The position numbers and the translations under genes were made by a program. Source: Fundidesulfovibrio magnetotacticus (GTDB lineage: Bacteria > Desulfobacterota > Desulfovibrionia > Desulfovibrionales > Desulfovibrionaceae). From it: a DNA stretch of 64,000 bases. Position 1 is the first letter of the stretch. Every line of letters starts with the position of its first letter. The stretch lies in contig NZ_BLTE01000007.1 of the NCBI RefSeq assembly GCF_013019105.1, positions 62,001 through 126,000 of the forward strand, given 5' to 3'. Shown here piece after piece: positions 1 to 64,000 of the stretch. Below the pieces are notes generated by a model, which was not told where the DNA came from, made no database searches, and worked only from the letters and a program-made list of their open reading frames with translations.

Positions 1-18
1 GTTGCGTCCTTCCATCAT
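1..18 (-). CDS. Start of an unknown gene running off the left edge
   Basis: Two adjacent ATG codons on the minus strand (positions 18-16 and 15-13) are preceded by a perfect AAGGAGG Shine-Dalgarno sequence, 5 or 8 bases away. The reading frame stays open to the edge of the window (Met-Met-Glu-Gly-Arg-Asn). It lies downstream of, and on the same strand as, the AaeXAB-like efflux genes, so it may belong to that operon, for example as the outer-membrane partner. Only six codons are visible, so no function can be given. Confidence 0.4.
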
Positions 19-176
19 GCGCGCCTCCTTGGCGGCGTCAGCGGAGGCTTCGCGCGGACCGGAGCCCGTCCGGCATCGCGTGGCGCCCCTGGCATCGGTC
101 AAAGGTAGATTGTTCCTCCCGGCGCGTCAAACAAGCCAGGAAAGATTCCCCTCTCTCGCGCTCCTCCCCCCAGGAG

Positions 177-1313
177 CTACTGGAGCAGGGCCGGGGCGGG
201 CGGGACGCTCGACAGGTCCTGCGGCTTGTCGCCGGTCATCACCAGCACGGAGGCCGTGACCCCGGCGCGCAGGAGCACGCCCTCCTCCAGGCGCAGCAGG
301 CGCACGCGCACGGGGATGCGCTGGGCCAGGCGGATCCACTCGAAGGTGGGGCTCACGGTGGGCAGCAGGTCCTGCCCGGTGCTGCCGTCCTTCTGGAAGA
401 TGCCCCAGCCGATGCTCTCCACCACGCCCTGCAGGGGCTTGTCGGGGTAGCTCATGAGGGTCACCACGGCGGGGTGTCCGGGCTGGATGCGCCCCACCTG
501 GGTTTCCATGAAGTAGCCCGAAATCCAGAAGCTGGAGGCGTCCACCAGGGCCAGTGCGGGCTGGTTGGCCACGGCCTGGCTGCCCAGGCGCAGGTTCAGA
601 TTGGTCACGTAGCCGTCCACGGAGGCCTGCTGGCGCGTGAACTCCAGGTTGAGCCGGGCGTCCTCCAGGGCGGCGCGGGCGGCGCGCAGCTGGGGGTTGT
701 CCTCGCCCAGGGGGCCTCGCGCGGTCACGGAGCGGTCCAGTTCGGCGTCGGCCTGGCGCTTGGCCGCAGTCGCCAGGCGCAGGGCGGACTGGGCCTGCTG
801 GCGGCGGGCCTGCACGGTGTCGTGGGTCTCCTTGGACTGGTCGTAGGCCTGCACCGGGATGGTGGCCTCGGCCACCAGGGTGGAGGCGCGCCCCAGGTTC
901 TTGCGCGCCAGCAGGAGCTGGGCCTCGAAGTCCGCGATGCCCGATTCGGCCTGCTTCACCCGCGATTCGGCCTGGCGCACGGCCTCCTCGGCGGCGCGCA
1001 CCTGATGGTCCAGGGCCGCGAGGTTCTGCAGGGTCAGGTCCAGGTTGGCCTGGGCCTCCTTGAGTTTGGATTCGAAGGTGCGCGGGTCGATCTCGAAGAG
1101 CAGGTCCCCGGCCGCCACGCGCTGGTTGTCCACCACGGGAAGGCGCACGATGGGGCCCGACACGCGCGGCGACACCAGCACCACGTTGGCCCGCACCTGG
1201 CCGTCGCGGGTCCACGGGTTGACCAGGTACTGCCGGTACTTGAGGCCCAGGGCCAGCACGGCCAGCAGGACCACGGCAAGGGTTACGGCGGTTTTGCGGC
1301 GTTCGAAGCGCAT
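177..1313 (-). CDS. HlyD-family membrane fusion protein (AaeA-like efflux adaptor)
   Basis: 378 aa. A single N-terminal membrane anchor (about residues 8-25) is followed by a biotinyl-lipoyl-like half (residues about 50-75, around VSGPIVRLPV), a long Ala/Gln-rich coiled-coil hairpin (about 80-210) and a beta-barrel domain with the second lipoyl half. This is the layout of periplasmic adaptors that link an inner-membrane pump to an outer-membrane channel. The gene begins 4 bases after the stop of a DUF1656 gene and lies downstream of a FUSC pump, which is the aaeX-aaeA-aaeB gene set of aromatic carboxylate efflux, though with the pump gene first. The substrate cannot be read from the sequence. 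No outer-membrane factor gene is visible. Confidence 0.88.
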   Translation of the reverse strand: MRFERRKTAVTLAVVLLAVLALGLKYRQYLVNPWTRDGQVRANVVLVSPRVSGPIVRLPVVDNQRVAAGDLLFEIDPRTFESKLKEAQANLDLTLQNLAALDHQVRAAEEAVRQAESRVKQAESGIADFEAQLLLARKNLGRASTLVAEATIPVQAYDQSKETHDTVQARRQQAQSALRLATAAKRQADAELDRSVTARGPLGEDNPQLRAARAALEDARLNLEFTRQQASVDGYVTNLNLRLGSQAVANQPALALVDASSFWISGYFMETQVGRIQPGHPAVVTLMSYPDKPLQGVVESIGWGIFQKDGSTGQDLLPTVSPTFEWIRLAQRIPVRVRLLRLEEGVLLRAGVTASVLVMTGDKPQDLSSVPPAPALLQ

Positions 1314-1317
1314 GGCG

Positions 1318-1530
1318 TCAGCTGGGCAGGACGAAGGTCCCGAAGAGGCAGGCGAGGATGGCGCTCACGGCCAGGAACGCCAGGGCCGGGTTGGTGAAGT
1401 AGCGGCTCAGGCGCAGGGCGTTGAGCCGCCAGGCCAGCAGGCACGTGGCCAGCACCCCCAGGGCCGAGGCCAGGAAGAAGGGCGGGAAGTAGATCCCGAA
1501 GAGGTCGATCTCGTGGGGCACGCTGAACAT
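1318..1530 (-). CDS. DUF1656 small membrane protein (AaeX-like)
   Basis: 70 aa. It starts with MFSVPHEIDLFGIYFPP and has two hydrophobic helices (about residues 15-34 and 49-68), typical of the DUF1656/AaeX family in both length and the PHEIDLFGIYFP signature. An AGGAGG site lies 5 bases before the ATG. It sits between the FUSC pump and the HlyD adaptor, and its TGA is 4 bases from the adaptor start, so translation of the two is probably coupled. Its role in the efflux complex is unknown; the family is defined by this gene neighbourhood. Confidence 0.85.
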   Translation of the reverse strand: MFSVPHEIDLFGIYFPPFFLASALGVLATCLLAWRLNALRLSRYFTNPALAFLAVSAILACLFGTFVLPS

Positions 1531-1604
1531 CGGGCCTCCTGCTCCGGTTTGCCGCGTCTCGCTCCTGTTGTGAAAGACATGGCGTCCTTTATCAAGGCGA
1601 ATCA

Positions 1605-3896
1605 TCAGAAGCGCGTCTGGGCCAGCGCTTCCACGTCCAGCCGGGGGTGCAGCCCGTCCAGGGCCAGGGCGTGGCGCAGCACCGTGGAGACGCACTGGCC
1701 GAAGCAGAGGAGAAGGCGCTCGGAGTCGGGGTCGGCGGCGGCGTGCCGCGCGGCGCGCGCCTCCAGGTCCGCCAGGGCCTGATCGGCCTCGCCCGCCGCG
1801 AGGGCCGCCGGGGCGCCGGGACCGGCGGCCACGGCCACGCCGGGGCCTGGTCCAGGACCGGAACCGCCGGGGCCTTGACCGGGTCCGGAGCCGGGCGCGG
1901 GGGCGGGGCCGGTCCCGGAGGCGGGACCCGGCGCGGCGGCGGAACCCGCCCCGCCTGCCCGCGCGCCCACGGCCTCCAGCACCGCGCGCACCCGCTCCAT
2001 GCAGCGCTCGGCGGCGGCCCGGTCGCCCGGGTCCGGGTTGCCCTCGGTCAGGCGGCGGTAGTCCTGGCGCAGGCCCTCCACCTGGGCCGACAGCAGGTAG
2101 GAGCGCTCCACGTAGTCGGCCACCGCCCCGGCCCGATCGGGGGTGAGGTCTCGCGGGTCGAGCTTGCGGGAGGCCTCGTCCATGCGCCGGGCCAGGTCCA
2201 CGGGGCGCATGGACGCGGTGAACCGGGAGGGCGCGCGCGCGAGGCTTCGCCAGAGCGGCCCCCGCAGGGCGTCGGCGCGCTGGGCCAGGGCCGCGCGGAA
2301 CCAGCGGTCGTGGCTTACGAAGATGTTCTCCCCGCTCAGCGAATAGATGAACTCCGTGGAGAGGTAGCACAGCGTGAAGAAGAGAAAGAGCGAGACGGCG
2401 ATGTTCACCGCCGAGGTGATGTCGTAGGTGGGCGGCGAGGTGATGGCCGTGCCGCAGGTGAACATGAGAAGGATGCAAGGCCACGTGCCCAGCGTCTTGC
2501 GCAGGAACACCCAGAACAGCACTATGGCCGCCAGCATGGCCAGGGCGATCTGGTGGAAGGCGTAGAGCTTCGGGAAAAGGACGATGTAGAGCGCCAAAGA
2601 CACCACGTATCCCACGAAGAACGGCCACACCAACGTCTGCACCCGCGTGCGCGTGTAGAGTACCGACTGCAGCGTGAAAAGCAGCGAGATGTAGACGAAC
2701 TCCATCCCCGTAGGCACCTGCGTGTAGATGTAGGTCAGGAAGCAGGCCGAGAACATGGCCAGGAGGCAGAGCGTCAGGCGCAGGGCCTCGGGGTCCAGAC
2801 CCGTGAAGCCGCGCGGCTCGGGGGAGCGGTCCGGCAGCGGGGAGGCGTCGGCCAGGATGGCCTGGAGATGCCCGCTCATGCGGGCCGAAAGTTCCTCCAT
2901 CTCGTCCAGGCGCGCCTTGAGCACCAGAAGCGTCGTCCGGGGCACACCCATCGCGCCCCGGAGCGCGCCGGGGGCGAAGCCCAGGCGCACGCGGCGCACG
3001 GGCCGCGCGGGCGGGGCCTGCCCTGCCGCCAGGGCCCGCATGTGGGCGGAACGTCGGCCCAGTTCGTCCAGGAAGTCGCGCGCGCCCGTCAGGCAGGCGT
3101 CCAGGGGGTTCACGCCGCCGCAGGACATGAGCGCGCGCACGGCCTGGCCCTGCACCTCCACCGCGCGCTCGGCCGTGCGCGCCACGGCGCGCCAGGCGTG
3201 GCGCTCCTCGAAGGTGCGCGGGTCCTCGATGATGCACTGCTCCACAAGCTCCTCGAAGTGCGCGGTCTGGCGCAGCAGCATGCGAGGGCGTCCATGGGGC
3301 GCTTCGGGCTCCTGGCCCTGGTAGCGCCCGGCGAAGAGGTCGCGAAGGATCTCGGCCTCCAGGGCGAGGATCCCGTCCAGGCTGGTCAGCAGGCCCGGCC
3401 GCGTGAGGCGTGGCCAGAGGAAGGTGTCCACCAGGTAGTGGACCAGCACGCCCAGCACCGTGGTCTGGGTGCGCGAGAGGATCACGTCGAACACGTCGGC
3501 GCTTTGCAGGTCGGAGTGGGCCACCAGCAGGAAGCTCACCACCAGGGCCTTCATCCAGAGGTAGGAGCGCTGGGAGGTGAAGCTCATGTAGCCCGCCACG
3601 GCGATCCACGCCGACATGGCCGCCATGAACCCCCAGCGCGACTGCGAGAAGTTGGCCACCAGCGCCACGGCCACCACGGCGGCGGCCAGCGTTCCCACCA
3701 CGCGGTTCACGCTCTTGAGGATGGAGGCCCCGTACGGGCCGCGATGCACTACGATGGCCGAAAGCGCCGCCCACTGGGGCTCGTCCCAGCCCAGGGCGTA
3801 GGCGACGCCCAGGGCGATCACCACCGAAAGGCCCACCTTGAAGCCCTCGCGGGCGTCTGCGGCGGCCTCCTGGGCGCGGGTGGGGGCGGCGCTCAC
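1605..3896 (-). CDS. FUSC-family inner-membrane efflux pump (AaeB-like)
   Basis: 763 aa with a GTG start preceded by GGAG. Two blocks of transmembrane helices are visible, residues about 20-165 and about 365-520, separated by a soluble region. That is the two-repeat fold of the fusaric acid resistance / AaeB family. A soluble C-terminal tail follows, containing a low-complexity stretch rich in Gly, Pro and Ala (about 650-690). The gene is first in a three-gene minus-strand set with DUF1656 and HlyD genes. The family exports aromatic carboxylic acids and other toxic organic acids using the proton gradient; the substrate here is not known. The Gly/Pro tail is unusual and may be a species-specific linker. 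Confidence 0.85.
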   Translation of the reverse strand: MSAAPTRAQEAAADAREGFKVGLSVVIALGVAYALGWDEPQWAALSAIVVHRGPYGASILKSVNRVVGTLAAAVVAVALVANFSQSRWGFMAAMSAWIAVAGYMSFTSQRSYLWMKALVVSFLLVAHSDLQSADVFDVILSRTQTTVLGVLVHYLVDTFLWPRLTRPGLLTSLDGILALEAEILRDLFAGRYQGQEPEAPHGRPRMLLRQTAHFEELVEQCIIEDPRTFEERHAWRAVARTAERAVEVQGQAVRALMSCGGVNPLDACLTGARDFLDELGRRSAHMRALAAGQAPPARPVRRVRLGFAPGALRGAMGVPRTTLLVLKARLDEMEELSARMSGHLQAILADASPLPDRSPEPRGFTGLDPEALRLTLCLLAMFSACFLTYIYTQVPTGMEFVYISLLFTLQSVLYTRTRVQTLVWPFFVGYVVSLALYIVLFPKLYAFHQIALAMLAAIVLFWVFLRKTLGTWPCILLMFTCGTAITSPPTYDITSAVNIAVSLFLFFTLCYLSTEFIYSLSGENIFVSHDRWFRAALAQRADALRGPLWRSLARAPSRFTASMRPVDLARRMDEASRKLDPRDLTPDRAGAVADYVERSYLLSAQVEGLRQDYRRLTEGNPDPGDRAAAERCMERVRAVLEAVGARAGGAGSAAAPGPASGTGPAPAPGSGPGQGPGGSGPGPGPGVAVAAGPGAPAALAAGEADQALADLEARAARHAAADPDSERLLLCFGQCVSTVLRHALALDGLHPRLDVEALAQTRF

Positions 3897-4035
3897 GGGG
3901 CGTCAGCTCCCGGAGGCGGGACGCGCAACGGCCCAAGCGCCCGGAGGATTCCCGCCGCGCCCGGACCGGTGGAACGGACGCCCGGACCGGCTGCGGCAGG
4001 CGGAGGCATGCCGTGCGCGCGCACGCCGCCCTGCC

Positions 4036-4683
4036 TCAGGAGGCCTCGCGCGCGGCCGTCCAGAGCCCCGCGCCCACCAGGGCCGCACCGCCCAGGCGCT
4101 GGAAGGCCCGCCCGGCCGCCGGGCTGGCCGCCGCGCGGCGCGCCCGGTCCGCCAGGAGCACGAAGCCCAGGGCGTTGACGAAGGCCAGGGCCGGGAACGT
4201 GGCCAGCACCACGAGCATCTGCGACCCCGCCTGGGGCCCCGGCGTGATGAACTGCGGCACGAAGGCCACGAAAAAGAGGATCGACTTGGGGTTGAGCGCG
4301 GTAACCACGTAGGCCTGGAGCGCCATGCGCCACGGCGAGCCCCCTCGCGAGGCCGCGGGCGCCGCGCCGGCCGGGACCACCGGCCCGGACCGGGCACGGC
4401 CGGAGCGACGCAGCATGCCCAGGCCCATCCACACCAGATAGGCCGCACCCGCCAGCTTGAGCGCCGTGAAGAGCCCCGCGCTGGCCTGCAGGAAGGCCCC
4501 GAGGCCCAGAAGCGAACAGCCCAGGGCCGTGGCGTCGCCCAGGGCCACGCCGAAGGCCGACCACCACGCGCGGCCAGCGCCCCGCGACAGGGAGAACCCC
4601 GCCACAAGGAGCACCGTGGGGCCGGGAATCACCAGGATCACGCAGGAGGCGGCCACGAAGGCCAGCCAGGCGTCCAGGGGCAT
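4036..4683 (-). CDS. LysE/RhtB-family amino acid exporter
   Basis: 215 aa, about six hydrophobic helices, with the N-terminal family signature VIPGPTVLLV (residues about 18-27) found in LysE/RhtB translocators. The family exports amino acids or related small molecules across the inner membrane; the substrate is not predictable from sequence. The gap to the FUSC gene downstream is about 140 bases and to the helicase gene upstream 127 bases, so it may be a separate unit. A GC-rich hairpin lies in its leader at about 4699-4718. Confidence 0.85.
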   Translation of the reverse strand: MPLDAWLAFVAASCVILVIPGPTVLLVAGFSLSRGAGRAWWSAFGVALGDATALGCSLLGLGAFLQASAGLFTALKLAGAAYLVWMGLGMLRRSGRARSGPVVPAGAAPAASRGGSPWRMALQAYVVTALNPKSILFFVAFVPQFITPGPQAGSQMLVVLATFPALAFVNALGFVLLADRARRAAASPAAGRAFQRLGGAALVGAGLWTAAREAS

Positions 4684-4810
4684 GGGAAAGGCTCCTTCTC
4701 CCCCGCGCGGGCGCGGGGCGTTGGGGTTGGGGCGTGTGGGACGTCCGTGGCCCGTCCGGGCGATCCGGTCCGGCGTCCGGCGCTCCCTGCCGCCGCATCG
4801 CCCGCAAGCG

Positions 4811-7800
4811 TCAGATGAGGCCCAGCTGCTGCTCCTTGCGCACCGTGCGCGCCACCAGGTGGGAGCGCCGGGCGTTCTCCATGTCGAGCTTCTTCAGGAA
4901 GCGCGAAGGCTTGAGCATGAGCAGCCGTCCGTAGAGTTCGCGCTTCTCGGCATGGCTCAGGTAGAGCCGCGTCCTGGCCCGGGTGAGCCCCACGTAGAGC
5001 AGGCGCTCCTCCTCGGCCTCGTCCGGGGGCGTCTCCGCCGGGCTCAGCTTGCCCGTGAGCCTGCCCATGCCCGCGAACGGCAGGATGCCGTCCTCCAGAG
5101 CGGGCAGGAACACGGCCTCGAACTCCAGCCCCTTGGCCGCGTGGAGCGTCATCACGCGCACCTTCTCGGCGCGGCGGCCCACCAGCTCCAGCTCGCTCTG
5201 CTCGTTCACGTGGGAGAGAAGCCCGGCCCAGCCTCCGTGGCGCACGTAGGCCTCGCAGAGTTCCCCGAACTCCGGCCCCTGCCAGAAGAGGTGCTCGAAG
5301 GGCGGCACGTCGCGCAGGTAGAAGGCGATCTCCTTCGGCCCCTTGGCCAGCACGCGGTCCGGGCAGGCCAGGGAGAGCGCGCCCTCCATGTCCGCCATGC
5401 CCAGGAAACGACCGGCGGCGTTGAGGATGGCCTTCACGCGCCCGTCGGCCCAGAAGGCCTCGGCCTCGGGCACCGAGCAGGGCACGCCGAAGCGCGTGAG
5501 CACCTTGGCGATGGGCGCCATGAGCCCCCGGAAGCGCACCAGCACCGCGATGTCCGCCGGAGAGAGCGCCGGGGCGCTCCCCCGCCGGTTCCTCGCCCCG
5601 GCCAGCGTGGCGGAGGTGGGTCCCAGGAGCTGGCGGATCTTCTCGGCCATCCAGGAAATCTCGCGCAGCCCCTGGGGCGCGGTGAACTCCATGATCTCGC
5701 AGGATTTCTCCCCGACGGCCCGCAGGGGCTTCGAGCGCGGGAAGAGCCCGTGGGCCAGGTCCAGCACGGCCTGGGCCGAGCGGTAGTTCTCCTCCAGCGA
5801 GACGGTGAAGAGCCCCGGCCAGAAGCCCTCCAGCTCGCGACGCACGTCGGCCGACGCGCCCCGGAAGCCGTAGACCGACTGCTTGGGGTCCCCGATGCCG
5901 AAGAAACCGCGCGACCCGCCCGCGAGCGAGCGGATGACGGCCAGTTGCAGGGGCGAAAGATCCTGCACCTCGTCCACCAGCACGTGCCGGAAGCGGTTGT
6001 CGTAGACCCCGGCCTCGATCTTCTCCAGCCAGAACTCCAGGAGGTCTGTGTGGTCGGCCAGGTTCCAGGAGGCCTTCTGGCGGGCGTAGCGGGCGGCGTG
6101 GTCCTCCCCGGCGGGCAGGGGGGCGTCCTGGCGCGGCGGGCGCGGCTGACCGGGCTCGGCCGGGGCGCGGGGCTTCTCGGGCCACACGGGCAGGGGGCGG
6201 CGGCGCATGCGCTCGCGGTCCAGGGTGAGCTGGGTCCAGGCCTGCTTGAGCCTGGGCCCCGCGAGCTCCGGGTTCACCTCGGCGAAGAGTCTGCGGGCGG
6301 CCTCCTCGGAGAGGATCACCGGCTTCTCGCCGTAGGCCTCGCTCCAGCAGTCGTAGGCGAAGGAGTGCAGGGTGCCCGCCCGCACGGGGACGTCGCCCAG
6401 GCGCTCGCGCAGTTCCTGGGCGGCGCGGCGCGTGAAGGTGACCACCAGCAGCTCCGAAGGGTCGGCCCCCTCCTCCAGGAGGCGGCGGATGCGGGCCATG
6501 AGGGTGTGCGTCTTGCCCGTGCCAGGCCCGGCCAGCACCAGCAGGCGCTGTTCCCGGGACTGGGCGGCGTGGCGCTGGCGCTCGTTGAGGGCGGGCGGCG
6601 CGCCGGGGAGCGTGGCGTGGCCGCCGGAGGTTTCCGGTTCGGCCGCGTCCTGTCCGAGGCTTTCGGGTCCGGGGCTTTCGGGTCCGGAGGGCTCGGGGTC
6701 TCCGGGCTCGCCCGCCCTGTCCGCGCGGGTCCTGCCCCGGCGCACCCGCGTGGCGCCCGGGGCCGGCCGGTCGGCCAGGGCCTGCCCGCGCACGGCCCGC
6801 GCCAGCTCCTCGGGGCTGAAGACCTTGATGCGTCCGTACTGGCCGTCGAACCCGGCCTGGCGGAACACCTCGCCCCGGCGCATTCGGCCCACGGCGTCGG
6901 CCAGCACGGGGGAGTCCTGGGCCAGGTCGTCCAGGGGGATGTTGGCCAGGATGGTCAGCTCGGGGCCGAAGCGTTTGGCCAGCCGGGCGTAGTGCGCGCG
7001 GACCTTCTTGGTGGACTCGCCCGCGCCGTGGATCTCGGAGAGGATCTCCGCCAGGGGGATGAGCGAGACGAAGCCCGGCTCGCCCTTGGGGTTGACGGGC
7101 TGTTCGCGGTCGGCCAGCTCCATGACGCGGTTGAGCACGCCCACGGTGAGGGGCTTGCCGCACACGGGGCACAGCCCGCCCTTGGCCCGCGTCTCGTGGG
7201 GGTCCATGACCACGCCGCAGGCCAGGTGGCCGTCCAGGTGATACTTGCCCTCCTCGGGGAAGAATTCGACGGTGCCGAGGAACTCGTGCCCCAGGCCCTC
7301 GCCGCGCAGGGCGCGGTAGATGCCCTCGTAGGAGAGCGTGCCGGAGAAGAGGTTGGCCTCGCGCCCGAGTTTTTCGCCGGAGTGGGCGTCGGAGTTGGAG
7401 ACCATGCGGTAGCGGTCCAGGCTGGAGAGCAGGCGGTTCATCTCGGGGTCGGAGGAAAGGCCCGTCTCCAGGGCGAAGATGTGTTCGGAGAGGCTTCCGA
7501 AGCACTCCTCCACGGAGTCGAAGCCGGACTTGGAGCCCAGGAGCGAAAACCACGGGGTCCAGATGTGGGCTGGCACCAGGTAGGCCAGGGGATCGGTCTC
7601 CAGGACCATTTCCAGGAGGTGGCGGCTGTCCAGGCCCAGGATGGGGCGGCCGTCGGAAGCCAGGTTGCCCACGCGCGCCAGACGGGCGTTGAGCTTTTCG
7701 GCGGCCTCGAAGGTGGGCACGTAGACCAGGTTGTGCACTTTGCGGACCTTGCCGCCGCGCTTGTAGATGGAGCTAATCTCGGCCGAGAGCATGAAGCGCG

Positions 7801-8065
7801 CGTGTCCGGGCAGGTGGGCGTCGGGCAGCCAGGGGATCTCGCCCTCCAGGCCGCGCGCGTCCTTGAGGCGCAAAAGGCCCTCGGAATCCGGCACGAGCTG
7901 TTCGCGCAGCTCCTCGAGCCACTGGGGGTGGGTGAAATCGCCCGTGGCCACCACGTCCAGGCCCTTGATCCCGGCCCACGCGGCCAGATGGCGCGGGGTC
8001 AGGCCCTTGCTGGTGGCCCTGGAAAACCTGGAGTGGATGTGCAGATCAGCCCTGTACTGGTCCAT
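4811..8065 (-). CDS. Endonuclease Q-like PHP nuclease fused to a UvrD/Rep superfamily I helicase
   Basis: 1084 aa. Residues 1 to about 425 form a PHP-type metallonuclease domain: DLHIH (7-11), TGDFTH (41-46), PAHIW (165-169) and the NSDAH motif (224-228), followed by a zinc-binding segment with C283, H290, C299 and C302. This arrangement matches endonuclease Q (COG1379), which cuts DNA 5' of deaminated bases such as uracil and hypoxanthine. A Pro/Gly/Glu-rich linker (about 435-490) leads to a helicase with Walker A GPGTGKT (513-519), DEVQDLSP, GDPKQSVYGFRG, EENYRS and a C-terminal VGLTRAR motif. The fusion suggests lesion cutting coupled to strand unwinding. Activity of either half is inferred from motifs only. 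Confidence 0.88.
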   Translation of the reverse strand: MDQYRADLHIHSRFSRATSKGLTPRHLAAWAGIKGLDVVATGDFTHPQWLEELREQLVPDSEGLLRLKDARGLEGEIPWLPDAHLPGHARFMLSAEISSIYKRGGKVRKVHNLVYVPTFEAAEKLNARLARVGNLASDGRPILGLDSRHLLEMVLETDPLAYLVPAHIWTPWFSLLGSKSGFDSVEECFGSLSEHIFALETGLSSDPEMNRLLSSLDRYRMVSNSDAHSGEKLGREANLFSGTLSYEGIYRALRGEGLGHEFLGTVEFFPEEGKYHLDGHLACGVVMDPHETRAKGGLCPVCGKPLTVGVLNRVMELADREQPVNPKGEPGFVSLIPLAEILSEIHGAGESTKKVRAHYARLAKRFGPELTILANIPLDDLAQDSPVLADAVGRMRRGEVFRQAGFDGQYGRIKVFSPEELARAVRGQALADRPAPGATRVRRGRTRADRAGEPGDPEPSGPESPGPESLGQDAAEPETSGGHATLPGAPPALNERQRHAAQSREQRLLVLAGPGTGKTHTLMARIRRLLEEGADPSELLVVTFTRRAAQELRERLGDVPVRAGTLHSFAYDCWSEAYGEKPVILSEEAARRLFAEVNPELAGPRLKQAWTQLTLDRERMRRRPLPVWPEKPRAPAEPGQPRPPRQDAPLPAGEDHAARYARQKASWNLADHTDLLEFWLEKIEAGVYDNRFRHVLVDEVQDLSPLQLAVIRSLAGGSRGFFGIGDPKQSVYGFRGASADVRRELEGFWPGLFTVSLEENYRSAQAVLDLAHGLFPRSKPLRAVGEKSCEIMEFTAPQGLREISWMAEKIRQLLGPTSATLAGARNRRGSAPALSPADIAVLVRFRGLMAPIAKVLTRFGVPCSVPEAEAFWADGRVKAILNAAGRFLGMADMEGALSLACPDRVLAKGPKEIAFYLRDVPPFEHLFWQGPEFGELCEAYVRHGGWAGLLSHVNEQSELELVGRRAEKVRVMTLHAAKGLEFEAVFLPALEDGILPFAGMGRLTGKLSPAETPPDEAEEERLLYVGLTRARTRLYLSHAEKRELYGRLLMLKPSRFLKKLDMENARRSHLVARTVRKEQQLGLI

Positions 8066-8167
8066 GTCGCCCCGCCTTGAGGATGGGGCAGACTAGCGTC
8101 TTCGGGCCGCGCGGGCAAGGCCCCCGGCCCAAGCCCCCGGGACGGGAACGGGCGGGCGCCAAGATGA

Positions 8168-8195
8168 AAAGGCCCCTGCGCGGACAAGGGCCTTT
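8168..8195 (-). terminator. Hairpin with T-tail: terminator of HD-GYP gene, or attenuator/sRNA end
   Basis: On the minus strand an 8-bp stem, AAAGGCCC pairing with GGGCCTTT, is followed by TTTTC and further T-rich sequence. It lies 100 bases after the HD-GYP stop and about 100 bases before the helicase start. A promoter-like site lies just upstream of it at 8241-8271, so it may instead end a short transcript. Confidence 0.55.
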
Positions 8196-8240
8196 CCAGC
8201 AGGGGAATCCTGCACGACTGTGGGGAGGAGTCGATGCGTC

Positions 8241-8271
8241 ATTATAAACCAGAAAGGAGGGAAACACGCAA
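8241..8271 (-). promoter_or_regulatory. Candidate promoter with consensus TATAAT box
   Basis: Read on the minus strand, TTGCGT (8271-8266) is followed after 19 bases by a perfect TATAAT (8246-8241). The spacer is longer than ideal. Transcription would begin near 8234 and run towards the endonuclease Q-helicase gene, first meeting the hairpin at 8195-8168. It could serve the helicase gene with a long leader, or a small RNA of about 70 nt. Confidence 0.4.
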
Positions 8272-8297
8272 GTCCCTCGCCGCGTTCTCCGCAATTT

Positions 8298-9566
8298 TTA
8301 CGCAGTGTCCACGCACTGCACGAGCGCCAGCCCCCCGGCGAAGCACTCGAACTCGGCCAGGGCCTGCTTCTGGGCCCGGCGGCGTGTCTCGTCGAGCATG
8401 CCGCGACGCGCGGAGGCCACGCCCACCACGTCGGGGTCCAGGGAGCCGTGGGCGGCCATGTCCTCCAGGATGCCCACGATGCGCGAAAGCTCCATGCCCG
8501 CGCGGTAGGGCCTGTCCTCGGCCATGGCCGTGAACATGTCCGCCACGGTGAGCACCCGCGCGCCCAGCCCCAGGCTGGAGGCCGGGATGCCGTGGGGATA
8601 GCCCTTGCCGTCCAGGCGCTCGTGGTGCTGGCCCACCAGCAGGGCCACATCGGCCAGGGCCGGGGCCGAGGCCAGGGCGTTGAAGCCGTTTTCGGCGTGG
8701 CTTTGCATCACGCGCATCTCGCCCGGGTCCAGGGCCGAGGGCTTCATGATGATTTCGGCCGGGACGCCCAGCTTGCCCAGGTCGTGCAGTTCTCCGGCGA
8801 TCTCCAGCACGTCGCGGGAGTGGCCGTCCATGCCCAGTTCCGAGGCCAGGGCCATGGCCGTGGCCGTGACGCCGCGCGAGTGCGTGGCCGTGAAGCGGCA
8901 GCGGAAGTCGATGATCTGGCTGAAGAGGCGCGAGAGCCGGGAGACGTCCTCGCCGCGCAGGCCGGGGTTGCAGGCCTCGGGGATGTGCGGGCTGGCCCCG
9001 GCGGCTCCGGCCTCGGCCAGGGCCTCCAGGTGTCCCGGCCGGGCGGCCAGGGCCTCGAAGGCCTCCACCCAGGCGGGGTTGAAGAGCCTGCCGCGTCCTT
9101 CGCGGATCATGCGGTCCAGGCGCTGGCGGTCGATGGGAGCGCCCTTGGCGCGCGGCAGGAGGGTGTCCACGCGGTCGGCCAGGCCGAGCAGGTTGCCCGC
9201 CTCCACGCCGCCCCGGCAGCGGCCCTCCCCGCGCAGACGCCAGGGCAGGTGGTGGCAGCGCACGATCTCCGCCGCGCGGCTCAGGCCCGGGGAGCCCTCC
9301 AGGAGGCGCGCGCCGATCTCGGGGTGGGTCTGGTCGGAGGATTCGAAGGCCAGGGCGGCCAGGCGGTCCTTGAGGGTGAAGGCTCCCACGTCGTGCAGCA
9401 GGCCCGCCAGGGCCAGGTCGGCCTGTTCGTGGGCGGGGAGCCCGGCCTCCTCGGCCAGGGCCTGGGCCAGGATGCCCACGCGGCGATGGTGTCCGGCCAC
9501 CTCGGGGCTCACGAGGTCCACGGCGTTGGCGAGGCAGCCCACCATGTCGAAAAGACGCAACTGCAC
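8298..9566 (-). CDS. HD-GYP domain protein with an N-terminal HDOD/HD-like domain
   Basis: 422 aa. The N-terminal part (about 20-130) carries HD-type histidines, including LLHDVGAF and RCHHLPW. The C-terminal part (about 245-390) is an HD-GYP domain with ELHDLGKLG, the HAENG motif, QHHERLDGKGYPHG and VADMFTAMAEDRPYR. HD-GYP domains usually hydrolyse cyclic di-GMP. The diagnostic GYP and metal-binding residues are present, so activity is plausible. No membrane or receiver domain is attached, so the input signal is unknown. It is flanked by a likely terminator downstream and a candidate promoter upstream and looks monocistronic. Confidence 0.85.
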   Translation of the reverse strand: MQLRLFDMVGCLANAVDLVSPEVAGHHRRVGILAQALAEEAGLPAHEQADLALAGLLHDVGAFTLKDRLAALAFESSDQTHPEIGARLLEGSPGLSRAAEIVRCHHLPWRLRGEGRCRGGVEAGNLLGLADRVDTLLPRAKGAPIDRQRLDRMIREGRGRLFNPAWVEAFEALAARPGHLEALAEAGAAGASPHIPEACNPGLRGEDVSRLSRLFSQIIDFRCRFTATHSRGVTATAMALASELGMDGHSRDVLEIAGELHDLGKLGVPAEIIMKPSALDPGEMRVMQSHAENGFNALASAPALADVALLVGQHHERLDGKGYPHGIPASSLGLGARVLTVADMFTAMAEDRPYRAGMELSRIVGILEDMAAHGSLDPDVVGVASARRGMLDETRRRAQKQALAEFECFAGGLALVQCVDTA

Positions 9567-9590
9567 GACGGTACTCCTGAAGGATGCCCC

Positions 9591-9619
9591 AAATTAATCC
9601 TTCCGGGTCGCGTTGGCAA
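9591..9619 (-). promoter_or_regulatory. Candidate promoter for the HD-GYP gene
   Basis: On the minus strand TTGCCA (9619-9614) is followed 17 bases later by TAATTT (9596-9591), 25 bases before the HD-GYP ATG. The -10 match is partial. The short A/T run stands out against the surrounding GC-rich sequence. Confidence 0.35.
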
Positions 9620-9735
9620 GTCCTTCCGGGGGCACTTCCCGAACGCCTCTTTCCTGCGAAATGCTCAGCCGAGAGGGCTGCGTGCGGGAGCGGGCCCGGG
9701 CGGCGCGGGGAGATGCTCCGGCCCCGGCGGAGGGA

Positions 9736-10536
9736 TTACGCGCCCCCGCAGTCTCCGGGGTCGCCCTGGCGTTTCTCCAGGGCGTGCTCGAAGGCCGGGA
9801 GCACGGCGGCCAGGGTTTCGCGCACGCCCTTGGGCGAGCCCGGCAGGTTCACCACCAGGGTGTTGCCCACGAAGCCCGCCATGGCCCGGGAGATCACGGC
9901 CCGGGGCGTGGACTGGATGCCCGCCATGGCCATGGCCGTCTCGAAGCCGGGCAGGCGCGTCTCCAGCACGGCCCCAGTGGCCTCGGGCGTGATGTCGCGC
10001 GGGGCCACGCCCGTGCCGCCCGTGGTGACCACGATGTCGAAGCCCTGGGCCAGGGCCAGGTCCATGATCAGGGCCTTGAGCTGGCGGGGGTCGTCGGGGA
10101 GGATGTGCCCCTGGATGGAGGAGAGCCCCAGCTCGGCGGCCACCATGTCGCCGATGAGCGGTCCCGAGGCGTCGTCGCGCAGGCCCGCCGCGCCCTTGTC
10201 GGAGAGGGTCACCCAGGCCAGGCTGAAGCCGCCGGACCACGCCAGGAGCGTGGTGGCGCCCATGGGGAAGTAAACCTCGTCCAGGGCGTCGGCCAGCACC
10301 ACGTCCAGGGCAGGGGCGGCCCCTCCCTGGGGCCAGCGCATGCGCCCGGCCACCTGGAACAGGGGCGTGCCGGCCATGCGCCCCAGATGCGTGCCCACGC
10401 GCAGCCGGGGCAGGGCCCCCACCGACGAGAACACGGGTTTGAGCCCCCCCGAAGGGGCGCCCGGGGCGATGAACACGCGCTGGCCGGGGAGGACGGTCGT
10501 CTCCTGGGTGAGGGCGAGCAGAACCGAGCCGTTCAT
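9736..10536 (-). CDS. MogA/MoaB-domain molybdopterin-related protein with an N-terminal extension
   Basis: 266 aa from the ATG at 10536; a longer frame exists upstream but has no conserved content. Residues about 104-260 form a MoCF_biosynth domain with [11 protein letters not shown] (171-181) and NLPGSPKG (230-237), the molybdopterin-binding motifs of MogA/MoaB, which adenylate molybdopterin during cofactor synthesis. The N-terminal 100 residues are not part of the standard ~170-aa MogA; they might form a MOSC-like or other accessory domain, but this cannot be decided here. The gene is divergent from rfbA across 82 bases. No other molybdenum cofactor gene is nearby. Confidence 0.8.
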
Positions 10537-10618
10537 GCGAAACCACCTTGACGGTTGCAAATTTGGCGGGCATGGGCAACAAGCCCATAACGGGAACACA
10601 GCACAAGCGAGGACGTGC

Positions 10619-11500
10619 ATGAAAGGCATCATCCTGGCCGGCGGCTCCGGCACGAGACTCTACCCCATCACCAGAGTCGTCAGCAAGCAGCTCCTGCCGG
10701 TGTACGACAAGCCCATGATCTACTACCCCCTCTCGGTCCTGATGCTCGCGGGCATCCGGGAGATCATGATCATTTCCACCCCGGAGGACCTGCCCCGCTT
10801 CCGAGAGATGCTGGGCGACGGCTCCTGGCTGGGGCTCTCCTTCCACTACAAGGTGCAACCCAAGCCCGAGGGCCTGGCCCAGGCCTTCATCCTGGCCGAG
10901 GATTTCATCGGCAAGGACAAGGTCTGCCTGGTGCTGGGCGACAACATCTTCTACGGCAAGGGCCTGGCCGAGGTGCTCCAGCGCTGCGCCCAGCTGGACA
11001 CCGGCGGCGTGGTCTTCGGCTACAAGGTGCGCGACCCCGAGCGCTACGGCGTGGTGGAGTTCGACGCCTCCAAGAAGGTGATCTCCATCGAGGAGAAGCC
11101 CAAGGCCCCCAAGAGCAAATACGCCGTCACGGGCCTTTATTTCTACGACAACCAGGTGGTGGAGATCGCCAGGAAGCTCAAGCCCTCGCCGCGAGGCGAG
11201 CTGGAGATCACCGACGTGAACAACGTCTACCTCCAGCAGGGCCAGCTCAAGGTGGAATTCCTCGGGCGCGGCTTCGCCTGGCTGGACACCGGCACCCACG
11301 AGTCGCTCCACCAGGCCGCCGGATTCGTGCAGGCCATCCAGGACCGCCAGGGCCTGAAGGTCTCCTGCCTGGAGGAAATCGCCTTCCGCATGGGCTACAT
11401 CTCCGACGAGCAGTTGGAGCATCTGGCCCAGGACATGCTCAAGAACTCCTACGGACAGTACCTCCTTGAGGTCGTCCGGGAAGCCAGGGGGGAACACTGA
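10619..11500 (+). CDS. rfbA: Glucose-1-phosphate thymidylyltransferase
   Basis: 293 aa, the usual RfbA length. The N-terminal nucleotide-binding signature [16 protein letters not shown] is followed by the [18 protein letters not shown] segment and LGDNIFYG metal-binding motif. The enzyme makes dTDP-glucose from glucose-1-phosphate and dTTP, the first step towards dTDP-rhamnose and related cell-surface sugars. The start is the ATG at 10619, since the family begins at MKGIILAGG; the open frame extends further upstream without conserved sequence. rfbBCD are not in the window. Its TGA overlaps the argJ ATG by one base, an odd pairing that implies co-translation with arginine synthesis. Confidence 0.95.
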
Positions 11501-12693
11501 TGGAATCGATCGTCCCCGTCCCCGCGGGATTCTCCTTCGCCGCCCACGCCTCGGGCATGCGCTACCAGGGCCGCGACGACCTGGCCCTCATCGTCTCCGA
11601 CAGGCCCGCCGTGGGCGCGGGCGTGTTCACCAAGAACCTCTTCCAGGCCGCGCCCGTCACCGTGGCGCGTGAGAACATCAAGAACTCCCAGAGCATCCGC
11701 GCCTTCCTGGTGAACGCCGGACAGGCCAACGCCTGCACCGGCGACGAGGGCCTGGCCAACTGCCGCGCCACCCTGGAGATGATGGCCGAGCGCCTGGGCA
11801 TCGAGCCCGGGGAGATCCTGCCCGCCTCCACGGGAGTGATCGGCCCCCAGCTCAAGATGGACCTCTGGCGCGCCGAGGCCCCCGCCCTGGCCGCCGGTCT
11901 GGGCAAGGCCGCGCCCCTGGACGCCGCCAAGGCCATCATGACCACCGACGCCTTCCCCAAGATGGCCTGGGGCTTCGTGGAGACCCCCTCGGGCACCGTG
12001 CGCCTGCTGGGCATGGCCAAGGGCGCGGGCATGATCTGCCCCAACATGGCCACCATGCTGGGCTTCGTGCTCTGCGACGCCGACGTGGAGAAGGCCCGCT
12101 GGCAGGCCATGCTGGCCGCCGCCGTGGACGCGAGCTTCAACGCCGTCACCGTGGACGGCGACACCTCCACCAACGACTGCGTGCTGGCCATGGCCAACGG
12201 CGCGTCGGGCGTGGCCGTGCGCGAGGACGACGAACTCTCCGCCCTGGCCGCCGCGCTCAACGAGCTCTGCCAGGCCCTGGCCTACATGATCGTGGAGGAC
12301 GCCGAGGGCGGCACCAAGATCGTCCGCGTGCACGTGACGGGCGCGCAGGACCACATGGAGGCCGAGGCCTGCGCGCGCGCCGTGGGGCATTCGCCCCTGG
12401 TGAAGACGGCCATGTTCGGGCGCGACGCCAACTGGGGCCGCATCGTGGCCGCCGTGGGCCGCTCCGGGGCCGAATTCGACCCCGCGAAGGTGAGCGTGGC
12501 CATCGGGGGCATCCCCGTGTTCCAGAACGGCCAGCCCGTGCCCGGCGACCTGGACAGCCTGCTGGCCCCGCACATGCGCCGCGCCGAGATCGCCATCGAC
12601 ATCGACCTGGGCGCGGGCGAGGGCGAATACCTCCTGCTGGCCTCGGACCTGGGCTTCGACTACGTGAAGTGCAACGCCTCCTACCGCAGCTGA
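11500..12693 (+). CDS. argJ: Bifunctional glutamate N-acetyltransferase / N-acetylornithine acetyltransferase
   Basis: 397 aa, full length for ArgJ. The self-cleavage region KGAGMICPNMATML (about 170-183) is intact, so the precursor should split into alpha and beta chains at the Ala-Thr bond. Other family motifs include VNAGQANACTG and DGDTSTNDC. The enzyme recycles the acetyl group between acetylornithine and glutamate in arginine synthesis, in the cytoplasm. It is translated directly after rfbA (TGATG overlap) and followed by a strong terminator. No other arginine gene is close by. Confidence 0.96.
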   Translation: MESIVPVPAGFSFAAHASGMRYQGRDDLALIVSDRPAVGAGVFTKNLFQAAPVTVARENIKNSQSIRAFLVNAGQANACTGDEGLANCRATLEMMAERLGIEPGEILPASTGVIGPQLKMDLWRAEAPALAAGLGKAAPLDAAKAIMTTDAFPKMAWGFVETPSGTVRLLGMAKGAGMICPNMATMLGFVLCDADVEKARWQAMLAAAVDASFNAVTVDGDTSTNDCVLAMANGASGVAVREDDELSALAAALNELCQALAYMIVEDAEGGTKIVRVHVTGAQDHMEAEACARAVGHSPLVKTAMFGRDANWGRIVAAVGRSGAEFDPAKVSVAIGGIPVFQNGQPVPGDLDSLLAPHMRRAEIAIDIDLGAGEGEYLLLASDLGFDYVKCNASYRS

Positions 12694-12716
12694 CGCGCGC
12701 GAGGACAACGAATCGA

Positions 12717-12751
12717 AAAGCCCCCTCCCGGCCGGTCCGGGAGGGGGCTTT
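12717..12751. terminator. Strong bidirectional terminator between argJ and the convergent oxidoreductase gene
   Basis: A perfect 15-bp stem starting AAAGCCCCCTCCCGG with a 5-base loop. The stem ends in CTTTCGTTTT on the plus strand and CTTTTCG on the minus strand. It lies 24 bases after the argJ stop and 45 bases after the stop of the convergent gene, so it probably serves both. Confidence 0.9.
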
Positions 12752-12795
12752 CGTTTTGGGCTTGCGGTCGCCTTTCTCCGGCTGAGCGCGCCCCC

Positions 12796-14502
12796 CTACT
12801 TGGGGTCCAACCCGCTCTGCTTGAGGCCCGCCATGCCGCCGTGCACGTTGAGCACGTCGCGAAACCCGGCCTGCTCCAGGGTGATCTGCCCCTCGTAGGA
12901 GCGGATGCCCGTGTTGCACACCAGCACCACCGTGCGGTCGCGCGGGATCTCGTCCAGGCGCTCGCGCAACTGGCCCTGGGGGATGTTGTGCCACTGGCCC
13001 GGATGGGCCGCCAGGTAGGGGGCGGCGTTGTCGGGCTCGCGGCAGTCCAGGAAGAAGCAGGAGGGGTCCTGGGCCCGCAGACGGCGCGTGAACTCCTCCG
13101 AGGAGATGCCCCGGTTCATGCCCGCCAGCAGGTTCTCGGCCACCGTGCCCGCGGTGTTCACGATGTCCATGGCCGAGGAGAAGGGCGGCGAATAGGGATA
13201 CTCCAGGATGGAGAGGTCCTCCGCCGTGCAGCCCTTCTGCATGAGCGCCGCAACGGCCCCCACGCGCCCGGCCAGGGCGTCCCCCGAAGGGCCGAAGCCC
13301 TGGATGCCCAGCACCTTGTGGGTGGCGCGGTCCACGGTCACTTCCAGGGTCATGAGCTCCTTGCCGGGGAAGAAGTGCGCCCGGTCGAACTGGATCACCA
13401 GGGCGGCCAGGGCGTCGAAGCCCTCCTGGCGGGCCTGCTCGGGCGTGAGCCCCGCGCCGCACAGGAAGCGGTCGAACACCTTCACCGCGAAGGAGCCCAC
13501 GGCCCCGGGGAACACGGCCTTGGCCCCGGCCAGGTTGCTGCCGATCACACGGCCCTGGCGGTTGGCCATGGAGCCCAGGGGCAGGTTGAAGGTCTTGCCC
13601 GTGACGAGATGGTGGATCTCCACGCAGTCGCCCCCGGCGAAGATGTCCGGGTCCGAGGTGCGCAGGGTCTCGCCCACGAGCACGCCGCCGCGCGGGGAGA
13701 CCTCCAGCCCGGCGGCCCGGGCCAGCTCGCCGTTTGGAACCACCCCGGCGGCCAGCACCACCAGGTCGGCCTCCAGCACGCCCTTGTCCGTGACCACGCG
13801 CTCCACACGGCCCTCGCCCTCCAGGGCCAGCACCTTCTCGCCGAAGCGCAGCTCCACGCCCTTCTCCGCCAGATGGGCCTGGGCCATCCGCGCCAGCGCG
13901 GGGCTCACGTTGCGCGGCAGCACGTGGTCCATGATCTCCACCACGGCCACCTCCAGGCCCCACATGTCGGCCAGGGCCTCGGCCACCTCCAGCCCGATGA
14001 AGCCCGAGCCCACCACCACGGCCTTGCCCGCCTTGCCGGCGCTCACGCGGTCGCGGATGTCGCGGGCGTCGCGCAGGTTGGCCACGGCGTGCACGCCGGG
14101 GAGGTCCTCCCCCGGGATGCCCAGGCGGCGGGGTCTGGCCCCGGTGGCCAGCACGAGCTTGTCATAGGCCAGGTCGCGCTCGGCCCCGGATTCCAGGTCG
14201 CGCAGGCGCACGGTCTTGCCCTGGCGGTCGATGGAGAGGGCCTCGGTGCGGGTGAGCACCTCGATGTCCTTGCATTCCTGGAAGAATTTTTCGTCCCGCA
14301 CGAGCTTGAAGCTGGTGGTGCGCAGCTCGCGCAGGTCGGAGACGTCGCCGGAGATGTAATAGGGGATGCCGCACCCGCCGTAGGAGACGATGGCGTCGCG
14401 GTCGATAAGGGTGACGCGGGCGTCGGGGCGCAGGCGCTTGTAGCGGCAGGCGGCCTTGGGGCCGAGCGCCACCGCGCCGATGATCACAACATGTTCGCTC
14501 AT
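12796..14502 (-). CDS. CoA-disulfide reductase/NADH oxidase-like flavoprotein with C-terminal rhodanese domain
   Basis: 568 aa from the ATG at 14502, which has GAGGAG upstream. It holds a pyridine nucleotide-disulfide oxidoreductase core: the active cysteine motif SYGGCGIPYYISG (about 38-50), LVLATGARPRRLGIPG, a second Rossmann fold GSGFIGLEVAEAL, and the FAD motif DIFAGGDCVE. A C-terminal rhodanese domain (about 465-565) carries the active loop CNTGIRS. Relatives reduce CoA disulfides, persulfides or polysulfides, so a role in sulfur redox chemistry fits a sulfate reducer. The N-terminal nucleotide motif reads GAVALG rather than GxGxxG. The direct substrate is not predictable. Confidence 0.87.
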   Translation of the reverse strand: MSEHVVIIGAVALGPKAACRYKRLRPDARVTLIDRDAIVSYGGCGIPYYISGDVSDLRELRTTSFKLVRDEKFFQECKDIEVLTRTEALSIDRQGKTVRLRDLESGAERDLAYDKLVLATGARPRRLGIPGEDLPGVHAVANLRDARDIRDRVSAGKAGKAVVVGSGFIGLEVAEALADMWGLEVAVVEIMDHVLPRNVSPALARMAQAHLAEKGVELRFGEKVLALEGEGRVERVVTDKGVLEADLVVLAAGVVPNGELARAAGLEVSPRGGVLVGETLRTSDPDIFAGGDCVEIHHLVTGKTFNLPLGSMANRQGRVIGSNLAGAKAVFPGAVGSFAVKVFDRFLCGAGLTPEQARQEGFDALAALVIQFDRAHFFPGKELMTLEVTVDRATHKVLGIQGFGPSGDALAGRVGAVAALMQKGCTAEDLSILEYPYSPPFSSAMDIVNTAGTVAENLLAGMNRGISSEEFTRRLRAQDPSCFFLDCREPDNAAPYLAAHPGQWHNIPQGQLRERLDEIPRDRTVVLVCNTGIRSYEGQITLEQAGFRDVLNVHGGMAGLKQSGLDPK

Positions 14503-14682
14503 GGGCTGGGGCTCCTCGATGGTTTCGGACCTTGTACGCCCGAAGGGGACGCGCGCCAAGGGAGGGGAGCCGGAAAATGCGGGCGGGGCCGCGCGCGGGG
14601 CGAGGCGTCCGGGCGGACAGGGTCACGAAGGCGCCCTCCCGGGTGCCCGGGATGCGGCGCGGGCCTGTCCCGGGGAGCGGTC

Positions 14683-15054
14683 CTAGTGGCAGGCGACCGG
14701 CGAGTCTCCCAGAATGCTCTTGAGCTGGTAGATGTCGAGGGGTTTGCTCACGAAGGCGCGAGGATTGGCGGCTTGGGCGCGGGACCGGGTCTTGTCGTCG
14801 CAGTAGGCGCTCACGAAGACCACTTCCGCCTCGCAGAGCTCCTTGATCTTGAGCGACGTGTCGATGCCGTCGAGCTGGCCGTCGAGGCGGATGTCCATGA
14901 TCACGATGTCCGGGCAGAGGGCCTCGGAGAGCGCCAGGGCCTCCTCGCCGGAGGTGACGTTGCCGCACACCTCGTAGCCCAGCTTGCGCAGCATCTTTTC
15001 GGTGGCCATGGCGGCGATGACTTCGTCTTCAACGATCATGACTCTGGCGGACAT
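14683..15054 (-). CDS. Single-domain response regulator
   Basis: 123 aa, a stand-alone receiver domain: acidic pair ED (9-10), phosphorylation site in [11 protein letters not shown] (Asp about 54), the conserved Ser in FVSAY and Lys in VSKPLD. There is no output domain, so it must act by binding a partner, as CheY does. It overlaps the end of the upstream histidine kinase gene by 26 bases, so the kinase is its probable phosphodonor. Confidence 0.93.
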
Positions 15055-16705
15055 GGCAGTTCGTCCCCTTGATTGGAAAGGTGATGCTGAACGACGCTCC
15101 CTTACGGCCCTTTCCGACGATCAATTCGCCCCGCAGCTGCCGGGTGAGCTGAACGACCAGCTGCATGCCCAAGGTGGACGTTGTCTCAGGGTCGAACCCC
15201 TCGGGGATACCAACCCCGTCATCGTCTATATGCAGCATTACAGTCGTGTCAACCTGGCGCACCCGGAGGTTCAGCGAGCCGCCCCGACCGCCGGGAAAGG
15301 CGTGCTTCATGGCGTTGGTCACCAGTTCGTTGAGGATGAGCCCCAGGGGCACCGCCTGGGCGATGCTCAGGCGCACGTCGTCCGCTTCCACCGTGTAGTG
15401 CACGTCCGGCCTCGCGCACAGCGAGCTCATGAGACGCGAGACCAGCTGTCGCGCGTACTCCCCGAACCAGACGTCGTCCAGGTTCTCCGAGCGGTAGAGG
15501 GCCTCGTGCACCAGAGCCATGCAGGCGATGCGCTCGCGGCTGGAGAGGAAGGCATCCAGGGTCTTGGGGTCGTCGATGTGCTCGCTCTGGAGGTAGAGCA
15601 GGCTGGAGATGATCTGGAGGTTGTTCTTCACGCGGTGGTGGATTTCGCGCAGGAGCACCTCCTTCTCGGCCAGCGAGGCGCGCAGGCGCTCCTCGCCCTG
15701 GGCGATGCGGCCCGTCATCTCCTGGAGGGCCTGCTCGAAGCGGCCCAGCTCCCGGAAGGCCGGGGCCTCGCCCGCCCGGTAGACCTCTCCCGGCTCCAGG
15801 ACGTCGAGCCGTCCGGCGACATCCGCCAGGGGCCGCGCCACGTGCTTGGTGAGCCGCCCTCGCAGGGAGAGCATGATGCCCACCAGGGCCGCCGCCATGG
15901 CCGCCGCGCCCACCGACACCGGCAGCGCCGCCGGGGCCAAGGCCCTGACCGCCTGGGTACGCACGAAGACCATCCAGCCCATCTCGGGCACGTGAGCCCC
16001 GGACCCCACGTAGAACACCCCGTCTTCCTCGTACACCAGAGAGCGGCCCCCGCGCTTCATGGCCAGAAAGAGCGGCGAATCGCCCATGTTGCCCTGGCGC
16101 GCCACCTGCGCCACGTCGGGATGGCAGACCAGATTGCCGTAGCCGTCGCAGACGATCACGTCGCCGCCCATGGCCACGGACAATTCGGTCATGTGGCTGG
16201 CGAGGGCTCGCAGGTCCACCTCGGCGGCCAGGACGCCGCCGCCCGCCATGCGCACGGCCACCACCACCGAGATGTCGCCGCCCCGGCTGGAGGGGATGGG
16301 CCGCGAAAGGAGCAGCCGGCCGCGTTCCTGCTCGGCAAGACGCACGGGGTATTCCTGGCCGCGCCCGCCCGCGGGCCAGACGTCCAGTACCGTGCGCCGC
16401 GCGTCCAGGAGCATCAGGCGGTTGAAGAAGGGCAGCATACCCATGAGCTCGCGCAGAGAGCGGCCCTGGCCCTGGCTTTGTCCCACCTCGGGGGCCAGAC
16501 GCTCCAGGGCGCGGTAGGCCTCGTCCAGGTGCTTGTCCACGTACACGGCCATGGTGTGCGCGAACTGGCCGTTGCGCGCCTCCACGGCCTCCTTCTGCTG
16601 GTCGAGAAGAAACACCGCCAGGAACGCGAGCCCCGCAAGCGCGGGCGCCAGGGTGCGCCGCAGCACGCTGCCCTGGATGATGCGCGAAAGGCCCTGGGTC
16701 TCCAC
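15029..16705 (-). CDS. Membrane sensor histidine kinase, HisKA_2 type, with periplasmic Cache-like domain
   Basis: 558 aa, GTG start. It has a transmembrane helix at about 20-34, a periplasmic sensing region about 38-255 with Cache-like features, a second helix about 259-281, a HAMP linker, then a HisKA_2 dimerisation domain with [16 protein letters not shown] (His 356 or 357) and an HATPase domain ending near residue 540. Its start is one base after the stop of a branched-chain-amino-acid-type binding protein gene and its end overlaps the response regulator gene, so the three form one operon. The likely logic is a secreted binding protein presenting a ligand to the sensor. Confidence 0.92.
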
Positions 16706-16706
16706 C

Positions 16707-17828
16707 CTAGCCCCCGTGCCCGTTCACTGTCACGAAGCGGCCCTCGCGGATGGTGACGATGAACACCTCGCGGTCCACGTCGCCGGAGGCGTCCAGGCTG
16801 AACGGCCCCATGACGCCCGCGATGCGGCCCAGGGAGATCAGGGCCTCCCCGAGTCCCCTGCGCGAGCCGTCCGTGACGCGCAGGGCCTCGGCCAGCAGGC
16901 GCACGGCGTCGTGGGAGAAGGCCGCCGCGAAGTTGGGGGGCCAGCCGAAGCGCGCCTCGTAACGGGCGCGGAACTGCTCGAACTCGGGGGTGGGGTTGTC
17001 CTCGGTGTAGCTGGTTGCGAAGAGGATGCCGTCCACGCTGGCCCCCCCGGCCAGGAGGATCTCCCGGGTGTAGGGCCAGGCCGGGCAGAGGATCAAAGGC
17101 TTGCCCCCAGCGAGGGACGCCGCCTGGGCGAAGGCGGCCACGTCGCGCGCGGAGGCGGACAGGAGCACGGCCTCGGCCCCGGAGGCCTTCACCCGGCTCG
17201 CCAGGGCCGTCCAGTCCGGGCCTGCCCGGGAGGAGAACTCCTCGCGCCCTTTCACCTCGCCCCCGGCAGCCTGGAAGTGGGCCGTGAAGGCCTCGTTGAA
17301 GGTGCGGGTGTAGGCGGCGTTGTCGGCATCGCCCGCCACGAACACGCCCCCGACGCGCAGGCGGCGCGCCGCGTGGTCCGCCAGGGCGGAGGCCCAGCGG
17401 CCGCTTTCGGGGATCACGCGGTAGAAGTTGTCCTTGAGCCCTGCAAGCTCGGGCGTGGCCGTGGTGGGCGAGACGAGCGACACCTCCCGGCCCGCCAGCA
17501 TGGGCAGGACGGCCATGGTCTGGGCGCTGGTCATGTGGCCCACGATGGCCACGGCCCCGGCGTCGAGCAGTTCGCGGTCGGCGGCCAGGGCGGATTCGGG
17601 GGTGTAGCCGTCGTCGGCGGCCACCAGCCGGAGCTTCTTTCCGGCCACGCCGCCCGCGGCGTTGACCTCTTCCACGGCAAGCTGCGCGCCGTTGCGTCCC
17701 TGCACGCCCAGGTCCGAGGAGACCCCCGTGAGCTGGCCGGAAAAGCCCACCACGATTTCCTGGGAGCCCAGGCAACCGCAGATTGCGACCAACGCGAGGA
17801 CCGCCAGGCACGTCGCGCGAAAGATCAT
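16707..17828 (-). CDS. Periplasmic (lipo)protein of the LivJ/LivK ligand-binding family
   Basis: 373 aa from the ATG at 17828, preceded by AGGAGGA. The signal peptide ends in AICGC, a plausible lipobox with Cys about 18. The mature part matches the type I periplasmic binding fold (Peripla_BP_6), with the opening [11 protein letters not shown] and the loop PTTATPEL. No permease or ATPase gene is beside it. Instead it is followed at one base by a sensor kinase and then a receiver gene, so its role is probably sensing rather than transport. The ligand is unknown; amino acids are the commonest for this family. Confidence 0.87.
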
Positions 17829-18000
17829 CGGCTCCTCCTGAAATTTCCGACAGGTAGAACAGTTTATGACAGATTGTTCCTTCTGACAACAACCGGCCTG
17901 CATTTGCAGCATTTGACTCGACCGCGAGATGACTTATTCTCTCCTCTGGCGTGATCAGGTCTAACCCAGAACCCAATTCAGGGTGAGCAAGAAGGAGACA

Positions 18001-19212
18001 GTGTCCACGATCAACGAGGGTTCCTACGCATCCATCCAGTTTTCACTGGCCTGGCGCAGCGCCGAGGCCACCCACGAAGAACGGTTCCTGGCCCGCAAGG
18101 CCAATCTCTGGCGAGACATCTTTCCTCCCGGTTTCAAGGATCTTCTCATGGGGCTCGGCGCGGGCGAGGGCGTGCGAGCGTCGTACGCGCCGGGACGCGG
18201 CCTGCCGGGCCGCGAGGCCAGCCGCGTGGTGGAGCTGCCCCGCCGGGCCTTCCGAGGGCGTTCGCCCTCGGGCCGGGACATTACGCCCCGGGCGGGCCGG
18301 TTCTACCCTCTTGGTTTTTTCGAGGGGCTGCCCGGGGTCTACCCGCAGGACGCACGCCCGGGCCGGGTGCTCCGCGCGGACGAGTCCCTGCTGCGCGTGG
18401 ACATGGGGCATCCTTTCGCGTGGCGCACCCTGGACGTGACGGCCCAGGTGCTTGAAGTGCGCGACAAGACCTCGGACACGGGGGGGCGGATCTCCTGCTG
18501 GATGGAGGAGCTTTGCGACGGCGGGCCGGGGCTTCAGGCGCGGTGCGAGGACGGCTGCCCCACGGACTTCGCGGACGCCGACGCCATGACCCGCCTTGAC
18601 CCATCGGACGACGCGCTCTTCCACGAGACGCCCCGGTTGGTGAACCACGTCGATTCCGGGGCGGCCCAGGTGCTGCGCGAAGCCGCGATGCGCCGTGTGC
18701 GGCCCGGAACGCGCGTGCTGGACCTTATGGCCGGATGGCGCACGCACCTGGACCCTTGCGCGGGGATTCACGTGACGGGCCTGGGCATGAACGCGCAGGA
18801 GCTGGCGGCCAATCCGCTCCTTGCGGAGCGCGTGGTGCACGATCTCAACAAGAGCCCCCTGCTGCCCTTCCCGGACGCCTCGTTCGATGCGGTGGTGTGT
18901 ACGTTGTCCATCGAGTACCTCATCCGGCCGCTGGAGGTGGTGGCCGAGTGCGCGCGGGTGCTGGCTCCCGGCGGCGAGCTGGTCATCGGCTTTTCCGACC
19001 GCTGGTTCCCCACGAAGGTTCCGGCGCTGTGGATGGACCTGCACCCCTTCGAGCGCCTGGGCTGGGTGCTGGACCTGCTGCTGCGCGACGGGCGTTTCGA
19101 GGGGCTGTGGACCTTCTCGGACCGCAACCGGTGGCGTCCGGCGGACGATCCGCACATCCGCCAGACGTTCACCGGCGACCCGGTGTTCGTCGCCGGGGGA
19201 CGCAGGGCCTAG
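18001..19212 (+). CDS. Fusion of an FKBP/SlyD-like domain and a SAM-dependent methyltransferase
   Basis: 403 aa if translated from the GTG at 18001, which follows AAGGAG closely; an alternative GTG lies at 17983. The N-terminal ~170 residues resemble the FKBP peptidyl-prolyl isomerase of SlyD, most clearly in the motif MGHPFAWRTLDVTAQVLEV (compare the SlyD NHPLAG region). The C-terminal half is a class I methyltransferase: motif I is VLDLMAGWRTHL, followed by DAVVCTLSIEYL and APGGELVIGFS. The glycine-rich motif I is atypical. The substrate is unknown. It is monocistronic, divergent from the binding-protein operon. Confidence 0.75.
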   Translation: MSTINEGSYASIQFSLAWRSAEATHEERFLARKANLWRDIFPPGFKDLLMGLGAGEGVRASYAPGRGLPGREASRVVELPRRAFRGRSPSGRDITPRAGRFYPLGFFEGLPGVYPQDARPGRVLRADESLLRVDMGHPFAWRTLDVTAQVLEVRDKTSDTGGRISCWMEELCDGGPGLQARCEDGCPTDFADADAMTRLDPSDDALFHETPRLVNHVDSGAAQVLREAAMRRVRPGTRVLDLMAGWRTHLDPCAGIHVTGLGMNAQELAANPLLAERVVHDLNKSPLLPFPDASFDAVVCTLSIEYLIRPLEVVAECARVLAPGGELVIGFSDRWFPTKVPALWMDLHPFERLGWVLDLLLRDGRFEGLWTFSDRNRWRPADDPHIRQTFTGDPVFVAGGRRA

Positions 19213-19375
19213 GCCCCCTGCCCTGCCGCTCCCCGTTTCGGACGCCGCTCTGCCCCGCTCCCCGTCTGGTCGCCGCTCTGCCCCGTTCCCTGGTTCGGTC
19301 TTATCCAACCGACTGTGCCAACCGCTTCGCGCCCGCGTCCGGTCCGCTTTGGGACCGGACGCGGGCGCGAAGCCA

Positions 19376-19455
19376 TTGCCGGGGTCCGGGGGGAGGCTCT
19401 CCCCCCGGCGGGTCCAGGGCGGAGCCATGGCGGGGTTTGGGGCGGAGCCCCATGT
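19376..19455. repeat. Family C palindromic intergenic repeat
   Basis: A string of short GC palindromes, including GGGGGGAGGCTCTCCCCCC and GGGGCGGAGCCCC, joined by GGCGGGTCCAGGGC. A related array occurs at 59158-59262 in the trpC-trpF spacer, with the shared units GCGGGTCCAGGGC and GGGGCGGAGCCCC. This looks like a REP-type family. Confidence 0.6.
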
Positions 19456-19568
19456 TCTTCCGGCGCGACGGCGCCGGTCCGGGCCGGGCGGGCCAGATCG
19501 GGTCGTAGCGACGGGGCGTGCCGGCGGGTGCTGAAACGGTTTGGAGCGGGACGGGTGGGGAGACGCGA

Positions 19569-19603
19569 ACGCCCCGGGCCGCACGCGCTGGCGGCCGGGG
19601 CGT
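19569..19603 (-). terminator. Hairpin downstream of bfr
   Basis: Stem ACGCCCCGG / CCGGGGCGT extended by CCGC/GCGG with one bulged G, 34 bases after the bfr stop. On the minus strand the hairpin is followed only by a weak T-rich stretch, so it may need Rho or act as an mRNA-stabilising end. Confidence 0.5.
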
Positions 19604-19636
19604 CCTGGTTGGTCGCGCGGCGTTGGCTGCCTGGGG

Positions 19637-20170
19637 TCAGGCAGCTCCGCCGGGGATGGCGAAGCCTTTGGTGGTGCCGCCCGTGGAGGCCGGGGTGCCT
19701 GCGATCTTGGAGAGGTAGGTGGCGCCCAGCGTCTTGATGTGTTTGTCGATGTTGTCGAAGTAGTTGAAGTGCAGCTGCTCTTCCTCGATGACGGTTTCGA
19801 AGAGTTTGGCGCTGATGGAGTCGCCGTTTTCGCGGCAGACGTTGAGGAACTGGTTGTAGGAGTCGATGGTGTCGTCCTCGGTGTTGGCGTCGAAGACGTA
19901 GACCTGCTCCACTTTCTGGCCTTTCACGATGTTTCCGGCCTTTTCGGCGGTGGGGTCGCCGTCGAGCTCCTTAATGCGTTCGGCGAACATCTCGGCATGG
20001 CGCATCTCGTCGATGGCGATGAGCTTCATGTTCTTGGCCAGCTCGCCGTAGTCCAGGCTGTCAAGGTTGTAGTGCTGGTTCATGTACTGGTGGATGGCCT
20101 GAAGCTCCATGCCGCGGGCCTTGTTGAGCACTTCCACCACTTTGGCCTTGCGGGCTTCCCTGTCGGACAT
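19637..20170 (-). CDS. bfr: Bacterioferritin
   Basis: 177 aa, very close in length and sequence to the Desulfovibrio bacterioferritin that carries Fe-coproporphyrin. Di-iron ligands are visible at E22, E55, H58, E98, E131 and H134, matching the ferroxidase site of D. desulfuricans Bfr with a one-residue offset. M56 corresponds to the haem axial ligand. The protein stores iron as a 24-mer cage in the cytoplasm and helps handle oxygen and peroxide in anaerobes. A good ribosome site (AAAGGAGA) precedes the ATG. In Desulfovibrio a rubredoxin gene can accompany bfr; none is seen here. Confidence 0.95.
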   Translation of the reverse strand: MSDREARKAKVVEVLNKARGMELQAIHQYMNQHYNLDSLDYGELAKNMKLIAIDEMRHAEMFAERIKELDGDPTAEKAGNIVKGQKVEQVYVFDANTEDDTIDSYNQFLNVCRENGDSISAKLFETVIEEEQLHFNYFDNIDKHIKTLGATYLSKIAGTPASTGGTTKGFAIPGGAA

Positions 20171-20386
20171 CGCGATTCTCCTTTACGTGCAGGTTCGTTT
20201 CCTGATGATGACAACGTGCGCGGCGCTTGGGGCCGCACCCGGGCGGATAGCACCTTTTCCGGGCGAACCCAAGGATTTTGCCGGAAGAGACCGCCTACTC
20301 GCATGAACCATTCTTACCAGATAATGGCTGTCCACAGCAAGAGGCCTGACGCCCCCGGGACAGGGAGCGCTTCCGTCGCGGCCGCA

Positions 20387-22162
20387 TCAGGACTTGAGAT
20401 GTTCAATCAGCTCCGCCAGCACATGGGTCTGCCCGGACAAGGTGTCCACGGAGCGCGCGCTCTCCTGCATGGCCTCTGCGGTCTCGGAGGAGATGCGGTT
20501 GACGTCGCCGACTCCCCTGTTGATCTGCTCGCTGGCCGCCGCCTGCTCCTGGGATGCCGCGGCGATGGACCGGACCTGATCCGTGGTGCGCTCCACCAGG
20601 GAGACGATCTCGTCGAGGGCCTCGCCCGAGGATCGAGCCTGGTTCGTAACGGCTTCAATGCCGGCCACGGCCTGCTCGACGTTGCCCACGTTCTTGCGCG
20701 TGCCCTCCTGGATGGCCCTGATGGCGTCGCCGACCTCCTTGGTGGCGGACATGGTTTTTTCGGCCAGTTTGCGCACCTCGTCGGCCACCACGGCGAAGCC
20801 GCGCCCGGCGTCTCCCGCGCGGGCGGCCTCGATGGCGGCGTTGAGGGCCAGGAGGTTGGTCTGGTCGGCGATGTCCGAGATGACGCCCATCACCCGGCCG
20901 ATGCCCTCGGCCTGGCCACCCAGCACGGCCATGTCCCCCTTGAGGCCCAAGGCCGACTCCTGAACGGCCCCGATGCCGCGCACCACCTCCGTCACCGCGC
21001 GGGAGCCCTCCTGGGCCTTGTCCCGCGCGACGCCCGCCGTCTGGGCGGCCTGCGTGGCGCTGCGGGCCACCTCCAGCACGGTGGCGTTCATCTGGTCCAT
21101 GGCCACGGCCGTCTGCCCCGCGAAACGCGACTGCTCCTCCGCCCCCCGGCTGGAGCGGCCGATGCGCTCCATGAGCTCCCGCGAGGCCCCTGCCAGGGAG
21201 CCCGCCACATCCTCCAGACGCTCGGCCGCATGGAGCATGTTCCGGGAGTGCGCCTCCGCCGTCTCGCGGGCCGACTCGCTCTCGCCGATGGCCTTGCGCG
21301 CGGCCAAAGCCTCCCGCGCCGCCTCGGCGCTCTTGGCGTCGGCAATCCGGATCTTGTCTTTGAGCGCCGCCACCATGCGCCTCAGCGATTCGGCCAACAT
21401 GCCGATCTCATCGCCGCGTCGCACGTCAAGCACCGAATCCAGGTCGCCCTCCGCCACGGCGCGTGCGTAGCGCACGCTCTCGCGGAGCGGCCCCGCGATG
21501 TTGCTTATCACCAGCAGCGAAAGACCGCTCAGGACCGCCGCCACTAAGACCAGAAATAGGGACGAGAGCATCACGCTCCCCCGACGGGATTCCTCCGTTC
21601 GGGTCAGGGCAGCAGCGCGGGCCTCCTCGCCGGTCCTGGCGATGGAATCCACGATGGCATCGATGGCCCTGGTGGGCTCCCGGTCGATGCCCGTGACGAG
21701 CTTGTCCACGGCTTTGCCGGTCTGCGGGTCCTCGGGGTGGAAGGCGCGCAGGGCGTCGAGGTATTTCCCTAAGAGCGCCGTGTGCAGCGCGGCGGTGCCG
21801 TCGGCCATGTCGGAGGCCATGCCCAGTTGCCGCATGTCGCGGCGCAGTTCCGCCAGGCTGGCGAGCATCTTTTCGTGCTCGGCCCTGAAGCCTGCCAGAT
21901 GCTTTTCGTAGAGGGCCTTGTCGTTGCCCCGGATGAGGATGTTCTTCCACTCCTGCACCTGCACCTTGAAGGCGACCTGGGCCTCCCGGGCCGTGTCCAC
22001 CGTCCGCACCACGACCTCGGCCTGTGCCAGCTGCTCCCGCATGGCGCGGTCCAGGTCGGCGGAATGGACCATCACATAGACATACAGACAGGCCACACAG
22101 CCCACACCGAGCCCGACGATGGAGAACAGCTTCGCCTTCACGCTCAGATTGTCGATCAACAC
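20387..22162 (-). CDS. Methyl-accepting chemotaxis protein
   Basis: 591 aa, GTG start with GGAGG four bases before. Transmembrane helices lie at about 11-31 and 197-220, enclosing a mostly helical periplasmic sensor of about 165 residues (four-helix-bundle type). A HAMP domain (about 221-272) and a long coiled-coil signalling domain follow, with the invariant tip [18 protein letters not shown]. It should form arrays with CheA and CheW at the inner membrane. No methylation-receptor pentapeptide for CheR is visible at the C-terminus. The ligand is unknown. It is monocistronic. Confidence 0.95.
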
Positions 22163-22578
22163 GGGGCCTCCGCTGGCTGACGTTCCGCAAAGCGGTCACG
22201 ACGCATCCTTCAACCGCCCCGGGTTCCTCCACGTGGATGACGACCGGAGGCGGCAGCGACGACAAGGCAGACGGCATGAGGATTCGCCAAGTTGACATCA
22301 CAATTGTGTGAAAATGACAAGAAAGAAACGCCTTCCGACGCCGGGCGCCCCCTGCGCGGCCCAGGCCGACCGGAGCCGCCGGAGCGCGTGGGAACCAGCC
22401 GAAACGGCGTTGCGGACAGGGAAAAACGGAGCGCCAGGCCTCGGGACGCGGCGGAGCGGGCGGCCCGTCCTCGAACGGACCGGAGACATGCGGGGGGGAT
22501 GAAACGCGCAACCCGCGCGGGAAGCCTCCCGCGCGGGTTCGCAAGCGCTGCGGCGGAAGCGCGGGCGGGGCGGCGGGG
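22163..22578. other. 416-base intergenic stretch with A/T-rich promoter region and a terminator
   Basis: No gene is seen. Bases 22288-22322 are strikingly A/T-rich and include TTGACA and the 10-bp palindrome CACAATTGTG, and could hold the chemotaxis-gene promoter or an operator, although no good -10 box sits at the right distance. A terminator-like hairpin lies at 22510-22539. The remainder is GC-rich without conserved content. Confidence 0.5.
22510..22539 (-). terminator. Terminator-like hairpin after the epimerase gene
   Basis: Perfect 13-bp stem, AACCCGCGCGGGA with its complement, and a 4-base loop, 40 bases downstream of the epimerase stop codon. On the minus strand TTGCGCGTTTC follows, a weak T-tract. 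Confidence 0.65.
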
Positions 22579-23610
22579 CTAGGCTTCCACTCCGGCGGCG
22601 CGGAAATACCAGCGGGCGGCCAGCTCCATGCCCGGGCGCACCAGCACCACGGGCTCGTAGCCCAGCAGCTCGCGAGCGCGGGAGATGTCGGCAAGGGAAT
22701 GGCGCACGTCGCCCGCGCGCTCGGCGCGGTGCACGGGCGCCACGTCGGCGGCCTCGGGCCTGCGCCGGGCCACGATCTCGCGGATGAGCACGAAAAGCTC
22801 GTTCAGGGTGGTGCGCTCGCCGCAGGCCACGTTGTAGGCCTTGCCCGGGGCCTCGGGGTGCTCCGAGAGGGCGGCCAGCAGGTTGGCGCGCACGGCGTTC
22901 TCCACGTAGCAGAAGTCGCGGCTGGTCTCGCCGTCGCCGTTGATGAAGACGGTCTCCCCGGCCAGCAGGGCCGCGAACCACTTGGGGATCACGGCGGCGT
23001 AGGCCCCCTCGGGGTCCTGCCGGGGGCCGAAGATGTTGAAATAGCGCAGGCCCGCCAGCTGCATGCCGTAGCAGGAGCCGAACACGTCGGCGTAGAGCTC
23101 GTTGGCCATCTTGCTCACGGCGTAGGGCGAGAGCTGGCGGCCGGTGCGCTCCTCCACCTTGGGCAGTCCGGGGTGGTCGCCGTAGACGGAGCTGGAGGAG
23201 GCGTAGACGAAGCGGCGCACGCCCGCGTCGCGCGCGGCCACGAGCATGTTCAGGAAGCCGCCCGCGTTGACCGCGTTGGTGAGCAGCGGATCGTCGATGG
23301 AGCGCGGCACGCTGCCCAGGGCGGCCTGGTGGAGCACGTAGTCCGCTCCGCGGCAGGCCTCGGCGCAGGCCTTGGGGTCGGTGATGTCGCCTTCCACCAG
23401 GGTGAAGCGCGCGAAGGCCTCCGGCCCCACGCAGTCGCGCACGTTCTCAAGGTTGGAGCGGTGCCCCGTGGCGAAGCTGTCCAGGCCCGTGACCGACTGG
23501 CCAAGACCCAGCAGGCGCTCGACGAGGTTGGAGCCGATGAATCCGCCGCAGCCGGTGACGAGCCAGCGGGCGGGACGGGAGGCCATGGAGGCGGCGATGC
23601 GGTCGAACAC
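22579..23610 (-). CDS. NAD-dependent sugar nucleotide epimerase (WbpP/GalE-like)
   Basis: 343 aa, GTG start. It is an extended short-chain dehydrogenase with the Rossmann motif [10 protein letters not shown] (19-28), the Ser-Tyr-Lys triad in [10 protein letters not shown] and SPYAVSK, and the substrate-loop [21 protein letters not shown]. That last segment and the VPRSIDDP region resemble UDP-N-acetylglucosamine 4-epimerases of the WbpP/TviC group. It probably supplies an activated sugar for surface polysaccharide. It is downstream of the asparaginase gene by about 100 bases and ends at a hairpin. The exact substrate is inferred. Confidence 0.88.
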
Positions 23611-23714
23611 GGATGTCTCCTGGGGGGTGTCGCGGGCTGGCCGCGCGGCGGGGAGCCCGCAGACATACCCTCAACCGCGAGGCGCTGGCAAGCCCCCTCC
23701 GCCTCCGGCCCGGG

Positions 23715-24200
23715 TCAGCCCTGGGCCTCGAAGCGTCCGGCCTCGCGGTTCTTGCGCACCTTGCCCGCCTGGAACACCAGGCCGTTCATGCACAGGTACA
23801 CGCCCTCGGTCAGGCCCTGGGCCGCGCCCACGGCGCAGCCCACGTTGAAGGGCGCATCCGACCCCTTGAAGCGCGCGGGGCTCAAGGCCCCGGTGAACAC
23901 GATCACCTTGCCCGGGATGCCGCGCAGGGCCTCGGCCGTTTCGGCCATGGTGTCCGTGCCGTGGGTCACCAGCACGTGGCGGGCGGGGTCGGCCTCGATC
24001 AGGGAGCGCAGGAGGGCGCGGTCCTCGGCGGTGAGGTGCAGGCTGTCCTTGCGGGTCACCTCGCGCAGGGTGAATTCCACGGCGGCCTTGGCCTCCTTGA
24101 GGATCTCCCCGGCCTGGGGCTCGCCCACCTCGTAGGTGGAGAGGTCGTCGAAGTAGATTTTGTCGATGGTTCCGCCCATGGTGTAGATGGAAAGCTTCAC
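23715..24200 (-). CDS. Short asparaginase-domain protein
   Basis: 161 aa from a GTG start that overlaps the aspA stop as GTGA. It has the two N-terminal asparaginase signatures: TMGGTIDKIY (7-16) with the nucleophile-type Thr, and VTHGTDTMAE with the Thr-Asp pair. Full asparaginases are about 330 aa; this short form lacks the C-terminal domain, a recognised variant. It would convert asparagine to aspartate, which the coupled aspartase then deaminates. The second catalytic Lys region is not clearly recognisable, so activity is uncertain. Confidence 0.82.
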   Translation of the reverse strand: MKLSIYTMGGTIDKIYFDDLSTYEVGEPQAGEILKEAKAAVEFTLREVTRKDSLHLTAEDRALLRSLIEADPARHVLVTHGTDTMAETAEALRGIPGKVIVFTGALSPARFKGSDAPFNVGCAVGAAQGLTEGVYLCMNGLVFQAGKVRKNREAGRFEAQG

Positions 24201-25636
24201 GCGGCGCCTCCCTTGGCGTCGGGGTTGAGCATGGCCGAGGGGTCCAGCACGCGGGCCAGGCGTTCTTCGTCCCAGCCGAGCAGCTCGCGGGCCGCCTCGT
24301 GCACGCTCTGGCCCGTGGCCTGGGCGTGCTGGGCCACTCGGGCGGCCTGGTCGTAGCCCACCAGGGGGCACAGGGCCGTGGCCAGGCCGAGGCTGCGCTC
24401 CAGCAGCTCGCGGCAGCGCGCCTCGTCGGCCTCGATGCCCTTGACGCACTTCTCGGCCAGCACCAGGCACCCCCTGCGCAGGAGCGTGAGCGAGTTGAAA
24501 AGGTTGTGCGCCAGCACGGGCTCCATGGCGTTCAGCTCCAGCTGGCCCGCCTCGGCGGCCAGGGTGACGGTGAGGTCCGAGCCGATCACCTGGAAGGCGA
24601 TCTGGTTGACCACCTCGGGGATCACGGGGTTCACCTTGCCGGGCATGATGGACGAGCCCGGGGCCATCTTGGGCAGGCGGATCTCGCCCAGGCCGCAGCG
24701 CGGCCCCGAGGAGAGCAGGCGCAGGTCGTTGCAGATCTTGGAGAGCTTCACGGCCGTGCGCTTGAGCACCCCCGAGAACTGCACGTAGGCCCCGGCGTCC
24801 TGGGTGGCCTCCACCAGATCGGACGAGAGCACCATGCGGTGGCCGCTCACCTTGCAGAGCATCTCCACGGCCAGGGCCGGGTAGCCCGCCGGGGCGTTCA
24901 GGCTGGTGCCGATGGCCGTGCCGCCCAGGTTGATCTCGCGCACCAGGTCCAGGGCCTCCAACAGGCGCTGGCGGTCCTCCTCCACCATGAGCGCCCAGGC
25001 CGAGAACTCCTGGCCCAGGGTCATGGGCACGGCGTCCTGCAACTGCGTGCGCCCTATCTTGATGATGTGGGCGAACTGCCTGCCCTTGGCCTCCAGGGCC
25101 TTGGCGAGCCGCCCCATGGCCTTGTGCAGGTCGCGCCCCATCATCACCAGGGCCAGGCGCAGGGCCGAGGGGTAGACGTCGTTGGTGGACTGGGAGAGGT
25201 TCACGTGGTTGAGGGGGTGCAGGAAGGCGTAGTCGCCGCGCGGCCTGCCCAGGATCTCCAGGGCCAGGTTGGCCACCACCTCGTTGACGTTCATGTTGGT
25301 GGAGGTGCCCGCGCCGCCCTGGATCACGTCCACGGGGAAGTGGGCGCGGTACCTTCCCGCCAGGAGCAGGGCGCAGGCCTCGCGGATGGCCCCGGCGCGC
25401 TCGGCGTCCAGCAGGCCCATGCGCTCGTTGGCCAGTGCGGCGGCCTTCTTCACGGCGGCCAGGGCCTTGATGAACTCCGGGTAGTGGGAGATGTGCACCC
25501 CGGTGATGGGGTAGTTGCGCACGGCGCGCATGGTCTGGATGCCGTAGAGCGCCCCGGCGGGGACGCTCATCTCGCCCAGGGAGTCGCGCTCCACGCGCTG
25601 CTGCCTGGAGGCCCTGGGGGGGGTGGTCTCGTCCAT
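24197..25636 (-). CDS. aspA: Aspartate ammonia-lyase
   Basis: 479 aa from the ATG at 25636; the longer frame upstream is not conserved. The fumarase/aspartase superfamily signature GSSIMPGKVNP is present, and the N-terminal region (LYGIQTMRAVRNYPITG, FPVDVIQGGAGTSTNMN) fits AspA better than FumC. The enzyme turns aspartate into fumarate and ammonia; in a sulfate reducer this feeds fumarate into central metabolism. It lies 83 bases after livF and is coupled by GTGA to the asparaginase gene, so the operon can take up an amino acid, hydrolyse it and deaminate it. Confidence 0.92.
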   Translation of the reverse strand: MDETTPPRASRQQRVERDSLGEMSVPAGALYGIQTMRAVRNYPITGVHISHYPEFIKALAAVKKAAALANERMGLLDAERAGAIREACALLLAGRYRAHFPVDVIQGGAGTSTNMNVNEVVANLALEILGRPRGDYAFLHPLNHVNLSQSTNDVYPSALRLALVMMGRDLHKAMGRLAKALEAKGRQFAHIIKIGRTQLQDAVPMTLGQEFSAWALMVEEDRQRLLEALDLVREINLGGTAIGTSLNAPAGYPALAVEMLCKVSGHRMVLSSDLVEATQDAGAYVQFSGVLKRTAVKLSKICNDLRLLSSGPRCGLGEIRLPKMAPGSSIMPGKVNPVIPEVVNQIAFQVIGSDLTVTLAAEAGQLELNAMEPVLAHNLFNSLTLLRRGCLVLAEKCVKGIEADEARCRELLERSLGLATALCPLVGYDQAARVAQHAQATGQSVHEAARELLGWDEERLARVLDPSAMLNPDAKGGAA

Positions 25637-25719
25637 GTGCCTGCCCGTGATGGTTTGGGCGCGCGGGGGAGCCCCCGCGCGCCCGTGGAAGGTGTGGAAG
25701 GAGCGCTCCGGGGCGGGGT

Positions 25720-26424
25720 TCAGCCGCCCAGGTAGGCCTCGCGCACGCGCTGGTCGCAGGAGAGCTCGTGGCCCGTGCCCTCCAGCACGATGCGTCCGGT
25801 CTCCAGCACGTAGGCGTAGTGGGCCACCTTGAGCGCGGCGAAGGCGTTCTGCTCCACCAGGAGCACGGTCATGCCCTTCTCGTTGATGGCCTTGATGATC
25901 TCGAAGACGTCGCGCACCAGGATGGGGGCCAGGCCCAGGCTCGGCTCGTCGAGCATGAGCACCTCGGGGGCGCTCATGAGGGCGCGGCCCACGGCGAGCA
26001 TCTGCTGCTCGCCGCCGGAAAGGGTGCCGCCCTTCTGCTCGCGGCGCTCGTACATGCGGGGGAAGAGTTCGTAGACCCACTTGAGGTCGCGGGCGATGCC
26101 GTCCTTGTCCTCGCGGGAGTAGGCCCCGAGCATGAAGTTCTCGTACACCGTGAGGTGGGGGAAGATGCGCCTGCCCTCGGGCGACATGGCGATGCCCGAC
26201 TTGACCACCTCCACCGGGTTCATGGCCCCGATGTCCTTGCCGTTGTAGGAGATGGACCCCTTCTTGTTCTTGAGGAGCCCCGCGATGGCGCGCAGCGTGC
26301 TGGACTTGCCCGCCCCGTTGGCCCCGATGAGCGTGACCACCTTGCCCTGGGGCGCTTCCAGGCTCACGCCCTTGAGGGCGTGGATGCCGCCGTAGTGCAC
26401 GTGAAGGTCCTGCACCTTAAGCAT
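25720..26424 (-). CDS. livF: Branched-chain-type amino acid ABC transporter, ATP-binding protein LivF
   Basis: 234 aa. Walker A is GANGAGKSS (about 33-41), the ABC signature is LSGGEQQMLAVGRAL, Walker B is VLMLDEPSLGLAP and the His-loop region follows VLLVEQN. Length and the LivF-specific YPGFP-like region fit the second ATPase of the LIV system. It overlaps livG by 8 bases (ATGCTTAA). It works with LivG beneath the LivH/LivM channel. Confidence 0.95.
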   Translation of the reverse strand: MLKVQDLHVHYGGIHALKGVSLEAPQGKVVTLIGANGAGKSSTLRAIAGLLKNKKGSISYNGKDIGAMNPVEVVKSGIAMSPEGRRIFPHLTVYENFMLGAYSREDKDGIARDLKWVYELFPRMYERREQKGGTLSGGEQQMLAVGRALMSAPEVLMLDEPSLGLAPILVRDVFEIIKAINEKGMTVLLVEQNAFAALKVAHYAYVLETGRIVLEGTGHELSCDQRVREAYLGG

Positions 26425-27199
26425 CGCAGTGGGCCTCCTCGCCCAGGTAGGCCTCGATGACCTTGGGATCGGACTTGATCTCCCCGGGGTCGCCCACGGC
26501 GATGGTCACGCCGTAGTCCAGCACCCAGATGCGCTCGCAGATGCCCATGACGAGCTTCATGTCGTGCTCGATGAGCAGCACCGTGAGCTCGAAGCGGTCG
26601 CGGATGTCGCGCACGAAGTCCATGAGTTCCAGGGTCTCCTGGGGGTTCATGCCCGCGGCCGGTTCGTCCAGGAGCAGGAGCCTGGGGTTGGTGGCCAGGG
26701 CGCGGGCGATCTCCAGCCTGCGCTGCGCGCCGTAGGGCAGGCCGGAGGCCTGCTCGTGGGCCAGGCCCGCCAGGCCGACCACGCCCAGAAGCTCCAGGGC
26801 GCGCTGGCGGATCTCCTTGTCCTCGCGGCGCGCGCCGGGGGTGCAGAACACGGCCCCCAGCCAGCTGGAGCGCTGGCGCACGTGGGCGGCCACCATCACG
26901 TTCTCCAGCACCGTGGCGTTGCCGAAGAGCCGGATGTTCTGGAAGGTGCGGGCGATGCCCGCCGCGCACACCTTGTCGGGCGACATGCCCGTGAGGCCCC
27001 TGCCGTCCAGGAGCACCGTGCCCTCGGTGGGGCGGTAGAAGCCGGTGATCATGTTGAAGCAGGTGGTCTTGCCCGCGCCGTTGGGGCCGATGAGCCCGCC
27101 GATGCTCCCCTGGGCCAGCTGGACGCTGAAACCGTTCACGGCGGTGAGGCCGCCGAAGCGCATGGTCAGGCCCCGGGTTTCCAGGACGTAGTCGCTCAT
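26417..27199 (-). CDS. livG: Branched-chain-type amino acid ABC transporter, ATP-binding protein LivG
   Basis: 260 aa from the ATG at 27199, which overlaps the livM stop as ATGA. Walker A is GPNGAGKTT, the LivG segment ARTFQNIRLFGNATVLENVM is present, and Walker B is LLLLDEPAAGMNP. It is the first ATPase of the LIV transporter and pairs with LivF. The motifs are complete and the length is typical. Confidence 0.95.
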   Translation of the reverse strand: MSDYVLETRGLTMRFGGLTAVNGFSVQLAQGSIGGLIGPNGAGKTTCFNMITGFYRPTEGTVLLDGRGLTGMSPDKVCAAGIARTFQNIRLFGNATVLENVMVAAHVRQRSSWLGAVFCTPGARREDKEIRQRALELLGVVGLAGLAHEQASGLPYGAQRRLEIARALATNPRLLLLDEPAAGMNPQETLELMDFVRDIRDRFELTVLLIEHDMKLVMGICERIWVLDYGVTIAVGDPGEIKSDPKVIEAYLGEEAHCDA

Positions 27200-28239
27200 T
27201 TCGCCACCCCCTTGCCCCGCAACGCGCGGGCCATGCCCTCCCAGGTGATCTCGCGCATGCCCATGAGGCCCTCGCGCCTGAAGAGGATGATCACGATGAG
27301 CGCGAGCGAAAACACCACCATGCGCATGCCGGGGATGCCCGCGATCTCGATGCCCGCGAAGCTCACCGGGTTCTCCACCACGCGCAGCCACTCGAGCAGC
27401 ACCGTGATGCCCACGCCCGCCAGCACCGAGCCCGTCAGGGAGCCCAGGCCGCCCGTGACCACGATCATCAACACGTTGAAGGTGAGCGTGAAGAGGAACA
27501 TCTTGGGGTCGATGGTGGTGAGCAGGCTGGCCAGCAGCGCCCCGCCCACGCCCGCGAAGAAGGAGCCCACCGTGAAGGAGAGCAGCTTCATGCGCAACAC
27601 GTCCACGCCCATGGCCTTGGCCGCCACCTCGTTGTCGCGGATGGCCTTGAGCACGTTGCCGGTGTTGCTCCCCAGGAGCTTCACGATCACGTAGAGCGTC
27701 ACCAGGCACCAGGCCACGTTCCACCAGAGGTTGGCGTAGGCGGGGATGCCCTTGAAGCCCAGCGCGCCGTTGGTCACGGAACTCATGTTGGTGGCGGCCA
27801 CGCGCACGATCTCGGCGAAGCCCAGGGTGGCGATGCCCAGGTAGTCGTCTCCCAGCTTCAAGAGCGGCAGCCCGATGAGCGCGCCGAAGAGCGCCGCCAC
27901 GAGCCCGCCGGCCAGCACGGCCACCACGAAGGGGGCGTGCGCCGCCAGCACCCAGGGGGCGGGGTCGCCCAGGATGAAGAGCATCTCCTTCTGCTCGGCG
28001 GTCATGATCAGGATGGAGCAGACGTAGGCTCCGATGGCCATGAACCCGGCGTGACCCAGGCTGAAGAGCCCGGTGAAGCCGTAGATCAGGTTGAGCGACA
28101 GGGCCAGGATGATGTTCACGGCGATGAGGTTGAGAATCTGGACCGAGTAGCCGTCCAGGCTGGCCTGGGCCCAGGCCGTGAAGAGGCCCACCAGGGCCAC
28201 GGCCGCCACGTTGAGCAGGGTGGTGGTGGAGCGTTTCAT
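27196..28239 (-). CDS. livM: Branched-chain-type amino acid ABC transporter, permease LivM
   Basis: 347 aa from the ATG at 28239; a GTG one codon earlier is also possible. About nine to ten hydrophobic helices are seen, with the LIV permease motifs LSLNLIYGFTGLFSLGHAGFM and the cytoplasmic loop AIRDNEVAAKAMGVDV that contacts the ATPases. It forms the inner-membrane channel with LivH. Both flanking gene junctions overlap by a few bases. Confidence 0.95.
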   Translation of the reverse strand: MKRSTTTLLNVAAVALVGLFTAWAQASLDGYSVQILNLIAVNIILALSLNLIYGFTGLFSLGHAGFMAIGAYVCSILIMTAEQKEMLFILGDPAPWVLAAHAPFVVAVLAGGLVAALFGALIGLPLLKLGDDYLGIATLGFAEIVRVAATNMSSVTNGALGFKGIPAYANLWWNVAWCLVTLYVIVKLLGSNTGNVLKAIRDNEVAAKAMGVDVLRMKLLSFTVGSFFAGVGGALLASLLTTIDPKMFLFTLTFNVLMIVVTGGLGSLTGSVLAGVGITVLLEWLRVVENPVSFAGIEIAGIPGMRMVVFSLALIVIILFRREGLMGMREITWEGMARALRGKGVAK

Positions 28240-29132
28240 CACACCTTCTCCTCGGCCTTGTCACCGAACAGGCCGGTGGGTTTGATCAGGAGCACCCCGA
28301 TGAGCAGCACGAAGGCGAAGGCGTCGCGGTAGCCGGCCAGGTCGGGGAAGAAGGCCACGGTCATGATCTCGATGAAGCCCAGGACCACGCCGCCCACCAC
28401 CGCGCCCTGGATGGAGCCGATGCCGCCGAACACGGCCGCGATGAAGGCCTTGAAGCCGGGGATGGCCCCCATCACGGGCTGCAGCTGCGGGTAGCGCAGG
28501 GCCCACATGATGCCCGAGGCCGCCGCCAGGGCCGAGCCGATGCCGAAGGTGACCGCGATGACGCGGTTGACCGGCACGCCCATCAGGTAGCTCGTCTCGA
28601 TGTCCTTGCTGATGGCGCGCATGCCCAGGCCGGTCTTGGTGCGGTAGACCACCCAGAGCAGGGCCAGCATGAGCGCCACCGAAAGCACCGGCACGAAGAG
28701 CGTGATGGGCAAAACGCGCACGTTGCCCCAGATGAGGGGGTCTTCCATCCACTCGGGCCGGTACACGGCGCGGGGAATGGCCTGGAAGAACACGATGGCC
28801 ACGTTCTGCAGGAAGAACGAGACGCCGATGGCGCTGATGAGCGCCGAGATGCGCGGCGCGTCGCGCAGGGGCCGGTAGGCGATGCGGTCCACCAAAACGC
28901 CCGTGAGCGCCGTGACCGCGATGGAGAGCACGATGGCCACCGGCCAGGGCAGGGCGAAAAGCGTGACGCCCCAGAAGACGAAATACGCGCCCAGCATGAA
29001 GATCTCGGAGTGGGCGAAGTTGATGAGACGCAGGATGCCGTAGACCATGGTGTAGCCGATGGCGATGAGCGCGTAGAGGCTGCCCAGGGTCAGGCTGTTC
29101 AGGGCGTGCTGGATGAACTGTTCGACGTTCAT
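28239..29132 (-). CDS. livH: Branched-chain-type amino acid ABC transporter, permease LivH
   Basis: 297 aa from the ATG at 29132, where homology to LivH begins (LNSLTLGSLYALIAIGYTMV). It has eight or so hydrophobic helices and the ATPase-contact loop in SKDIETSYLMGVPVNRVI. A UUCG-loop hairpin lies between livK and this gene, which would reduce permease expression relative to the binding protein. Confidence 0.95.
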   Translation of the reverse strand: MNVEQFIQHALNSLTLGSLYALIAIGYTMVYGILRLINFAHSEIFMLGAYFVFWGVTLFALPWPVAIVLSIAVTALTGVLVDRIAYRPLRDAPRISALISAIGVSFFLQNVAIVFFQAIPRAVYRPEWMEDPLIWGNVRVLPITLFVPVLSVALMLALLWVVYRTKTGLGMRAISKDIETSYLMGVPVNRVIAVTFGIGSALAAASGIMWALRYPQLQPVMGAIPGFKAFIAAVFGGIGSIQGAVVGGVVLGFIEIMTVAFFPDLAGYRDAFAFVLLIGVLLIKPTGLFGDKAEEKV

Positions 29133-29225
29133 GGAAAGTCCTTTGTTCGGGCCGCGCGCCCTTGGGCGCTTGCGCCGTCGGGGAGCGGCGCGCGGGGTTC
29201 CCGGCGTGCCGGGAGCCTCCCGCAT

Positions 29226-29253
29226 GCGGGGCCCGCCCGAAGGCGGACCCCGC
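29226..29253 (-). terminator. UUCG-capped hairpin between livK and livH
   Basis: On the minus strand the RNA forms a 12-bp stem, GCGGGGUCCGCC with GGCGGGCCCCGC (one U-G pair), closed by a UUCG loop. There is no T-tract, so it is more likely an mRNA stabiliser or partial block that keeps livK in excess than a full terminator. Confidence 0.6.
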
Positions 29254-29301
29254 TCGCGGGTCACGGATCAAGGGGCTGGCGGAGGCTTCCCGCCGCCGCC
29301 T

Positions 29302-30438
29302 TTACAGGTCGGGAGTGATCTCGCCGGTGTAGACCTTCTTGCCGTCCTGGATCATCACCAGGCCTACGGGCTTTTCGGCGTCGTGGGTCTCGTTGATGGT
29401 GGTGGCGCCGGTGACGCCCACGAAGCCCTTGGTCTCGGCCAGGGCCTTGGTGATGGCGGCGGGGTCGGCCTTGCCGGCGCGCTTGATGGCGTCGATGATG
29501 ATCATGTAGGCGTCGTAGCCCAGGGCGGCGTTGACGTTGGGCTCCTTGTCGGCGGAGTGGGTCTTCTTCCAGTCATCCGTGAACTTCTTGGCCACGGGGT
29601 TCATTTCCTTCATGGAAGGATCGTAGGGGAAGGTGGTGTGCACGAAGCCCTCGACCGCCTTGCCGCCGATCTTGGTGATCTCGGGGTTGTCCATGGCGTC
29701 GCCGCCCATGATCTTGAAGGTGGCGCCCAGCTCCTTGGCCTGCTTCATGATGATGGCGCCCTCGGCGAAGTAGGAAGGGATGAAGAGGACATCGGGCTTC
29801 TCGGCGATGATCTTGGTCAGCTGGGCGGTGAAGTCCTGGTCGCCGGACTGGTAGTTGAGGGTGGCCACGATCTGTCCGCCCTGCTTGGTGAAGGACTTCT
29901 TGAAGAAGTTGGAGAGGCCGACGGAGTAGTCGTTGGCCACGTCCACCAGCATGGCGGCCTTCTTGAAGCCCAGGGTCTTGGCGGCGTAGGTGGCCGCGCC
30001 GGCGCCCTGGAAGGGGTCGATGAAGCACACGCGGAAGATGTACTTCTTGCCCTGGGTCACCAGGGGGTTGGTGCAGCTGGTGCCCACCTGGGGGATTCCG
30101 GCGTTCTCGGAGTGCTCGCCGCCGGCCATGGCCAGGGAGGAGCCGTAGGTGCCGATGATGGCCTGCACCTTCTCTTTCTCGATCAGGCGCTTGGTGGCGT
30201 TGGCGGCCTCAACCTTGTCGGACTTGTTGTCCACCACGAAAAGCTCGACCTTCTTGCCCAGGACCGTGCCGGCTTCCTTGTGGGCCATCTGCACGCCCTC
30301 AAGCTCCAGCTGGCCGCCGAAGGCGTTCTGGCCGGTCAGGGGCAGGAACACGCCGATGCGGACGGTGTCGTCCGCGGCCCAGGCGAAGGTGGCCATGGCG
30401 AGGATCATGGCCATGCACAGAGCGAGAATCCGTTTCAT
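29302..30438 (-). CDS. livK: Branched-chain-type amino acid ABC transporter, periplasmic binding protein LivK
   Basis: 378 aa from the ATG at 30438, with GGAGG upstream. A cleavable signal peptide ends at AMATFAWA-AD. The mature protein is a type I periplasmic binding fold with VRIGVFLPLTGQNAFGGQ, IIGTYGSSLAMAGG and DVANDYSVGLSNFF. The ligand may be leucine, isoleucine or valine, but the operon includes aspartase and asparaginase genes, so aspartate or asparagine should also be considered. Codon use is strongly biased, suggesting high expression. Confidence 0.93.
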   Translation of the reverse strand: MKRILALCMAMILAMATFAWAADDTVRIGVFLPLTGQNAFGGQLELEGVQMAHKEAGTVLGKKVELFVVDNKSDKVEAANATKRLIEKEKVQAIIGTYGSSLAMAGGEHSENAGIPQVGTSCTNPLVTQGKKYIFRVCFIDPFQGAGAATYAAKTLGFKKAAMLVDVANDYSVGLSNFFKKSFTKQGGQIVATLNYQSGDQDFTAQLTKIIAEKPDVLFIPSYFAEGAIIMKQAKELGATFKIMGGDAMDNPEITKIGGKAVEGFVHTTFPYDPSMKEMNPVAKKFTDDWKKTHSADKEPNVNAALGYDAYMIIIDAIKRAGKADPAAITKALAETKGFVGVTGATTINETHDAEKPVGLVMIQDGKKVYTGEITPDL

Positions 30439-30513
30439 CAAACTGCCTCCATGTCTGGTGTTGCCGGCAGGCCCCTCGGCCGCCGGATGGGTTAAGCCGT
30501 CGCCGGGGCCGCG

Positions 30514-31344
30514 CTAGAGCGAGACCACCGCCGATATCTTCTTGGCAAGCTCCACAAGGTAGCCCGAGAAGCGCGCCTCGAACTCCTTCATGGAGAACTG
30601 GTCCGTGGTGGAGTCGAAGCTCACGCCGCCGATGGCCTTGCCGGTGCGCAGCGAGAACAGCGGCGCGCCGATGGCGATGAGCCCGGGAACGAACTCCTCG
30701 TTGTTCACGCAGTAGCCCTGCTCGCGGGCGCGCTCCAGCTCCTTGAGCAGGGAATCGCGGTCCGTGAGGGTCTTGTCGGTCTTGGCGGCCAGGTCCAGGC
30801 GGTCCAGCAGGGCTGAAAGCTCGTCCTGCTCCATGAACGCCATGGCGGCCTTGCCGGTGGCCAGGTAGTAGAGGTCGGAGGAGTAGGAGAAGGAGCGGAA
30901 CACCGAGGTGTCCTTGGATTCGTGGCGGTAGATCAGGTAGATGGCGTCGCCCTTCACCAGGCCCACGTCCACGTGGACGCCGTGCTTGCGGTTGGCCTCC
31001 AGCACGAAGGGCTTCACCAGCTGCACCATCTCGGACTTTTCCACGATGGTGTAGGCCAGCGAGAGGGAGCGCACGCCCAGGTGGTAGAGCCCGGTGCGCT
31101 CGTCCCGGCGCAGGTAGCCCAGCTCCCGGAAGGTGTTCACGTAGCGGTAGACGCTGGTCTTGTTCAGGTGCACCCGGGCGGCGATCTGGCTCAGGGTGAA
31201 CCCGGAGTCATCGATGCCGAAGATGTCGAGGATGCGCAGACCCTTGGCCAGGGTCTCCGAGGCGTTGTCCTTGGCGCGCGCGGGCTTCGTTTCCTCGGCG
31301 GCGGCCTGCCGCAGAGGGGCGGCTGTGTTGTCCGGCGTGGGCAT
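30514..31344 (-). CDS. IclR-family transcriptional regulator
   Basis: 276 aa from the ATG at 31344, preceded by GGGAG; a GTG at 31383 in the same frame falls next to the likely transcription start and is less probable. An N-terminal winged helix-turn-helix (FTLSQIAARVHLNKTSVYRY, about 48-67) precedes an IclR effector-binding domain. It lies 75 bases upstream of livK on the same strand, so it is probably the first gene of the iclR-liv-aspA operon and its regulator. The inducer would be expected to be an amino acid or its breakdown product; this is inference. Confidence 0.92.
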   Translation of the reverse strand: MPTPDNTAAPLRQAAAEETKPARAKDNASETLAKGLRILDIFGIDDSGFTLSQIAARVHLNKTSVYRYVNTFRELGYLRRDERTGLYHLGVRSLSLAYTIVEKSEMVQLVKPFVLEANRKHGVHVDVGLVKGDAIYLIYRHESKDTSVFRSFSYSSDLYYLATGKAAMAFMEQDELSALLDRLDLAAKTDKTLTDRDSLLKELERAREQGYCVNNEEFVPGLIAIGAPLFSLRTGKAIGGVSFDSTTDQFSMKEFEARFSGYLVELAKKISAVVSL

Positions 31345-31384
31345 CGTTACTCCCAGCGAAACGGCGTAATCAATTTCCGGCACG

Positions 31385-31411
31385 TTTATGCGGAGGAAGG
31401 AATTTTGTCAA
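31385..31411 (-). promoter_or_regulatory. Candidate promoter of the iclR-liv-aspA operon
   Basis: On the minus strand a perfect TTGACA (31411-31406) is followed after 15 bases by CATAAA, or after 17 bases by TAAACG. It lies about 40 bases before the chosen iclR start. The region is clearly more A/T-rich than its surroundings. Confidence 0.45.
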
Positions 31412-31581
31412 TCCGATTCCGGTCGGGATTCACAGAAAAAGGAAAACGTGGCGGATTGAGGGGATGGAGAGCAACGGATGAAGACGACGGCTGCAGGACT
31501 GCGCACAGGAGGGCCTGTCCCGGCCCCTGCTGGCCAGGGAGGCGGATGAGCAGCCGCCCCGGGCGGTCCTGTCGTCCGGGC

Positions 31582-33825
31582 CTATCGCCCGGCCAGGCAA
31601 TCCAGGATGGTCCTGACCAGCTGCTTGAGGTCAACGGGCTTGGCCAGGTAGGCCGTGGCCCCCGCTTCGAGGATCGCTTCCTTGTCGCCCAGCATGGCGT
31701 GGGCCGTCAGCACGATCACCGGCACCGAGGCGTAGGGCCTGCCCCCCTCTCGGATGGCCCGCAAGGCCTGGAGTCCGTCCATCTCCGGCATCTGCACGTC
31801 CATGAGCACCACGTCATAGGGCGCGGACTCCAGGCAGTCCAGGGCCTCGCGTCCGGTCCGGGCCACGTCCACCCTCCAGCCCTCCTTGCCCAGGAAGGCC
31901 TTCACCGTGGCCTGGTTGATGCGCTCGTCCTCGGCCAGGAGCACCCGCAGGGCCGGGCGCGGCAGCGGTTCCCGGGGACGGGGGGCAGTGGCCTCGCCCG
32001 GCGCATGCTCGCGGCCGGGCGAGAAGGCCAGCGAGAGATAGCACTGCGTGCCCCTGCCCACCACCGAAGAAATGCAGAGCGTGCCCTCCAGCAACACCAC
32101 CAGACGCTTCACGATGGCCAGCCCCAGGCCCGCGCCGCCCGAACGGCGCGTGTAGGAGCCGTCAACCTGGGTGAACTTTTCGAAGAGCCTGGGGAGATCA
32201 TTGTCCGCGATTCCCCGCCCCGTGTCTTCCACGCACGCCAGCAGCCGCACGGTTCCAGGCCTTTCCCCGCCCTCCAGGCGCGAGAAGCGCACGCTCACCC
32301 CGCCCGATTCCGTGGCCTTGAACCCGTTGCCTATCAGGTTGAAGAGCACCTGCCGGAACTTCACTTCGTCGCCCTGCAGCATGTCCGGCACGCCGGGCTC
32401 CATGCTCCAGCGCAGGAACAACCCCTTTTCGGAGGCCTGGACCCTGAACAGGGCGTCCAGCTCATTCACCAGCTCCGCCAGGCTGAAGGTGGAAACGCAC
32501 AACACTTCGCCGCCCTGCTCGATGCGCGCCAGGTCCAGGATGTCGTTGACCAGCCGCATCAGCTTCCGGGACGACTCCAGGGCCATGGACACGTACTGGG
32601 TCTGCTCGGGCGTCAGCCGCGTCTCCTGGCAGAGCTGGAGCATGCCCATGATGCCGTTGAAGGGCGTGCGGATTTCGTGGCTCATGTTGGCCAGGAACTC
32701 GCTCTTGGCGCGGTCGGCCTGCTGGGCCGCGTTGCGCGAGCGGATGGCCTCGGCCGCGTATTCCTGCGTCCGCCGTTTCATGTCCGCGAAGGCCTTGCCG
32801 AGGTCGCTGATCTCGTCGGCGTGGTTGTCCTGCACGGGCAAGCTCTCCACGGCGACGTCGGAGTCCATGGCCCTGGCCAGGGCCTCGATGCGCTCCGTGA
32901 GCAGCTTCCGGGAACCGTAGGCGTAGATGAGCACCACCAGCGCCAGCCCCGCGCCGAATGCGGCGAGCATGACGACCGTCAACTGGTTTGCGCCGGCGTA
33001 GATTTCCTCCGTGGGGATGCCGAAGAGGAAGTGCATGTAGGGTTCCTTGCCATCGTCCAGGGAGACGCTCGTGTAGGCGTAGAGCTTTTCCACGCCGTCG
33101 GAACCTTTGGACAGGAAGGTGCCCTCGCCTTTCTCCGAGTGTATGCGCCGCCAGAACGCTTCGGCCAGCCGCGAACCCTGGGGATAGTTGGCGTCGTCCA
33201 CGGGAATGCGAAACAGGCTCATCCCCTGGTGGTCCAACACGCGCACGAAGGAGCCGGGAGGAAGCGGGATGTCCTCGAAGCGGTCCATGAGGTAGTTCAG
33301 GTTCACCGAGAGCACCAACACTCCCGAAACCGCCCCCGCGTCGTCCAGGACGGGATAGGAATAATGGAACACGGGGTTCCCCGTCACACGTCCCACGAGA
33401 TATTCGCCCGTGGAAAACTTCCGGGACTCCACGGCGTCGCGGAAATACTTCCTTTCCCGGGAATTCATGCTCCCGGCCAAATCCCGGGCCGAGACGACGA
33501 TGTTCCCCCCGATGTCGCAATAGAAGATGTTGCTGTAGATGTTCGCGTGCTGCATCAACAGGCTGCGGAAGATCTCCCGCATCCGCTCCAGCTCCCCCCC
33601 GCGGACCCTTTTGTCCTGGGAGAACAGGAGTAACGTCTCCTTGATCTCCCCGACGAGCGCCATCTGCGAGTGCTTCAGCTCGTGCGAGACGTGCAGTATC
33701 CGATAATTGGCCGTAAGAATCGACTCTTCCTTGAGCCTGTATGCGGCGAACACGAAGGCGCACACCACGGGGACCAAGGACATCACCATGATCGCGACCA
33801 GCTTGACGCCAAGCCTCTTGAACAT
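31582..33825 (-). CDS. Hybrid sensor histidine kinase with receiver domain
   Basis: 747 aa from the ATG at 33825 (a start at 33882 is possible). Order: transmembrane helix about 8-28, periplasmic double-Cache-like sensor about 35-275, second helix about 283-303, HAMP, a short coiled coil, HisKA with [15 protein letters not shown] (His 383), HATPase with the N-box [10 protein letters not shown] and [10 protein letters not shown], and a C-terminal receiver with [14 protein letters not shown] downstream histidine phosphotransfer protein or separate regulator is expected, but none is adjacent. The ligand is unknown. It is likely monocistronic. Confidence 0.94.
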
Positions 33826-34004
33826 CCAGTCACCGCAATTTCTTACACGTTGAACCGATGCAAGCCTGTGAGCCTTCGCCACAAAACGCTCGACACGTTC
33901 TTCATATCGAAGCCACCACGTGATCCATTAACATTTATCATGCTTAAATCAAGACTGATTTGCGGTCCAAATCCATCGTTCATTTCGAAACGCACTCCAA
34001 GAAA

Positions 34005-34028
34005 AACGGGCGGCCATGGCCGCCCGTT
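34005..34028 (-). terminator. Terminator of the kbl-tdh operon
   Basis: A perfect 24-base palindrome, AACGGGCGGCCA plus its complement, followed on the minus strand by TTTCTTGG. It lies 129 bases after the tdh stop, beyond the family A repeat. Confidence 0.8.
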
Positions 34029-34119
34029 AGCTTGATGACAAACCCCGAAGCGGGGTTTGTGAGATACGCTTACGGGCGGCAAAGCCGCCCTGCTCCAGGC
34101 TGCGCTTCGCGCAGCATCG
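34029..34119 (+). repeat. Family A intergenic repeat, copy 1
   Basis: About 90 bases made of three small palindromes: AAACCCCGAAGCGGGGTTT, GGGCGGCAAAGCCGCCC and CTGCGCTTCGCGCAG. A copy in the opposite orientation, with few differences, lies at 42399-42483. Both begin with AGCTTGATGACAAACCC in their own orientation. Confidence 0.85.
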
Positions 34120-34156
34120 TTTCCGATCCGGTGCGCCCCGTGCGGGGCCGCCCGGG

Positions 34157-35185
<1,029 letters not shown>

Positions 35186-35271
35186 GCTATGTCCTCCCGC
35201 TTCAGCGGTCTGGTTGATTGTCGTTGCGCCAGAGCTTCGCCAGGCACGGCATACGCGGGCGACAGGGCCGT

Positions 35272-35400
35272 CTGGGGAGAAGCCTCCGGCGGGCAAAGGG
35301 CTTCGCCCTCTGCACTCCCGAGTTGCTTCGCGGGCTCCCCCGGGCACGCCATCGTGTCTTGTCCCCGGGTGCAGGCCCCCCGCCAGCACAGCAGCAGACT
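35272..35400 (+). repeat. Family B intergenic repeat between kbl and tdh
   Basis: It contains GAAGCCTCCGGCGGGCAAAG followed by GGCTTCGCCCTCTGCACTCC and a second part, GCTTCGCGGGCTCCCCCGGG. Related units occur at 42487-42530 (inverted) and 58856-58900. The two enzyme genes of the threonine pathway are split by it, so the operon transcript must carry the repeat. Confidence 0.7.
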
Positions 35401-35407
35401 CCCGCCG

Positions 35408-36607
<1,200 letters not shown>

Positions 36608-36639
36608 GGGCGCTCCTTGGTCAGTGTCGGATGGCGGGG

Positions 36640-38082
36640 CTAGGCTTCGTCCTTGGGGCGTCCCTGCCCGATGCCCAGGAGCTTGAGCGCCCCCTTGGCG
36701 TAGAGCATGAACTGCCGGGGATTGCGCAGGCTCAGGACCTTGCGCAGGATGGGCATGGGCCGGAAGTAGAAGCGCATGTAGCAGCGCTTGAGGAGCTTGG
36801 AAAGCTCGTCGCGGGAGAGGCGTTCCTCCCAGATGGGCTCGACGAAGTTGGGCACGGGGTCCAGGGCCTGGGCGCGCCAGATGTCGGCGGGGAAGAGGCC
36901 CTTTCGCACGCCGTCCTCGAAGATCTTCGTGCCGTGGTAGACGATGAGGATGTTGAACTGGGCGAAGTCCGAGTCGATGGAAACGGCGGTCTCTATCAGG
37001 TGGAGCACGTCTTCGCGGGTCTTGTGGTGCGGGAAGCCGATGATCCAGTTGGTGCTGGTGACGATGCCCGCCTTGCGGCACATCTTCATGGCCCGGCGCA
37101 CCTGGGCGATGGTGATTTTCTTGTTGATGTCGCGCAGGCCTTCGTCGGTGGAGGTTTCCACGCCGAAGAGGATCTGGCGGCAGCCGGAGCGCCGCGCCAG
37201 GGCGAGCATTTCCTCGTCGATGGCGTCCACGCGGCCCCGGAAGGCCCAGGTGATGTTCCACCCCCGGTCCAGGATGGCCTGGGCGATGGCGCGCACGCGC
37301 TTGGCCGTGGCGTTGAAGAGATCGTCGAAGAAGAAGAATTCCCGGATGCCCCGGCCGTGGTAGGCCTCCATCTCCTCCATGATGTTTTCCACGGAGCGCG
37401 TGCGGTAGGAGGAATAGGGGCGGCAGCAGAAGGTGCAGTTGAAGGGGCACCCGCGCGAGGAGCAGATGGTGCCCACGGGCTGGCCCGTGCCGATGGCGGA
37501 ATAGTAGCGCCTGTAGTCCAGGGCGTCGAAGGCCGGGAATGGCAGGGAGTCGATGTCCTTCACGAACCCGGCGGGGCCTGTGAACACGGGCGCGCCGTCC
37601 AGGCCCCGGAAGACCAGGGCGGGGATGTCGGCCAGGGGCGTGCGGTCTTCGAGGGCGTCGAGAAAGCGCGGCAGGGTGTGTTCGGCCTCTCCCAGCACGA
37701 GGTAGTCCACACAGTCGTGGGTGAGGCTTTCGTTGGGGAAAAGGTCGGCGTGGGGGCCTCCCCAGACCAGGGGGACGCCGGGCAGCGCTTCCCGCAGCCT
37801 GCGGGTGAGGGCCAGGGCGTCGTGGAGGTTGGGGGTGTAGACGGTCATGCCGATGACGTCGGGCCTGATCTCCAGGGCCTTCCTGACCACCTCGGCGTGG
37901 TTCATGCGCTCCAGGATGGTGTCCAGGAGCACGGCCTCGTGGCGTCCGTGGGCGCGCAACGCCCCGGCCAGGTACATGATCCCGATGGGCGGAAAGATGC
38001 CGATGTCGGAGGCTTCGAGCTGCCAGGAGCTGGAGGTCTTGGCGATGCTCAGGTCCGGGACGTTCATGAGGAGGATTTTCAA
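36640..38082 (-). CDS. B12-binding-type radical SAM enzyme
   Basis: 480 aa from a TTG start that overlaps the stop of the upstream acyltransferase gene (TTGA) and has GGAG before it. Residues about 1-150 form a cobalamin-binding-like domain ([21 protein letters not shown]); residues about 200-400 form the radical SAM barrel with CPFNCTFC (C212, C216, C219). It resembles the B12-radical SAM family (COG1032) that performs methylations or rearrangements in lipid or natural-product synthesis. The DXHXXG B12 motif is not evident, so B12 binding is uncertain. The neighbour being a hexapeptide acyltransferase suggests a surface lipid or polysaccharide role. Confidence 0.88.
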
Positions 38083-38846
38083 GACCCGGCTCCTTGCTCG
38101 ATGTCGGAAATGATTTTCGCGGGCACGCCGCCCGCCACGCTGCGCGGTGGCACGTCGCGGGTGACCACGGCCCCCGCGGCGATCACGGCGTCGCGGCCCA
38201 CGGTCACGCCGCCCAGGAGCACCGCTCCCGCGCCGATCCAGACGTTGTCGCCCACGGTGACGGGGCGGCCGGTGTAGGCGCGCTCCACGGCCTGCAGGTC
38301 CAGGCGGCGGAAGTCGTGGTCGCCGGTGACGATCATGGCCCCGGGGCCGATGAGCACCTGCTCGCCCAGGGTGATGCCCCCCTGCCCCGAGGCCAGCACG
38401 GCGTTCACGCCGATCCAGCAGCGCGCGCCGGTGACGATGCCCTCGCCGGGGCGCGAATCGGAGGTGAAGGTGCACAGGTAGGCCGCGCGCATCACGCGGG
38501 TGCAGTCGCCCAGCTCGATGGCGGCGGCGGAGGCGTGCAGCCGGGCGAGGCGGTCCACGTAGACGCTGCGGCCCAGCCGGATGGAGTCCATGTGCAGGAG
38601 CTCCGCGCCGGACTCGAACACTGGGGTGGAGGCGCAGGCCCCCAGGAGCGGGCGGTAGAGCGCGCCGCGCAGGGCCATGCCGGGCAGCCCGGGGAGCCAG
38701 CCGACCAGGGCCTGGGCGGTCTGCTCCAGGGCGTAGCGCAAGGGGCTCGACGCGCGCGAGGCGAGATAGACCGCGAGTCCGGCCTGGCCTGTGCGGCCCA
38801 TGTAGTCTTCGAGTCGTCCTTGGGGTTCTTGGCGGGGATTGCTCAT
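38079..38846 (-). CDS. Hexapeptide-repeat (left-handed beta-helix) acyltransferase
   Basis: 255 aa from the ATG at 38846 (GGAG at a good distance); the frame is open further upstream but not conserved. The second half carries repeated hexapeptides, with [44 protein letters not shown] and [12 protein letters not shown]. These are typical of acetyl- and acyltransferases such as those for sugars or serine. The acceptor is unknown. It is coupled to the radical SAM gene by a 4-base overlap. Confidence 0.87.
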
Positions 38847-39011
38847 GGCGTGCTCCGGTAGGCGGAGGGTCCGGCGGACCGCAAGCCGTCCCCTTAGGCC
38901 GTTTCGACGGCACAGGCAAGCCCCGGCGGAGGCTTTGGGCATCCTCCGGGCTTGCCTGGGCCCGCCGGAATGGCTATCTCACGGCCAATCAACGACAACC
39001 CCGGAGCGAAC

Positions 39012-39761
39012 ATGTCCGCCAAATACACCATCCACCCCCTCGTGGTGGGTTCCAAGCGTTTCGACAAAGGCTTCATGACTTACCAGCAGGAGATGGGCAC
39101 GCCCTACGTGATCCCCCTCTACGCCTGGCTCGTGCTGGGCGGCGAGAAGAAGATCCTGGTGGACACCGGGGAACTCCGGCCCATCGTCAGCCCCGACCGC
39201 GAGGAGTTCATCGGGGCCAAGATCGAGACCATCGAGGAAGGCCTGGCCCGCCACGGCCTCACCCCCGAGGACATCGACATCGTGATCCACACCCACCTGC
39301 ACCGCGACCACTGCGAAAACGACTACAAGTTCACCAACGCCACCTTCTATGTCCACGAGAAGGAAATGGAAGTGGTGCACGACCCCCATCCCCTGGACTA
39401 CCGCTACCAGGAGGACTTCATCCTCGACGTGGAGGAGAACGGACAGATCAAGACCCTCTCCGAGGACACCGAAGTGGTCCCCGGCATCACCATGATCCAC
39501 ACCCCGGCACACACCGAGGGCTCCATGAGCGTGCTCATCGAGACGGCCAAGGGCAAGGCGCTCATCACGGGCTTCTGCTGCATCATGGACAACTTCTACC
39601 CCGCCAAGGAAGTGAAAGGCCTGGGCATGGAGGTGATCCCCCCCTCCACCTGCCTGGACCTCAAGGAAGCCTACGATATCGTGCTCAAGTGCCGCGACAT
39701 GGCCGACATCATCATCCCCCTGCACGAGCCGAAGTTCGCCCGGGAAGGGGCCATCGGCTAG
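39012..39761 (+). CDS. Metallo-beta-lactamase fold hydrolase (AHL-lactonase-like)
   Basis: 249 aa, ATG with GGAG six bases upstream. It has the metal-binding motif HTHLHRDH (93-100), a later TPAHTEG histidine and a C-terminal LHEP. The layout resembles N-acyl homoserine lactonases and related hydrolases. The substrate is not known; many members are general lactonases or have unknown roles. It stands alone between divergent genes. Confidence 0.85.
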   Translation: MSAKYTIHPLVVGSKRFDKGFMTYQQEMGTPYVIPLYAWLVLGGEKKILVDTGELRPIVSPDREEFIGAKIETIEEGLARHGLTPEDIDIVIHTHLHRDHCENDYKFTNATFYVHEKEMEVVHDPHPLDYRYQEDFILDVEENGQIKTLSEDTEVVPGITMIHTPAHTEGSMSVLIETAKGKALITGFCCIMDNFYPAKEVKGLGMEVIPPSTCLDLKEAYDIVLKCRDMADIIIPLHEPKFAREGAIG

Positions 39762-39865
39762 CAAGGCATCGCCCTCAACGCCCCGCGCGCGCCACGGCCG
39801 GACGCGCGCGGGCCGTAGCGCGCCGGACGCACCCCGGCCCTCCTCCGGCCCCGACCGGAGGCCCC

Positions 39866-40600
39866 ATGCCCAGCCGCAGCCCGCTCCCGTCCACCGCCGC
39901 CCGGCTCCTTCCGGGCCTGATCCTGGCCCTGCTCCTGGCCGCCTGCACCCCCAAGCAGCCCCCGGCCGTCTACCAGCTGGGCGACTTCGAGGTGTTCGCC
40001 CTGGGCGACTACCAGGGCACGCGCCCCCTGAAGGAGCTGGCCAAAAGCGGCGACTTCGGCCTGGGCACCCTGCACGGCCTGGACGGCGAGATGGTGGTGG
40101 TGGACGGCGTGTTCTACCGCGCCGACGGCCAGTGCAACCTGACGCGGCCCTCCATGGACGCGCTCTCGCCCTTCGCAAATCTGGTCACCTTCAAGGCCCA
40201 GGGCCGGGAGGCCGTGAAGGACATGCCCCACATGGCCGCCCTGACCCAGTGGCTGGACGCCCGCCTGCCCAAGGGCGGCTTCGCGGCAGCCCGCGTGGAC
40301 GCCGGATTCAAGAGCCTGACCATCCGCAGCGTGCCGGGCTACGCCCAGCCCTGGCCCCACCTCACCGACGCCCTCAAGACCCAGCACGTGAAGACCATCG
40401 CGAACGCCCGGGGCACCCTGGTGGCCCTGCGCGGCCCGGCCCGCCCCGGCGGCGGCTGGGTGGCGGGATGGCACGTCCACTTCGTCAGCGAGGACCGCAC
40501 CCTGGGCGGCCACGTGCTCGGCTTCGAGGGCCTGGAGGGTCAGGCCGCGTGGATGTCGCTGGAGCGCCTGGTGCTGGAACTGCCCACGCAGAAGCCGTGA
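39866..40600 (+). CDS. budA: Acetolactate decarboxylase with lipoprotein signal peptide
   Basis: 244 aa. Family features are GDFGLGTLHGLDGEMVVVDGVFY (about 62-84) and the zinc histidines H203, H205 and H216 in GWHVHF and TLGGHVLGF. The enzyme normally makes acetoin from acetolactate in the cytoplasm. Here residues 1-27 form a lipoprotein signal ending LLLAAC, so the protein should sit in the periplasm. That location would take it away from cytoplasmic acetolactate. No acetolactate synthase gene is beside it. Confidence 0.9.
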   Translation: MPSRSPLPSTAARLLPGLILALLLAACTPKQPPAVYQLGDFEVFALGDYQGTRPLKELAKSGDFGLGTLHGLDGEMVVVDGVFYRADGQCNLTRPSMDALSPFANLVTFKAQGREAVKDMPHMAALTQWLDARLPKGGFAAARVDAGFKSLTIRSVPGYAQPWPHLTDALKTQHVKTIANARGTLVALRGPARPGGGWVAGWHVHFVSEDRTLGGHVLGFEGLEGQAAWMSLERLVLELPTQKP

Positions 40601-40647
40601 CGGATCGCCCGGCCGCGCCCTTCTCCACCGCGCCCCGTCCCATCGCG

Positions 40648-40707
40648 TCTGGTCCGGTCATGTCTGGTCCGGTCGTGCCCGGCTCTGGCGTGCCCGGCTC
40701 TGGCGTG
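40648..40707 (+). repeat. Four tandem 15-bp units at the start of the DUF547 gene
   Basis: Two near-identical units TCTGGTCCGGTC(A/G)TG (40648-40677) are followed by two identical units CCCGGCTCTGGCGTG (40678-40707). They encode SGPVM, SGPVV, PGSGV, PGSGV, and every unit ends with a possible start codon (ATG or GTG). Confidence 0.85.
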
Positions 40708-41472
40708 TTCGGCTTCGCCCCGACGGCGCGCCTCCTGGCCGCCCTGCTGGCGCTTTGCCTGTGCTGCGCCCCCCCGGCCCGGGCCGCAGACGACGCCCCG
40801 TACGCCCGGGTGCTCGCGGCCCACGTGCGCGGCGGCCTCGTGGACTACCCCGCCCTCAAGGCCGACCGGGCGGACCTGGACGCCTACCTGGAGGGCATGG
40901 CCGCCGTGGACCTGGAAGCCCTGCCCCGCGCGCAGGCCCTGGCCGCCGCCGTCAACCTCTACAACGCCGCCACCCTGGCCCTGGTGCGCGACCACTGGCC
41001 CGTGGCCTCCATCCGCGACATCGGGGGGCTCTTCGGCTCGCCCTGGAAGATCCGCTTCGTGCGCACGGCCCGGGGCCTGATGACCCTGGACGAACTGGAG
41101 CACGGCTTCCTGCGCCCGCGCTTCGGGGAGTCGCGCGTGCACGCGGCCCTCAACTGCGCCTCGCGAGGCTGCCCGCCCCTGGCCGGGGAGCCCTTCGAGG
41201 CCGCGCGCCTGGACGAACAGCTGGACCGCGCGGCCAGGGCCATGCTCTCGGTGCCGGACCGGGCGCGCCTGGAAGGCGCGACGCTCCACGTGAGCGCCAT
41301 CTTCGACTGGTATTCCGATGATTTCGGCGGCAAGCCGGGCGTGATCGCCTTCGTGGCCCGCCACGCCCCGCCGGAGCTGGCCGGACAGCTGGCGGTCCTG
41401 GACCCGCAGGCCGTTACGCTGAAGTTCCTGCCCTACGACTGGTCCGTGAACGGGCCGCCGCCAGGCCGCTGA
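40660..41472 (+). CDS. DUF547 protein, exported
   Basis: 270 aa from the ATG at 40660; other in-frame starts are the GTG at 40597 (overlapping the budA stop as GTGA) and GTG codons at 40675, 40690 and 40705. A signal peptide ends at CAPPARA-AD. The mature domain contains NLYNAATLALV, the Cys pair region NCASRGCPPL and a final KFLPYDWSVN, matching DUF547. Function is unknown. Four 15-bp tandem units (40648-40707) sit across the start region. Confidence 0.8.
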   Translation: MSGPVVPGSGVPGSGVFGFAPTARLLAALLALCLCCAPPARAADDAPYARVLAAHVRGGLVDYPALKADRADLDAYLEGMAAVDLEALPRAQALAAAVNLYNAATLALVRDHWPVASIRDIGGLFGSPWKIRFVRTARGLMTLDELEHGFLRPRFGESRVHAALNCASRGCPPLAGEPFEAARLDEQLDRAARAMLSVPDRARLEGATLHVSAIFDWYSDDFGGKPGVIAFVARHAPPELAGQLAVLDPQAVTLKFLPYDWSVNGPPPGR

Positions 41473-41687
41473 GCCGGGAGCGGTTCCGGCCCCCCCTCAC
41501 CACCCTGCCCTCCGGCCTCCATCCGGTCCGCTCTTCGCCCTGCGCTCCGGTCAGCGTTCGGGGTCTCACTTCGTCCCGCGCCCTCGCCCTGCGCTCCGGC
41601 TCTCGCACGGGCAGGGTTGCGGGCCTGCCCGGGTCCCGGGCCAAGTTCCGAACCGCGCTCCTGGCCGCGCTCCGGGCCGGGTTCCGT

Positions 41688-42377
41688 CTATTGCCCGGGG
41701 ACCTGGCCGGGGGCGGCGGGAGGCAGCCCCGCCGCCCGCGCCGCAGCCCGCGTGCGCCGGGCCAGCCCCTCCGGACAGGCCCCCAGGGCGCGGCCCAGGT
41801 CGGCCAGGGTGTCCACGTCCGCCAGTTCCGGCAGGACGAAGGGATCGAGGGGGGCCATCACCTCCAGGGTGCGGGCCAGCAGGCCGGGCTCGCTCCAGGG
41901 CATGTCCCGGAAGACCTCGGGCAGGAAGTTCCCCCGGGTGAAGCCCACGGTCCAGTAGCCGCCGTCCGGGGAGGGGCCGAGACACGCGCGGCCCGCGCGC
42001 AGGCCCTCCACCAGGAGCCCCGCGGCCCCGGGCGAGAGGCACGGCACGTCGGAACCCACGGCGGCCGCCGCGTCGCAGCCTGCCGCAAAGGCCCAGGCGA
42101 AGGCGTTTTCCAGGCGCTCGCCCAGGTGCGCGCCCCGCTGGGCCACGCACTCCCGGCCCTCTCCCAGCCAGCGGCGGACCAAGGGAATCTCCGCGCCCGG
42201 CTCCACCAGCAGCGCCACCCGCGCGCCCGCCCCGTCCAGGGCCTCCAGCACGTCCTCCACCATGGCGCGGTAGAGGGCCAGGGCCGCCCTGTCGCCCACG
42301 TCGCGGGCCAAGCGGGTCTTCACGCGCCCCTCCAGGGGGGCGCGCAGCATCAGGAGCAGGCGGACGTCAGGCCGCAC
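41688..42377 (-). CDS. TIGR04282-type glycosyltransferase (radical SAM/selenodomain-associated transferase 1)
   Basis: 229 aa from the GTG at 42377. The nucleotide-sugar-type fold is recognised from LMLRAPLEGRVKTRLARDVG near the N-terminus, VGSDVPCL with the metal-binding Asp, and LGPSPDGGYWTVGF. These belong to the DUF2064/TIGR04282 transferases. It lies near a TIGR04283 transferase and arsS, the expected partners. The product is unknown. The upstream open frame runs into a repeat and is not conserved. Confidence 0.85.
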   Translation of the reverse strand: MRPDVRLLLMLRAPLEGRVKTRLARDVGDRAALALYRAMVEDVLEALDGAGARVALLVEPGAEIPLVRRWLGEGRECVAQRGAHLGERLENAFAWAFAAGCDAAAAVGSDVPCLSPGAAGLLVEGLRAGRACLGPSPDGGYWTVGFTRGNFLPEVFRDMPWSEPGLLARTLEVMAPLDPFVLPELADVDTLADLGRALGACPEGLARRTRAAARAAGLPPAAPGQVPGQ

Positions 42378-42398
42378 GGCCCACCCGCCGGGGAGCCC

Positions 42399-42483
42399 TG
42401 CGCGGAGCGCAGCCTGGAGTAGGGCGGCTCTGCCGCCCGTAAGCGGCTCCCACAAACCCCGCTTCAGGGTTTGTCATCAAGCT
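42399..42483 (-). repeat. Family A intergenic repeat, copy 2 (inverted)
   Basis: An inverted copy of 34029-34119 with the same three palindromes (for example AAACCCCGCTTCAGGGTTT, one base changed) and the terminal AGCTTGATGACAAACCC on the minus strand. The copies are about 8.3 kb apart. Confidence 0.85.
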
Positions 42484-42486
42484 GAG

Positions 42487-42530
42487 TGCGGAGCCCTCTT
42501 TGCCCGCCGGAGGCTTCTTCTCCGTCATCC
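42487..42530 (-). repeat. Family B intergenic repeat downstream of arsS
   Basis: On the minus strand it reads ATGACGGAGAAGAAGCC, then TCCGGCGGGCAAAGAGGGCT, beginning 7 bases after the arsS stop. The unit at 58851 after trpC starts the same way and also begins at a stop codon. Confidence 0.7.
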
Positions 42531-42536
42531 CGCCGC

Positions 42537-43478
42537 TCAGGCCAGCGCCCCCTGACAGCTGGACCCCGCGCCGGCCGTGCAGCCCAGGCAGTGCGCCCCG
42601 GTGACCACCGTGCGCCCGGCCAGGGCCTCGCGGTCGAAGGCGTCCAGGTGGTCGGGCGCGCCGTGGTTCACGCGCAGGCCCAGGGCCTGGTTGAAGTCGC
42701 AGTCGTAGAGCGCCCCGTCCCAGCCCACGTTCACCTGGCGGCGGCACATGAGCCCGGGCAGCGTGGCGGGGTTGAAGGAATCGCGCAGGAGCTTCCAGTA
42801 GTCCTGGGCCTGGCCCATGGCTTCCAGCTCCTCCAGGTAGCGGCCCAGGGGCATGTTGGCGATGGCGATCAGGCGCGAGAAGGCCACGCCGTGGGGGGCC
42901 AGCTCCTTGCGGTAGGCGTCCTCCAGGCTCTTCTGGCAGGGCGGCAGGTAGGGCCCCAGGGGGTGGTTGAACACCAGGTCCAGCGCCGGGCCGCCGGGCG
43001 CGGCGTAGCCCAGGGCGTTCAGGCGGCGCATGGCCGAGAGCACCTTGCGGTAGACCCCGGCGCCGCGCATGGGGTCCACGTTCTGCTCCAGGTAGCAGGG
43101 CAGCGAGGCCACCAGCCCCACCTCCAGCTCCCGGTAAAGGGCCGGGAAGTCCTCGAAACCCGGCTCCTCCAGGATGGCCAGGTTGCTGCGCACCTGCACG
43201 GCCAGGCCCGCGCCCCGCAGCCCGCGCAGGAAGTCCGGCAGGCCGGGGTTCATCTCGGGCGAGCCGCCGGTCACGTCCACCAGGGCGGGCCTCACGGCCA
43301 GGGCGGCGGCGAGTGCCTTGTTCAGGGTGGCGCGGTCCATGAGCTCCACGCGGGCCGGACCGGCCTCCAGATGGCAGTGGGTGCAGGAGAGGTTGCACCG
43401 AAGCCCCACGTTCACCTGGAGCACGTCCAGGCCGTCGGCCCGGATGGCCCCTCCGGCCAGTTCCTCGAATGCGTTCAC
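42537..43478 (-). CDS. arsS: ArsS-like radical SAM enzyme (radical SAM/Cys-rich domain)
   Basis: 313 aa, GTG start overlapping the upstream transferase stop (GTGA). Radical SAM cysteines are C28, C32 and C35 in CNLSCTHC; the conserved DVTGGSPEMNP and the Cys-rich C-terminal part with YDCDFNQALGL and CLGC fit TIGR04167/ArsS. In cyanobacteria ArsS links dimethylarsinate to the adenosyl group of SAM in arsenosugar formation. Here Cys is present where some relatives have selenocysteine, and no in-frame TGA is seen. Its partners are two transferases on either side. Confidence 0.88.
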   Translation of the reverse strand: MNAFEELAGGAIRADGLDVLQVNVGLRCNLSCTHCHLEAGPARVELMDRATLNKALAAALAVRPALVDVTGGSPEMNPGLPDFLRGLRGAGLAVQVRSNLAILEEPGFEDFPALYRELEVGLVASLPCYLEQNVDPMRGAGVYRKVLSAMRRLNALGYAAPGGPALDLVFNHPLGPYLPPCQKSLEDAYRKELAPHGVAFSRLIAIANMPLGRYLEELEAMGQAQDYWKLLRDSFNPATLPGLMCRRQVNVGWDGALYDCDFNQALGLRVNHGAPDHLDAFDREALAGRTVVTGAHCLGCTAGAGSSCQGALA

Positions 43479-44182
43479 GGTGTGTCCTCCTCGGTAAGCG
43501 GCGGGTAGTCCCGGGCGAGTCGCTCCGGGGACGCCCCCAGCAGATAGCGGGCCATGATGCCCCAGTTGGCGAAGGTGCGCCGCCAGACCCCGTCGGCCTC
43601 CCAGCGCCGGGGCGAGGCCGTGCAGCGGCCCCGGGCGAAGCCTGCGCGCATCCCGGCGCGGCGGGCGCGCGCCAAGAGGTCCACGTCCTCCAGGATGGGG
43701 ATGTCCGCGTAGCCGCCCAGGGCGTGGAAAACAGCGCGCTCCATGAAGATGGCCTGGTCGCCGTAGGGCACGCCCGTGATCCGCGAGCGCAGCGTGGCCG
43801 CCAGCGCCACGAGCTTCAGCGACCAGCGCGTCGAACGGATGGCCAGGCCGAAGGCCCCGACCCTGCGTCCTGAGGCCAGCACGCGCTCCATGGCGGCGAA
43901 GGCCCCGACGGGCAGGGCGCAGTCGGCGTGCAGGAACACCAGCACGTCGCCGCCGGCCACGGCCGCCCCGGCGTTCATCTGGCGCGCGCGCCCTCGCGGG
44001 GCGCACAGGGCCGTTACGCCGGGGCGGTCCAGGGCGGCCAGGGTGTCGGCCCCGGGGCGTCCGTCCACAACCACGATCTCCACGGGCAGTCCGTAGCCCA
44101 CGGCGCGCACGTGGTCCACCAGGCGGTTGATGCGTGCCGCTTCGCCCAGAACCGGCACGATGACAGAATAGCTCGGGGACAT
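43475..44182 (-). CDS. TIGR04283-type family 2 glycosyltransferase (selenodomain-associated transferase 2)
   Basis: 235 aa. GT-A fold motifs are SVIVPVLGEAARI at the N-terminus, VVVDGRPGADT, the donor-binding FLHADCALP (metal-binding Asp) and GDQAIFMERAVF. Its length and the ILEDVDLLARARRAG region fit TIGR04283. It is first in a minus-strand set with arsS and TIGR04282. A role in arsenosugar or selenium-linked metabolite formation is inferred from this neighbourhood. Confidence 0.88.
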   Translation of the reverse strand: MSPSYSVIVPVLGEAARINRLVDHVRAVGYGLPVEIVVVDGRPGADTLAALDRPGVTALCAPRGRARQMNAGAAVAGGDVLVFLHADCALPVGAFAAMERVLASGRRVGAFGLAIRSTRWSLKLVALAATLRSRITGVPYGDQAIFMERAVFHALGGYADIPILEDVDLLARARRAGMRAGFARGRCTASPRRWEADGVWRRTFANWGIMARYLLGASPERLARDYPPLTEEDTP

Positions 44183-44301
44183 GGCGGCCCAGGCATAGCA
44201 GCCGGGCGCGCTCCGCGCAAATCCCGCCGCCCGGGTTCCCTGGAGGTTCCCCCTTGACCTGGGCCGCGAACGGGTCCATCACCCGGACCGAGGAGCCGAC
44301 C

Positions 44302-45000
44302 ATGCGCATCGCCACCATCGAGCACGTCCCCTTCGAGGGGCCCGCCAACATCGCCGTCTGGGCCTCAAGCCGGGGCCACCACCTGGACCGCCGCCTGCTC
44401 CACGCGGGCCACGCCCTGCCCGAGCCCGGGGAGTTCGACCTGCTCGCGGTGATGGGCGGCCCCATGAGCGTGCACGACGAACTCGAGTTCCCCTGGCTGG
44501 CCGACGAGAAGCGCTGCGTGAAGCAGGCCGTGGCCCGGGGCCGCAGCGTGCTGGGCGTGTGCCTGGGCGCGCAGCTGCTCGCCGAGGTGCTGGGCGGCCA
44601 CGTGACGAAGAACGCGCAGCGCGAGATCGGCTGGCATCCTCTTTCGGCCTCGCCCTGGGCCGCGGCTTCGCCGCTCATGCGGGGCATCCCCGCGCGCTTC
44701 ACGGGCTTCCACTGGCACGGCGAGACCTTCTCCCTGCCCAAGGGGGCCACGCTGCTGGCCGCAAGCGAGGCCTGCGCCCACCAGGCCTTCGGCGTGGGCG
44801 GCAAGCTGGCCGGGCTCCAGTTCCACTTCGAGACCACCGCCGAGAGCATGGAGGCCCTGATCGCCCACTGCGGCGACGAGATGGACCCCGGGCCCTTCAC
44901 GCAGGACGCCGACACCCTGCGCCGCCTGGCCCCCAGCCACCTGCCGGAGCTGGAGGCCATGCTCTTCACCCTGCTGGACAACATGGCCCGGGAGGCCTGA
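44302..45000 (+). CDS. Class I glutamine amidotransferase
   Basis: 232 aa. The nucleophile elbow is GVCLGAQLLAEVLGG (Cys about 79) and the His-Glu pair lies in LQFHFETTAES (His about 171). This is a stand-alone GATase1 (GuaA-like amidotransferase family). No synthetase domain is attached, so the acceptor is unknown; relatives act on gamma-glutamyl or nucleotide substrates. It is divergent from the TIGR04283 gene and followed by an MFS gene 30 bases on. Confidence 0.88.
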   Translation: MRIATIEHVPFEGPANIAVWASSRGHHLDRRLLHAGHALPEPGEFDLLAVMGGPMSVHDELEFPWLADEKRCVKQAVARGRSVLGVCLGAQLLAEVLGGHVTKNAQREIGWHPLSASPWAAASPLMRGIPARFTGFHWHGETFSLPKGATLLAASEACAHQAFGVGGKLAGLQFHFETTAESMEALIAHCGDEMDPGPFTQDADTLRRLAPSHLPELEAMLFTLLDNMAREA

Positions 45001-45030
45001 TCCCCCGCCGGACCGCGACGCACCCGATCC

Positions 45031-46230
45031 ATGACCTCCGCCAAGGGCCGCGAGCCCCTCTTCACCGCCGATTTCCTCGGCCTGTGCTGCATCATCTTCC
45101 TGGCCTACTGCAACCACACGGTGTTCTACAGCCTGGACGTGCACCTGGCGCGCCTGGGCATCGAGCCGGGATGGCGCGGGCTGCTCATCGGCGCGTCGTC
45201 CCTCTCCACCATCGCGGCCTACCTGGCGCTCTCGCCCTCCACCACCACGGCCAACGCCTCGCGCCGCGCCTGCGCCGGGGCCGTGCTGCTCATGGCTTGC
45301 GGATCGGCCTACCTGGCGGCCGCCGACCCGTGGTCGATCCTGGCCGTGCGCCTGGCCAACGGGCTGGGGGTCTACCTCCTTTCGGCCTCGGCCATGACGC
45401 TCCTGGTGGAGCGCATCCCGCCCGGGCGCAGCGCCCAGGCCTTCGGGATGTATTCCATCGCCATGCTCCTGCCCTACTGCGTGGTGCCCGCCGTGTTCGA
45501 CGCCCTCTTCGCCCGGGCCGGGACACTGGCCCAGGGGTACATGGCCATGTCGCTGTGCCTGGCCCCGGCCCTGGTGGTGGCCCCGATCATCGGCCGCCGC
45601 GCCGGGGCGTGCCGCCACGCGCCGCCCGCGCCCGTGGGCTACCGGGCCATGGCCCGGGGCGCGGCGCGCCCGCCCGTGGCGGCGGTGCTGGGGGTGTGCG
45701 CGCTCTACATCACGGTGTTCTCGGCGGTGTTCTTCCTGGCCAAGGCCTATTTCCAGACCCTGGGGGTGCCCGAGGTGGGGGCTTTCTTCGTGGTGCAGAT
45801 GGCCTGCATCATTCTGGTGCGCCTGGCGGCCAGCCACCGCTTCGACCGCATCCGCAAAATGTGGCTGATCGGGTTCTGCTTCGGGCTCTCGGGGGTTTCG
45901 TGCGTGCTGGCGGCCACGGCCTCGGGCCTCCCGCAACTGCTGGCGGCCGCCGCCGTGATGGGCCTGGGCATGGGGGCCGGGTCCCCGGCCATGAACGCGC
46001 TCATGGTGGCCGTGTCGGAGCCGCGCATGCGCGGGGTGAACTCCAACCTGGCCACCATGGCCATGCAGGCCGGGAGCTTCACGGGGCCGCTGGTGGGCAC
46101 GGCGGCGGTCCACGCCTTCGGCCCGGCGGGGTTCCTCTGGCTGGGCGCGGCGATCTGCGCGGCCGGTCTGGCCCTGTGCCTGGCGGCCATGCGCCTGGAC
46201 CTGGACCGGGGCGACCCCGCCAGGGACTGA
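45031..46230 (+). CDS. MFS transporter
   Basis: 399 aa with about 12 hydrophobic helices. It has weak motif A features but clear alternating membrane segments, with a charged middle loop (about 190-215). Members move small molecules by proton symport or antiport. It follows the amidotransferase gene closely and is probably cotranscribed with it. The substrate is unknown. Confidence 0.88.
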   Translation: MTSAKGREPLFTADFLGLCCIIFLAYCNHTVFYSLDVHLARLGIEPGWRGLLIGASSLSTIAAYLALSPSTTTANASRRACAGAVLLMACGSAYLAAADPWSILAVRLANGLGVYLLSASAMTLLVERIPPGRSAQAFGMYSIAMLLPYCVVPAVFDALFARAGTLAQGYMAMSLCLAPALVVAPIIGRRAGACRHAPPAPVGYRAMARGAARPPVAAVLGVCALYITVFSAVFFLAKAYFQTLGVPEVGAFFVVQMACIILVRLAASHRFDRIRKMWLIGFCFGLSGVSCVLAATASGLPQLLAAAAVMGLGMGAGSPAMNALMVAVSEPRMRGVNSNLATMAMQAGSFTGPLVGTAAVHAFGPAGFLWLGAAICAAGLALCLAAMRLDLDRGDPARD

Positions 46231-46511
46231 CGGGGGCGGGCTGCCGCATCCCCCCGGCCCTGGCCGCGCGCCCAGGAACGGGCGGGGGAAGCGTGAACGC
46301 AGCGGCAGCGAGCCATGTCCGCTGACCTGCGGGGGGGCGGGCATGCCCGCGCGGCGGCCATCGATGCGCCACTTCGACTCTTCGCGCATTGCTTTGACAT
46401 TTTCGCGCTCAAACGTAGGATGGCGCTACGCTTTCTCGACGCCGCCCGCGCCGGAGCGTCCGGGCCGGTCGCTGGCGAGCGATCGATTCCAACCACGTGG
46501 AGCCCATCGCC

Positions 46512-47189
46512 ATGAGCCGCAGCAGGGACAAGGCGCTGTTCATCGCCAGGAAGAACATGGCGGGTCTGGTCTATTATTTCCAGGCCCTTGAAGGCATGCC
46601 CTTCACCTTGCCCGAGGTGCAGACCTACCTGCAGGGGATCACGGTCGGGGGCCACAAGGTCTCCGACCAGGACAAGCTGAAGCAGCAGGCCCTCGCCTGG
46701 CAGCATCTCATCCGGATCGTCGAGGAGGACGCGTTCGAGTTCACCAAGCACGTGGCCTGCGAACTCAACGCCATTGTGGCCAAGGACGAGGCTGCGGTTC
46801 CCGGTCGGTTCCGGCAGGGCGCGGTCTGGATCATGGGCACGGACTACGCCCCCCCGGATCACGCGACGCTGGACGCGCGATTCGAGGGGCTGCGGGCACG
46901 AGTCGGTGCGACGCGACATACCTTCACGGCAGGCGTGCTGGTCGCCCTGGACATGGCGCGCAACCAATACTTCTTCGACGGCAACAAGAGAACCGGCCTC
47001 TTGATGATGAACGGCCTGTTCCTGAGCAAAGGGTTGATGCCCTTCAGCGTCCCCGCGAAAAGCCTCCTGGAATACAACGAGAAGATGCTGCGCTTCTACG
47101 AGACGGGGGAAGAGGACGAGATGCTCCGCTTTTTCGAGACGCAGTACGCCCGAGAATACCCGGGGTTCTCCTTCGAAAGCGGGGCATGA
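46512..47189 (+). CDS. Fic/Doc-family protein with an altered active-site motif
   Basis: 225 aa from the ATG at 46512 (GGAG nine bases upstream); an ATG at 46497 is in the same frame. The Fic loop is NQYFFDGNKRTG (151-162), which matches the family HPFxDGNKR except that the catalytic His is Gln (Q152) and the Pro is Tyr. Canonical Fic enzymes need that His to transfer AMP. No inhibitory helix motif was found. It lies at the edge of a more A/T-rich segment and near hicAB, an accessory-type setting. Confidence 0.8.
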   Translation: MSRSRDKALFIARKNMAGLVYYFQALEGMPFTLPEVQTYLQGITVGGHKVSDQDKLKQQALAWQHLIRIVEEDAFEFTKHVACELNAIVAKDEAAVPGRFRQGAVWIMGTDYAPPDHATLDARFEGLRARVGATRHTFTAGVLVALDMARNQYFFDGNKRTGLLMMNGLFLSKGLMPFSVPAKSLLEYNEKMLRFYETGEEDEMLRFFETQYAREYPGFSFESGA

Positions 47190-47311
47190 GCAGGAAGGAG
47201 TGGGGCGGGATCGTCGTCGCGCTGACGAAGGTGCATCCTGTGCGGACCGGATGATCCGGCACAGGATGCGCAATTTCATCAAACACCTATAACATTACGT
47301 AAAATCATAGT

Positions 47312-48016
47312 TCAAAACACCCGGAGCACTCCTTCGCGCACCGATTCACCCATGTCTCTGGAAAGAATTTTCCTGGAAACGCTCCGCAATTTTAATGCAT
47401 TAGCACACGAGAAATTGGAGCATGAGAAGTGGTAGTGCCTGACGACAGCATAATCCTTGCCCAGATATACAGGGATCTCCTGGGGATTCTTCAGCTTGTA
47501 GTTCGTGAGTGCAAGCACGCCTTCCGTATCGCTGGCAGAGAGCGCAAGGAGCGGCTGAACATGCGGCAGGCGCTGCATGAAACCGCGCAAGACCGAAATG
47601 GGCATGAAATTCATCTTGCCGCCCGTGAAACACTGTCTCGCGAGGTTCACGAGATGATCAAGGGGAACTCTCCTGGACGGATCGAATTTCGCATCTTCTG
47701 AATATCCACAAAGGTCCGCAAAGCAGACATCCTCGGCGTCAGCCGCATAAAAACCAAGTTTTTGAAACATCACATGGTACCGTCGCCCCTTCTGGAACTT
47801 ATACCCATCCACAACGAACGGATGATGCTTTTGACCCTTATGTTGTCTCCAGAACGCAGGCCCATCCCTGAGGTATTCCAGAACGAGCTTCCTATTCTCT
47901 CCGGACAGTTCCGAATCAAAATTCGCGTCCGTCCCCCAGAAGATATGTCTTGCAACCGCTGGTGAAGCGCCCTGGTACTGGCGGGCTTCGTAAGCCTCCC
48001 GGATTTCATTGCCCAT
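47312..48016 (-). CDS. Unrecognised protein, A/T-rich gene
   Basis: 234 aa with GAGGA eight bases before the ATG. I do not recognise the family with certainty. Motifs such as ARHIFWGTDANFD, HHPFVVDGYK and RRYHVMFQKLGF recall proteins related to uracil-DNA glycosylases, but the resemblance is weak. The gene is clearly less GC-rich than its neighbours and uses A/T-ending codons more, which suggests recent transfer. Two palindromes and a TACAAT box lie upstream. It has no operon partner. Confidence 0.7.
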   Translation of the reverse strand: MGNEIREAYEARQYQGASPAVARHIFWGTDANFDSELSGENRKLVLEYLRDGPAFWRQHKGQKHHPFVVDGYKFQKGRRYHVMFQKLGFYAADAEDVCFADLCGYSEDAKFDPSRRVPLDHLVNLARQCFTGGKMNFMPISVLRGFMQRLPHVQPLLALSASDTEGVLALTNYKLKNPQEIPVYLGKDYAVVRHYHFSCSNFSCANALKLRSVSRKILSRDMGESVREGVLRVF

Positions 48017-48040
48017 GCGCCGGATCCTCTTTCAATGTCG

Positions 48041-48087
48041 GAACATCTGACATGTTCAGGTTGTTGAACGTACATCAACAAATTGTA
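48041..48087 (-). promoter_or_regulatory. Candidate promoter with two operator-like palindromes
   Basis: On the minus strand a TACAAT box (48087-48082) abuts the palindrome TTGTTGA-N7-TCAACAA (48061-48081). A second palindrome, GAACAT-N5-ATGTTC, lies at 48041-48057. Both sit between the box and the start codon of the A/T-rich gene, as expected for repressor sites. No good -35 is seen. Confidence 0.4.
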
Positions 48088-48308
48088 TCCATCGTGCACA
48101 TGCGCACATCATCAGCTAGACGCATCCCTTCTCACATGACTGACGACTGAAATCAACCAACGGCATACGGAAGTTCTGTATTTCCCTTCGGCCATGGTCA
48201 CGCCGCGTCAAACAGCCCGCGTGGGCGCACCTCCCCGGGCCTGCTCATCCTCTCTCCCCCCCCCTGAAATCCCGTTGGCAAATGGGGCCACATGCGGTAC
48301 CATTCTTC

Positions 48309-48533
48309 ATGGGTTCAACGAAGAAGAATCTGGCGCGCATGAGGCGCAACCTCCAGGACTGGCGCATCGAAGACCTCCAGGCCATCGCCAGAGCGGAAGG
48401 GATCGAGTGGCGGCATAAAGGCACGAGCCATTGCATTTTCGTGCGCCGGGACGGAGCGACCTTGCCCGTTCCGGCCAAGCGGCCCATCAAGCCGGTCTAT
48501 ATCAAGCTTTTCCTGGAATTCCTCGGAGAATGA
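48309..48533 (+). CDS. hicA: HicA-like toxin (mRNA interferase)
   Basis: 74 aa from the ATG at 48309. It has the HicA double-stranded-RNA-binding fold features with the catalytic histidine in HKGTSHCIFVRRDG (His 41). It is longer than the commonest HicA (about 60 aa) because of an N-terminal Lys/Arg-rich segment. It overlaps the following hicB reading frame region closely, giving the usual toxin-antitoxin order. HicA cleaves mRNA and arrests translation when free of HicB. Confidence 0.85.
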   Translation: MGSTKKNLARMRRNLQDWRIEDLQAIARAEGIEWRHKGTSHCIFVRRDGATLPVPAKRPIKPVYIKLFLEFLGE

Positions 48534-48535
48534 CC

Positions 48536-48895
48536 ATGCACGACCTGAGCAAGTACCCCTTCGAAATCCGCACGCTCTCTCCCGAGGACGGCGGGGGCTT
48601 CCTCATCTCCTACCCCGATTTCAACGTCTGCGTGAGCGACGGGGCCACCATCGAGGAGGCCCTGGCCAACGGCCGCGAGGCCCTGGCCGAGACCATCGCC
48701 GCCCTGGAGGAAACCGGTCACCCCGTGCCGGAGCCGGGCTCCGGCCAGACGGCCTCGGGGCAGTTTCGCCAGCGCCTTCCCAAGAGCCTGCACGCCCGGC
48801 TGGTCTCGCAGGCCAAGAAGGAGGGCGTGTCCATGAACATGCTCGTGGCCACCTACATCGCCGAGGGCCTGGGCAAACGGGGACGGGCGCGCTAG
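48536..48895 (+). CDS. hicB: HicB-like antitoxin
   Basis: 119 aa from the ATG at 48536 (GGAG seven bases upstream); an ATG at 48530 overlapping the hicA stop is also possible. The N-terminal half has the HicB fold (YPDFNVCVSDGATIEEALANG) and the C-terminal half a ribbon-helix-helix or helical DNA-binding segment (LPKSLHARLVSQAKKEG). It would bind HicA and repress the operon. Confidence 0.88.
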   Translation: MHDLSKYPFEIRTLSPEDGGGFLISYPDFNVCVSDGATIEEALANGREALAETIAALEETGHPVPEPGSGQTASGQFRQRLPKSLHARLVSQAKKEGVSMNMLVATYIAEGLGKRGRAR

Positions 48896-48928
48896 CCCCC
48901 CCTTTTCCCATTTTTCGCACTTTGCCCC

Positions 48929-48958
48929 TTGACACCCCCGCCGCCGGGCGGGTAGTCA
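48929..48958 (+). promoter_or_regulatory. Candidate promoter of the aromatic supraoperon
   Basis: A perfect TTGACA (48929-48934) is followed after 18 bases by TAGTCA (48953-48958). Transcription would start near 48965, so the leader peptide's second ATG (48967) would be almost at the 5' end. The -10 match is only partial. Confidence 0.5.
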
Positions 48959-49056
48959 TGCAGCCCATGCACTCCACCAACTTTACCGCTGGCTTCTTTT
49001 CCTGGTTTTATTTTTGGTTTAGCCGCGCCAGCGGTATCGGGAGTGGTGCACGGTAA
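48958..49056 (+). CDS. Aromatic leader peptide of the aro-phe-tyr-trp supraoperon
   Basis: 32 codons from the ATG at 48958, or 29 from the ATG at 48967, ending in TAA. Codons 13-21 (48994-49020) read Phe-Phe-Ser-Trp-Phe-Tyr-Phe-Trp-Phe: five Phe, two Trp and one Tyr in nine codons, plus one Phe earlier. Such a run is characteristic of a leader peptide that measures charging of aromatic tRNAs. The run lies in the loop of hairpin 1:2 of the attenuator. No strong Shine-Dalgarno sequence is seen (GGGCGGG only), and from the predicted promoter the ATG at 48967 would be nearly leaderless. Confidence 0.8.
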   Translation: MQPMHSTNFTAGFFSWFYFWFSRASGIGSGAR

Positions 49057-49121
49057 CGAAACGAATCGACCGGAAACCAAACCGAGGGCCGCTGGCATAA
49101 AGCCGGCGGCCCTCTTCGTTT
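48984..49121 (+). promoter_or_regulatory. Transcription attenuator with alternative hairpins
   Basis: Segment 1 (48984-48993, TACCGCTGGC) pairs perfectly with segment 2 (49027-49036, GCCAGCGGTA). Segment 2 can instead pair with segment 3 (CCGCTGGC, 49089-49096, an exact copy of the core of segment 1), with additional UCGG/CCGA pairs at 49037-49040 and 49082-49085. Segment 3 also forms the left arm of the terminator 49084-49096/49102-49114 (13 bp with one G-U pair, loop ATAAA), followed by TTCGTTT. A ribosome stalled on the Phe/Trp/Tyr codons would cover segment 1, free segment 2 for segment 3 and prevent termination. Confidence 0.85.
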
Positions 49122-49169
49122 ACCAGGACCCCGGCTTATCCGGAGGCCGCAACCGCGGAGGATCGCAAA

Positions 49170-49967
49170 ATGCTCATCGGAAAAGCCGTACGCCTGGAAC
49201 GCATCTTCAACCGCAACAACAACCGCACCATCGTCGTCCCCATGGACCACGGCGTCACCGTTGGCCCCATCGACGGACTCATCGACATGCGCGAGACCAT
49301 CAACCAGGTGGCCGAGGGCGGCGCCAACGCCGTGCTCATGCACAAAGGCCTCGTGCGCTGCTCCCACCGCAAGCGCGGCCGCGACGTGGGCCTGATCATC
49401 CACCTCTCCGCCTCCACCACCATCTCGCCCTTCCCCAACGCCAAGACCCTCGTGGCCACCGTCGAGGACGCCCTCAAGCTCGGCGCGGACGGCGTCTCCC
49501 TGCACATCAACCTGGGCGACGAGACCGAACGCCACATGCTCGAAGACTTCGGACACGCCACCTCCAAGGCCACCGAATGGGGCATGCCCGTGCTGGCCAT
49601 GGTCTACGCGCGCGGCCCCAAGGTGAAGAACGAGTACGACCCCGCCACCGTGGCCCACTGCGCCCGCGTGGGCATGGAACTGGGCGCGGACGTGGTGAAG
49701 GTGCCCTACACCGGAGACGTGGAAACCTTCGCCAAGGTCTGCGAGTCCTGCTGCATCCCCGTGGTCATCGCGGGCGGCCCCAAGCTCTCCGACGTGCGCG
49801 ACCTGGTGACCATGGCCCACGACTCCGTACAGGCGGGCGGCTCGGGCCTCTCCATCGGGCGCAACATCTTCCAGTACGCCCAGCCCTCCCGGCTGGTGCA
49901 GGCCCTGCACGGCGTGGTGCACCTCAACTGGGAGGTGGAACAGGCCATGGAACTCCTCAAGGACTAG
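49170..49967 (+). CDS. 2-amino-3,7-dideoxy-D-threo-hept-6-ulosonate (ADTH) synthase
   Basis: 265 aa. It is a class I aldolase-like protein with [13 protein letters not shown] near the N-terminus and the Schiff-base Lys in [11 protein letters not shown]. It is directly followed by DHQ synthase II and aromatic genes, which points to ADTH synthase (also called AroA'), the first step of the archaeal-type route from aspartate semialdehyde and a deoxy-ketosugar phosphate to dehydroquinate. It is the first structural gene after the attenuator. A bacterial fructose-bisphosphate aldolase role is less likely in this setting. Confidence 0.9.
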
Positions 49968-49977
49968 GCGGGACATC

Positions 49978-50949
49978 GTGAAACAGGTCTGGTTCAAAGC
50001 CATCCCCTTCGAGAAGAAGCTCGTCACCCTGGCCCTGGAGTCGGGCGTGGACGCCGTGCTCGCCGAACCCCAACACGCCGACGCCGTGCGCGCCCTGGGC
50101 CGCGTGGAGGTCTTCACCCCCGAGGAGGCCGCCTTCGTGGCCCTGGCCTCCAAAGCCGACGAGCAGACCGCCGTGGACGCCCTCAGGGACGGACGCAAAA
50201 CCGTGCTCACCCTGGGCTGGGAGATCATCCCCGTGGAGAACATCCTGGCCCAGGCCAAGGGCCTGGCCGTGGAAGTGGACGGGCTCGACCGCGCGCTCCT
50301 GGCGGCGGGCATCCTGGAGCGCGGCGTGGACGCCGTGCTGGTGCTCCCCGAGGCCGCGGGCGACCTCAAGCGTATCGTGGCCGGCGTGAAGCTCTCCCAG
50401 GGGGCCATGCCCCTGGAGACGGCCGTGGTCACGTCCATCAAGGCCGCCGGGCTGGGCCACCGCGTCTGCGTGGACACCATGAGCGTGCTCAAGAAGGGCC
50501 AGGGCATGCTTGTGGGCAATTCGAGCGCCTTCACCTTCCTGGTGCACGCCGAGACCGAATCCAACCCCTACGTGGCAGCGCGCCCCTTCCGGGTGAACGC
50601 CGGGGCCGTGCACGCCTACGCCGTGATGCCCGGCGACCGCACCACCTATCTCGAAGAGCTGGCCTCGGGCGACGAGGTGCTCATCGTCTCGGCCTCTGGC
50701 GAAACGAGCTTGGCCACCATCGGCCGCACCAAGGTGGAGGTGCGCCCCATGCTGCTGGTGACGGCCAGAACCGCCGAGCGCGAGGGCGCGGTGTTCCTCC
50801 AGAACGCCGAGACCATCCGCCTCACGCGGCCCGGCGGCGAGCCCGTGAGCGTGGTGGCCCTCAAGCCCGGCGACGAAATCCTCGTGCGCTCCGACCAGGC
50901 CGGACGCCACTTCGGCATGCGCATCGCCGAAGAGATCAAGGAAGGCTAG
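49978..50949 (+). CDS. 3-dehydroquinate synthase II
   Basis: 323 aa, GTG start 10 bases after the previous stop. It belongs to the DHQ synthase II family (AroB'), with ITTYLEELASGDEVL-type C-terminal segments, RPFRVNAGAVHAYAVMPG and KPGDEILVRSD. It oxidatively deaminates ADTH to 3-dehydroquinate with NAD, replacing the usual AroB. The pair means this organism enters the shikimate pathway without DAHP. It is unrelated to classical AroB. Confidence 0.93.
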   Translation: MKQVWFKAIPFEKKLVTLALESGVDAVLAEPQHADAVRALGRVEVFTPEEAAFVALASKADEQTAVDALRDGRKTVLTLGWEIIPVENILAQAKGLAVEVDGLDRALLAAGILERGVDAVLVLPEAAGDLKRIVAGVKLSQGAMPLETAVVTSIKAAGLGHRVCVDTMSVLKKGQGMLVGNSSAFTFLVHAETESNPYVAARPFRVNAGAVHAYAVMPGDRTTYLEELASGDEVLIVSASGETSLATIGRTKVEVRPMLLVTARTAEREGAVFLQNAETIRLTRPGGEPVSVVALKPGDEILVRSDQAGRHFGMRIAEEIKEG

Positions 50950-50951
50950 GC

Positions 50952-52088
50952 ATGACCTCCAACACCGACGACCCCGCGCGCGACGAACCCCTCGTCGCCG
51001 TGCGCGACGCCATCGACCAGGTGGACCAGGACCTCCTGGCCCTGCTCAACCGCCGCGCCGCCCTCTCCCTGGAGGTGGGACGCCTCAAGGCCGGCAGCGA
51101 CGAGCCCGTGTTCAAGCCCTTCCGCGAGAAGGAGGTGCTCGAAAAGCTCGCCCGGGAGAACCCCGGCCCCCTGCCCGACGAGCACCTGCGCTCCATCTAC
51201 CGCGAGATCATGTCCAGCTCGCGCAGGCTCCAGCGCACCCAGAAGGTGGCCTACCTTGGCCCCGAGGGCACGTTCTCCTACTTCGCCGCCGTGAGCTACC
51301 TGGGCCGCTCCTCCGAGTTCACCCCCCAGCCCGGCATCCCCGAGGTGTTCGAGGCCGTGCACCTGCGCGACGCCGAACTGGGAGTGATCCCCCTGGAGAA
51401 CTCCCTGCAGGGCACCGTGGGCCAGAGCCTGGACCTCTTTTTGCGCCACGAGGTGTTCATCCAGTCCGAGCTCTACTGCAAGATCAGCCACGCACTGCTC
51501 TCCAAGGGGTCGGACCTTTCGCGCATCGAGGAGATCTACTCCCATCCCCAGCCCTTGGCCCAGTGCGGCGGCTGGCTCAAGGCCCACCTGCCCATGGCCC
51601 GGATCATCCCGGCCGAGTCCACGGCCGCCGCCGCCCGGCGCGTGCTCTACAACCCCAAGGCCGCCGCCGTGGGCCACGTGAAGCTCTCCGAGATGCTGGG
51701 CCTGAACGTGCTGGCCAGCCGCATCGAGGACCTGCCCGACAACTGGACCCGCTTCCTGGTGATCGGCCCCGCCGAGACCAAGACCGGCAACCGCGACAAG
51801 ACCTCCATCCTTTTCACCCTGCCCGACAAGCCGGGCAGCCTCTCCGCCGTGCTCAACCGCCTGGCCGTGGAGGGGATCAACCTGACCAAGCTCGAATCGC
51901 GCCCGCTGCGCGGCGAAAAGTGGAAATACGTCTTCTTCGCGGACCTCCAGTGCGACCTGGGCCGCGACGAGTTCAAGACCATGCTGGAGCAGCTGCGCCA
52001 GGAGCTCAACTCCCTGCGCATCCTGGGCAGCTACCCCACGGGGCCGCACCTGGACGTCTCCGGGTCCGCCGTGCTGGAACGGGCCTGA
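50952..52088 (+). CDS. pheA: Bifunctional chorismate mutase / prephenate dehydratase
   Basis: 378 aa. An N-terminal AroQ-type chorismate mutase (about 12-95, with DQVDQDLLALLNRRAALS), a prephenate dehydratase domain (about 98-280, VAYLGPEGTFSYFAA) and an ACT domain (about 285-365) with the Phe-binding ESRP motif. It makes phenylpyruvate from chorismate; the intact ACT domain implies feedback inhibition by phenylalanine in addition to attenuation. Starts 2 bases after the upstream stop. Confidence 0.96.
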   Translation: MTSNTDDPARDEPLVAVRDAIDQVDQDLLALLNRRAALSLEVGRLKAGSDEPVFKPFREKEVLEKLARENPGPLPDEHLRSIYREIMSSSRRLQRTQKVAYLGPEGTFSYFAAVSYLGRSSEFTPQPGIPEVFEAVHLRDAELGVIPLENSLQGTVGQSLDLFLRHEVFIQSELYCKISHALLSKGSDLSRIEEIYSHPQPLAQCGGWLKAHLPMARIIPAESTAAAARRVLYNPKAAAVGHVKLSEMLGLNVLASRIEDLPDNWTRFLVIGPAETKTGNRDKTSILFTLPDKPGSLSAVLNRLAVEGINLTKLESRPLRGEKWKYVFFADLQCDLGRDEFKTMLEQLRQELNSLRILGSYPTGPHLDVSGSAVLERA

Positions 52089-52109
52089 TCAACACATGAG
52101 GAGCATCGC

Positions 52110-53423
52110 GTGAACGCCCCCATCGACATCAAGGCCCCGGCCTCCAAGTCCGTCTCGCACCGCGCCTTCATCTGCGCGGCGCTGGCGGAGGGGACCTCCC
52201 TGGTCACCGACGCCCTGGAGTCCGACGACCTCATCCGCACCCGGCGCTGCCTCACGGCCGCCGGGGCCGTCTTCCGCAACACCGAGCGCGGCTGGGAGAT
52301 CACCGGCACGGCAGGCCGACCCTCCGGCGGCATGAAGCACCCCGCCGACTGCGACGTGGGCGAATCCGGCACCACCTGCCGCCTGCTCACCGCCGTGCTG
52401 GCCGCCGGACGCGGGCTCTTCCGCATCCACGGCGAGGGCCGCATGCACGAACGCCCCATCGGCCAGCTGGTCAGCGCCCTGGAACACCTGGGGCCGGTGT
52501 TCGAGTGGGAGGGCAAGCCCGGCTTCCCCCCCTTCGTCATCCGCACCGAGGGCCTCTGCGGCGACCACGCCGACGTGAGCCTGGAGGAATCGAGCCAGTA
52601 CCTCTCGGGCCTCCTGCTGGCCGCGCCCATGGCCCTGCGCCCCATCGTCGTGGGGGTGGGCGGGGCCAAGGTGGTCTCCTGGCCCTACGTGTCGCTCACG
52701 CTCATGGCCATGGCCGACTTCGGCGCGGCCCTGGACGTGGAACTGCTCCAGGACGGGGCCTGGGTCCCCACGCCCTTTACCGAGGTGCGCGAGGTGGTCC
52801 CCGGCGGCATCCGCTTCCGCGCGCGGCCCACGCCCTACCGCGCCCGCTCCTACACCGTGGAGGGCGACTGGTCCAACGCCTCCTACTTCCTGGCCGCCGG
52901 GGCCGCCGGGCCAAGGCCCGTGCGCGTCACCGGTCTGCGGCGCGACTCCCTCCAGGGCGACCGCGCCATCCTGGACATCCTCCAGGCCATGGGCGCGAAC
53001 GTGGAGTGGGACGACGCGGGCGTCACCGTTTCCGGCCAGGGCCTGCGCGGCGTGGAGGTGGACATGGGCCACTGCCCGGACCTGGTGCCCACGGTCTGCG
53101 CCGTGGCCGCCCAGGCGCAAGGCCCCACCACCATCCGCAACGTGGCCCACCTGCGCATCAAGGAGTCCGACCGCCTGGAGGCCTGCGCCGCCGAGATCGC
53201 CCGCGCGGGCGGCGTCACCGCCACCTTCGCGGACGGGCTAACCGTCACGCCCGCGCCCCTGGAGAAGGAGCGCCCCGTCACCTTCTCCACCTACGGCGAC
53301 CACCGCATGGCCATGAGCCTCTCGCTCCTGGAACTGGCGGGGGTGGACGTGCGCCTGGACAAGCCCGCCTGCGTGGCCAAGAGCTTCCCCGGCTTCTGGG
53401 ACCAGTGGAGGCTCGTGCGGTGA
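52110..53423 (+). CDS. aroA: 3-phosphoshikimate 1-carboxyvinyltransferase (EPSP synthase)
   Basis: 437 aa, GTG start with GAGGAG. It has KSVSHRAFICAALAEG with the substrate-binding Lys and Arg, the GESGTTCRLL motif and the later HLRIKESDRLEA and FSTYGDHRMAM. It joins shikimate-3-phosphate and PEP in the sixth step to chorismate. The downstream tyrA start overlaps its stop (GTGA). Confidence 0.97.
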   Translation: MNAPIDIKAPASKSVSHRAFICAALAEGTSLVTDALESDDLIRTRRCLTAAGAVFRNTERGWEITGTAGRPSGGMKHPADCDVGESGTTCRLLTAVLAAGRGLFRIHGEGRMHERPIGQLVSALEHLGPVFEWEGKPGFPPFVIRTEGLCGDHADVSLEESSQYLSGLLLAAPMALRPIVVGVGGAKVVSWPYVSLTLMAMADFGAALDVELLQDGAWVPTPFTEVREVVPGGIRFRARPTPYRARSYTVEGDWSNASYFLAAGAAGPRPVRVTGLRRDSLQGDRAILDILQAMGANVEWDDAGVTVSGQGLRGVEVDMGHCPDLVPTVCAVAAQAQGPTTIRNVAHLRIKESDRLEACAAEIARAGGVTATFADGLTVTPAPLEKERPVTFSTYGDHRMAMSLSLLELAGVDVRLDKPACVAKSFPGFWDQWRLVR

Positions 53424-54355
53424 GCAAGCCTTCCGCCATCGCCACCCTTGCCGTGGTGGGCGCTTCCGGCAAGATGGGCCGCCTCTTCACGGCGCGCTGC
53501 CGCCGCGAGGGCCTGGCCTGCTTCGAGCTGGACGCCCCCCTGGACATGGACCAGGCCGCGCGCGCCCTCCCCAGGGCCGACCTGGTGCTCCTGTGCGTGC
53601 CCGCCCAGGCCGTCACGGAGGCGCTGCGCGCCCTGGCCCCGCTGATCCCCAAGGGATGCGCGGTGGCGGACATCTGCTCGGTGAAGGTGAGGCCCCTCGA
53701 AGAAATGCTCGCCCTGCACCCGGGCCCCGTGGTGGGCACGCACCCGCTGTTCGGCCCCGTGCCGCCCGAGGGCGAGGCCCCCCGCGTGGCCGTGTGCCCG
53801 GGCCGGGGCGAGGCGGCCTGTCTCCAGGTGGAGGAGCTGCTCGCGCGCCTGGGTTTCGCCCCCTTCCGCACCACCGCCCACGAGCACGACCGGGCCATGG
53901 CCTACGTGCAGGGGCTCAACTTCGTCTCCACCGTGGCCTACCTGGCGGCCCAGAGCGCCCACGAGGGCTTCGAGCGTTTCCTGACGCCCTCCTTCACCCG
54001 CCGCCTGGAGGCCTCGCGCAAGCTCATCCTGGAAGACGCCGAACTCTTCCGTCTGATCTTCGAGGCCAACCCCCACAGCCTGGAGGCCGTGCGCAGCTTC
54101 CGCAACTACCTCAACGTGGCCGCGGGCGGCGACCTGGAGCTCCTGGTGGAGCGCGCCAGGTCCTGGTGGAGACAGCCCGCCCCCGCCCCAACCTGCAACC
54201 GCGACGACGAACCGGCCCCCAAACACGGGATGCCAAAGGGGCTCGCCCCTTCGGCCGCCGAAGGATTCTCCCGCGACAGCGCACCAGCGCCCGACAGAGC
54301 GGCCGGGGAGACTCCCCCGGCCCCCACACGCTCCAACAAGGACGACACGCCATGA
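53420..54355 (+). CDS. tyrA: Prephenate dehydrogenase with a low-complexity C-terminal tail
   Basis: 311 aa, GTG start overlapping aroA by 4 bases. N-terminal NAD-binding VVGASGKMGRLF, then GTHPLFGP with the prephenate-binding His. It converts prephenate to 4-hydroxyphenylpyruvate for tyrosine. From about residue 255 the sequence turns into a Pro/Ala/Asp-rich tail with no family match, encoded by palindrome-containing DNA (for example 54236-54251). The tail ends in an ATGA overlap with trpE, so translation coupling is kept. No ACT domain is seen. Confidence 0.9.
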   Translation: MSKPSAIATLAVVGASGKMGRLFTARCRREGLACFELDAPLDMDQAARALPRADLVLLCVPAQAVTEALRALAPLIPKGCAVADICSVKVRPLEEMLALHPGPVVGTHPLFGPVPPEGEAPRVAVCPGRGEAACLQVEELLARLGFAPFRTTAHEHDRAMAYVQGLNFVSTVAYLAAQSAHEGFERFLTPSFTRRLEASRKLILEDAELFRLIFEANPHSLEAVRSFRNYLNVAAGGDLELLVERARSWWRQPAPAPTCNRDDEPAPKHGMPKGLAPSAAEGFSRDSAPAPDRAAGETPPAPTRSNKDDTP

Positions 54356-55764
54356 TCGAGTTCATTCAGGAAGCCAAGTGGCTGCCCGCCGACGTGCAGA
54401 CGCCCATCAGCCTCTATCTGGGGCTGGTGGGGGACCGTCCGGGCATTCTGTTCGAGTCCGCCGAGGTGGACGGACGCCTGGGCCGTTATTCGATCCTGGC
54501 CTGGGATTTCCGCCTCTCGGCCAACTGCCAGGACGGCAATCTGGTGGTCACCACCCGCGACGACCGCCTGAAGCCCCTGGAAGAGCTCACCGGCCGCCCC
54601 TTCCTGGAGGGCGTGCGCGAGCTGATGAAGCGCATCCGCGTTTCGCCGCCCGAGGGCTTCGCGGACCTGCCCGCCATCACCCGGGGGCTCTACGGCTACT
54701 TCGGCTACGCCTCGGCCGCCCTCTTCGAGCCCAAGCTCTCCAAGGTGATCCCCGAAAAGGACATGGAGGTCACCCTGGTGCTGCCCGGGCACGTGGTGCT
54801 CTTCGACCACCTGCGCCACCGCTGCTGTCTGCTCTCCCTGGGCGGGGGCATGCGCCCCAAGCTGGACGCCTCGGCGGTGCTGCGCTCCTCCGAGAAGCCC
54901 GAGATGGGGGGCGTCTTGCACCATCCGGGCGAGCAGGCCTTCCTGGCCGGGGTGGAGAAGGCCAAGGAGCTGATCCGCCAGGGCGAGTGCATCCAGGTGG
55001 TGCTCTCCAACCGCTTCCACGCGCCCTTCTCAGGCGACCCCTTCGCGGTGTACCGCAGGCTGCGCCAGGTGAACCCCTCGCCCTACATGTTCTTCGTGCG
55101 CCTGCCGCGCATCACCCTGGTGGGCTCCTCGCCGGAGTTCCTGGTGCGCTGCGTGGACGGCGCGCTCACCACCGCGCCCATCGCGGGCACGCGCCCGCGC
55201 GGGGCCGACGAGGCCCAGGACGACCTCCTGGCCCAGGACCTGTTGGCCGACCCCAAGGAACGCGCCGAACACGTGATGCTGGTGGACCTGGGCCGAAACG
55301 ACCTGGGACGCATCGCCAAACCCGGCACCGTGCGGGTGGAGAAATTCATGCAGGTGGAGAAGTTCTCCCACGTGCTGCACCTGACCAGCTACGTGACGGC
55401 CAGGCTCAAGGACGGCCTGGACGCCCTGGACGTGATCGGCTCGGTGTTCCCCGCGGGCACGGTGTCGGGCGCGCCCAAGGTGCGCGCCATGGAGATCATC
55501 GCCGACACCGAGACCATCCCGCGCGGGCCCTACGCCGGGGCCATCGGCTGGCTGGGCCTGGACCCGGACCGCGTGGACCTGGACACGGGCATCCTCATCC
55601 GCACCATGTGGTTCCGCGACGGCATGGTGCACTGGCAGACGGGCGCGGGCCTGGTCTACGATTCGGACCCCGCGAAGGAATGGCAGGAGGTCCACAACAA
55701 GGCCCGCGTGCTGGCGGAAGTGCTGGCCGGGGAGGAGGAAGGCGATGTTTTTACTCATAGATAA
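54352..55764 (+). CDS. trpE: Anthranilate synthase component I
   Basis: 470 aa. The chorismate-binding domain is complete: TTAPIAGTRPRG, HVMLVDLGRNDLGRI, GTVSGAPKVRAMEIIA and GAGLVYDSDP. The N-terminal domain contains the tryptophan-binding region near LLES-type sequence (FESAEVDGRLGRYS), consistent with feedback control. It works with TrpG to make anthranilate. It overlaps tyrA by 4 bases and trpG by 20. Confidence 0.96.
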   Translation: MIEFIQEAKWLPADVQTPISLYLGLVGDRPGILFESAEVDGRLGRYSILAWDFRLSANCQDGNLVVTTRDDRLKPLEELTGRPFLEGVRELMKRIRVSPPEGFADLPAITRGLYGYFGYASAALFEPKLSKVIPEKDMEVTLVLPGHVVLFDHLRHRCCLLSLGGGMRPKLDASAVLRSSEKPEMGGVLHHPGEQAFLAGVEKAKELIRQGECIQVVLSNRFHAPFSGDPFAVYRRLRQVNPSPYMFFVRLPRITLVGSSPEFLVRCVDGALTTAPIAGTRPRGADEAQDDLLAQDLLADPKERAEHVMLVDLGRNDLGRIAKPGTVRVEKFMQVEKFSHVLHLTSYVTARLKDGLDALDVIGSVFPAGTVSGAPKVRAMEIIADTETIPRGPYAGAIGWLGLDPDRVDLDTGILIRTMWFRDGMVHWQTGAGLVYDSDPAKEWQEVHNKARVLAEVLAGEEEGDVFTHR

Positions 55765-56317
55765 CTTCGACTCGTTCACCTTCAACCTGGTGCAGTATTT
55801 CCAGCAGCTGGGGCTGGACCCGGTGGTGAAAAAGAACGACGACCCGTCGATCCTGGAGCTGGCCGATTCCGGCAAGGTGGAGCTGTGCTGCATCTCGCCC
55901 GGCCCGAGCCGCCCGGAGAACGCGGGGCTGTGCGTGGAGTTCCTGGACCACCTGCCCAAGAAGACGCCGCTTTTGGGCGTGTGCCTGGGGCATCAGATAC
56001 TCGGGCATTACGCAGGGGCTCCCGTGGTCGTCGCCGACAGGATCATGCACGGCAAGACGAGCCAGGTGACGCACCGCGAGAGCGGGCTCTTCGAGGGCGT
56101 GTCCAACCCCATGGAGGTCTGCCGGTACCACTCGCTCCTGGTGCTGGCCCACAAGGCCCCGGAGAAGCTGGAAATCACCGCCTGGACCGACGAGAACGAG
56201 GTGATGGGCCTGCGCTGGAAGGACCGCCCCTGGGTGGGCGTGCAGTTCCACCCCGAGAGCGTGCTGACGCCCGAGGGCATGCGCATGCTCAAGAACTTCC
56301 CGGAGAAGATCGCGTAG
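55745..56317 (+). CDS. trpG: Anthranilate synthase component II (glutamine amidotransferase)
   Basis: 190 aa. Class I amidotransferase with nucleophile in GVCLGHQILGHYAG (Cys about 80) and the His-Glu pair in VQFHPESVLTPEG. It supplies ammonia from glutamine to TrpE. It overlaps trpE by 20 bases. It is the short, unfused form without TrpD. Confidence 0.96.
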   Translation: MFLLIDNFDSFTFNLVQYFQQLGLDPVVKKNDDPSILELADSGKVELCCISPGPSRPENAGLCVEFLDHLPKKTPLLGVCLGHQILGHYAGAPVVVADRIMHGKTSQVTHRESGLFEGVSNPMEVCRYHSLLVLAHKAPEKLEITAWTDENEVMGLRWKDRPWVGVQFHPESVLTPEGMRMLKNFPEKIA

Positions 56318-56324
56318 GCGCGCC

Positions 56325-57059
56325 ATGCCCCTCCAGATCCGCCATCTCTCCCCGCAGGACGTGCTCGGCCACGAGACCACCCTGTGGAAGTATCTCTCCT
56401 TCGAGAAGTTTCTCGACTTTCTGCTGCTCAAGCGCCTCTACTTCCGGCGCTCCGACAAGCTCTCGGACCCCTTCGAGTGCCTTGTGCCGCCCGAGATGCG
56501 CTCCCCCTGCACGGCCATCGCCCTGCCCCCCGAGGAGTTGGACCTCCTGGCCGCCCACGAGCGCTACATCAACTCCGCCCGGCCCAAGGTGTTCCTCAAC
56601 TCCTGGCACATCAACGAGTACGAGTCCGAGGCCATGTGGAAGCTCTTCGGCGGCCAGGGCCACTCCATCGCCATCCGCACCACCTTCGGGCGCATGCTCG
56701 CCCAGCTGGCCGCCCATGACCTCACCGCCGGCAAGGTCCTCTACAAGGACATGATCAAGGACGACTGCCGCATCGCCGACCTCTTCGACTTCGCCCTGCT
56801 CAAGCGCAAACCCTTCGAGCACGAACGCGAATTCCGGCTGATCTACATCAACGAACAAGGCGACGAGAACCCGAGGCTCCTGGACGGCCTGGGCCTGCAC
56901 ATCCCCGTGGAGCCCGCCGCACTGATGGACGCCGTCTACGTCTCGCCCCTCTCCGAACCCTGGCAGTTCGAGCTGACACAGACCATCGTGACCGGCCAAG
57001 GCCTCTCCGACCGCCTGATCCGCTCGACGCTCTTCAACCTTCCGGGAACCCGGCGCTGA
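56325..57059 (+). CDS. DUF2971 protein inside the trp operon
   Basis: 244 aa. Recognised from the order LWKYLSFEKFLDFLL, FRRSDKLSDPFEC (about 41-53), LNSWHINEYESEAMWKLF and EHEREFRLIY, which fit the DUF2971 family of unknown function. It lies 7 bases after trpG and 32 before trpD, with no break in strand, so it is cotranscribed with tryptophan genes. DUF2971 proteins are often in accessory regions and near defence genes. It has no known link to tryptophan, and its presence here is unexplained. Confidence 0.8.
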   Translation: MPLQIRHLSPQDVLGHETTLWKYLSFEKFLDFLLLKRLYFRRSDKLSDPFECLVPPEMRSPCTAIALPPEELDLLAAHERYINSARPKVFLNSWHINEYESEAMWKLFGGQGHSIAIRTTFGRMLAQLAAHDLTAGKVLYKDMIKDDCRIADLFDFALLKRKPFEHEREFRLIYINEQGDENPRLLDGLGLHIPVEPAALMDAVYVSPLSEPWQFELTQTIVTGQGLSDRLIRSTLFNLPGTRR

Positions 57060-57091
57060 CGCCGCACGCCCCGCCAACAAGGAGCCCATCC

Positions 57092-58090
57092 ATGGAAGTT
57101 CTCGAACACCTGGCCCTCGGCAAGAACCTCACAGAAGAAGAGGCCCTCAAGTCCTTCCGCGCCATGTACTCGGGCGAGATGCCCGCCTCCTGCGTGGGCG
57201 CGTTCCTCATGGGCCTCAAGACCAAGGGCGAGACCGGCCTGGAGATCGCCTGCGGCGTCAAGGCCGCCCTCGAAGAGGCGCGCCTCGTGCCCGGCCTCGC
57301 CGGGCCGCGCATCGACACCTGCGGCACCGGCGGCGACAACACCTGCTCCTTCAACTGCTCCACCGCCACCGCCCTTTACCTGGCCGCCCTGGGCCACAAG
57401 GTGGTCAAACACGGCAACCGCAGCGTCTCCTCCACCTGCGGCTCGGCCGACGTGGTGGAATCGCTCGGGCTCACCCTCACCGTGGAGCCCGAGGCCGTGC
57501 CCGCGCAGCTCGACGCCCAGAACTTCGCCTTCCTCTTCGCCCCCAGCTACCACCCGGCCTTCAAGCGCATCATGCCCATCCGCAAGGAACTGGGTGCGCG
57601 CACGCTCTTCAACCTCATGGGGCCGCTTCTGAACCCCGCGCGCCCCACCCACCAGCTCCTGGGCGTGCCCACCGCCTCCTTCGTGCCCCTCATCGCCGAG
57701 GCCCTGGCCCTCTCGGGCATCCAGCGCGCCGCCGTGGTGCACGGCGCGGGCGGCTTCGACGAAATCTCGCCCTTCGGACCCGCCGAAGTGGTCTGGATCC
57801 GCGACGGCTGGACGCGCCGCGAAACCCTCGACCCCGAAACCCTCGGCATCCCCCGCCACAAGCTCTCCGAGGTGGCCGTGGCCAACAAGGACGAAGCCGT
57901 GGCCGTGCTCCTCGAACTGCTCCAGGGCCACGGCCCCGAAGCCATGAAGGACATGCTCGCCCTCAACCTGGGCTGCTGCCTGCACCTGCTCGAAGACGGC
58001 CTCACCCTCAAGGACGCCGTGGCCAAGGCCCGCGCCGCCATCGACCAGGGCAAGGCCGCCGCCTTCTGGGAAGGAAAGATCAATGCTTGA
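57092..58090 (+). CDS. trpD: Anthranilate phosphoribosyltransferase
   Basis: 332 aa. PRPP-binding motif DTCGTGGDN (about 73-81), KHGNRSVSSTCGSADVVESLG and the conserved LFNLMGPLLNPARP. It joins anthranilate and PRPP. Its stop overlaps trpC by 8 bases. Full length. Confidence 0.97.
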   Translation: MEVLEHLALGKNLTEEEALKSFRAMYSGEMPASCVGAFLMGLKTKGETGLEIACGVKAALEEARLVPGLAGPRIDTCGTGGDNTCSFNCSTATALYLAALGHKVVKHGNRSVSSTCGSADVVESLGLTLTVEPEAVPAQLDAQNFAFLFAPSYHPAFKRIMPIRKELGARTLFNLMGPLLNPARPTHQLLGVPTASFVPLIAEALALSGIQRAAVVHGAGGFDEISPFGPAEVVWIRDGWTRRETLDPETLGIPRHKLSEVAVANKDEAVAVLLELLQGHGPEAMKDMLALNLGCCLHLLEDGLTLKDAVAKARAAIDQGKAAAFWEGKINA

Positions 58091-58853
58091 ACGCTTCCGC
58101 CAGGCCAAGGCCGCCGAGATCGAACGTCTCCTCGCCCTGGAGGACGAAGGCAGCATGCCCCCCCCCTTCGAGGGCGAACGCCCGGACTTCCTGCGCGCCC
58201 TCTGGGACGTGGGACCCGGCGCGGTGATCGCCGAATACAAGCGCGCCTCGCCCTCCAAAGGCGACATCAACCTGGCCCTCGGCCCCGAACAGGCCGCCCA
58301 GGCCTACCGCGTCGCCGGGGCCGCCGCGCTCTCCGTGCTCACCGAGGAGGACCACTTCAAGGGCAGCCTGGACTTCCTCGCGCGCATGGCCCCCGCCGGG
58401 CTGCCCATGCTGCGCAAGGACTTCATCCTGCACCCCGTCCAGGTGATCCAGACCGCCGCCACCCCGGCCTCGGCCTTCCTGCTCATCGCGCGCATGTGCG
58501 AACAGGAAGAGCTGCGCGAAATGCTCGCCCTGGGCATGGCCTTCGACCTGCCCGCCGTGGTGGAAGTGTTCGACGAGGCCGACCTGGAAAAAGCACAGGC
58601 CCTGGACCCCGACATCGTACAGGTGAACAGCCGCGACCTGGACACCCTGACCACCGACCTCGCACGCGCCGAACGCCTGGGAAAACTCAAGCCCGAAGGA
58701 CAGCTCTGGATCGCCGCCAGCGGCATCGCCACCCCCGAAGACCTGGACCGCATGGTACAGGCCGGGTTCGACGCCGTGCTCGTGGGCACTTCGTTGATGT
58801 GCGGGGCCGACCCGGGCGCGGCGCTCAAGGCGCTGACGCGGAGGACGGGATGA
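58083..58853 (+). CDS. trpC: Indole-3-glycerol phosphate synthase
   Basis: 256 aa. TIM barrel with VIAEYKRASPSKGDI (Glu and Lys catalytic), LSVLTEEDHFKGS, LRKDFI and GVNSRDL-like VNSRDLDTL. It closes the indole ring. It is a single-domain TrpC, not fused to TrpF. Downstream, 424 bases of repeat-rich spacer separate it from trpF. Confidence 0.97.
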   Translation: MLERFRQAKAAEIERLLALEDEGSMPPPFEGERPDFLRALWDVGPGAVIAEYKRASPSKGDINLALGPEQAAQAYRVAGAAALSVLTEEDHFKGSLDFLARMAPAGLPMLRKDFILHPVQVIQTAATPASAFLLIARMCEQEELREMLALGMAFDLPAVVEVFDEADLEKAQALDPDIVQVNSRDLDTLTTDLARAERLGKLKPEGQLWIAASGIATPEDLDRMVQAGFDAVLVGTSLMCGADPGAALKALTRRTG

Positions 58854-59277
58854 CGGGGAAGAAGCCTCCGGCGGCCAAAGGGCTACGCCCTCTGGACTCC
58901 CGCTCCGCTTCGCGGGCTTCACCGGGTACGGCGTCGTCGGACGGGCGGCTGCGCCGCTCTTCGCCCGGGGGGGGCCGTGGCGCTTCGCGCCAGGTGATTG
59001 TGAGCAAGAATCCTCTTGGGATTTCTGAAGACAAATTCCTTGTTCATCGCCGCTTGCGGCGATGGCAGTCCGCCGGGATAAGCGCCTGCTTTGAGGCGCG
59101 TTCCCGGCGGGTGTACGCTGCAGGCGCCCGTCCGACGACACCCTACCCGGTGAAGCCCGCGAAGCAATTGCGGGTCCAGGGGGGTCACCCCCCTGGCGGG
59201 TCCAGGGCAGCGCCCTGGCGGGTGCGGGGCAGCGCCCTGCCGGGGCCTGGGGCGGAGCCCCGTCCAGGAGCCTCGCC
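58851..59277. repeat. trpC-trpF spacer: repeat-built element with 41-bp inverted ends, no gene
   Basis: The spacer opens with a family B repeat (58851-58900). An inverted repeat follows: arm 58909-58949 (CTTCGCGGGCTTCACCGGGT...) and arm 59123-59164, differing at only a few positions, enclosing about 170 bases. The interior contains a hairpin CATCGCCGC-TT-GCGGCGATG (about 59050-59069) and a more A/T-rich core. A family C palindrome array occupies about 59158-59262. No coding frame is conserved. It resembles a small non-autonomous insertion element. Confidence 0.7.
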
Positions 59278-59934
59278 GTGCTGGTGAAGGTCTGCGGCAT
59301 GACGCTGTCTGCCCAGGTGGCGGCGCTCGACTCTTTGGGCGTGGACTTCCTGGGCTTCATCTTCGCGGCCAAGAGTCCCCGCCGCGTCACGCCGGAGCAT
59401 GTGGCGTCGATTCCCCGTGGCCGGGCGAAGCGCGTTGGGGTGTTCGTGGAGCAGGACGCGGCGGAGGTGCGCCGGATCATGGACGCGGCGGGGCTGGACC
59501 TGGCGCAACTGCACGGCGGCCAGGACGAGCGGTTCTGCGAGGCCGTGGGACCGGACCGAGTGGTCCGGGTGTTCTGGCCCGAGCGTCACGCCCGGGCGCT
59601 GGCCGAGGCGGGTCTGGATGCCGACGCGGCGCGTGTGCGGGCGAGCCTGGAGGCCGAGATGGCGCGTTTCGCCGGGGCGTGCGCGCTGATGCTCCTGGAC
59701 GCGGGCACGTCGGGCGGCGGGCACGGGACATCGCTTGATTTCGCGGGGTTGGCGGGGCTTCACGCCCCGCGTCCCTGGCTCCTGGCCGGGGGGCTTTCCC
59801 CAGCCAACGCGGCCCGGGCCGTGCGGGAGGCTTCTCCCGCCGGGCTGGACCTCAACTCCGGCGTGGAGGACGCGCCGGGGGTGAAGAACCTGGACATGAC
59901 GAAGAAAACGCTCAATATAATTAAAAGTTTTTGA
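59278..59934 (+). CDS. trpF: Phosphoribosylanthranilate isomerase
   Basis: 218 aa, GTG start preceded by AGGAG eight bases away. KVCGMTLSAQV with the catalytic Cys, FAAKSPRRV, LAQLHGGQDE and a C-terminal DLNSGVEDAPGVKNLDM with the catalytic Asp region. It isomerises PRA to CdRP, feeding TrpC. It lies downstream of the spacer element, so its expression depends on read-through. Confidence 0.95.
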   Translation: MLVKVCGMTLSAQVAALDSLGVDFLGFIFAAKSPRRVTPEHVASIPRGRAKRVGVFVEQDAAEVRRIMDAAGLDLAQLHGGQDERFCEAVGPDRVVRVFWPERHARALAEAGLDADAARVRASLEAEMARFAGACALMLLDAGTSGGGHGTSLDFAGLAGLHAPRPWLLAGGLSPANAARAVREASPAGLDLNSGVEDAPGVKNLDMTKKTLNIIKSF

Positions 59935-59942
59935 AGGAGAGT

Positions 59943-59980
59943 CCAGAGAGGAAACTTTTTTCAAAAAGTTTCCTCTCTGG
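59943..59980 (+). promoter_or_regulatory. 18-bp hairpin directly before trpB (family D, copy 1)
   Basis: CCAGAGAGGAAACTTTTT pairs perfectly with its complement across a TC loop. The trpB ribosome site (GGAGG) follows 6 bases later. A near-identical unit precedes trpA (61380-61417). There is no T-tract, so it is probably a stabiliser, processing site or translation control element. Confidence 0.8.
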
Positions 59981-59998
59981 CCGCCGGAGGCATCCATC

Positions 59999-61177
<1,179 letters not shown>

Positions 61178-61187
61178 CCCGGTGGCG

Positions 61188-61278
61188 GGTTCCGCGCCTG
61201 TCCTCCCGCAACTCGCGTCCGCCGACCGATCAGAAGACGATCGTCGGCCGCGAGCTACGGGAGGACAGGCACGGAACC
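61188..61278 (+). promoter_or_regulatory. 91-nt imperfect hairpin between trpB and trpA
   Basis: Arms GGTTCCGCGCCTGTCCTCCCG (61188 on) and its complement ending at 61278 pair along almost their whole length, with minor bulges and a small loop near AGAA at about 61232. The structure begins 10 bases after the trpB stop. It lacks a T-tract. It may protect the upstream mRNA or act as a repeat element. Confidence 0.75.
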
Positions 61279-61379
61279 GGATTCGCCTCAGATTGTGACT
61301 TCCCTCCTCAACGCGAACAGGTAGCGCGGCGATTCCCGGTGAATCCCGCGAAGCTCGTTGAAAGTTTTTGAAAGAGAGT

Positions 61380-61417
61380 CCAGAGAGAAAACTTTTTTCA
61401 AAAAGTTTCCTCTCTGG
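61380..61417 (+). promoter_or_regulatory. 18-bp hairpin directly before trpA (family D, copy 2)
   Basis: CCAGAGAGAAAACTTTTT pairs with AAAAAGTTTCCTCTCTGG (one mismatch). It is followed by CCGCCGGAGGCATC and the trpA ATG, the same arrangement as before trpB. Confidence 0.8.
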
Positions 61418-61437
61418 CCGCCGGAGGCATCTTCATC

Positions 61438-62217
61438 ATGTCCATACTCACCGAACGCATCCGTTCCGCCAACGCGTCGGGCCGCAAGGCCGTGATTCCC
61501 TATCTTCCCGCCGGTTTCCCGGACCGTGAGCGGTTCTGGGCCGAAGTGTCGGCCCTGGACGCGGGCGGGGCCGACGTCATCGAGATCGGCGTGCCCTTCT
61601 CCGACCCCGTGGCCGACGGCCCGGTGGTGGAGGCGGCCAGCCTGGAGTGCCTGGAGCACGGCGTCACCCTGGAGTGGATCCTCGCGGAGCTGGGGCGTCG
61701 CAAGGGCGCGTTCCGGGCCGGGATCGTGCTCATGGGTTACTACAACCCCTTCCTGCAGTACGGCCTGGAACGCCTGGGACGCGACTGCGCGGCCGCCGGG
61801 GTGGGCGGGCTCATCGTGCCGGACCTGCCGCTGGAGGAATCCGGTCCCCTGCGCGCGGCCCTGGCGGGCACGGGCACGGAGTGCATCTGCCTGGTGGGGC
61901 TGAACACCCCGCCGGAGCGCCTGGCGGAGTACGCCAGGGTGGCGCGGGGCTTCGTGTATTTCGTCTCGGTTCTGGGCACCACGGGCGTGCGCGAGAGCCT
62001 GCCCGAGGAGGTGCTGGCCAAGCTGGCCCAGGTTCGCCCCGCCTTCAGCGTGCCCGTCGCGCTGGGCTTCGGCATCTCGCGGCCCGCGCAGGTGGCCCCG
62101 TTCGGGGACCTGATCGACGCGGCGGTGGTGGGCTCGGCGCTCATCAAGCGCCTGCGCGAGGGCGGCGACGGCGCAGGCTTCATGAAGGACTGGCGGGAGG
62201 GGGCCTCTCTGGGATAA
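61438..62217 (+). CDS. trpA: Tryptophan synthase alpha chain
   Basis: 259 aa. TIM barrel with VIPYLPAGFPD, GADVIEIGVPFSDPVADGPV (catalytic Glu and Asp) and YFVSVLGTTGVRE. It splits indole-3-glycerol phosphate to indole, which passes to TrpB. It has its own hairpin and GGAGG site. It is the last trp gene. Confidence 0.97.
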   Translation: MSILTERIRSANASGRKAVIPYLPAGFPDRERFWAEVSALDAGGADVIEIGVPFSDPVADGPVVEAASLECLEHGVTLEWILAELGRRKGAFRAGIVLMGYYNPFLQYGLERLGRDCAAAGVGGLIVPDLPLEESGPLRAALAGTGTECICLVGLNTPPERLAEYARVARGFVYFVSVLGTTGVRESLPEEVLAKLAQVRPAFSVPVALGFGISRPAQVAPFGDLIDAAVVGSALIKRLREGGDGAGFMKDWREGASLG

Positions 62218-62229
62218 AGGCCCATCCCC

Positions 62230-63096
62230 ATGTGGATCGTGCTCATGCTCGTGGCGGCGCTGTGCCAGGCGTTGAAGGATCTCTACCTCAAGCGCAGCGT
62301 GAAGGGCGTGGAGCCGGTGGCGGTCACGTGGGCCTACTGCCTGGGCACCACGCTCTTTCTGACCGTGCCCGTGCTGGCCGAACCGATGCCCACGCTGCGG
62401 CCCGGATTCTGGACTGCCATCGGGGTGATGGGGCCGCTGGCGGCGCTGACGCTCTATCTCTACGTGAAGGCGCTGGAGTCCTCGGACCTGTCGCTGGCCG
62501 CGCCCATGCTCACGGCCACGCCGCTCTTTCTGCTGATCACCTCGCCGCTGATCCTGGGCGAGTTTCCGGACCCGGCGGGAATCGTGGGCATCGCGTGCAT
62601 CGTGGGGGGCTCCTACGTGCTGAACCTGGCCAAGGCCCGGCGGGGCAGCCCCCTGGAGCCCTTCCGGGCGCTGATGCGCGACAAGGGCGCGCGGCTGATG
62701 CTCCTGGTGGCGTTCTTGTGGTCGGTGTCGGCCAACATCGACAAGGTGGGGCTGCGCAACGCCTCGCCCATGTTCTGGATCCTGTGCGCGTTCGGGGTCA
62801 CCACGGCGTGGCTGACGCCCATGGTCTGGCGCCTGAGCAGCCGGGGCTTCGGCCAGGTGCGCGCCCGTCCCGCGGAGCTGGCGGCAGCGGGATTCCTTGA
62901 AGCCGTGACCTGCTGGTGCCAGATGCAGGCCCTGACCATGGCCATCGTGCCCTACGTGATCTCGGTGAAGCGCATGAGCGCGGTGTTCGCGGTGCTCCTG
63001 GGCTGGCTGGTGCTGCGCGAGGGCAACGTGCGCGAGCGGCTGGCTGGGGCGGCGCTCATGGTGGTGGGGGTTTTTCTCATCGCGTTTTTGGGGTAG
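62230..63096 (+). CDS. EamA/DMT-family transporter
   Basis: 288 aa with about 10 hydrophobic helices in two EamA repeats (residues about 1-135 and 155-288). It starts 12 bases after the trpA stop and is likely the last part of the supraoperon transcript. Family members export amino acids and other metabolites, so export of an aromatic product is possible; this rests on position only. Confidence 0.88.
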   Translation: MWIVLMLVAALCQALKDLYLKRSVKGVEPVAVTWAYCLGTTLFLTVPVLAEPMPTLRPGFWTAIGVMGPLAALTLYLYVKALESSDLSLAAPMLTATPLFLLITSPLILGEFPDPAGIVGIACIVGGSYVLNLAKARRGSPLEPFRALMRDKGARLMLLVAFLWSVSANIDKVGLRNASPMFWILCAFGVTTAWLTPMVWRLSSRGFGQVRARPAELAAAGFLEAVTCWCQMQALTMAIVPYVISVKRMSAVFAVLLGWLVLREGNVRERLAGAALMVVGVFLIAFLG

Positions 63097-63104
63097 GTAT
63101 CGCC

Positions 63105-64000
63105 ATGTCGCAAGAGCACCGTTTCCTTCCCTCCCTCTCCGAGGACGAACTGGCCTCCGTCCAGGCGGCCGGGCTCAACTGGACCGTCGAGCACGCCTAC
63201 CGGGGCTCTCCCGCCTACCGCGAGAAGCTCGCGGGCGCGGGCTGGGCGCCGGGCCAGAAGCTCTCCCTGGAGGACCTGGCCCGCCTGCCCCTGACCTCCG
63301 TGGAAGACCTGCGCCAGGGCTACCCCCTGCCCCTGCTCTCCGTGCCCGAGGAGCGCGTGGCGCGCATCCACGCCTCGTCCGGCACCACGGGCAAGCGCAA
63401 GGTGCTGGCCTACACCCAGGCCGACATCGACACCTGGAAGCTCATGTTCGCCCGCTGCTACGAACTGGCCGGGCTCACCACCCTGGACCGCGTGCAGATC
63501 GCCGTGGGCTACGGCCTGTGGACCGCCGGGGCCGGCTTCCAACTGGGCTGCGAGCACTTCGGGGCCATGGCCGTGCCCGTCGGGCCGGGCAACATGGAAA
63601 TCCACCTCCAGCTCCTGGAGGACATGGGCTCCACGGTGCTCTGCTCCACGGCCTCCATGGCCCTGCTCATGGCCGAGGAGGTCACGAAGCGCCGACTCAA
63701 GGACAAGATCCGGCTGAAGAAGGCCGTGTTCGGAGCCGAGACCCACAGCCCCAAGATGCGCGAGCGCTTCCAGGACATGCTGGGCCTGGAAGACTCCTTC
63801 GACATCGTGGGCATGACCGAACTCTACGGCCCGGGCACGGGCCTGGAGTGCGCCGCCCACCAGGGCGTGCACTACTGGGCGGACCTCTACATCCTGGAAA
63901 TCCTCGATCCCGAGACGCTCGCGCCCGTGGCCCCGGGCGAGGTGGGCGAGATGGTGGTGACCACGCTGCGCAAGGAGGCCGCGCCGCTCATCCGCTACCG
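63105..64000 (+). CDS. paaK: Phenylacetate-CoA ligase-like enzyme (partial at right edge)
   Basis: Starts at the ATG 63105, 8 bases after the EamA stop, and stays open to the window end (298 codons visible). The AMP-binding motif is SSGTTGKRKV (91-100), followed by GAETHSPKM and the acidic GMTELYGPGTG motif. These match PaaK-type aryl-acetate CoA ligases, which activate phenylacetate or indoleacetate. In anaerobes this enzyme works with indolepyruvate oxidoreductase in aromatic amino acid breakdown. The C-terminal domain is not visible. Confidence 0.9.
   Translation, partial: MSQEHRFLPSLSEDELASVQAAGLNWTVEHAYRGSPAYREKLAGAGWAPGQKLSLEDLARLPLTSVEDLRQGYPLPLLSVPEERVARIHASSGTTGKRKVLAYTQADIDTWKLMFARCYELAGLTTLDRVQIAVGYGLWTAGAGFQLGCEHFGAMAVPVGPGNMEIHLQLLEDMGSTVLCSTASMALLMAEEVTKRRLKDKIRLKKAVFGAETHSPKMRERFQDMLGLEDSFDIVGMTELYGPGTGLECAAHQGVHYWADLYILEILDPETLAPVAPGEVGEMVVTTLRKEAAPLIRY

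Follow-up and report, generated by a model that had tools for sequence, protein, structure and literature searches.

A putative transcription attenuator with codons for all three aromatic amino acids precedes the aromatic supraoperon of Fundidesulfovibrio magnetotacticus and its relatives

The aromatic supraoperon of Fundidesulfovibrio magnetotacticus is very probably controlled by a ribosome-mediated transcription attenuator that is tuned to phenylalanine, tyrosine and tryptophan. The leader stretch lies between a HicB-like gene and an operon of 12 genes in the window, the whole 64,000-nucleotide stretch of DNA that was analysed, and contains a short reading frame with a run of aromatic codons and RNA segments that can pair in alternative ways. 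Related leaders were found in other Desulfovibrionales, where their codons match the genes that they precede.

Results

Leader peptide and operon

The first-pass annotation described a mixed leader with Phe-Phe-Ser-Trp-Phe-Tyr-Phe-Trp-Phe in consecutive codons, and reading of the frame confirmed this run. The frame does not stop after the aromatic codons and continues through segment 2 of the RNA structure up to a TAA codon at 49054-49056. The elements of the leader are:

48967..49056, + strand: leader peptide ORF MHSTNFTAGFFSWFYFWFSRASGIGSGAR, followed by the stop codon (frame read; alternative start ATG 48958)
48984..48993, + strand: segment 1, pairing partner of segment 2 and chiefly a trait of the window's genus
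48994..49020, + strand: control codons FFSWFYFWF, conserved in kind among relatives
49027..49036, + strand: segment 2, inside the leader frame (codons A, S, G and the first base of I)
49084..49096 (core 49089..49096), + strand: segment 3, 5' arm of the terminator
49102..49121, + strand: segment 4 and T-rich tail TTCGTTT (terminator scan, alignment)

When all six frames of the whole 64 kb window were scanned for at least 8 aromatic codons in 10, this leader was the only place found, and runs of that density were absent from 10 first-order Markov copies of the window.

A supraoperon for all three aromatic amino acids had been proposed to follow the leader, and the gene content bears this out, with 12 genes running from the first aromatic step to trpA in the following order:

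49170..49967, + strand: 2-amino-3,7-dideoxy-D-threo-hept-6-ulosonate synthase (ADH synthase, first step; aroA' of PMC1173090), TIGR01949 395 bits, above cut-off
49978..50949, + strand: 3-dehydroquinate synthase II (aroB' of PMC1173090), NF002628 550 bits, above cut-off
50952..52088, + strand: chorismate mutase/prephenate dehydratase, pheA, NF008865 above cut-off
52110..53423, + strand: EPSP synthase, aroA, TIGR01356 above cut-off
53420..54355, + strand: tyrA-like prephenate dehydrogenase, PF02153 above gathering score, proposed start GTG 53420
54352..55764, + strand: trpE, PF00425 and PF04715
55745..56317, + strand: trpG, TIGR00566
57092..58090, + strand: trpD, TIGR01245
58083..58853, + strand: trpC, NF001377 205 bits, below the equivalog cut-off of 260
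59278..59934, + strand: trpF, NF002298 145 bits, below the cut-off of 215
59999..61177, + strand: trpB, TIGR00263
61438..62217, + strand: trpA, TIGR00262

The tyrA-like frame is open up to the TGA at 54353-54355, and a tyrA-like match was present in 40 of the 40 loci that carry aroA and trpE on the same strand. The gap of 774 bases between trpG and trpD (56318-57091) contains ORFs on both strands, none with a family match (best family DUF2971, E 0.08); the corresponding gap measures 819 bases in L031, from the same genus, 440 in L079 and 19-102 in six other loci compared. Directly 3' of trpA lies an EamA-type transporter gene (62230-63096), possibly encoding an aromatic exporter within the same operon.

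Alternative pairing in the leader RNA

The pairings 1:2, 2:3 and 3:4 with a T-tail, as described in the annotation, were all recovered. Positions 48984-48993 (TACCGCTGGC) are the exact reverse complement of 49027-49036 (GCCAGCGGTA), and 49089-49096 (CCGCTGGC) is the same as the core of segment 1 and complementary to segment 2. An intrinsic terminator-like element is present between the leader ORF and the first gene, where 49084-49114 forms a terminator-like stem of 13 pairs followed by TTCGTTT. By itself, the terminator scan is weak evidence in this GC-rich stretch, with one terminator found versus 0.6 expected in shuffles. The antiterminator shares segment 3 with the terminator. Membership of an Rfam family was rejected, as the Rfam covariance models (T-box, riboswitches and others) gave no match at the gathering threshold and two matches far below it.

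Conservation among relatives

Loci for comparison came from two sources. A search for ADH-synthase loci in 59 genomes, including that of the window, gave a match in 56 and returned 30 loci, and an alignment of dehydroquinate synthase II supplied 80 named loci, the best 80 of 158 relatives. The latter mostly belong to Desulfovibrionales families; some are named just Proteobacteria or Deltaproteobacteria, one is from Desulfobacterales and one from Candidatus Sumerlaeota, the last without an adjacent ADH-synthase gene. Gene order was preserved in most loci, as far as each reaches. After dropping L102, L105 and L109, with no usable ADH-synthase gene, and L073 and L092, with too little upstream sequence, an aromatic leader was found to precede the operon in 75 of 75 named loci, all with the ADH-synthase gene adjoining that for dehydroquinate synthase II. 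The weakest of these leaders is that of L061 (FAYGYY), and the Nitratidesulfovibrio-type leader (L074, L078), from a genus near D. vulgaris, sits further upstream of the operon. Wherever trpE lies downstream in the same locus, the leader has at least one Phe, one Tyr and one Trp codon (39/39), and the codon conservation that had been suggested as a check is thus complete for loci with trpE in cis.

An RNA model, R1, was built from 58 leaders. It matched 39 of 39 genomes, comprising the window's own and relatives, at E<=0.01, and 230 of 247 genomes of the order at E<=1e-4, with no match at that threshold in the other 17. In a phylum sample of 198 genomes, R1 matched the 7 from the window's family and 7 among the 191 others. 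Six genomes with matches outside the order were inspected. In G372 a WW ORF precedes trpE, in G452 an F/Y leader precedes ADH synthase, and G413 has a doubtful leader upstream of a gene that looks unrelated. No aromatic leader was seen at the matches in G292, G313 (at 3.5e-14 the strongest) and G416, which resemble hits to a terminator.

Covariation

The segment-3 pattern CCGCNGG was present in 106 leaders, of which 70 were kept after removing near-copies, and 58 were aligned. L054, L058, L110 and one false ORF in L018 were left out for lacking the pattern, and the 58-row alignment further omits the Phe-type leaders L020 and L027, as well as L061, L085, L094 and seven Mailhella-group leaders. 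In the consensus, segment 2 reads mostly GCC-N-G-Y-GG and segment 3 CCGC-N-GGC, and 97.2% of the 2:3 cells are paired. The two N positions form column pair 27:108, which is UA in 31 rows, CG in 17, UG in 5 and AU in 4, and is therefore paired in all 57 rows with letters on both sides. The segment-3 base of this pair makes no standard pair with segment 4 in 49 of the 58 rows. Segment 3 thus tracks segment 2, even at the cost of a terminator mismatch. This is the one pair of 2:3 with changes on both sides, the remaining pairs varying one-sidedly or not at all; the pattern used for choosing rows left the N position free. In L110, which was left out as it lacks the pattern, CCTGTGG stands against CCACAGG. 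For 3:4, both-sided changes occurred in 6 of the 12 pairs.

Pairing was also compared with 200 dinucleotide shuffles per leader in the 70 leaders. At p<=0.05, 2:3 exceeded the shuffles in 63/70, the antiterminator extension in 29/70 and 1:2 in 9/70. A test for compensatory changes had been suggested for all three pairings, and such changes were seen in 2:3 and 3:4. The protector hairpin 1:2 has no mismatch in the window and is strong across its genus. Segment 1 is thus real in the window and its genus and is not general; a generally conserved segment 1 is not supported by the shuffle counts. For the respelled leaders described below, a cruder test with a long downstream target rarely placed 2:3 above shuffles and was uninformative. 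Neither a lack of covariation nor a lack of codon conservation, both among the outcomes named beforehand as refuting, was found in the relatives' leaders, and the conserved codons together with covarying 2:3 and 3:4 support the reading as a pan-aromatic attenuator.

These data bear on two other explanations. A coincidence, or an ordinary terminator behind a meaningless ORF, would agree with a terminator scan that is near chance in a GC-rich stretch, but has next to no probability given leaders at 75 of 75 loci, the covariation and the failure of 10 Markov copies to produce such an aromatic run. A TnaC-like arrest, in which the nascent aromatic peptide would bind an aromatic amino acid in the ribosome and stall, is very unlikely. 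The nascent chain is rich in aromatic residues and its tail is conserved (R-A-C-G-like), but conservation of the tail follows from segment 2 and its covariation with segment 3, and the aromatic residues differ freely in which they are, how many there are and how they are arranged, up to FFFFFFF, YYYSY and WWW. Conserved arrest-site residues as in TnaC-type peptides were not found in the leaders compared.

Putative promoter and start of the leader

A HicB-like gene (48431-48895; PF05534, PF15919) ends just upstream of the leader promoter, for which two elements are proposed:

48929..48934, + strand: putative -35 box TTGACA, exact match, common upstream of relatives' leaders
48953..48958, + strand: putative -10 box TAGTCA, placed by its spacing to TTGACA, weak match to TATAAT, register uncertain

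An exact TTGACA was present upstream of 89 of 96 distinct leaders, compared to 4.4% of dinucleotide-shuffled stretches, and the -10 boxes are poor or weak across leaders. In the window, the uncertainty of the -10 register is reflected by the script choosing GGTAGT, two bases upstream of TAGTCA, and no promoter emerged from a strict sigma-70 scan of the window stretch. Of the two ATGs, 48967 is more likely to be the start codon, because the first one, at 48958, overlaps the putative -10 box. The two lie 10 and 1 nt, respectively, after the script-picked -10 register, and 48967 lies 8 nt after TAGTCA. Of the 95 leaders whose -35 box has at least 5 matches, 63 have their nearest in-frame ATG 5-12 nt after the chosen -10, most commonly 8 nt after it. 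This promoter spacing suggests that the leader AUG is probably at or near the first transcribed base.

The S. meliloti trpL transcript begins with the AUG of the leader peptide, according to the available part of PMC7298713; that leader reads Trp only, and its 5' end was reported, whereas the one proposed here follows from spacing. A short RNA starting at or near the AUG, as in that organism (PMC7298713, available text), would also suit a terminated RNA or peptide that is the main product and acts in trans, like peTrpL and rnTrpL of Sinorhizobium meliloti, with attenuation being secondary. We consider this highly improbable, as the peptide is conserved in codon kind only and the conserved bases are explained by 2:3:4 pairing. 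The last aromatic codon starts 8 nt before segment 2 in 43 of 70 leaders, and the stop codon lies 8-25 nt past segment 2 (median 13 over 70 leaders; 17 nt in the window).

Leader codons and downstream genes

Mailhella-type loci have their trp genes on the opposite strand, and in 6 of 6 the aro-pheA leader has Phe and Tyr codons and no Trp codon. The trp operon of these loci has a leader of its own, with WWW in 4/6 and a single W in L087, which was read by eye, and L106. Of 18 further genomes searched for trpE, 16 were positive, each on a locus apart from the aro operon, and every one of these detached trpE genes had a WW or WWW leader (16/16), compared to a WW short ORF in 11 of 320 shuffled upstream stretches. 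The aro leaders of G059 and G060, where trpE was not found, are without W. The correspondence is imperfect, as W is retained in 12 of 22 split or trpE-less loci; L047 also keeps it, even though the trpE of its genome, G011, lies on a different contig, where it follows a GLWWR leader. A plain Fisher test on the presence of W (39/39 versus 12/21) gave p about 2e-5 for rows that are related, the W label of L092 having been set by hand from a partial leader. As a phylogenetically independent test, W loss against trp split amounts to 2-3 independent pairs, with which significance is unreachable.

ADH-synthase copies outside the supraoperon had aromatic leaders in 13 of 24 cases (7 Tyr-rich, 4 Phe-rich and 2 Phe/Tyr, judged by eye), and no such leader was seen at the other 11. 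A second ADH-synthase gene with a Tyr-rich leader is found in L111, which is in the window's own genome (G000:C6), and in L112-L117, of which L117 is from a genome of the same family and the rest are from five further genomes of the same genus. In all seven a terminator-like hairpin precedes the gene. The leader in the window's own genome is weak (AYYCYG).

R1 also matched in front of transporter genes. Before SSS sodium symporters the leaders are of the Phe type in 8 of 9, the ninth being Phe/Tyr, and before TRAP transporters they are of the Trp type in 4 of 4; in each family one member was placed by family assignment and the rest by similarity of 56-90%. The SSS symporters behind Phe-run leaders (L200, L201, L204, L227, L230, L231, L234, L238) are candidate phenylalanine importers, and the DctP-type TRAP transporters behind WW or WWW leaders (L203, L205, L208, L209) are candidate tryptophan importers, as judged from the leader codons. 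One further R1 match precedes a free-standing pheA-like gene (L216).

The ratio of TTT to TTC for phenylalanine was 5:1 in the window leader and 303:74 over 97 leaders, versus 5:133 in the operon genes of the window. This preference may raise sensitivity or keep the stretch unpaired; synonymous codon choice has been argued to matter for attenuator sensitivity (PMC1183508, available text). The abundance in leaders of a codon that is rare in the operon genes is also what would be expected if the attenuator senses one dominant amino acid, phenylalanine, or general translation speed, with the other aromatic residues being passengers. The run in the window has more Phe than Tyr or Trp, and leaders without W exist, which point the same way. 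However, all 39 leaders with trp genes in cis retain F, Y and W, even though Trp, with its one codon, is easy to lose, and detached trp operons have Trp leaders while other gene copies have Tyr-rich ones. We therefore regard sensing of a single amino acid as unlikely, and a response to all three as the better reading of the leader.

Discussion

From the sequence we infer how such an attenuator could work, from the 5' end of its transcript through ribosome stalling and termination to its response to the individual amino acids. The transcript would start at or close to the leader AUG. A shortage of charged tRNA-Phe, -Tyr or -Trp would stall the ribosome in FFSWFYFWF just before segment 2, leaving segment 2 free to pair with segment 3, so that the polymerase can enter the 12-gene operon. 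With all three amino acids plentiful, the ribosome would pass segment 2 and reach the stop codon, covering segment 2 or the 3' extension of it and leaving segment 3 to form the 3:4 terminator. Based on the size of the ribosome footprint, a ribosome waiting in the run would leave segment 2 free, except at the last one or two codons, and a ribosome at the stop codon would cover the end of segment 2 or its extension. Because the leader frame runs through segment 2, it is probably the ribosome itself that masks this segment. In the window's genus, segment 1 could also sequester segment 2. In most other leaders 1:2 is no better than chance, and leader translation itself would therefore permit termination.

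Ribosome-mediated attenuation, leaders for three amino acids (ilvGMEDA) and a predicted attenuator in D. vulgaris are known already, and what sets this case apart is which amino acids are represented, that leaders are respelled across the order, that segment 1 is not general and that the transcript probably starts at the AUG. The first-pass annotation held that attenuators sense one amino acid or two, which proved too narrow, as the E. coli ilvGMEDA leader is multivalent and reads three. In that system (ilvL), as here, one leader has codons for all end products, and antiterminator and terminator are mutually exclusive, but the amino acids are branched-chain and not aromatic, and the likeness is one of description, not of sequence. 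Segment 1:2 is part of the textbook attenuator design, and such a hairpin is present in the ilvGMEDA leader, as is an untranslated 5' stretch. E. coli trpL and pheL each read one amino acid. They share with the leader studied here a cognate codon run, segments 2:3 and 3:4 and an intrinsic terminator, whereas here all three aromatic amino acids are represented, 1:2 is mainly genus-wide and the frame runs through segment 2. The naming of ilvGMEDA as an attenuated operon is found in the available part of PMC1183508.

The first-pass annotation knew of no description of a pan-aromatic attenuator in a sulfate reducer. For D. vulgaris aroA'>aroB'>aroQ-pheA>aroF>tyrA>[trp operon], which has the same gene order as the window's operon in a relative, a putative attenuator was listed in 2005 as a computer prediction from the Merino database (Song et al. 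2005, Table 7, PMC1173090). The available text of that paper does not contain the term leader peptide and gives no codon content or conservation. In the open literature, subscription literature being outside the scope of the search, no recognisable description of a Phe-Tyr-Trp leader was found; by term search, the words aromatic and tryptophan are absent from PMC545781, and Desulfo- and aromatic from PMC2965389.

The findings widen multivalent attenuation to the full set of aromatic amino acids and to an order of sulfate reducers, and they supply a natural series of leaders whose codons have changed in step with the genes regulated. The missing general segment 1 and the probable AUG start make for a switch that is simpler than the textbook one. 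Whether the Desulfovibrionales have a single family of near-leaderless three-segment attenuators, whose codons were respelled for each gene served, seems to us evenly balanced. If so, the family would comprise pan-aromatic leaders for the supraoperon, Tyr- or Phe-rich leaders for copies of the first enzyme, Trp leaders for detached trp operons and TRAP transporters, and Phe leaders for SSS symporters. The spelling of a leader would then predict the substrate of the transporter behind it, which provides testable predictions for unassigned SSS and TRAP proteins. Moreover, because a general segment 1 is lacking, an untranslated leader would leave the switch ON by default in most of the order, which is the opposite of E. 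coli trp.

In E. coli, feedback-specific isozymes perform the job that would fall here to the Tyr- and Phe-rich leaders of the first-enzyme copies. Two further arrangements were seen among the relatives. In L162, a tandem pair of WWW leaders precedes one trpE, and in L089, L091, L097 and L100 a solo ADH-synthase gene separates the divergent trp and aro operons and the leaders are mixed (GCWCYAYY, for example); Cys codons recur in three of the four.
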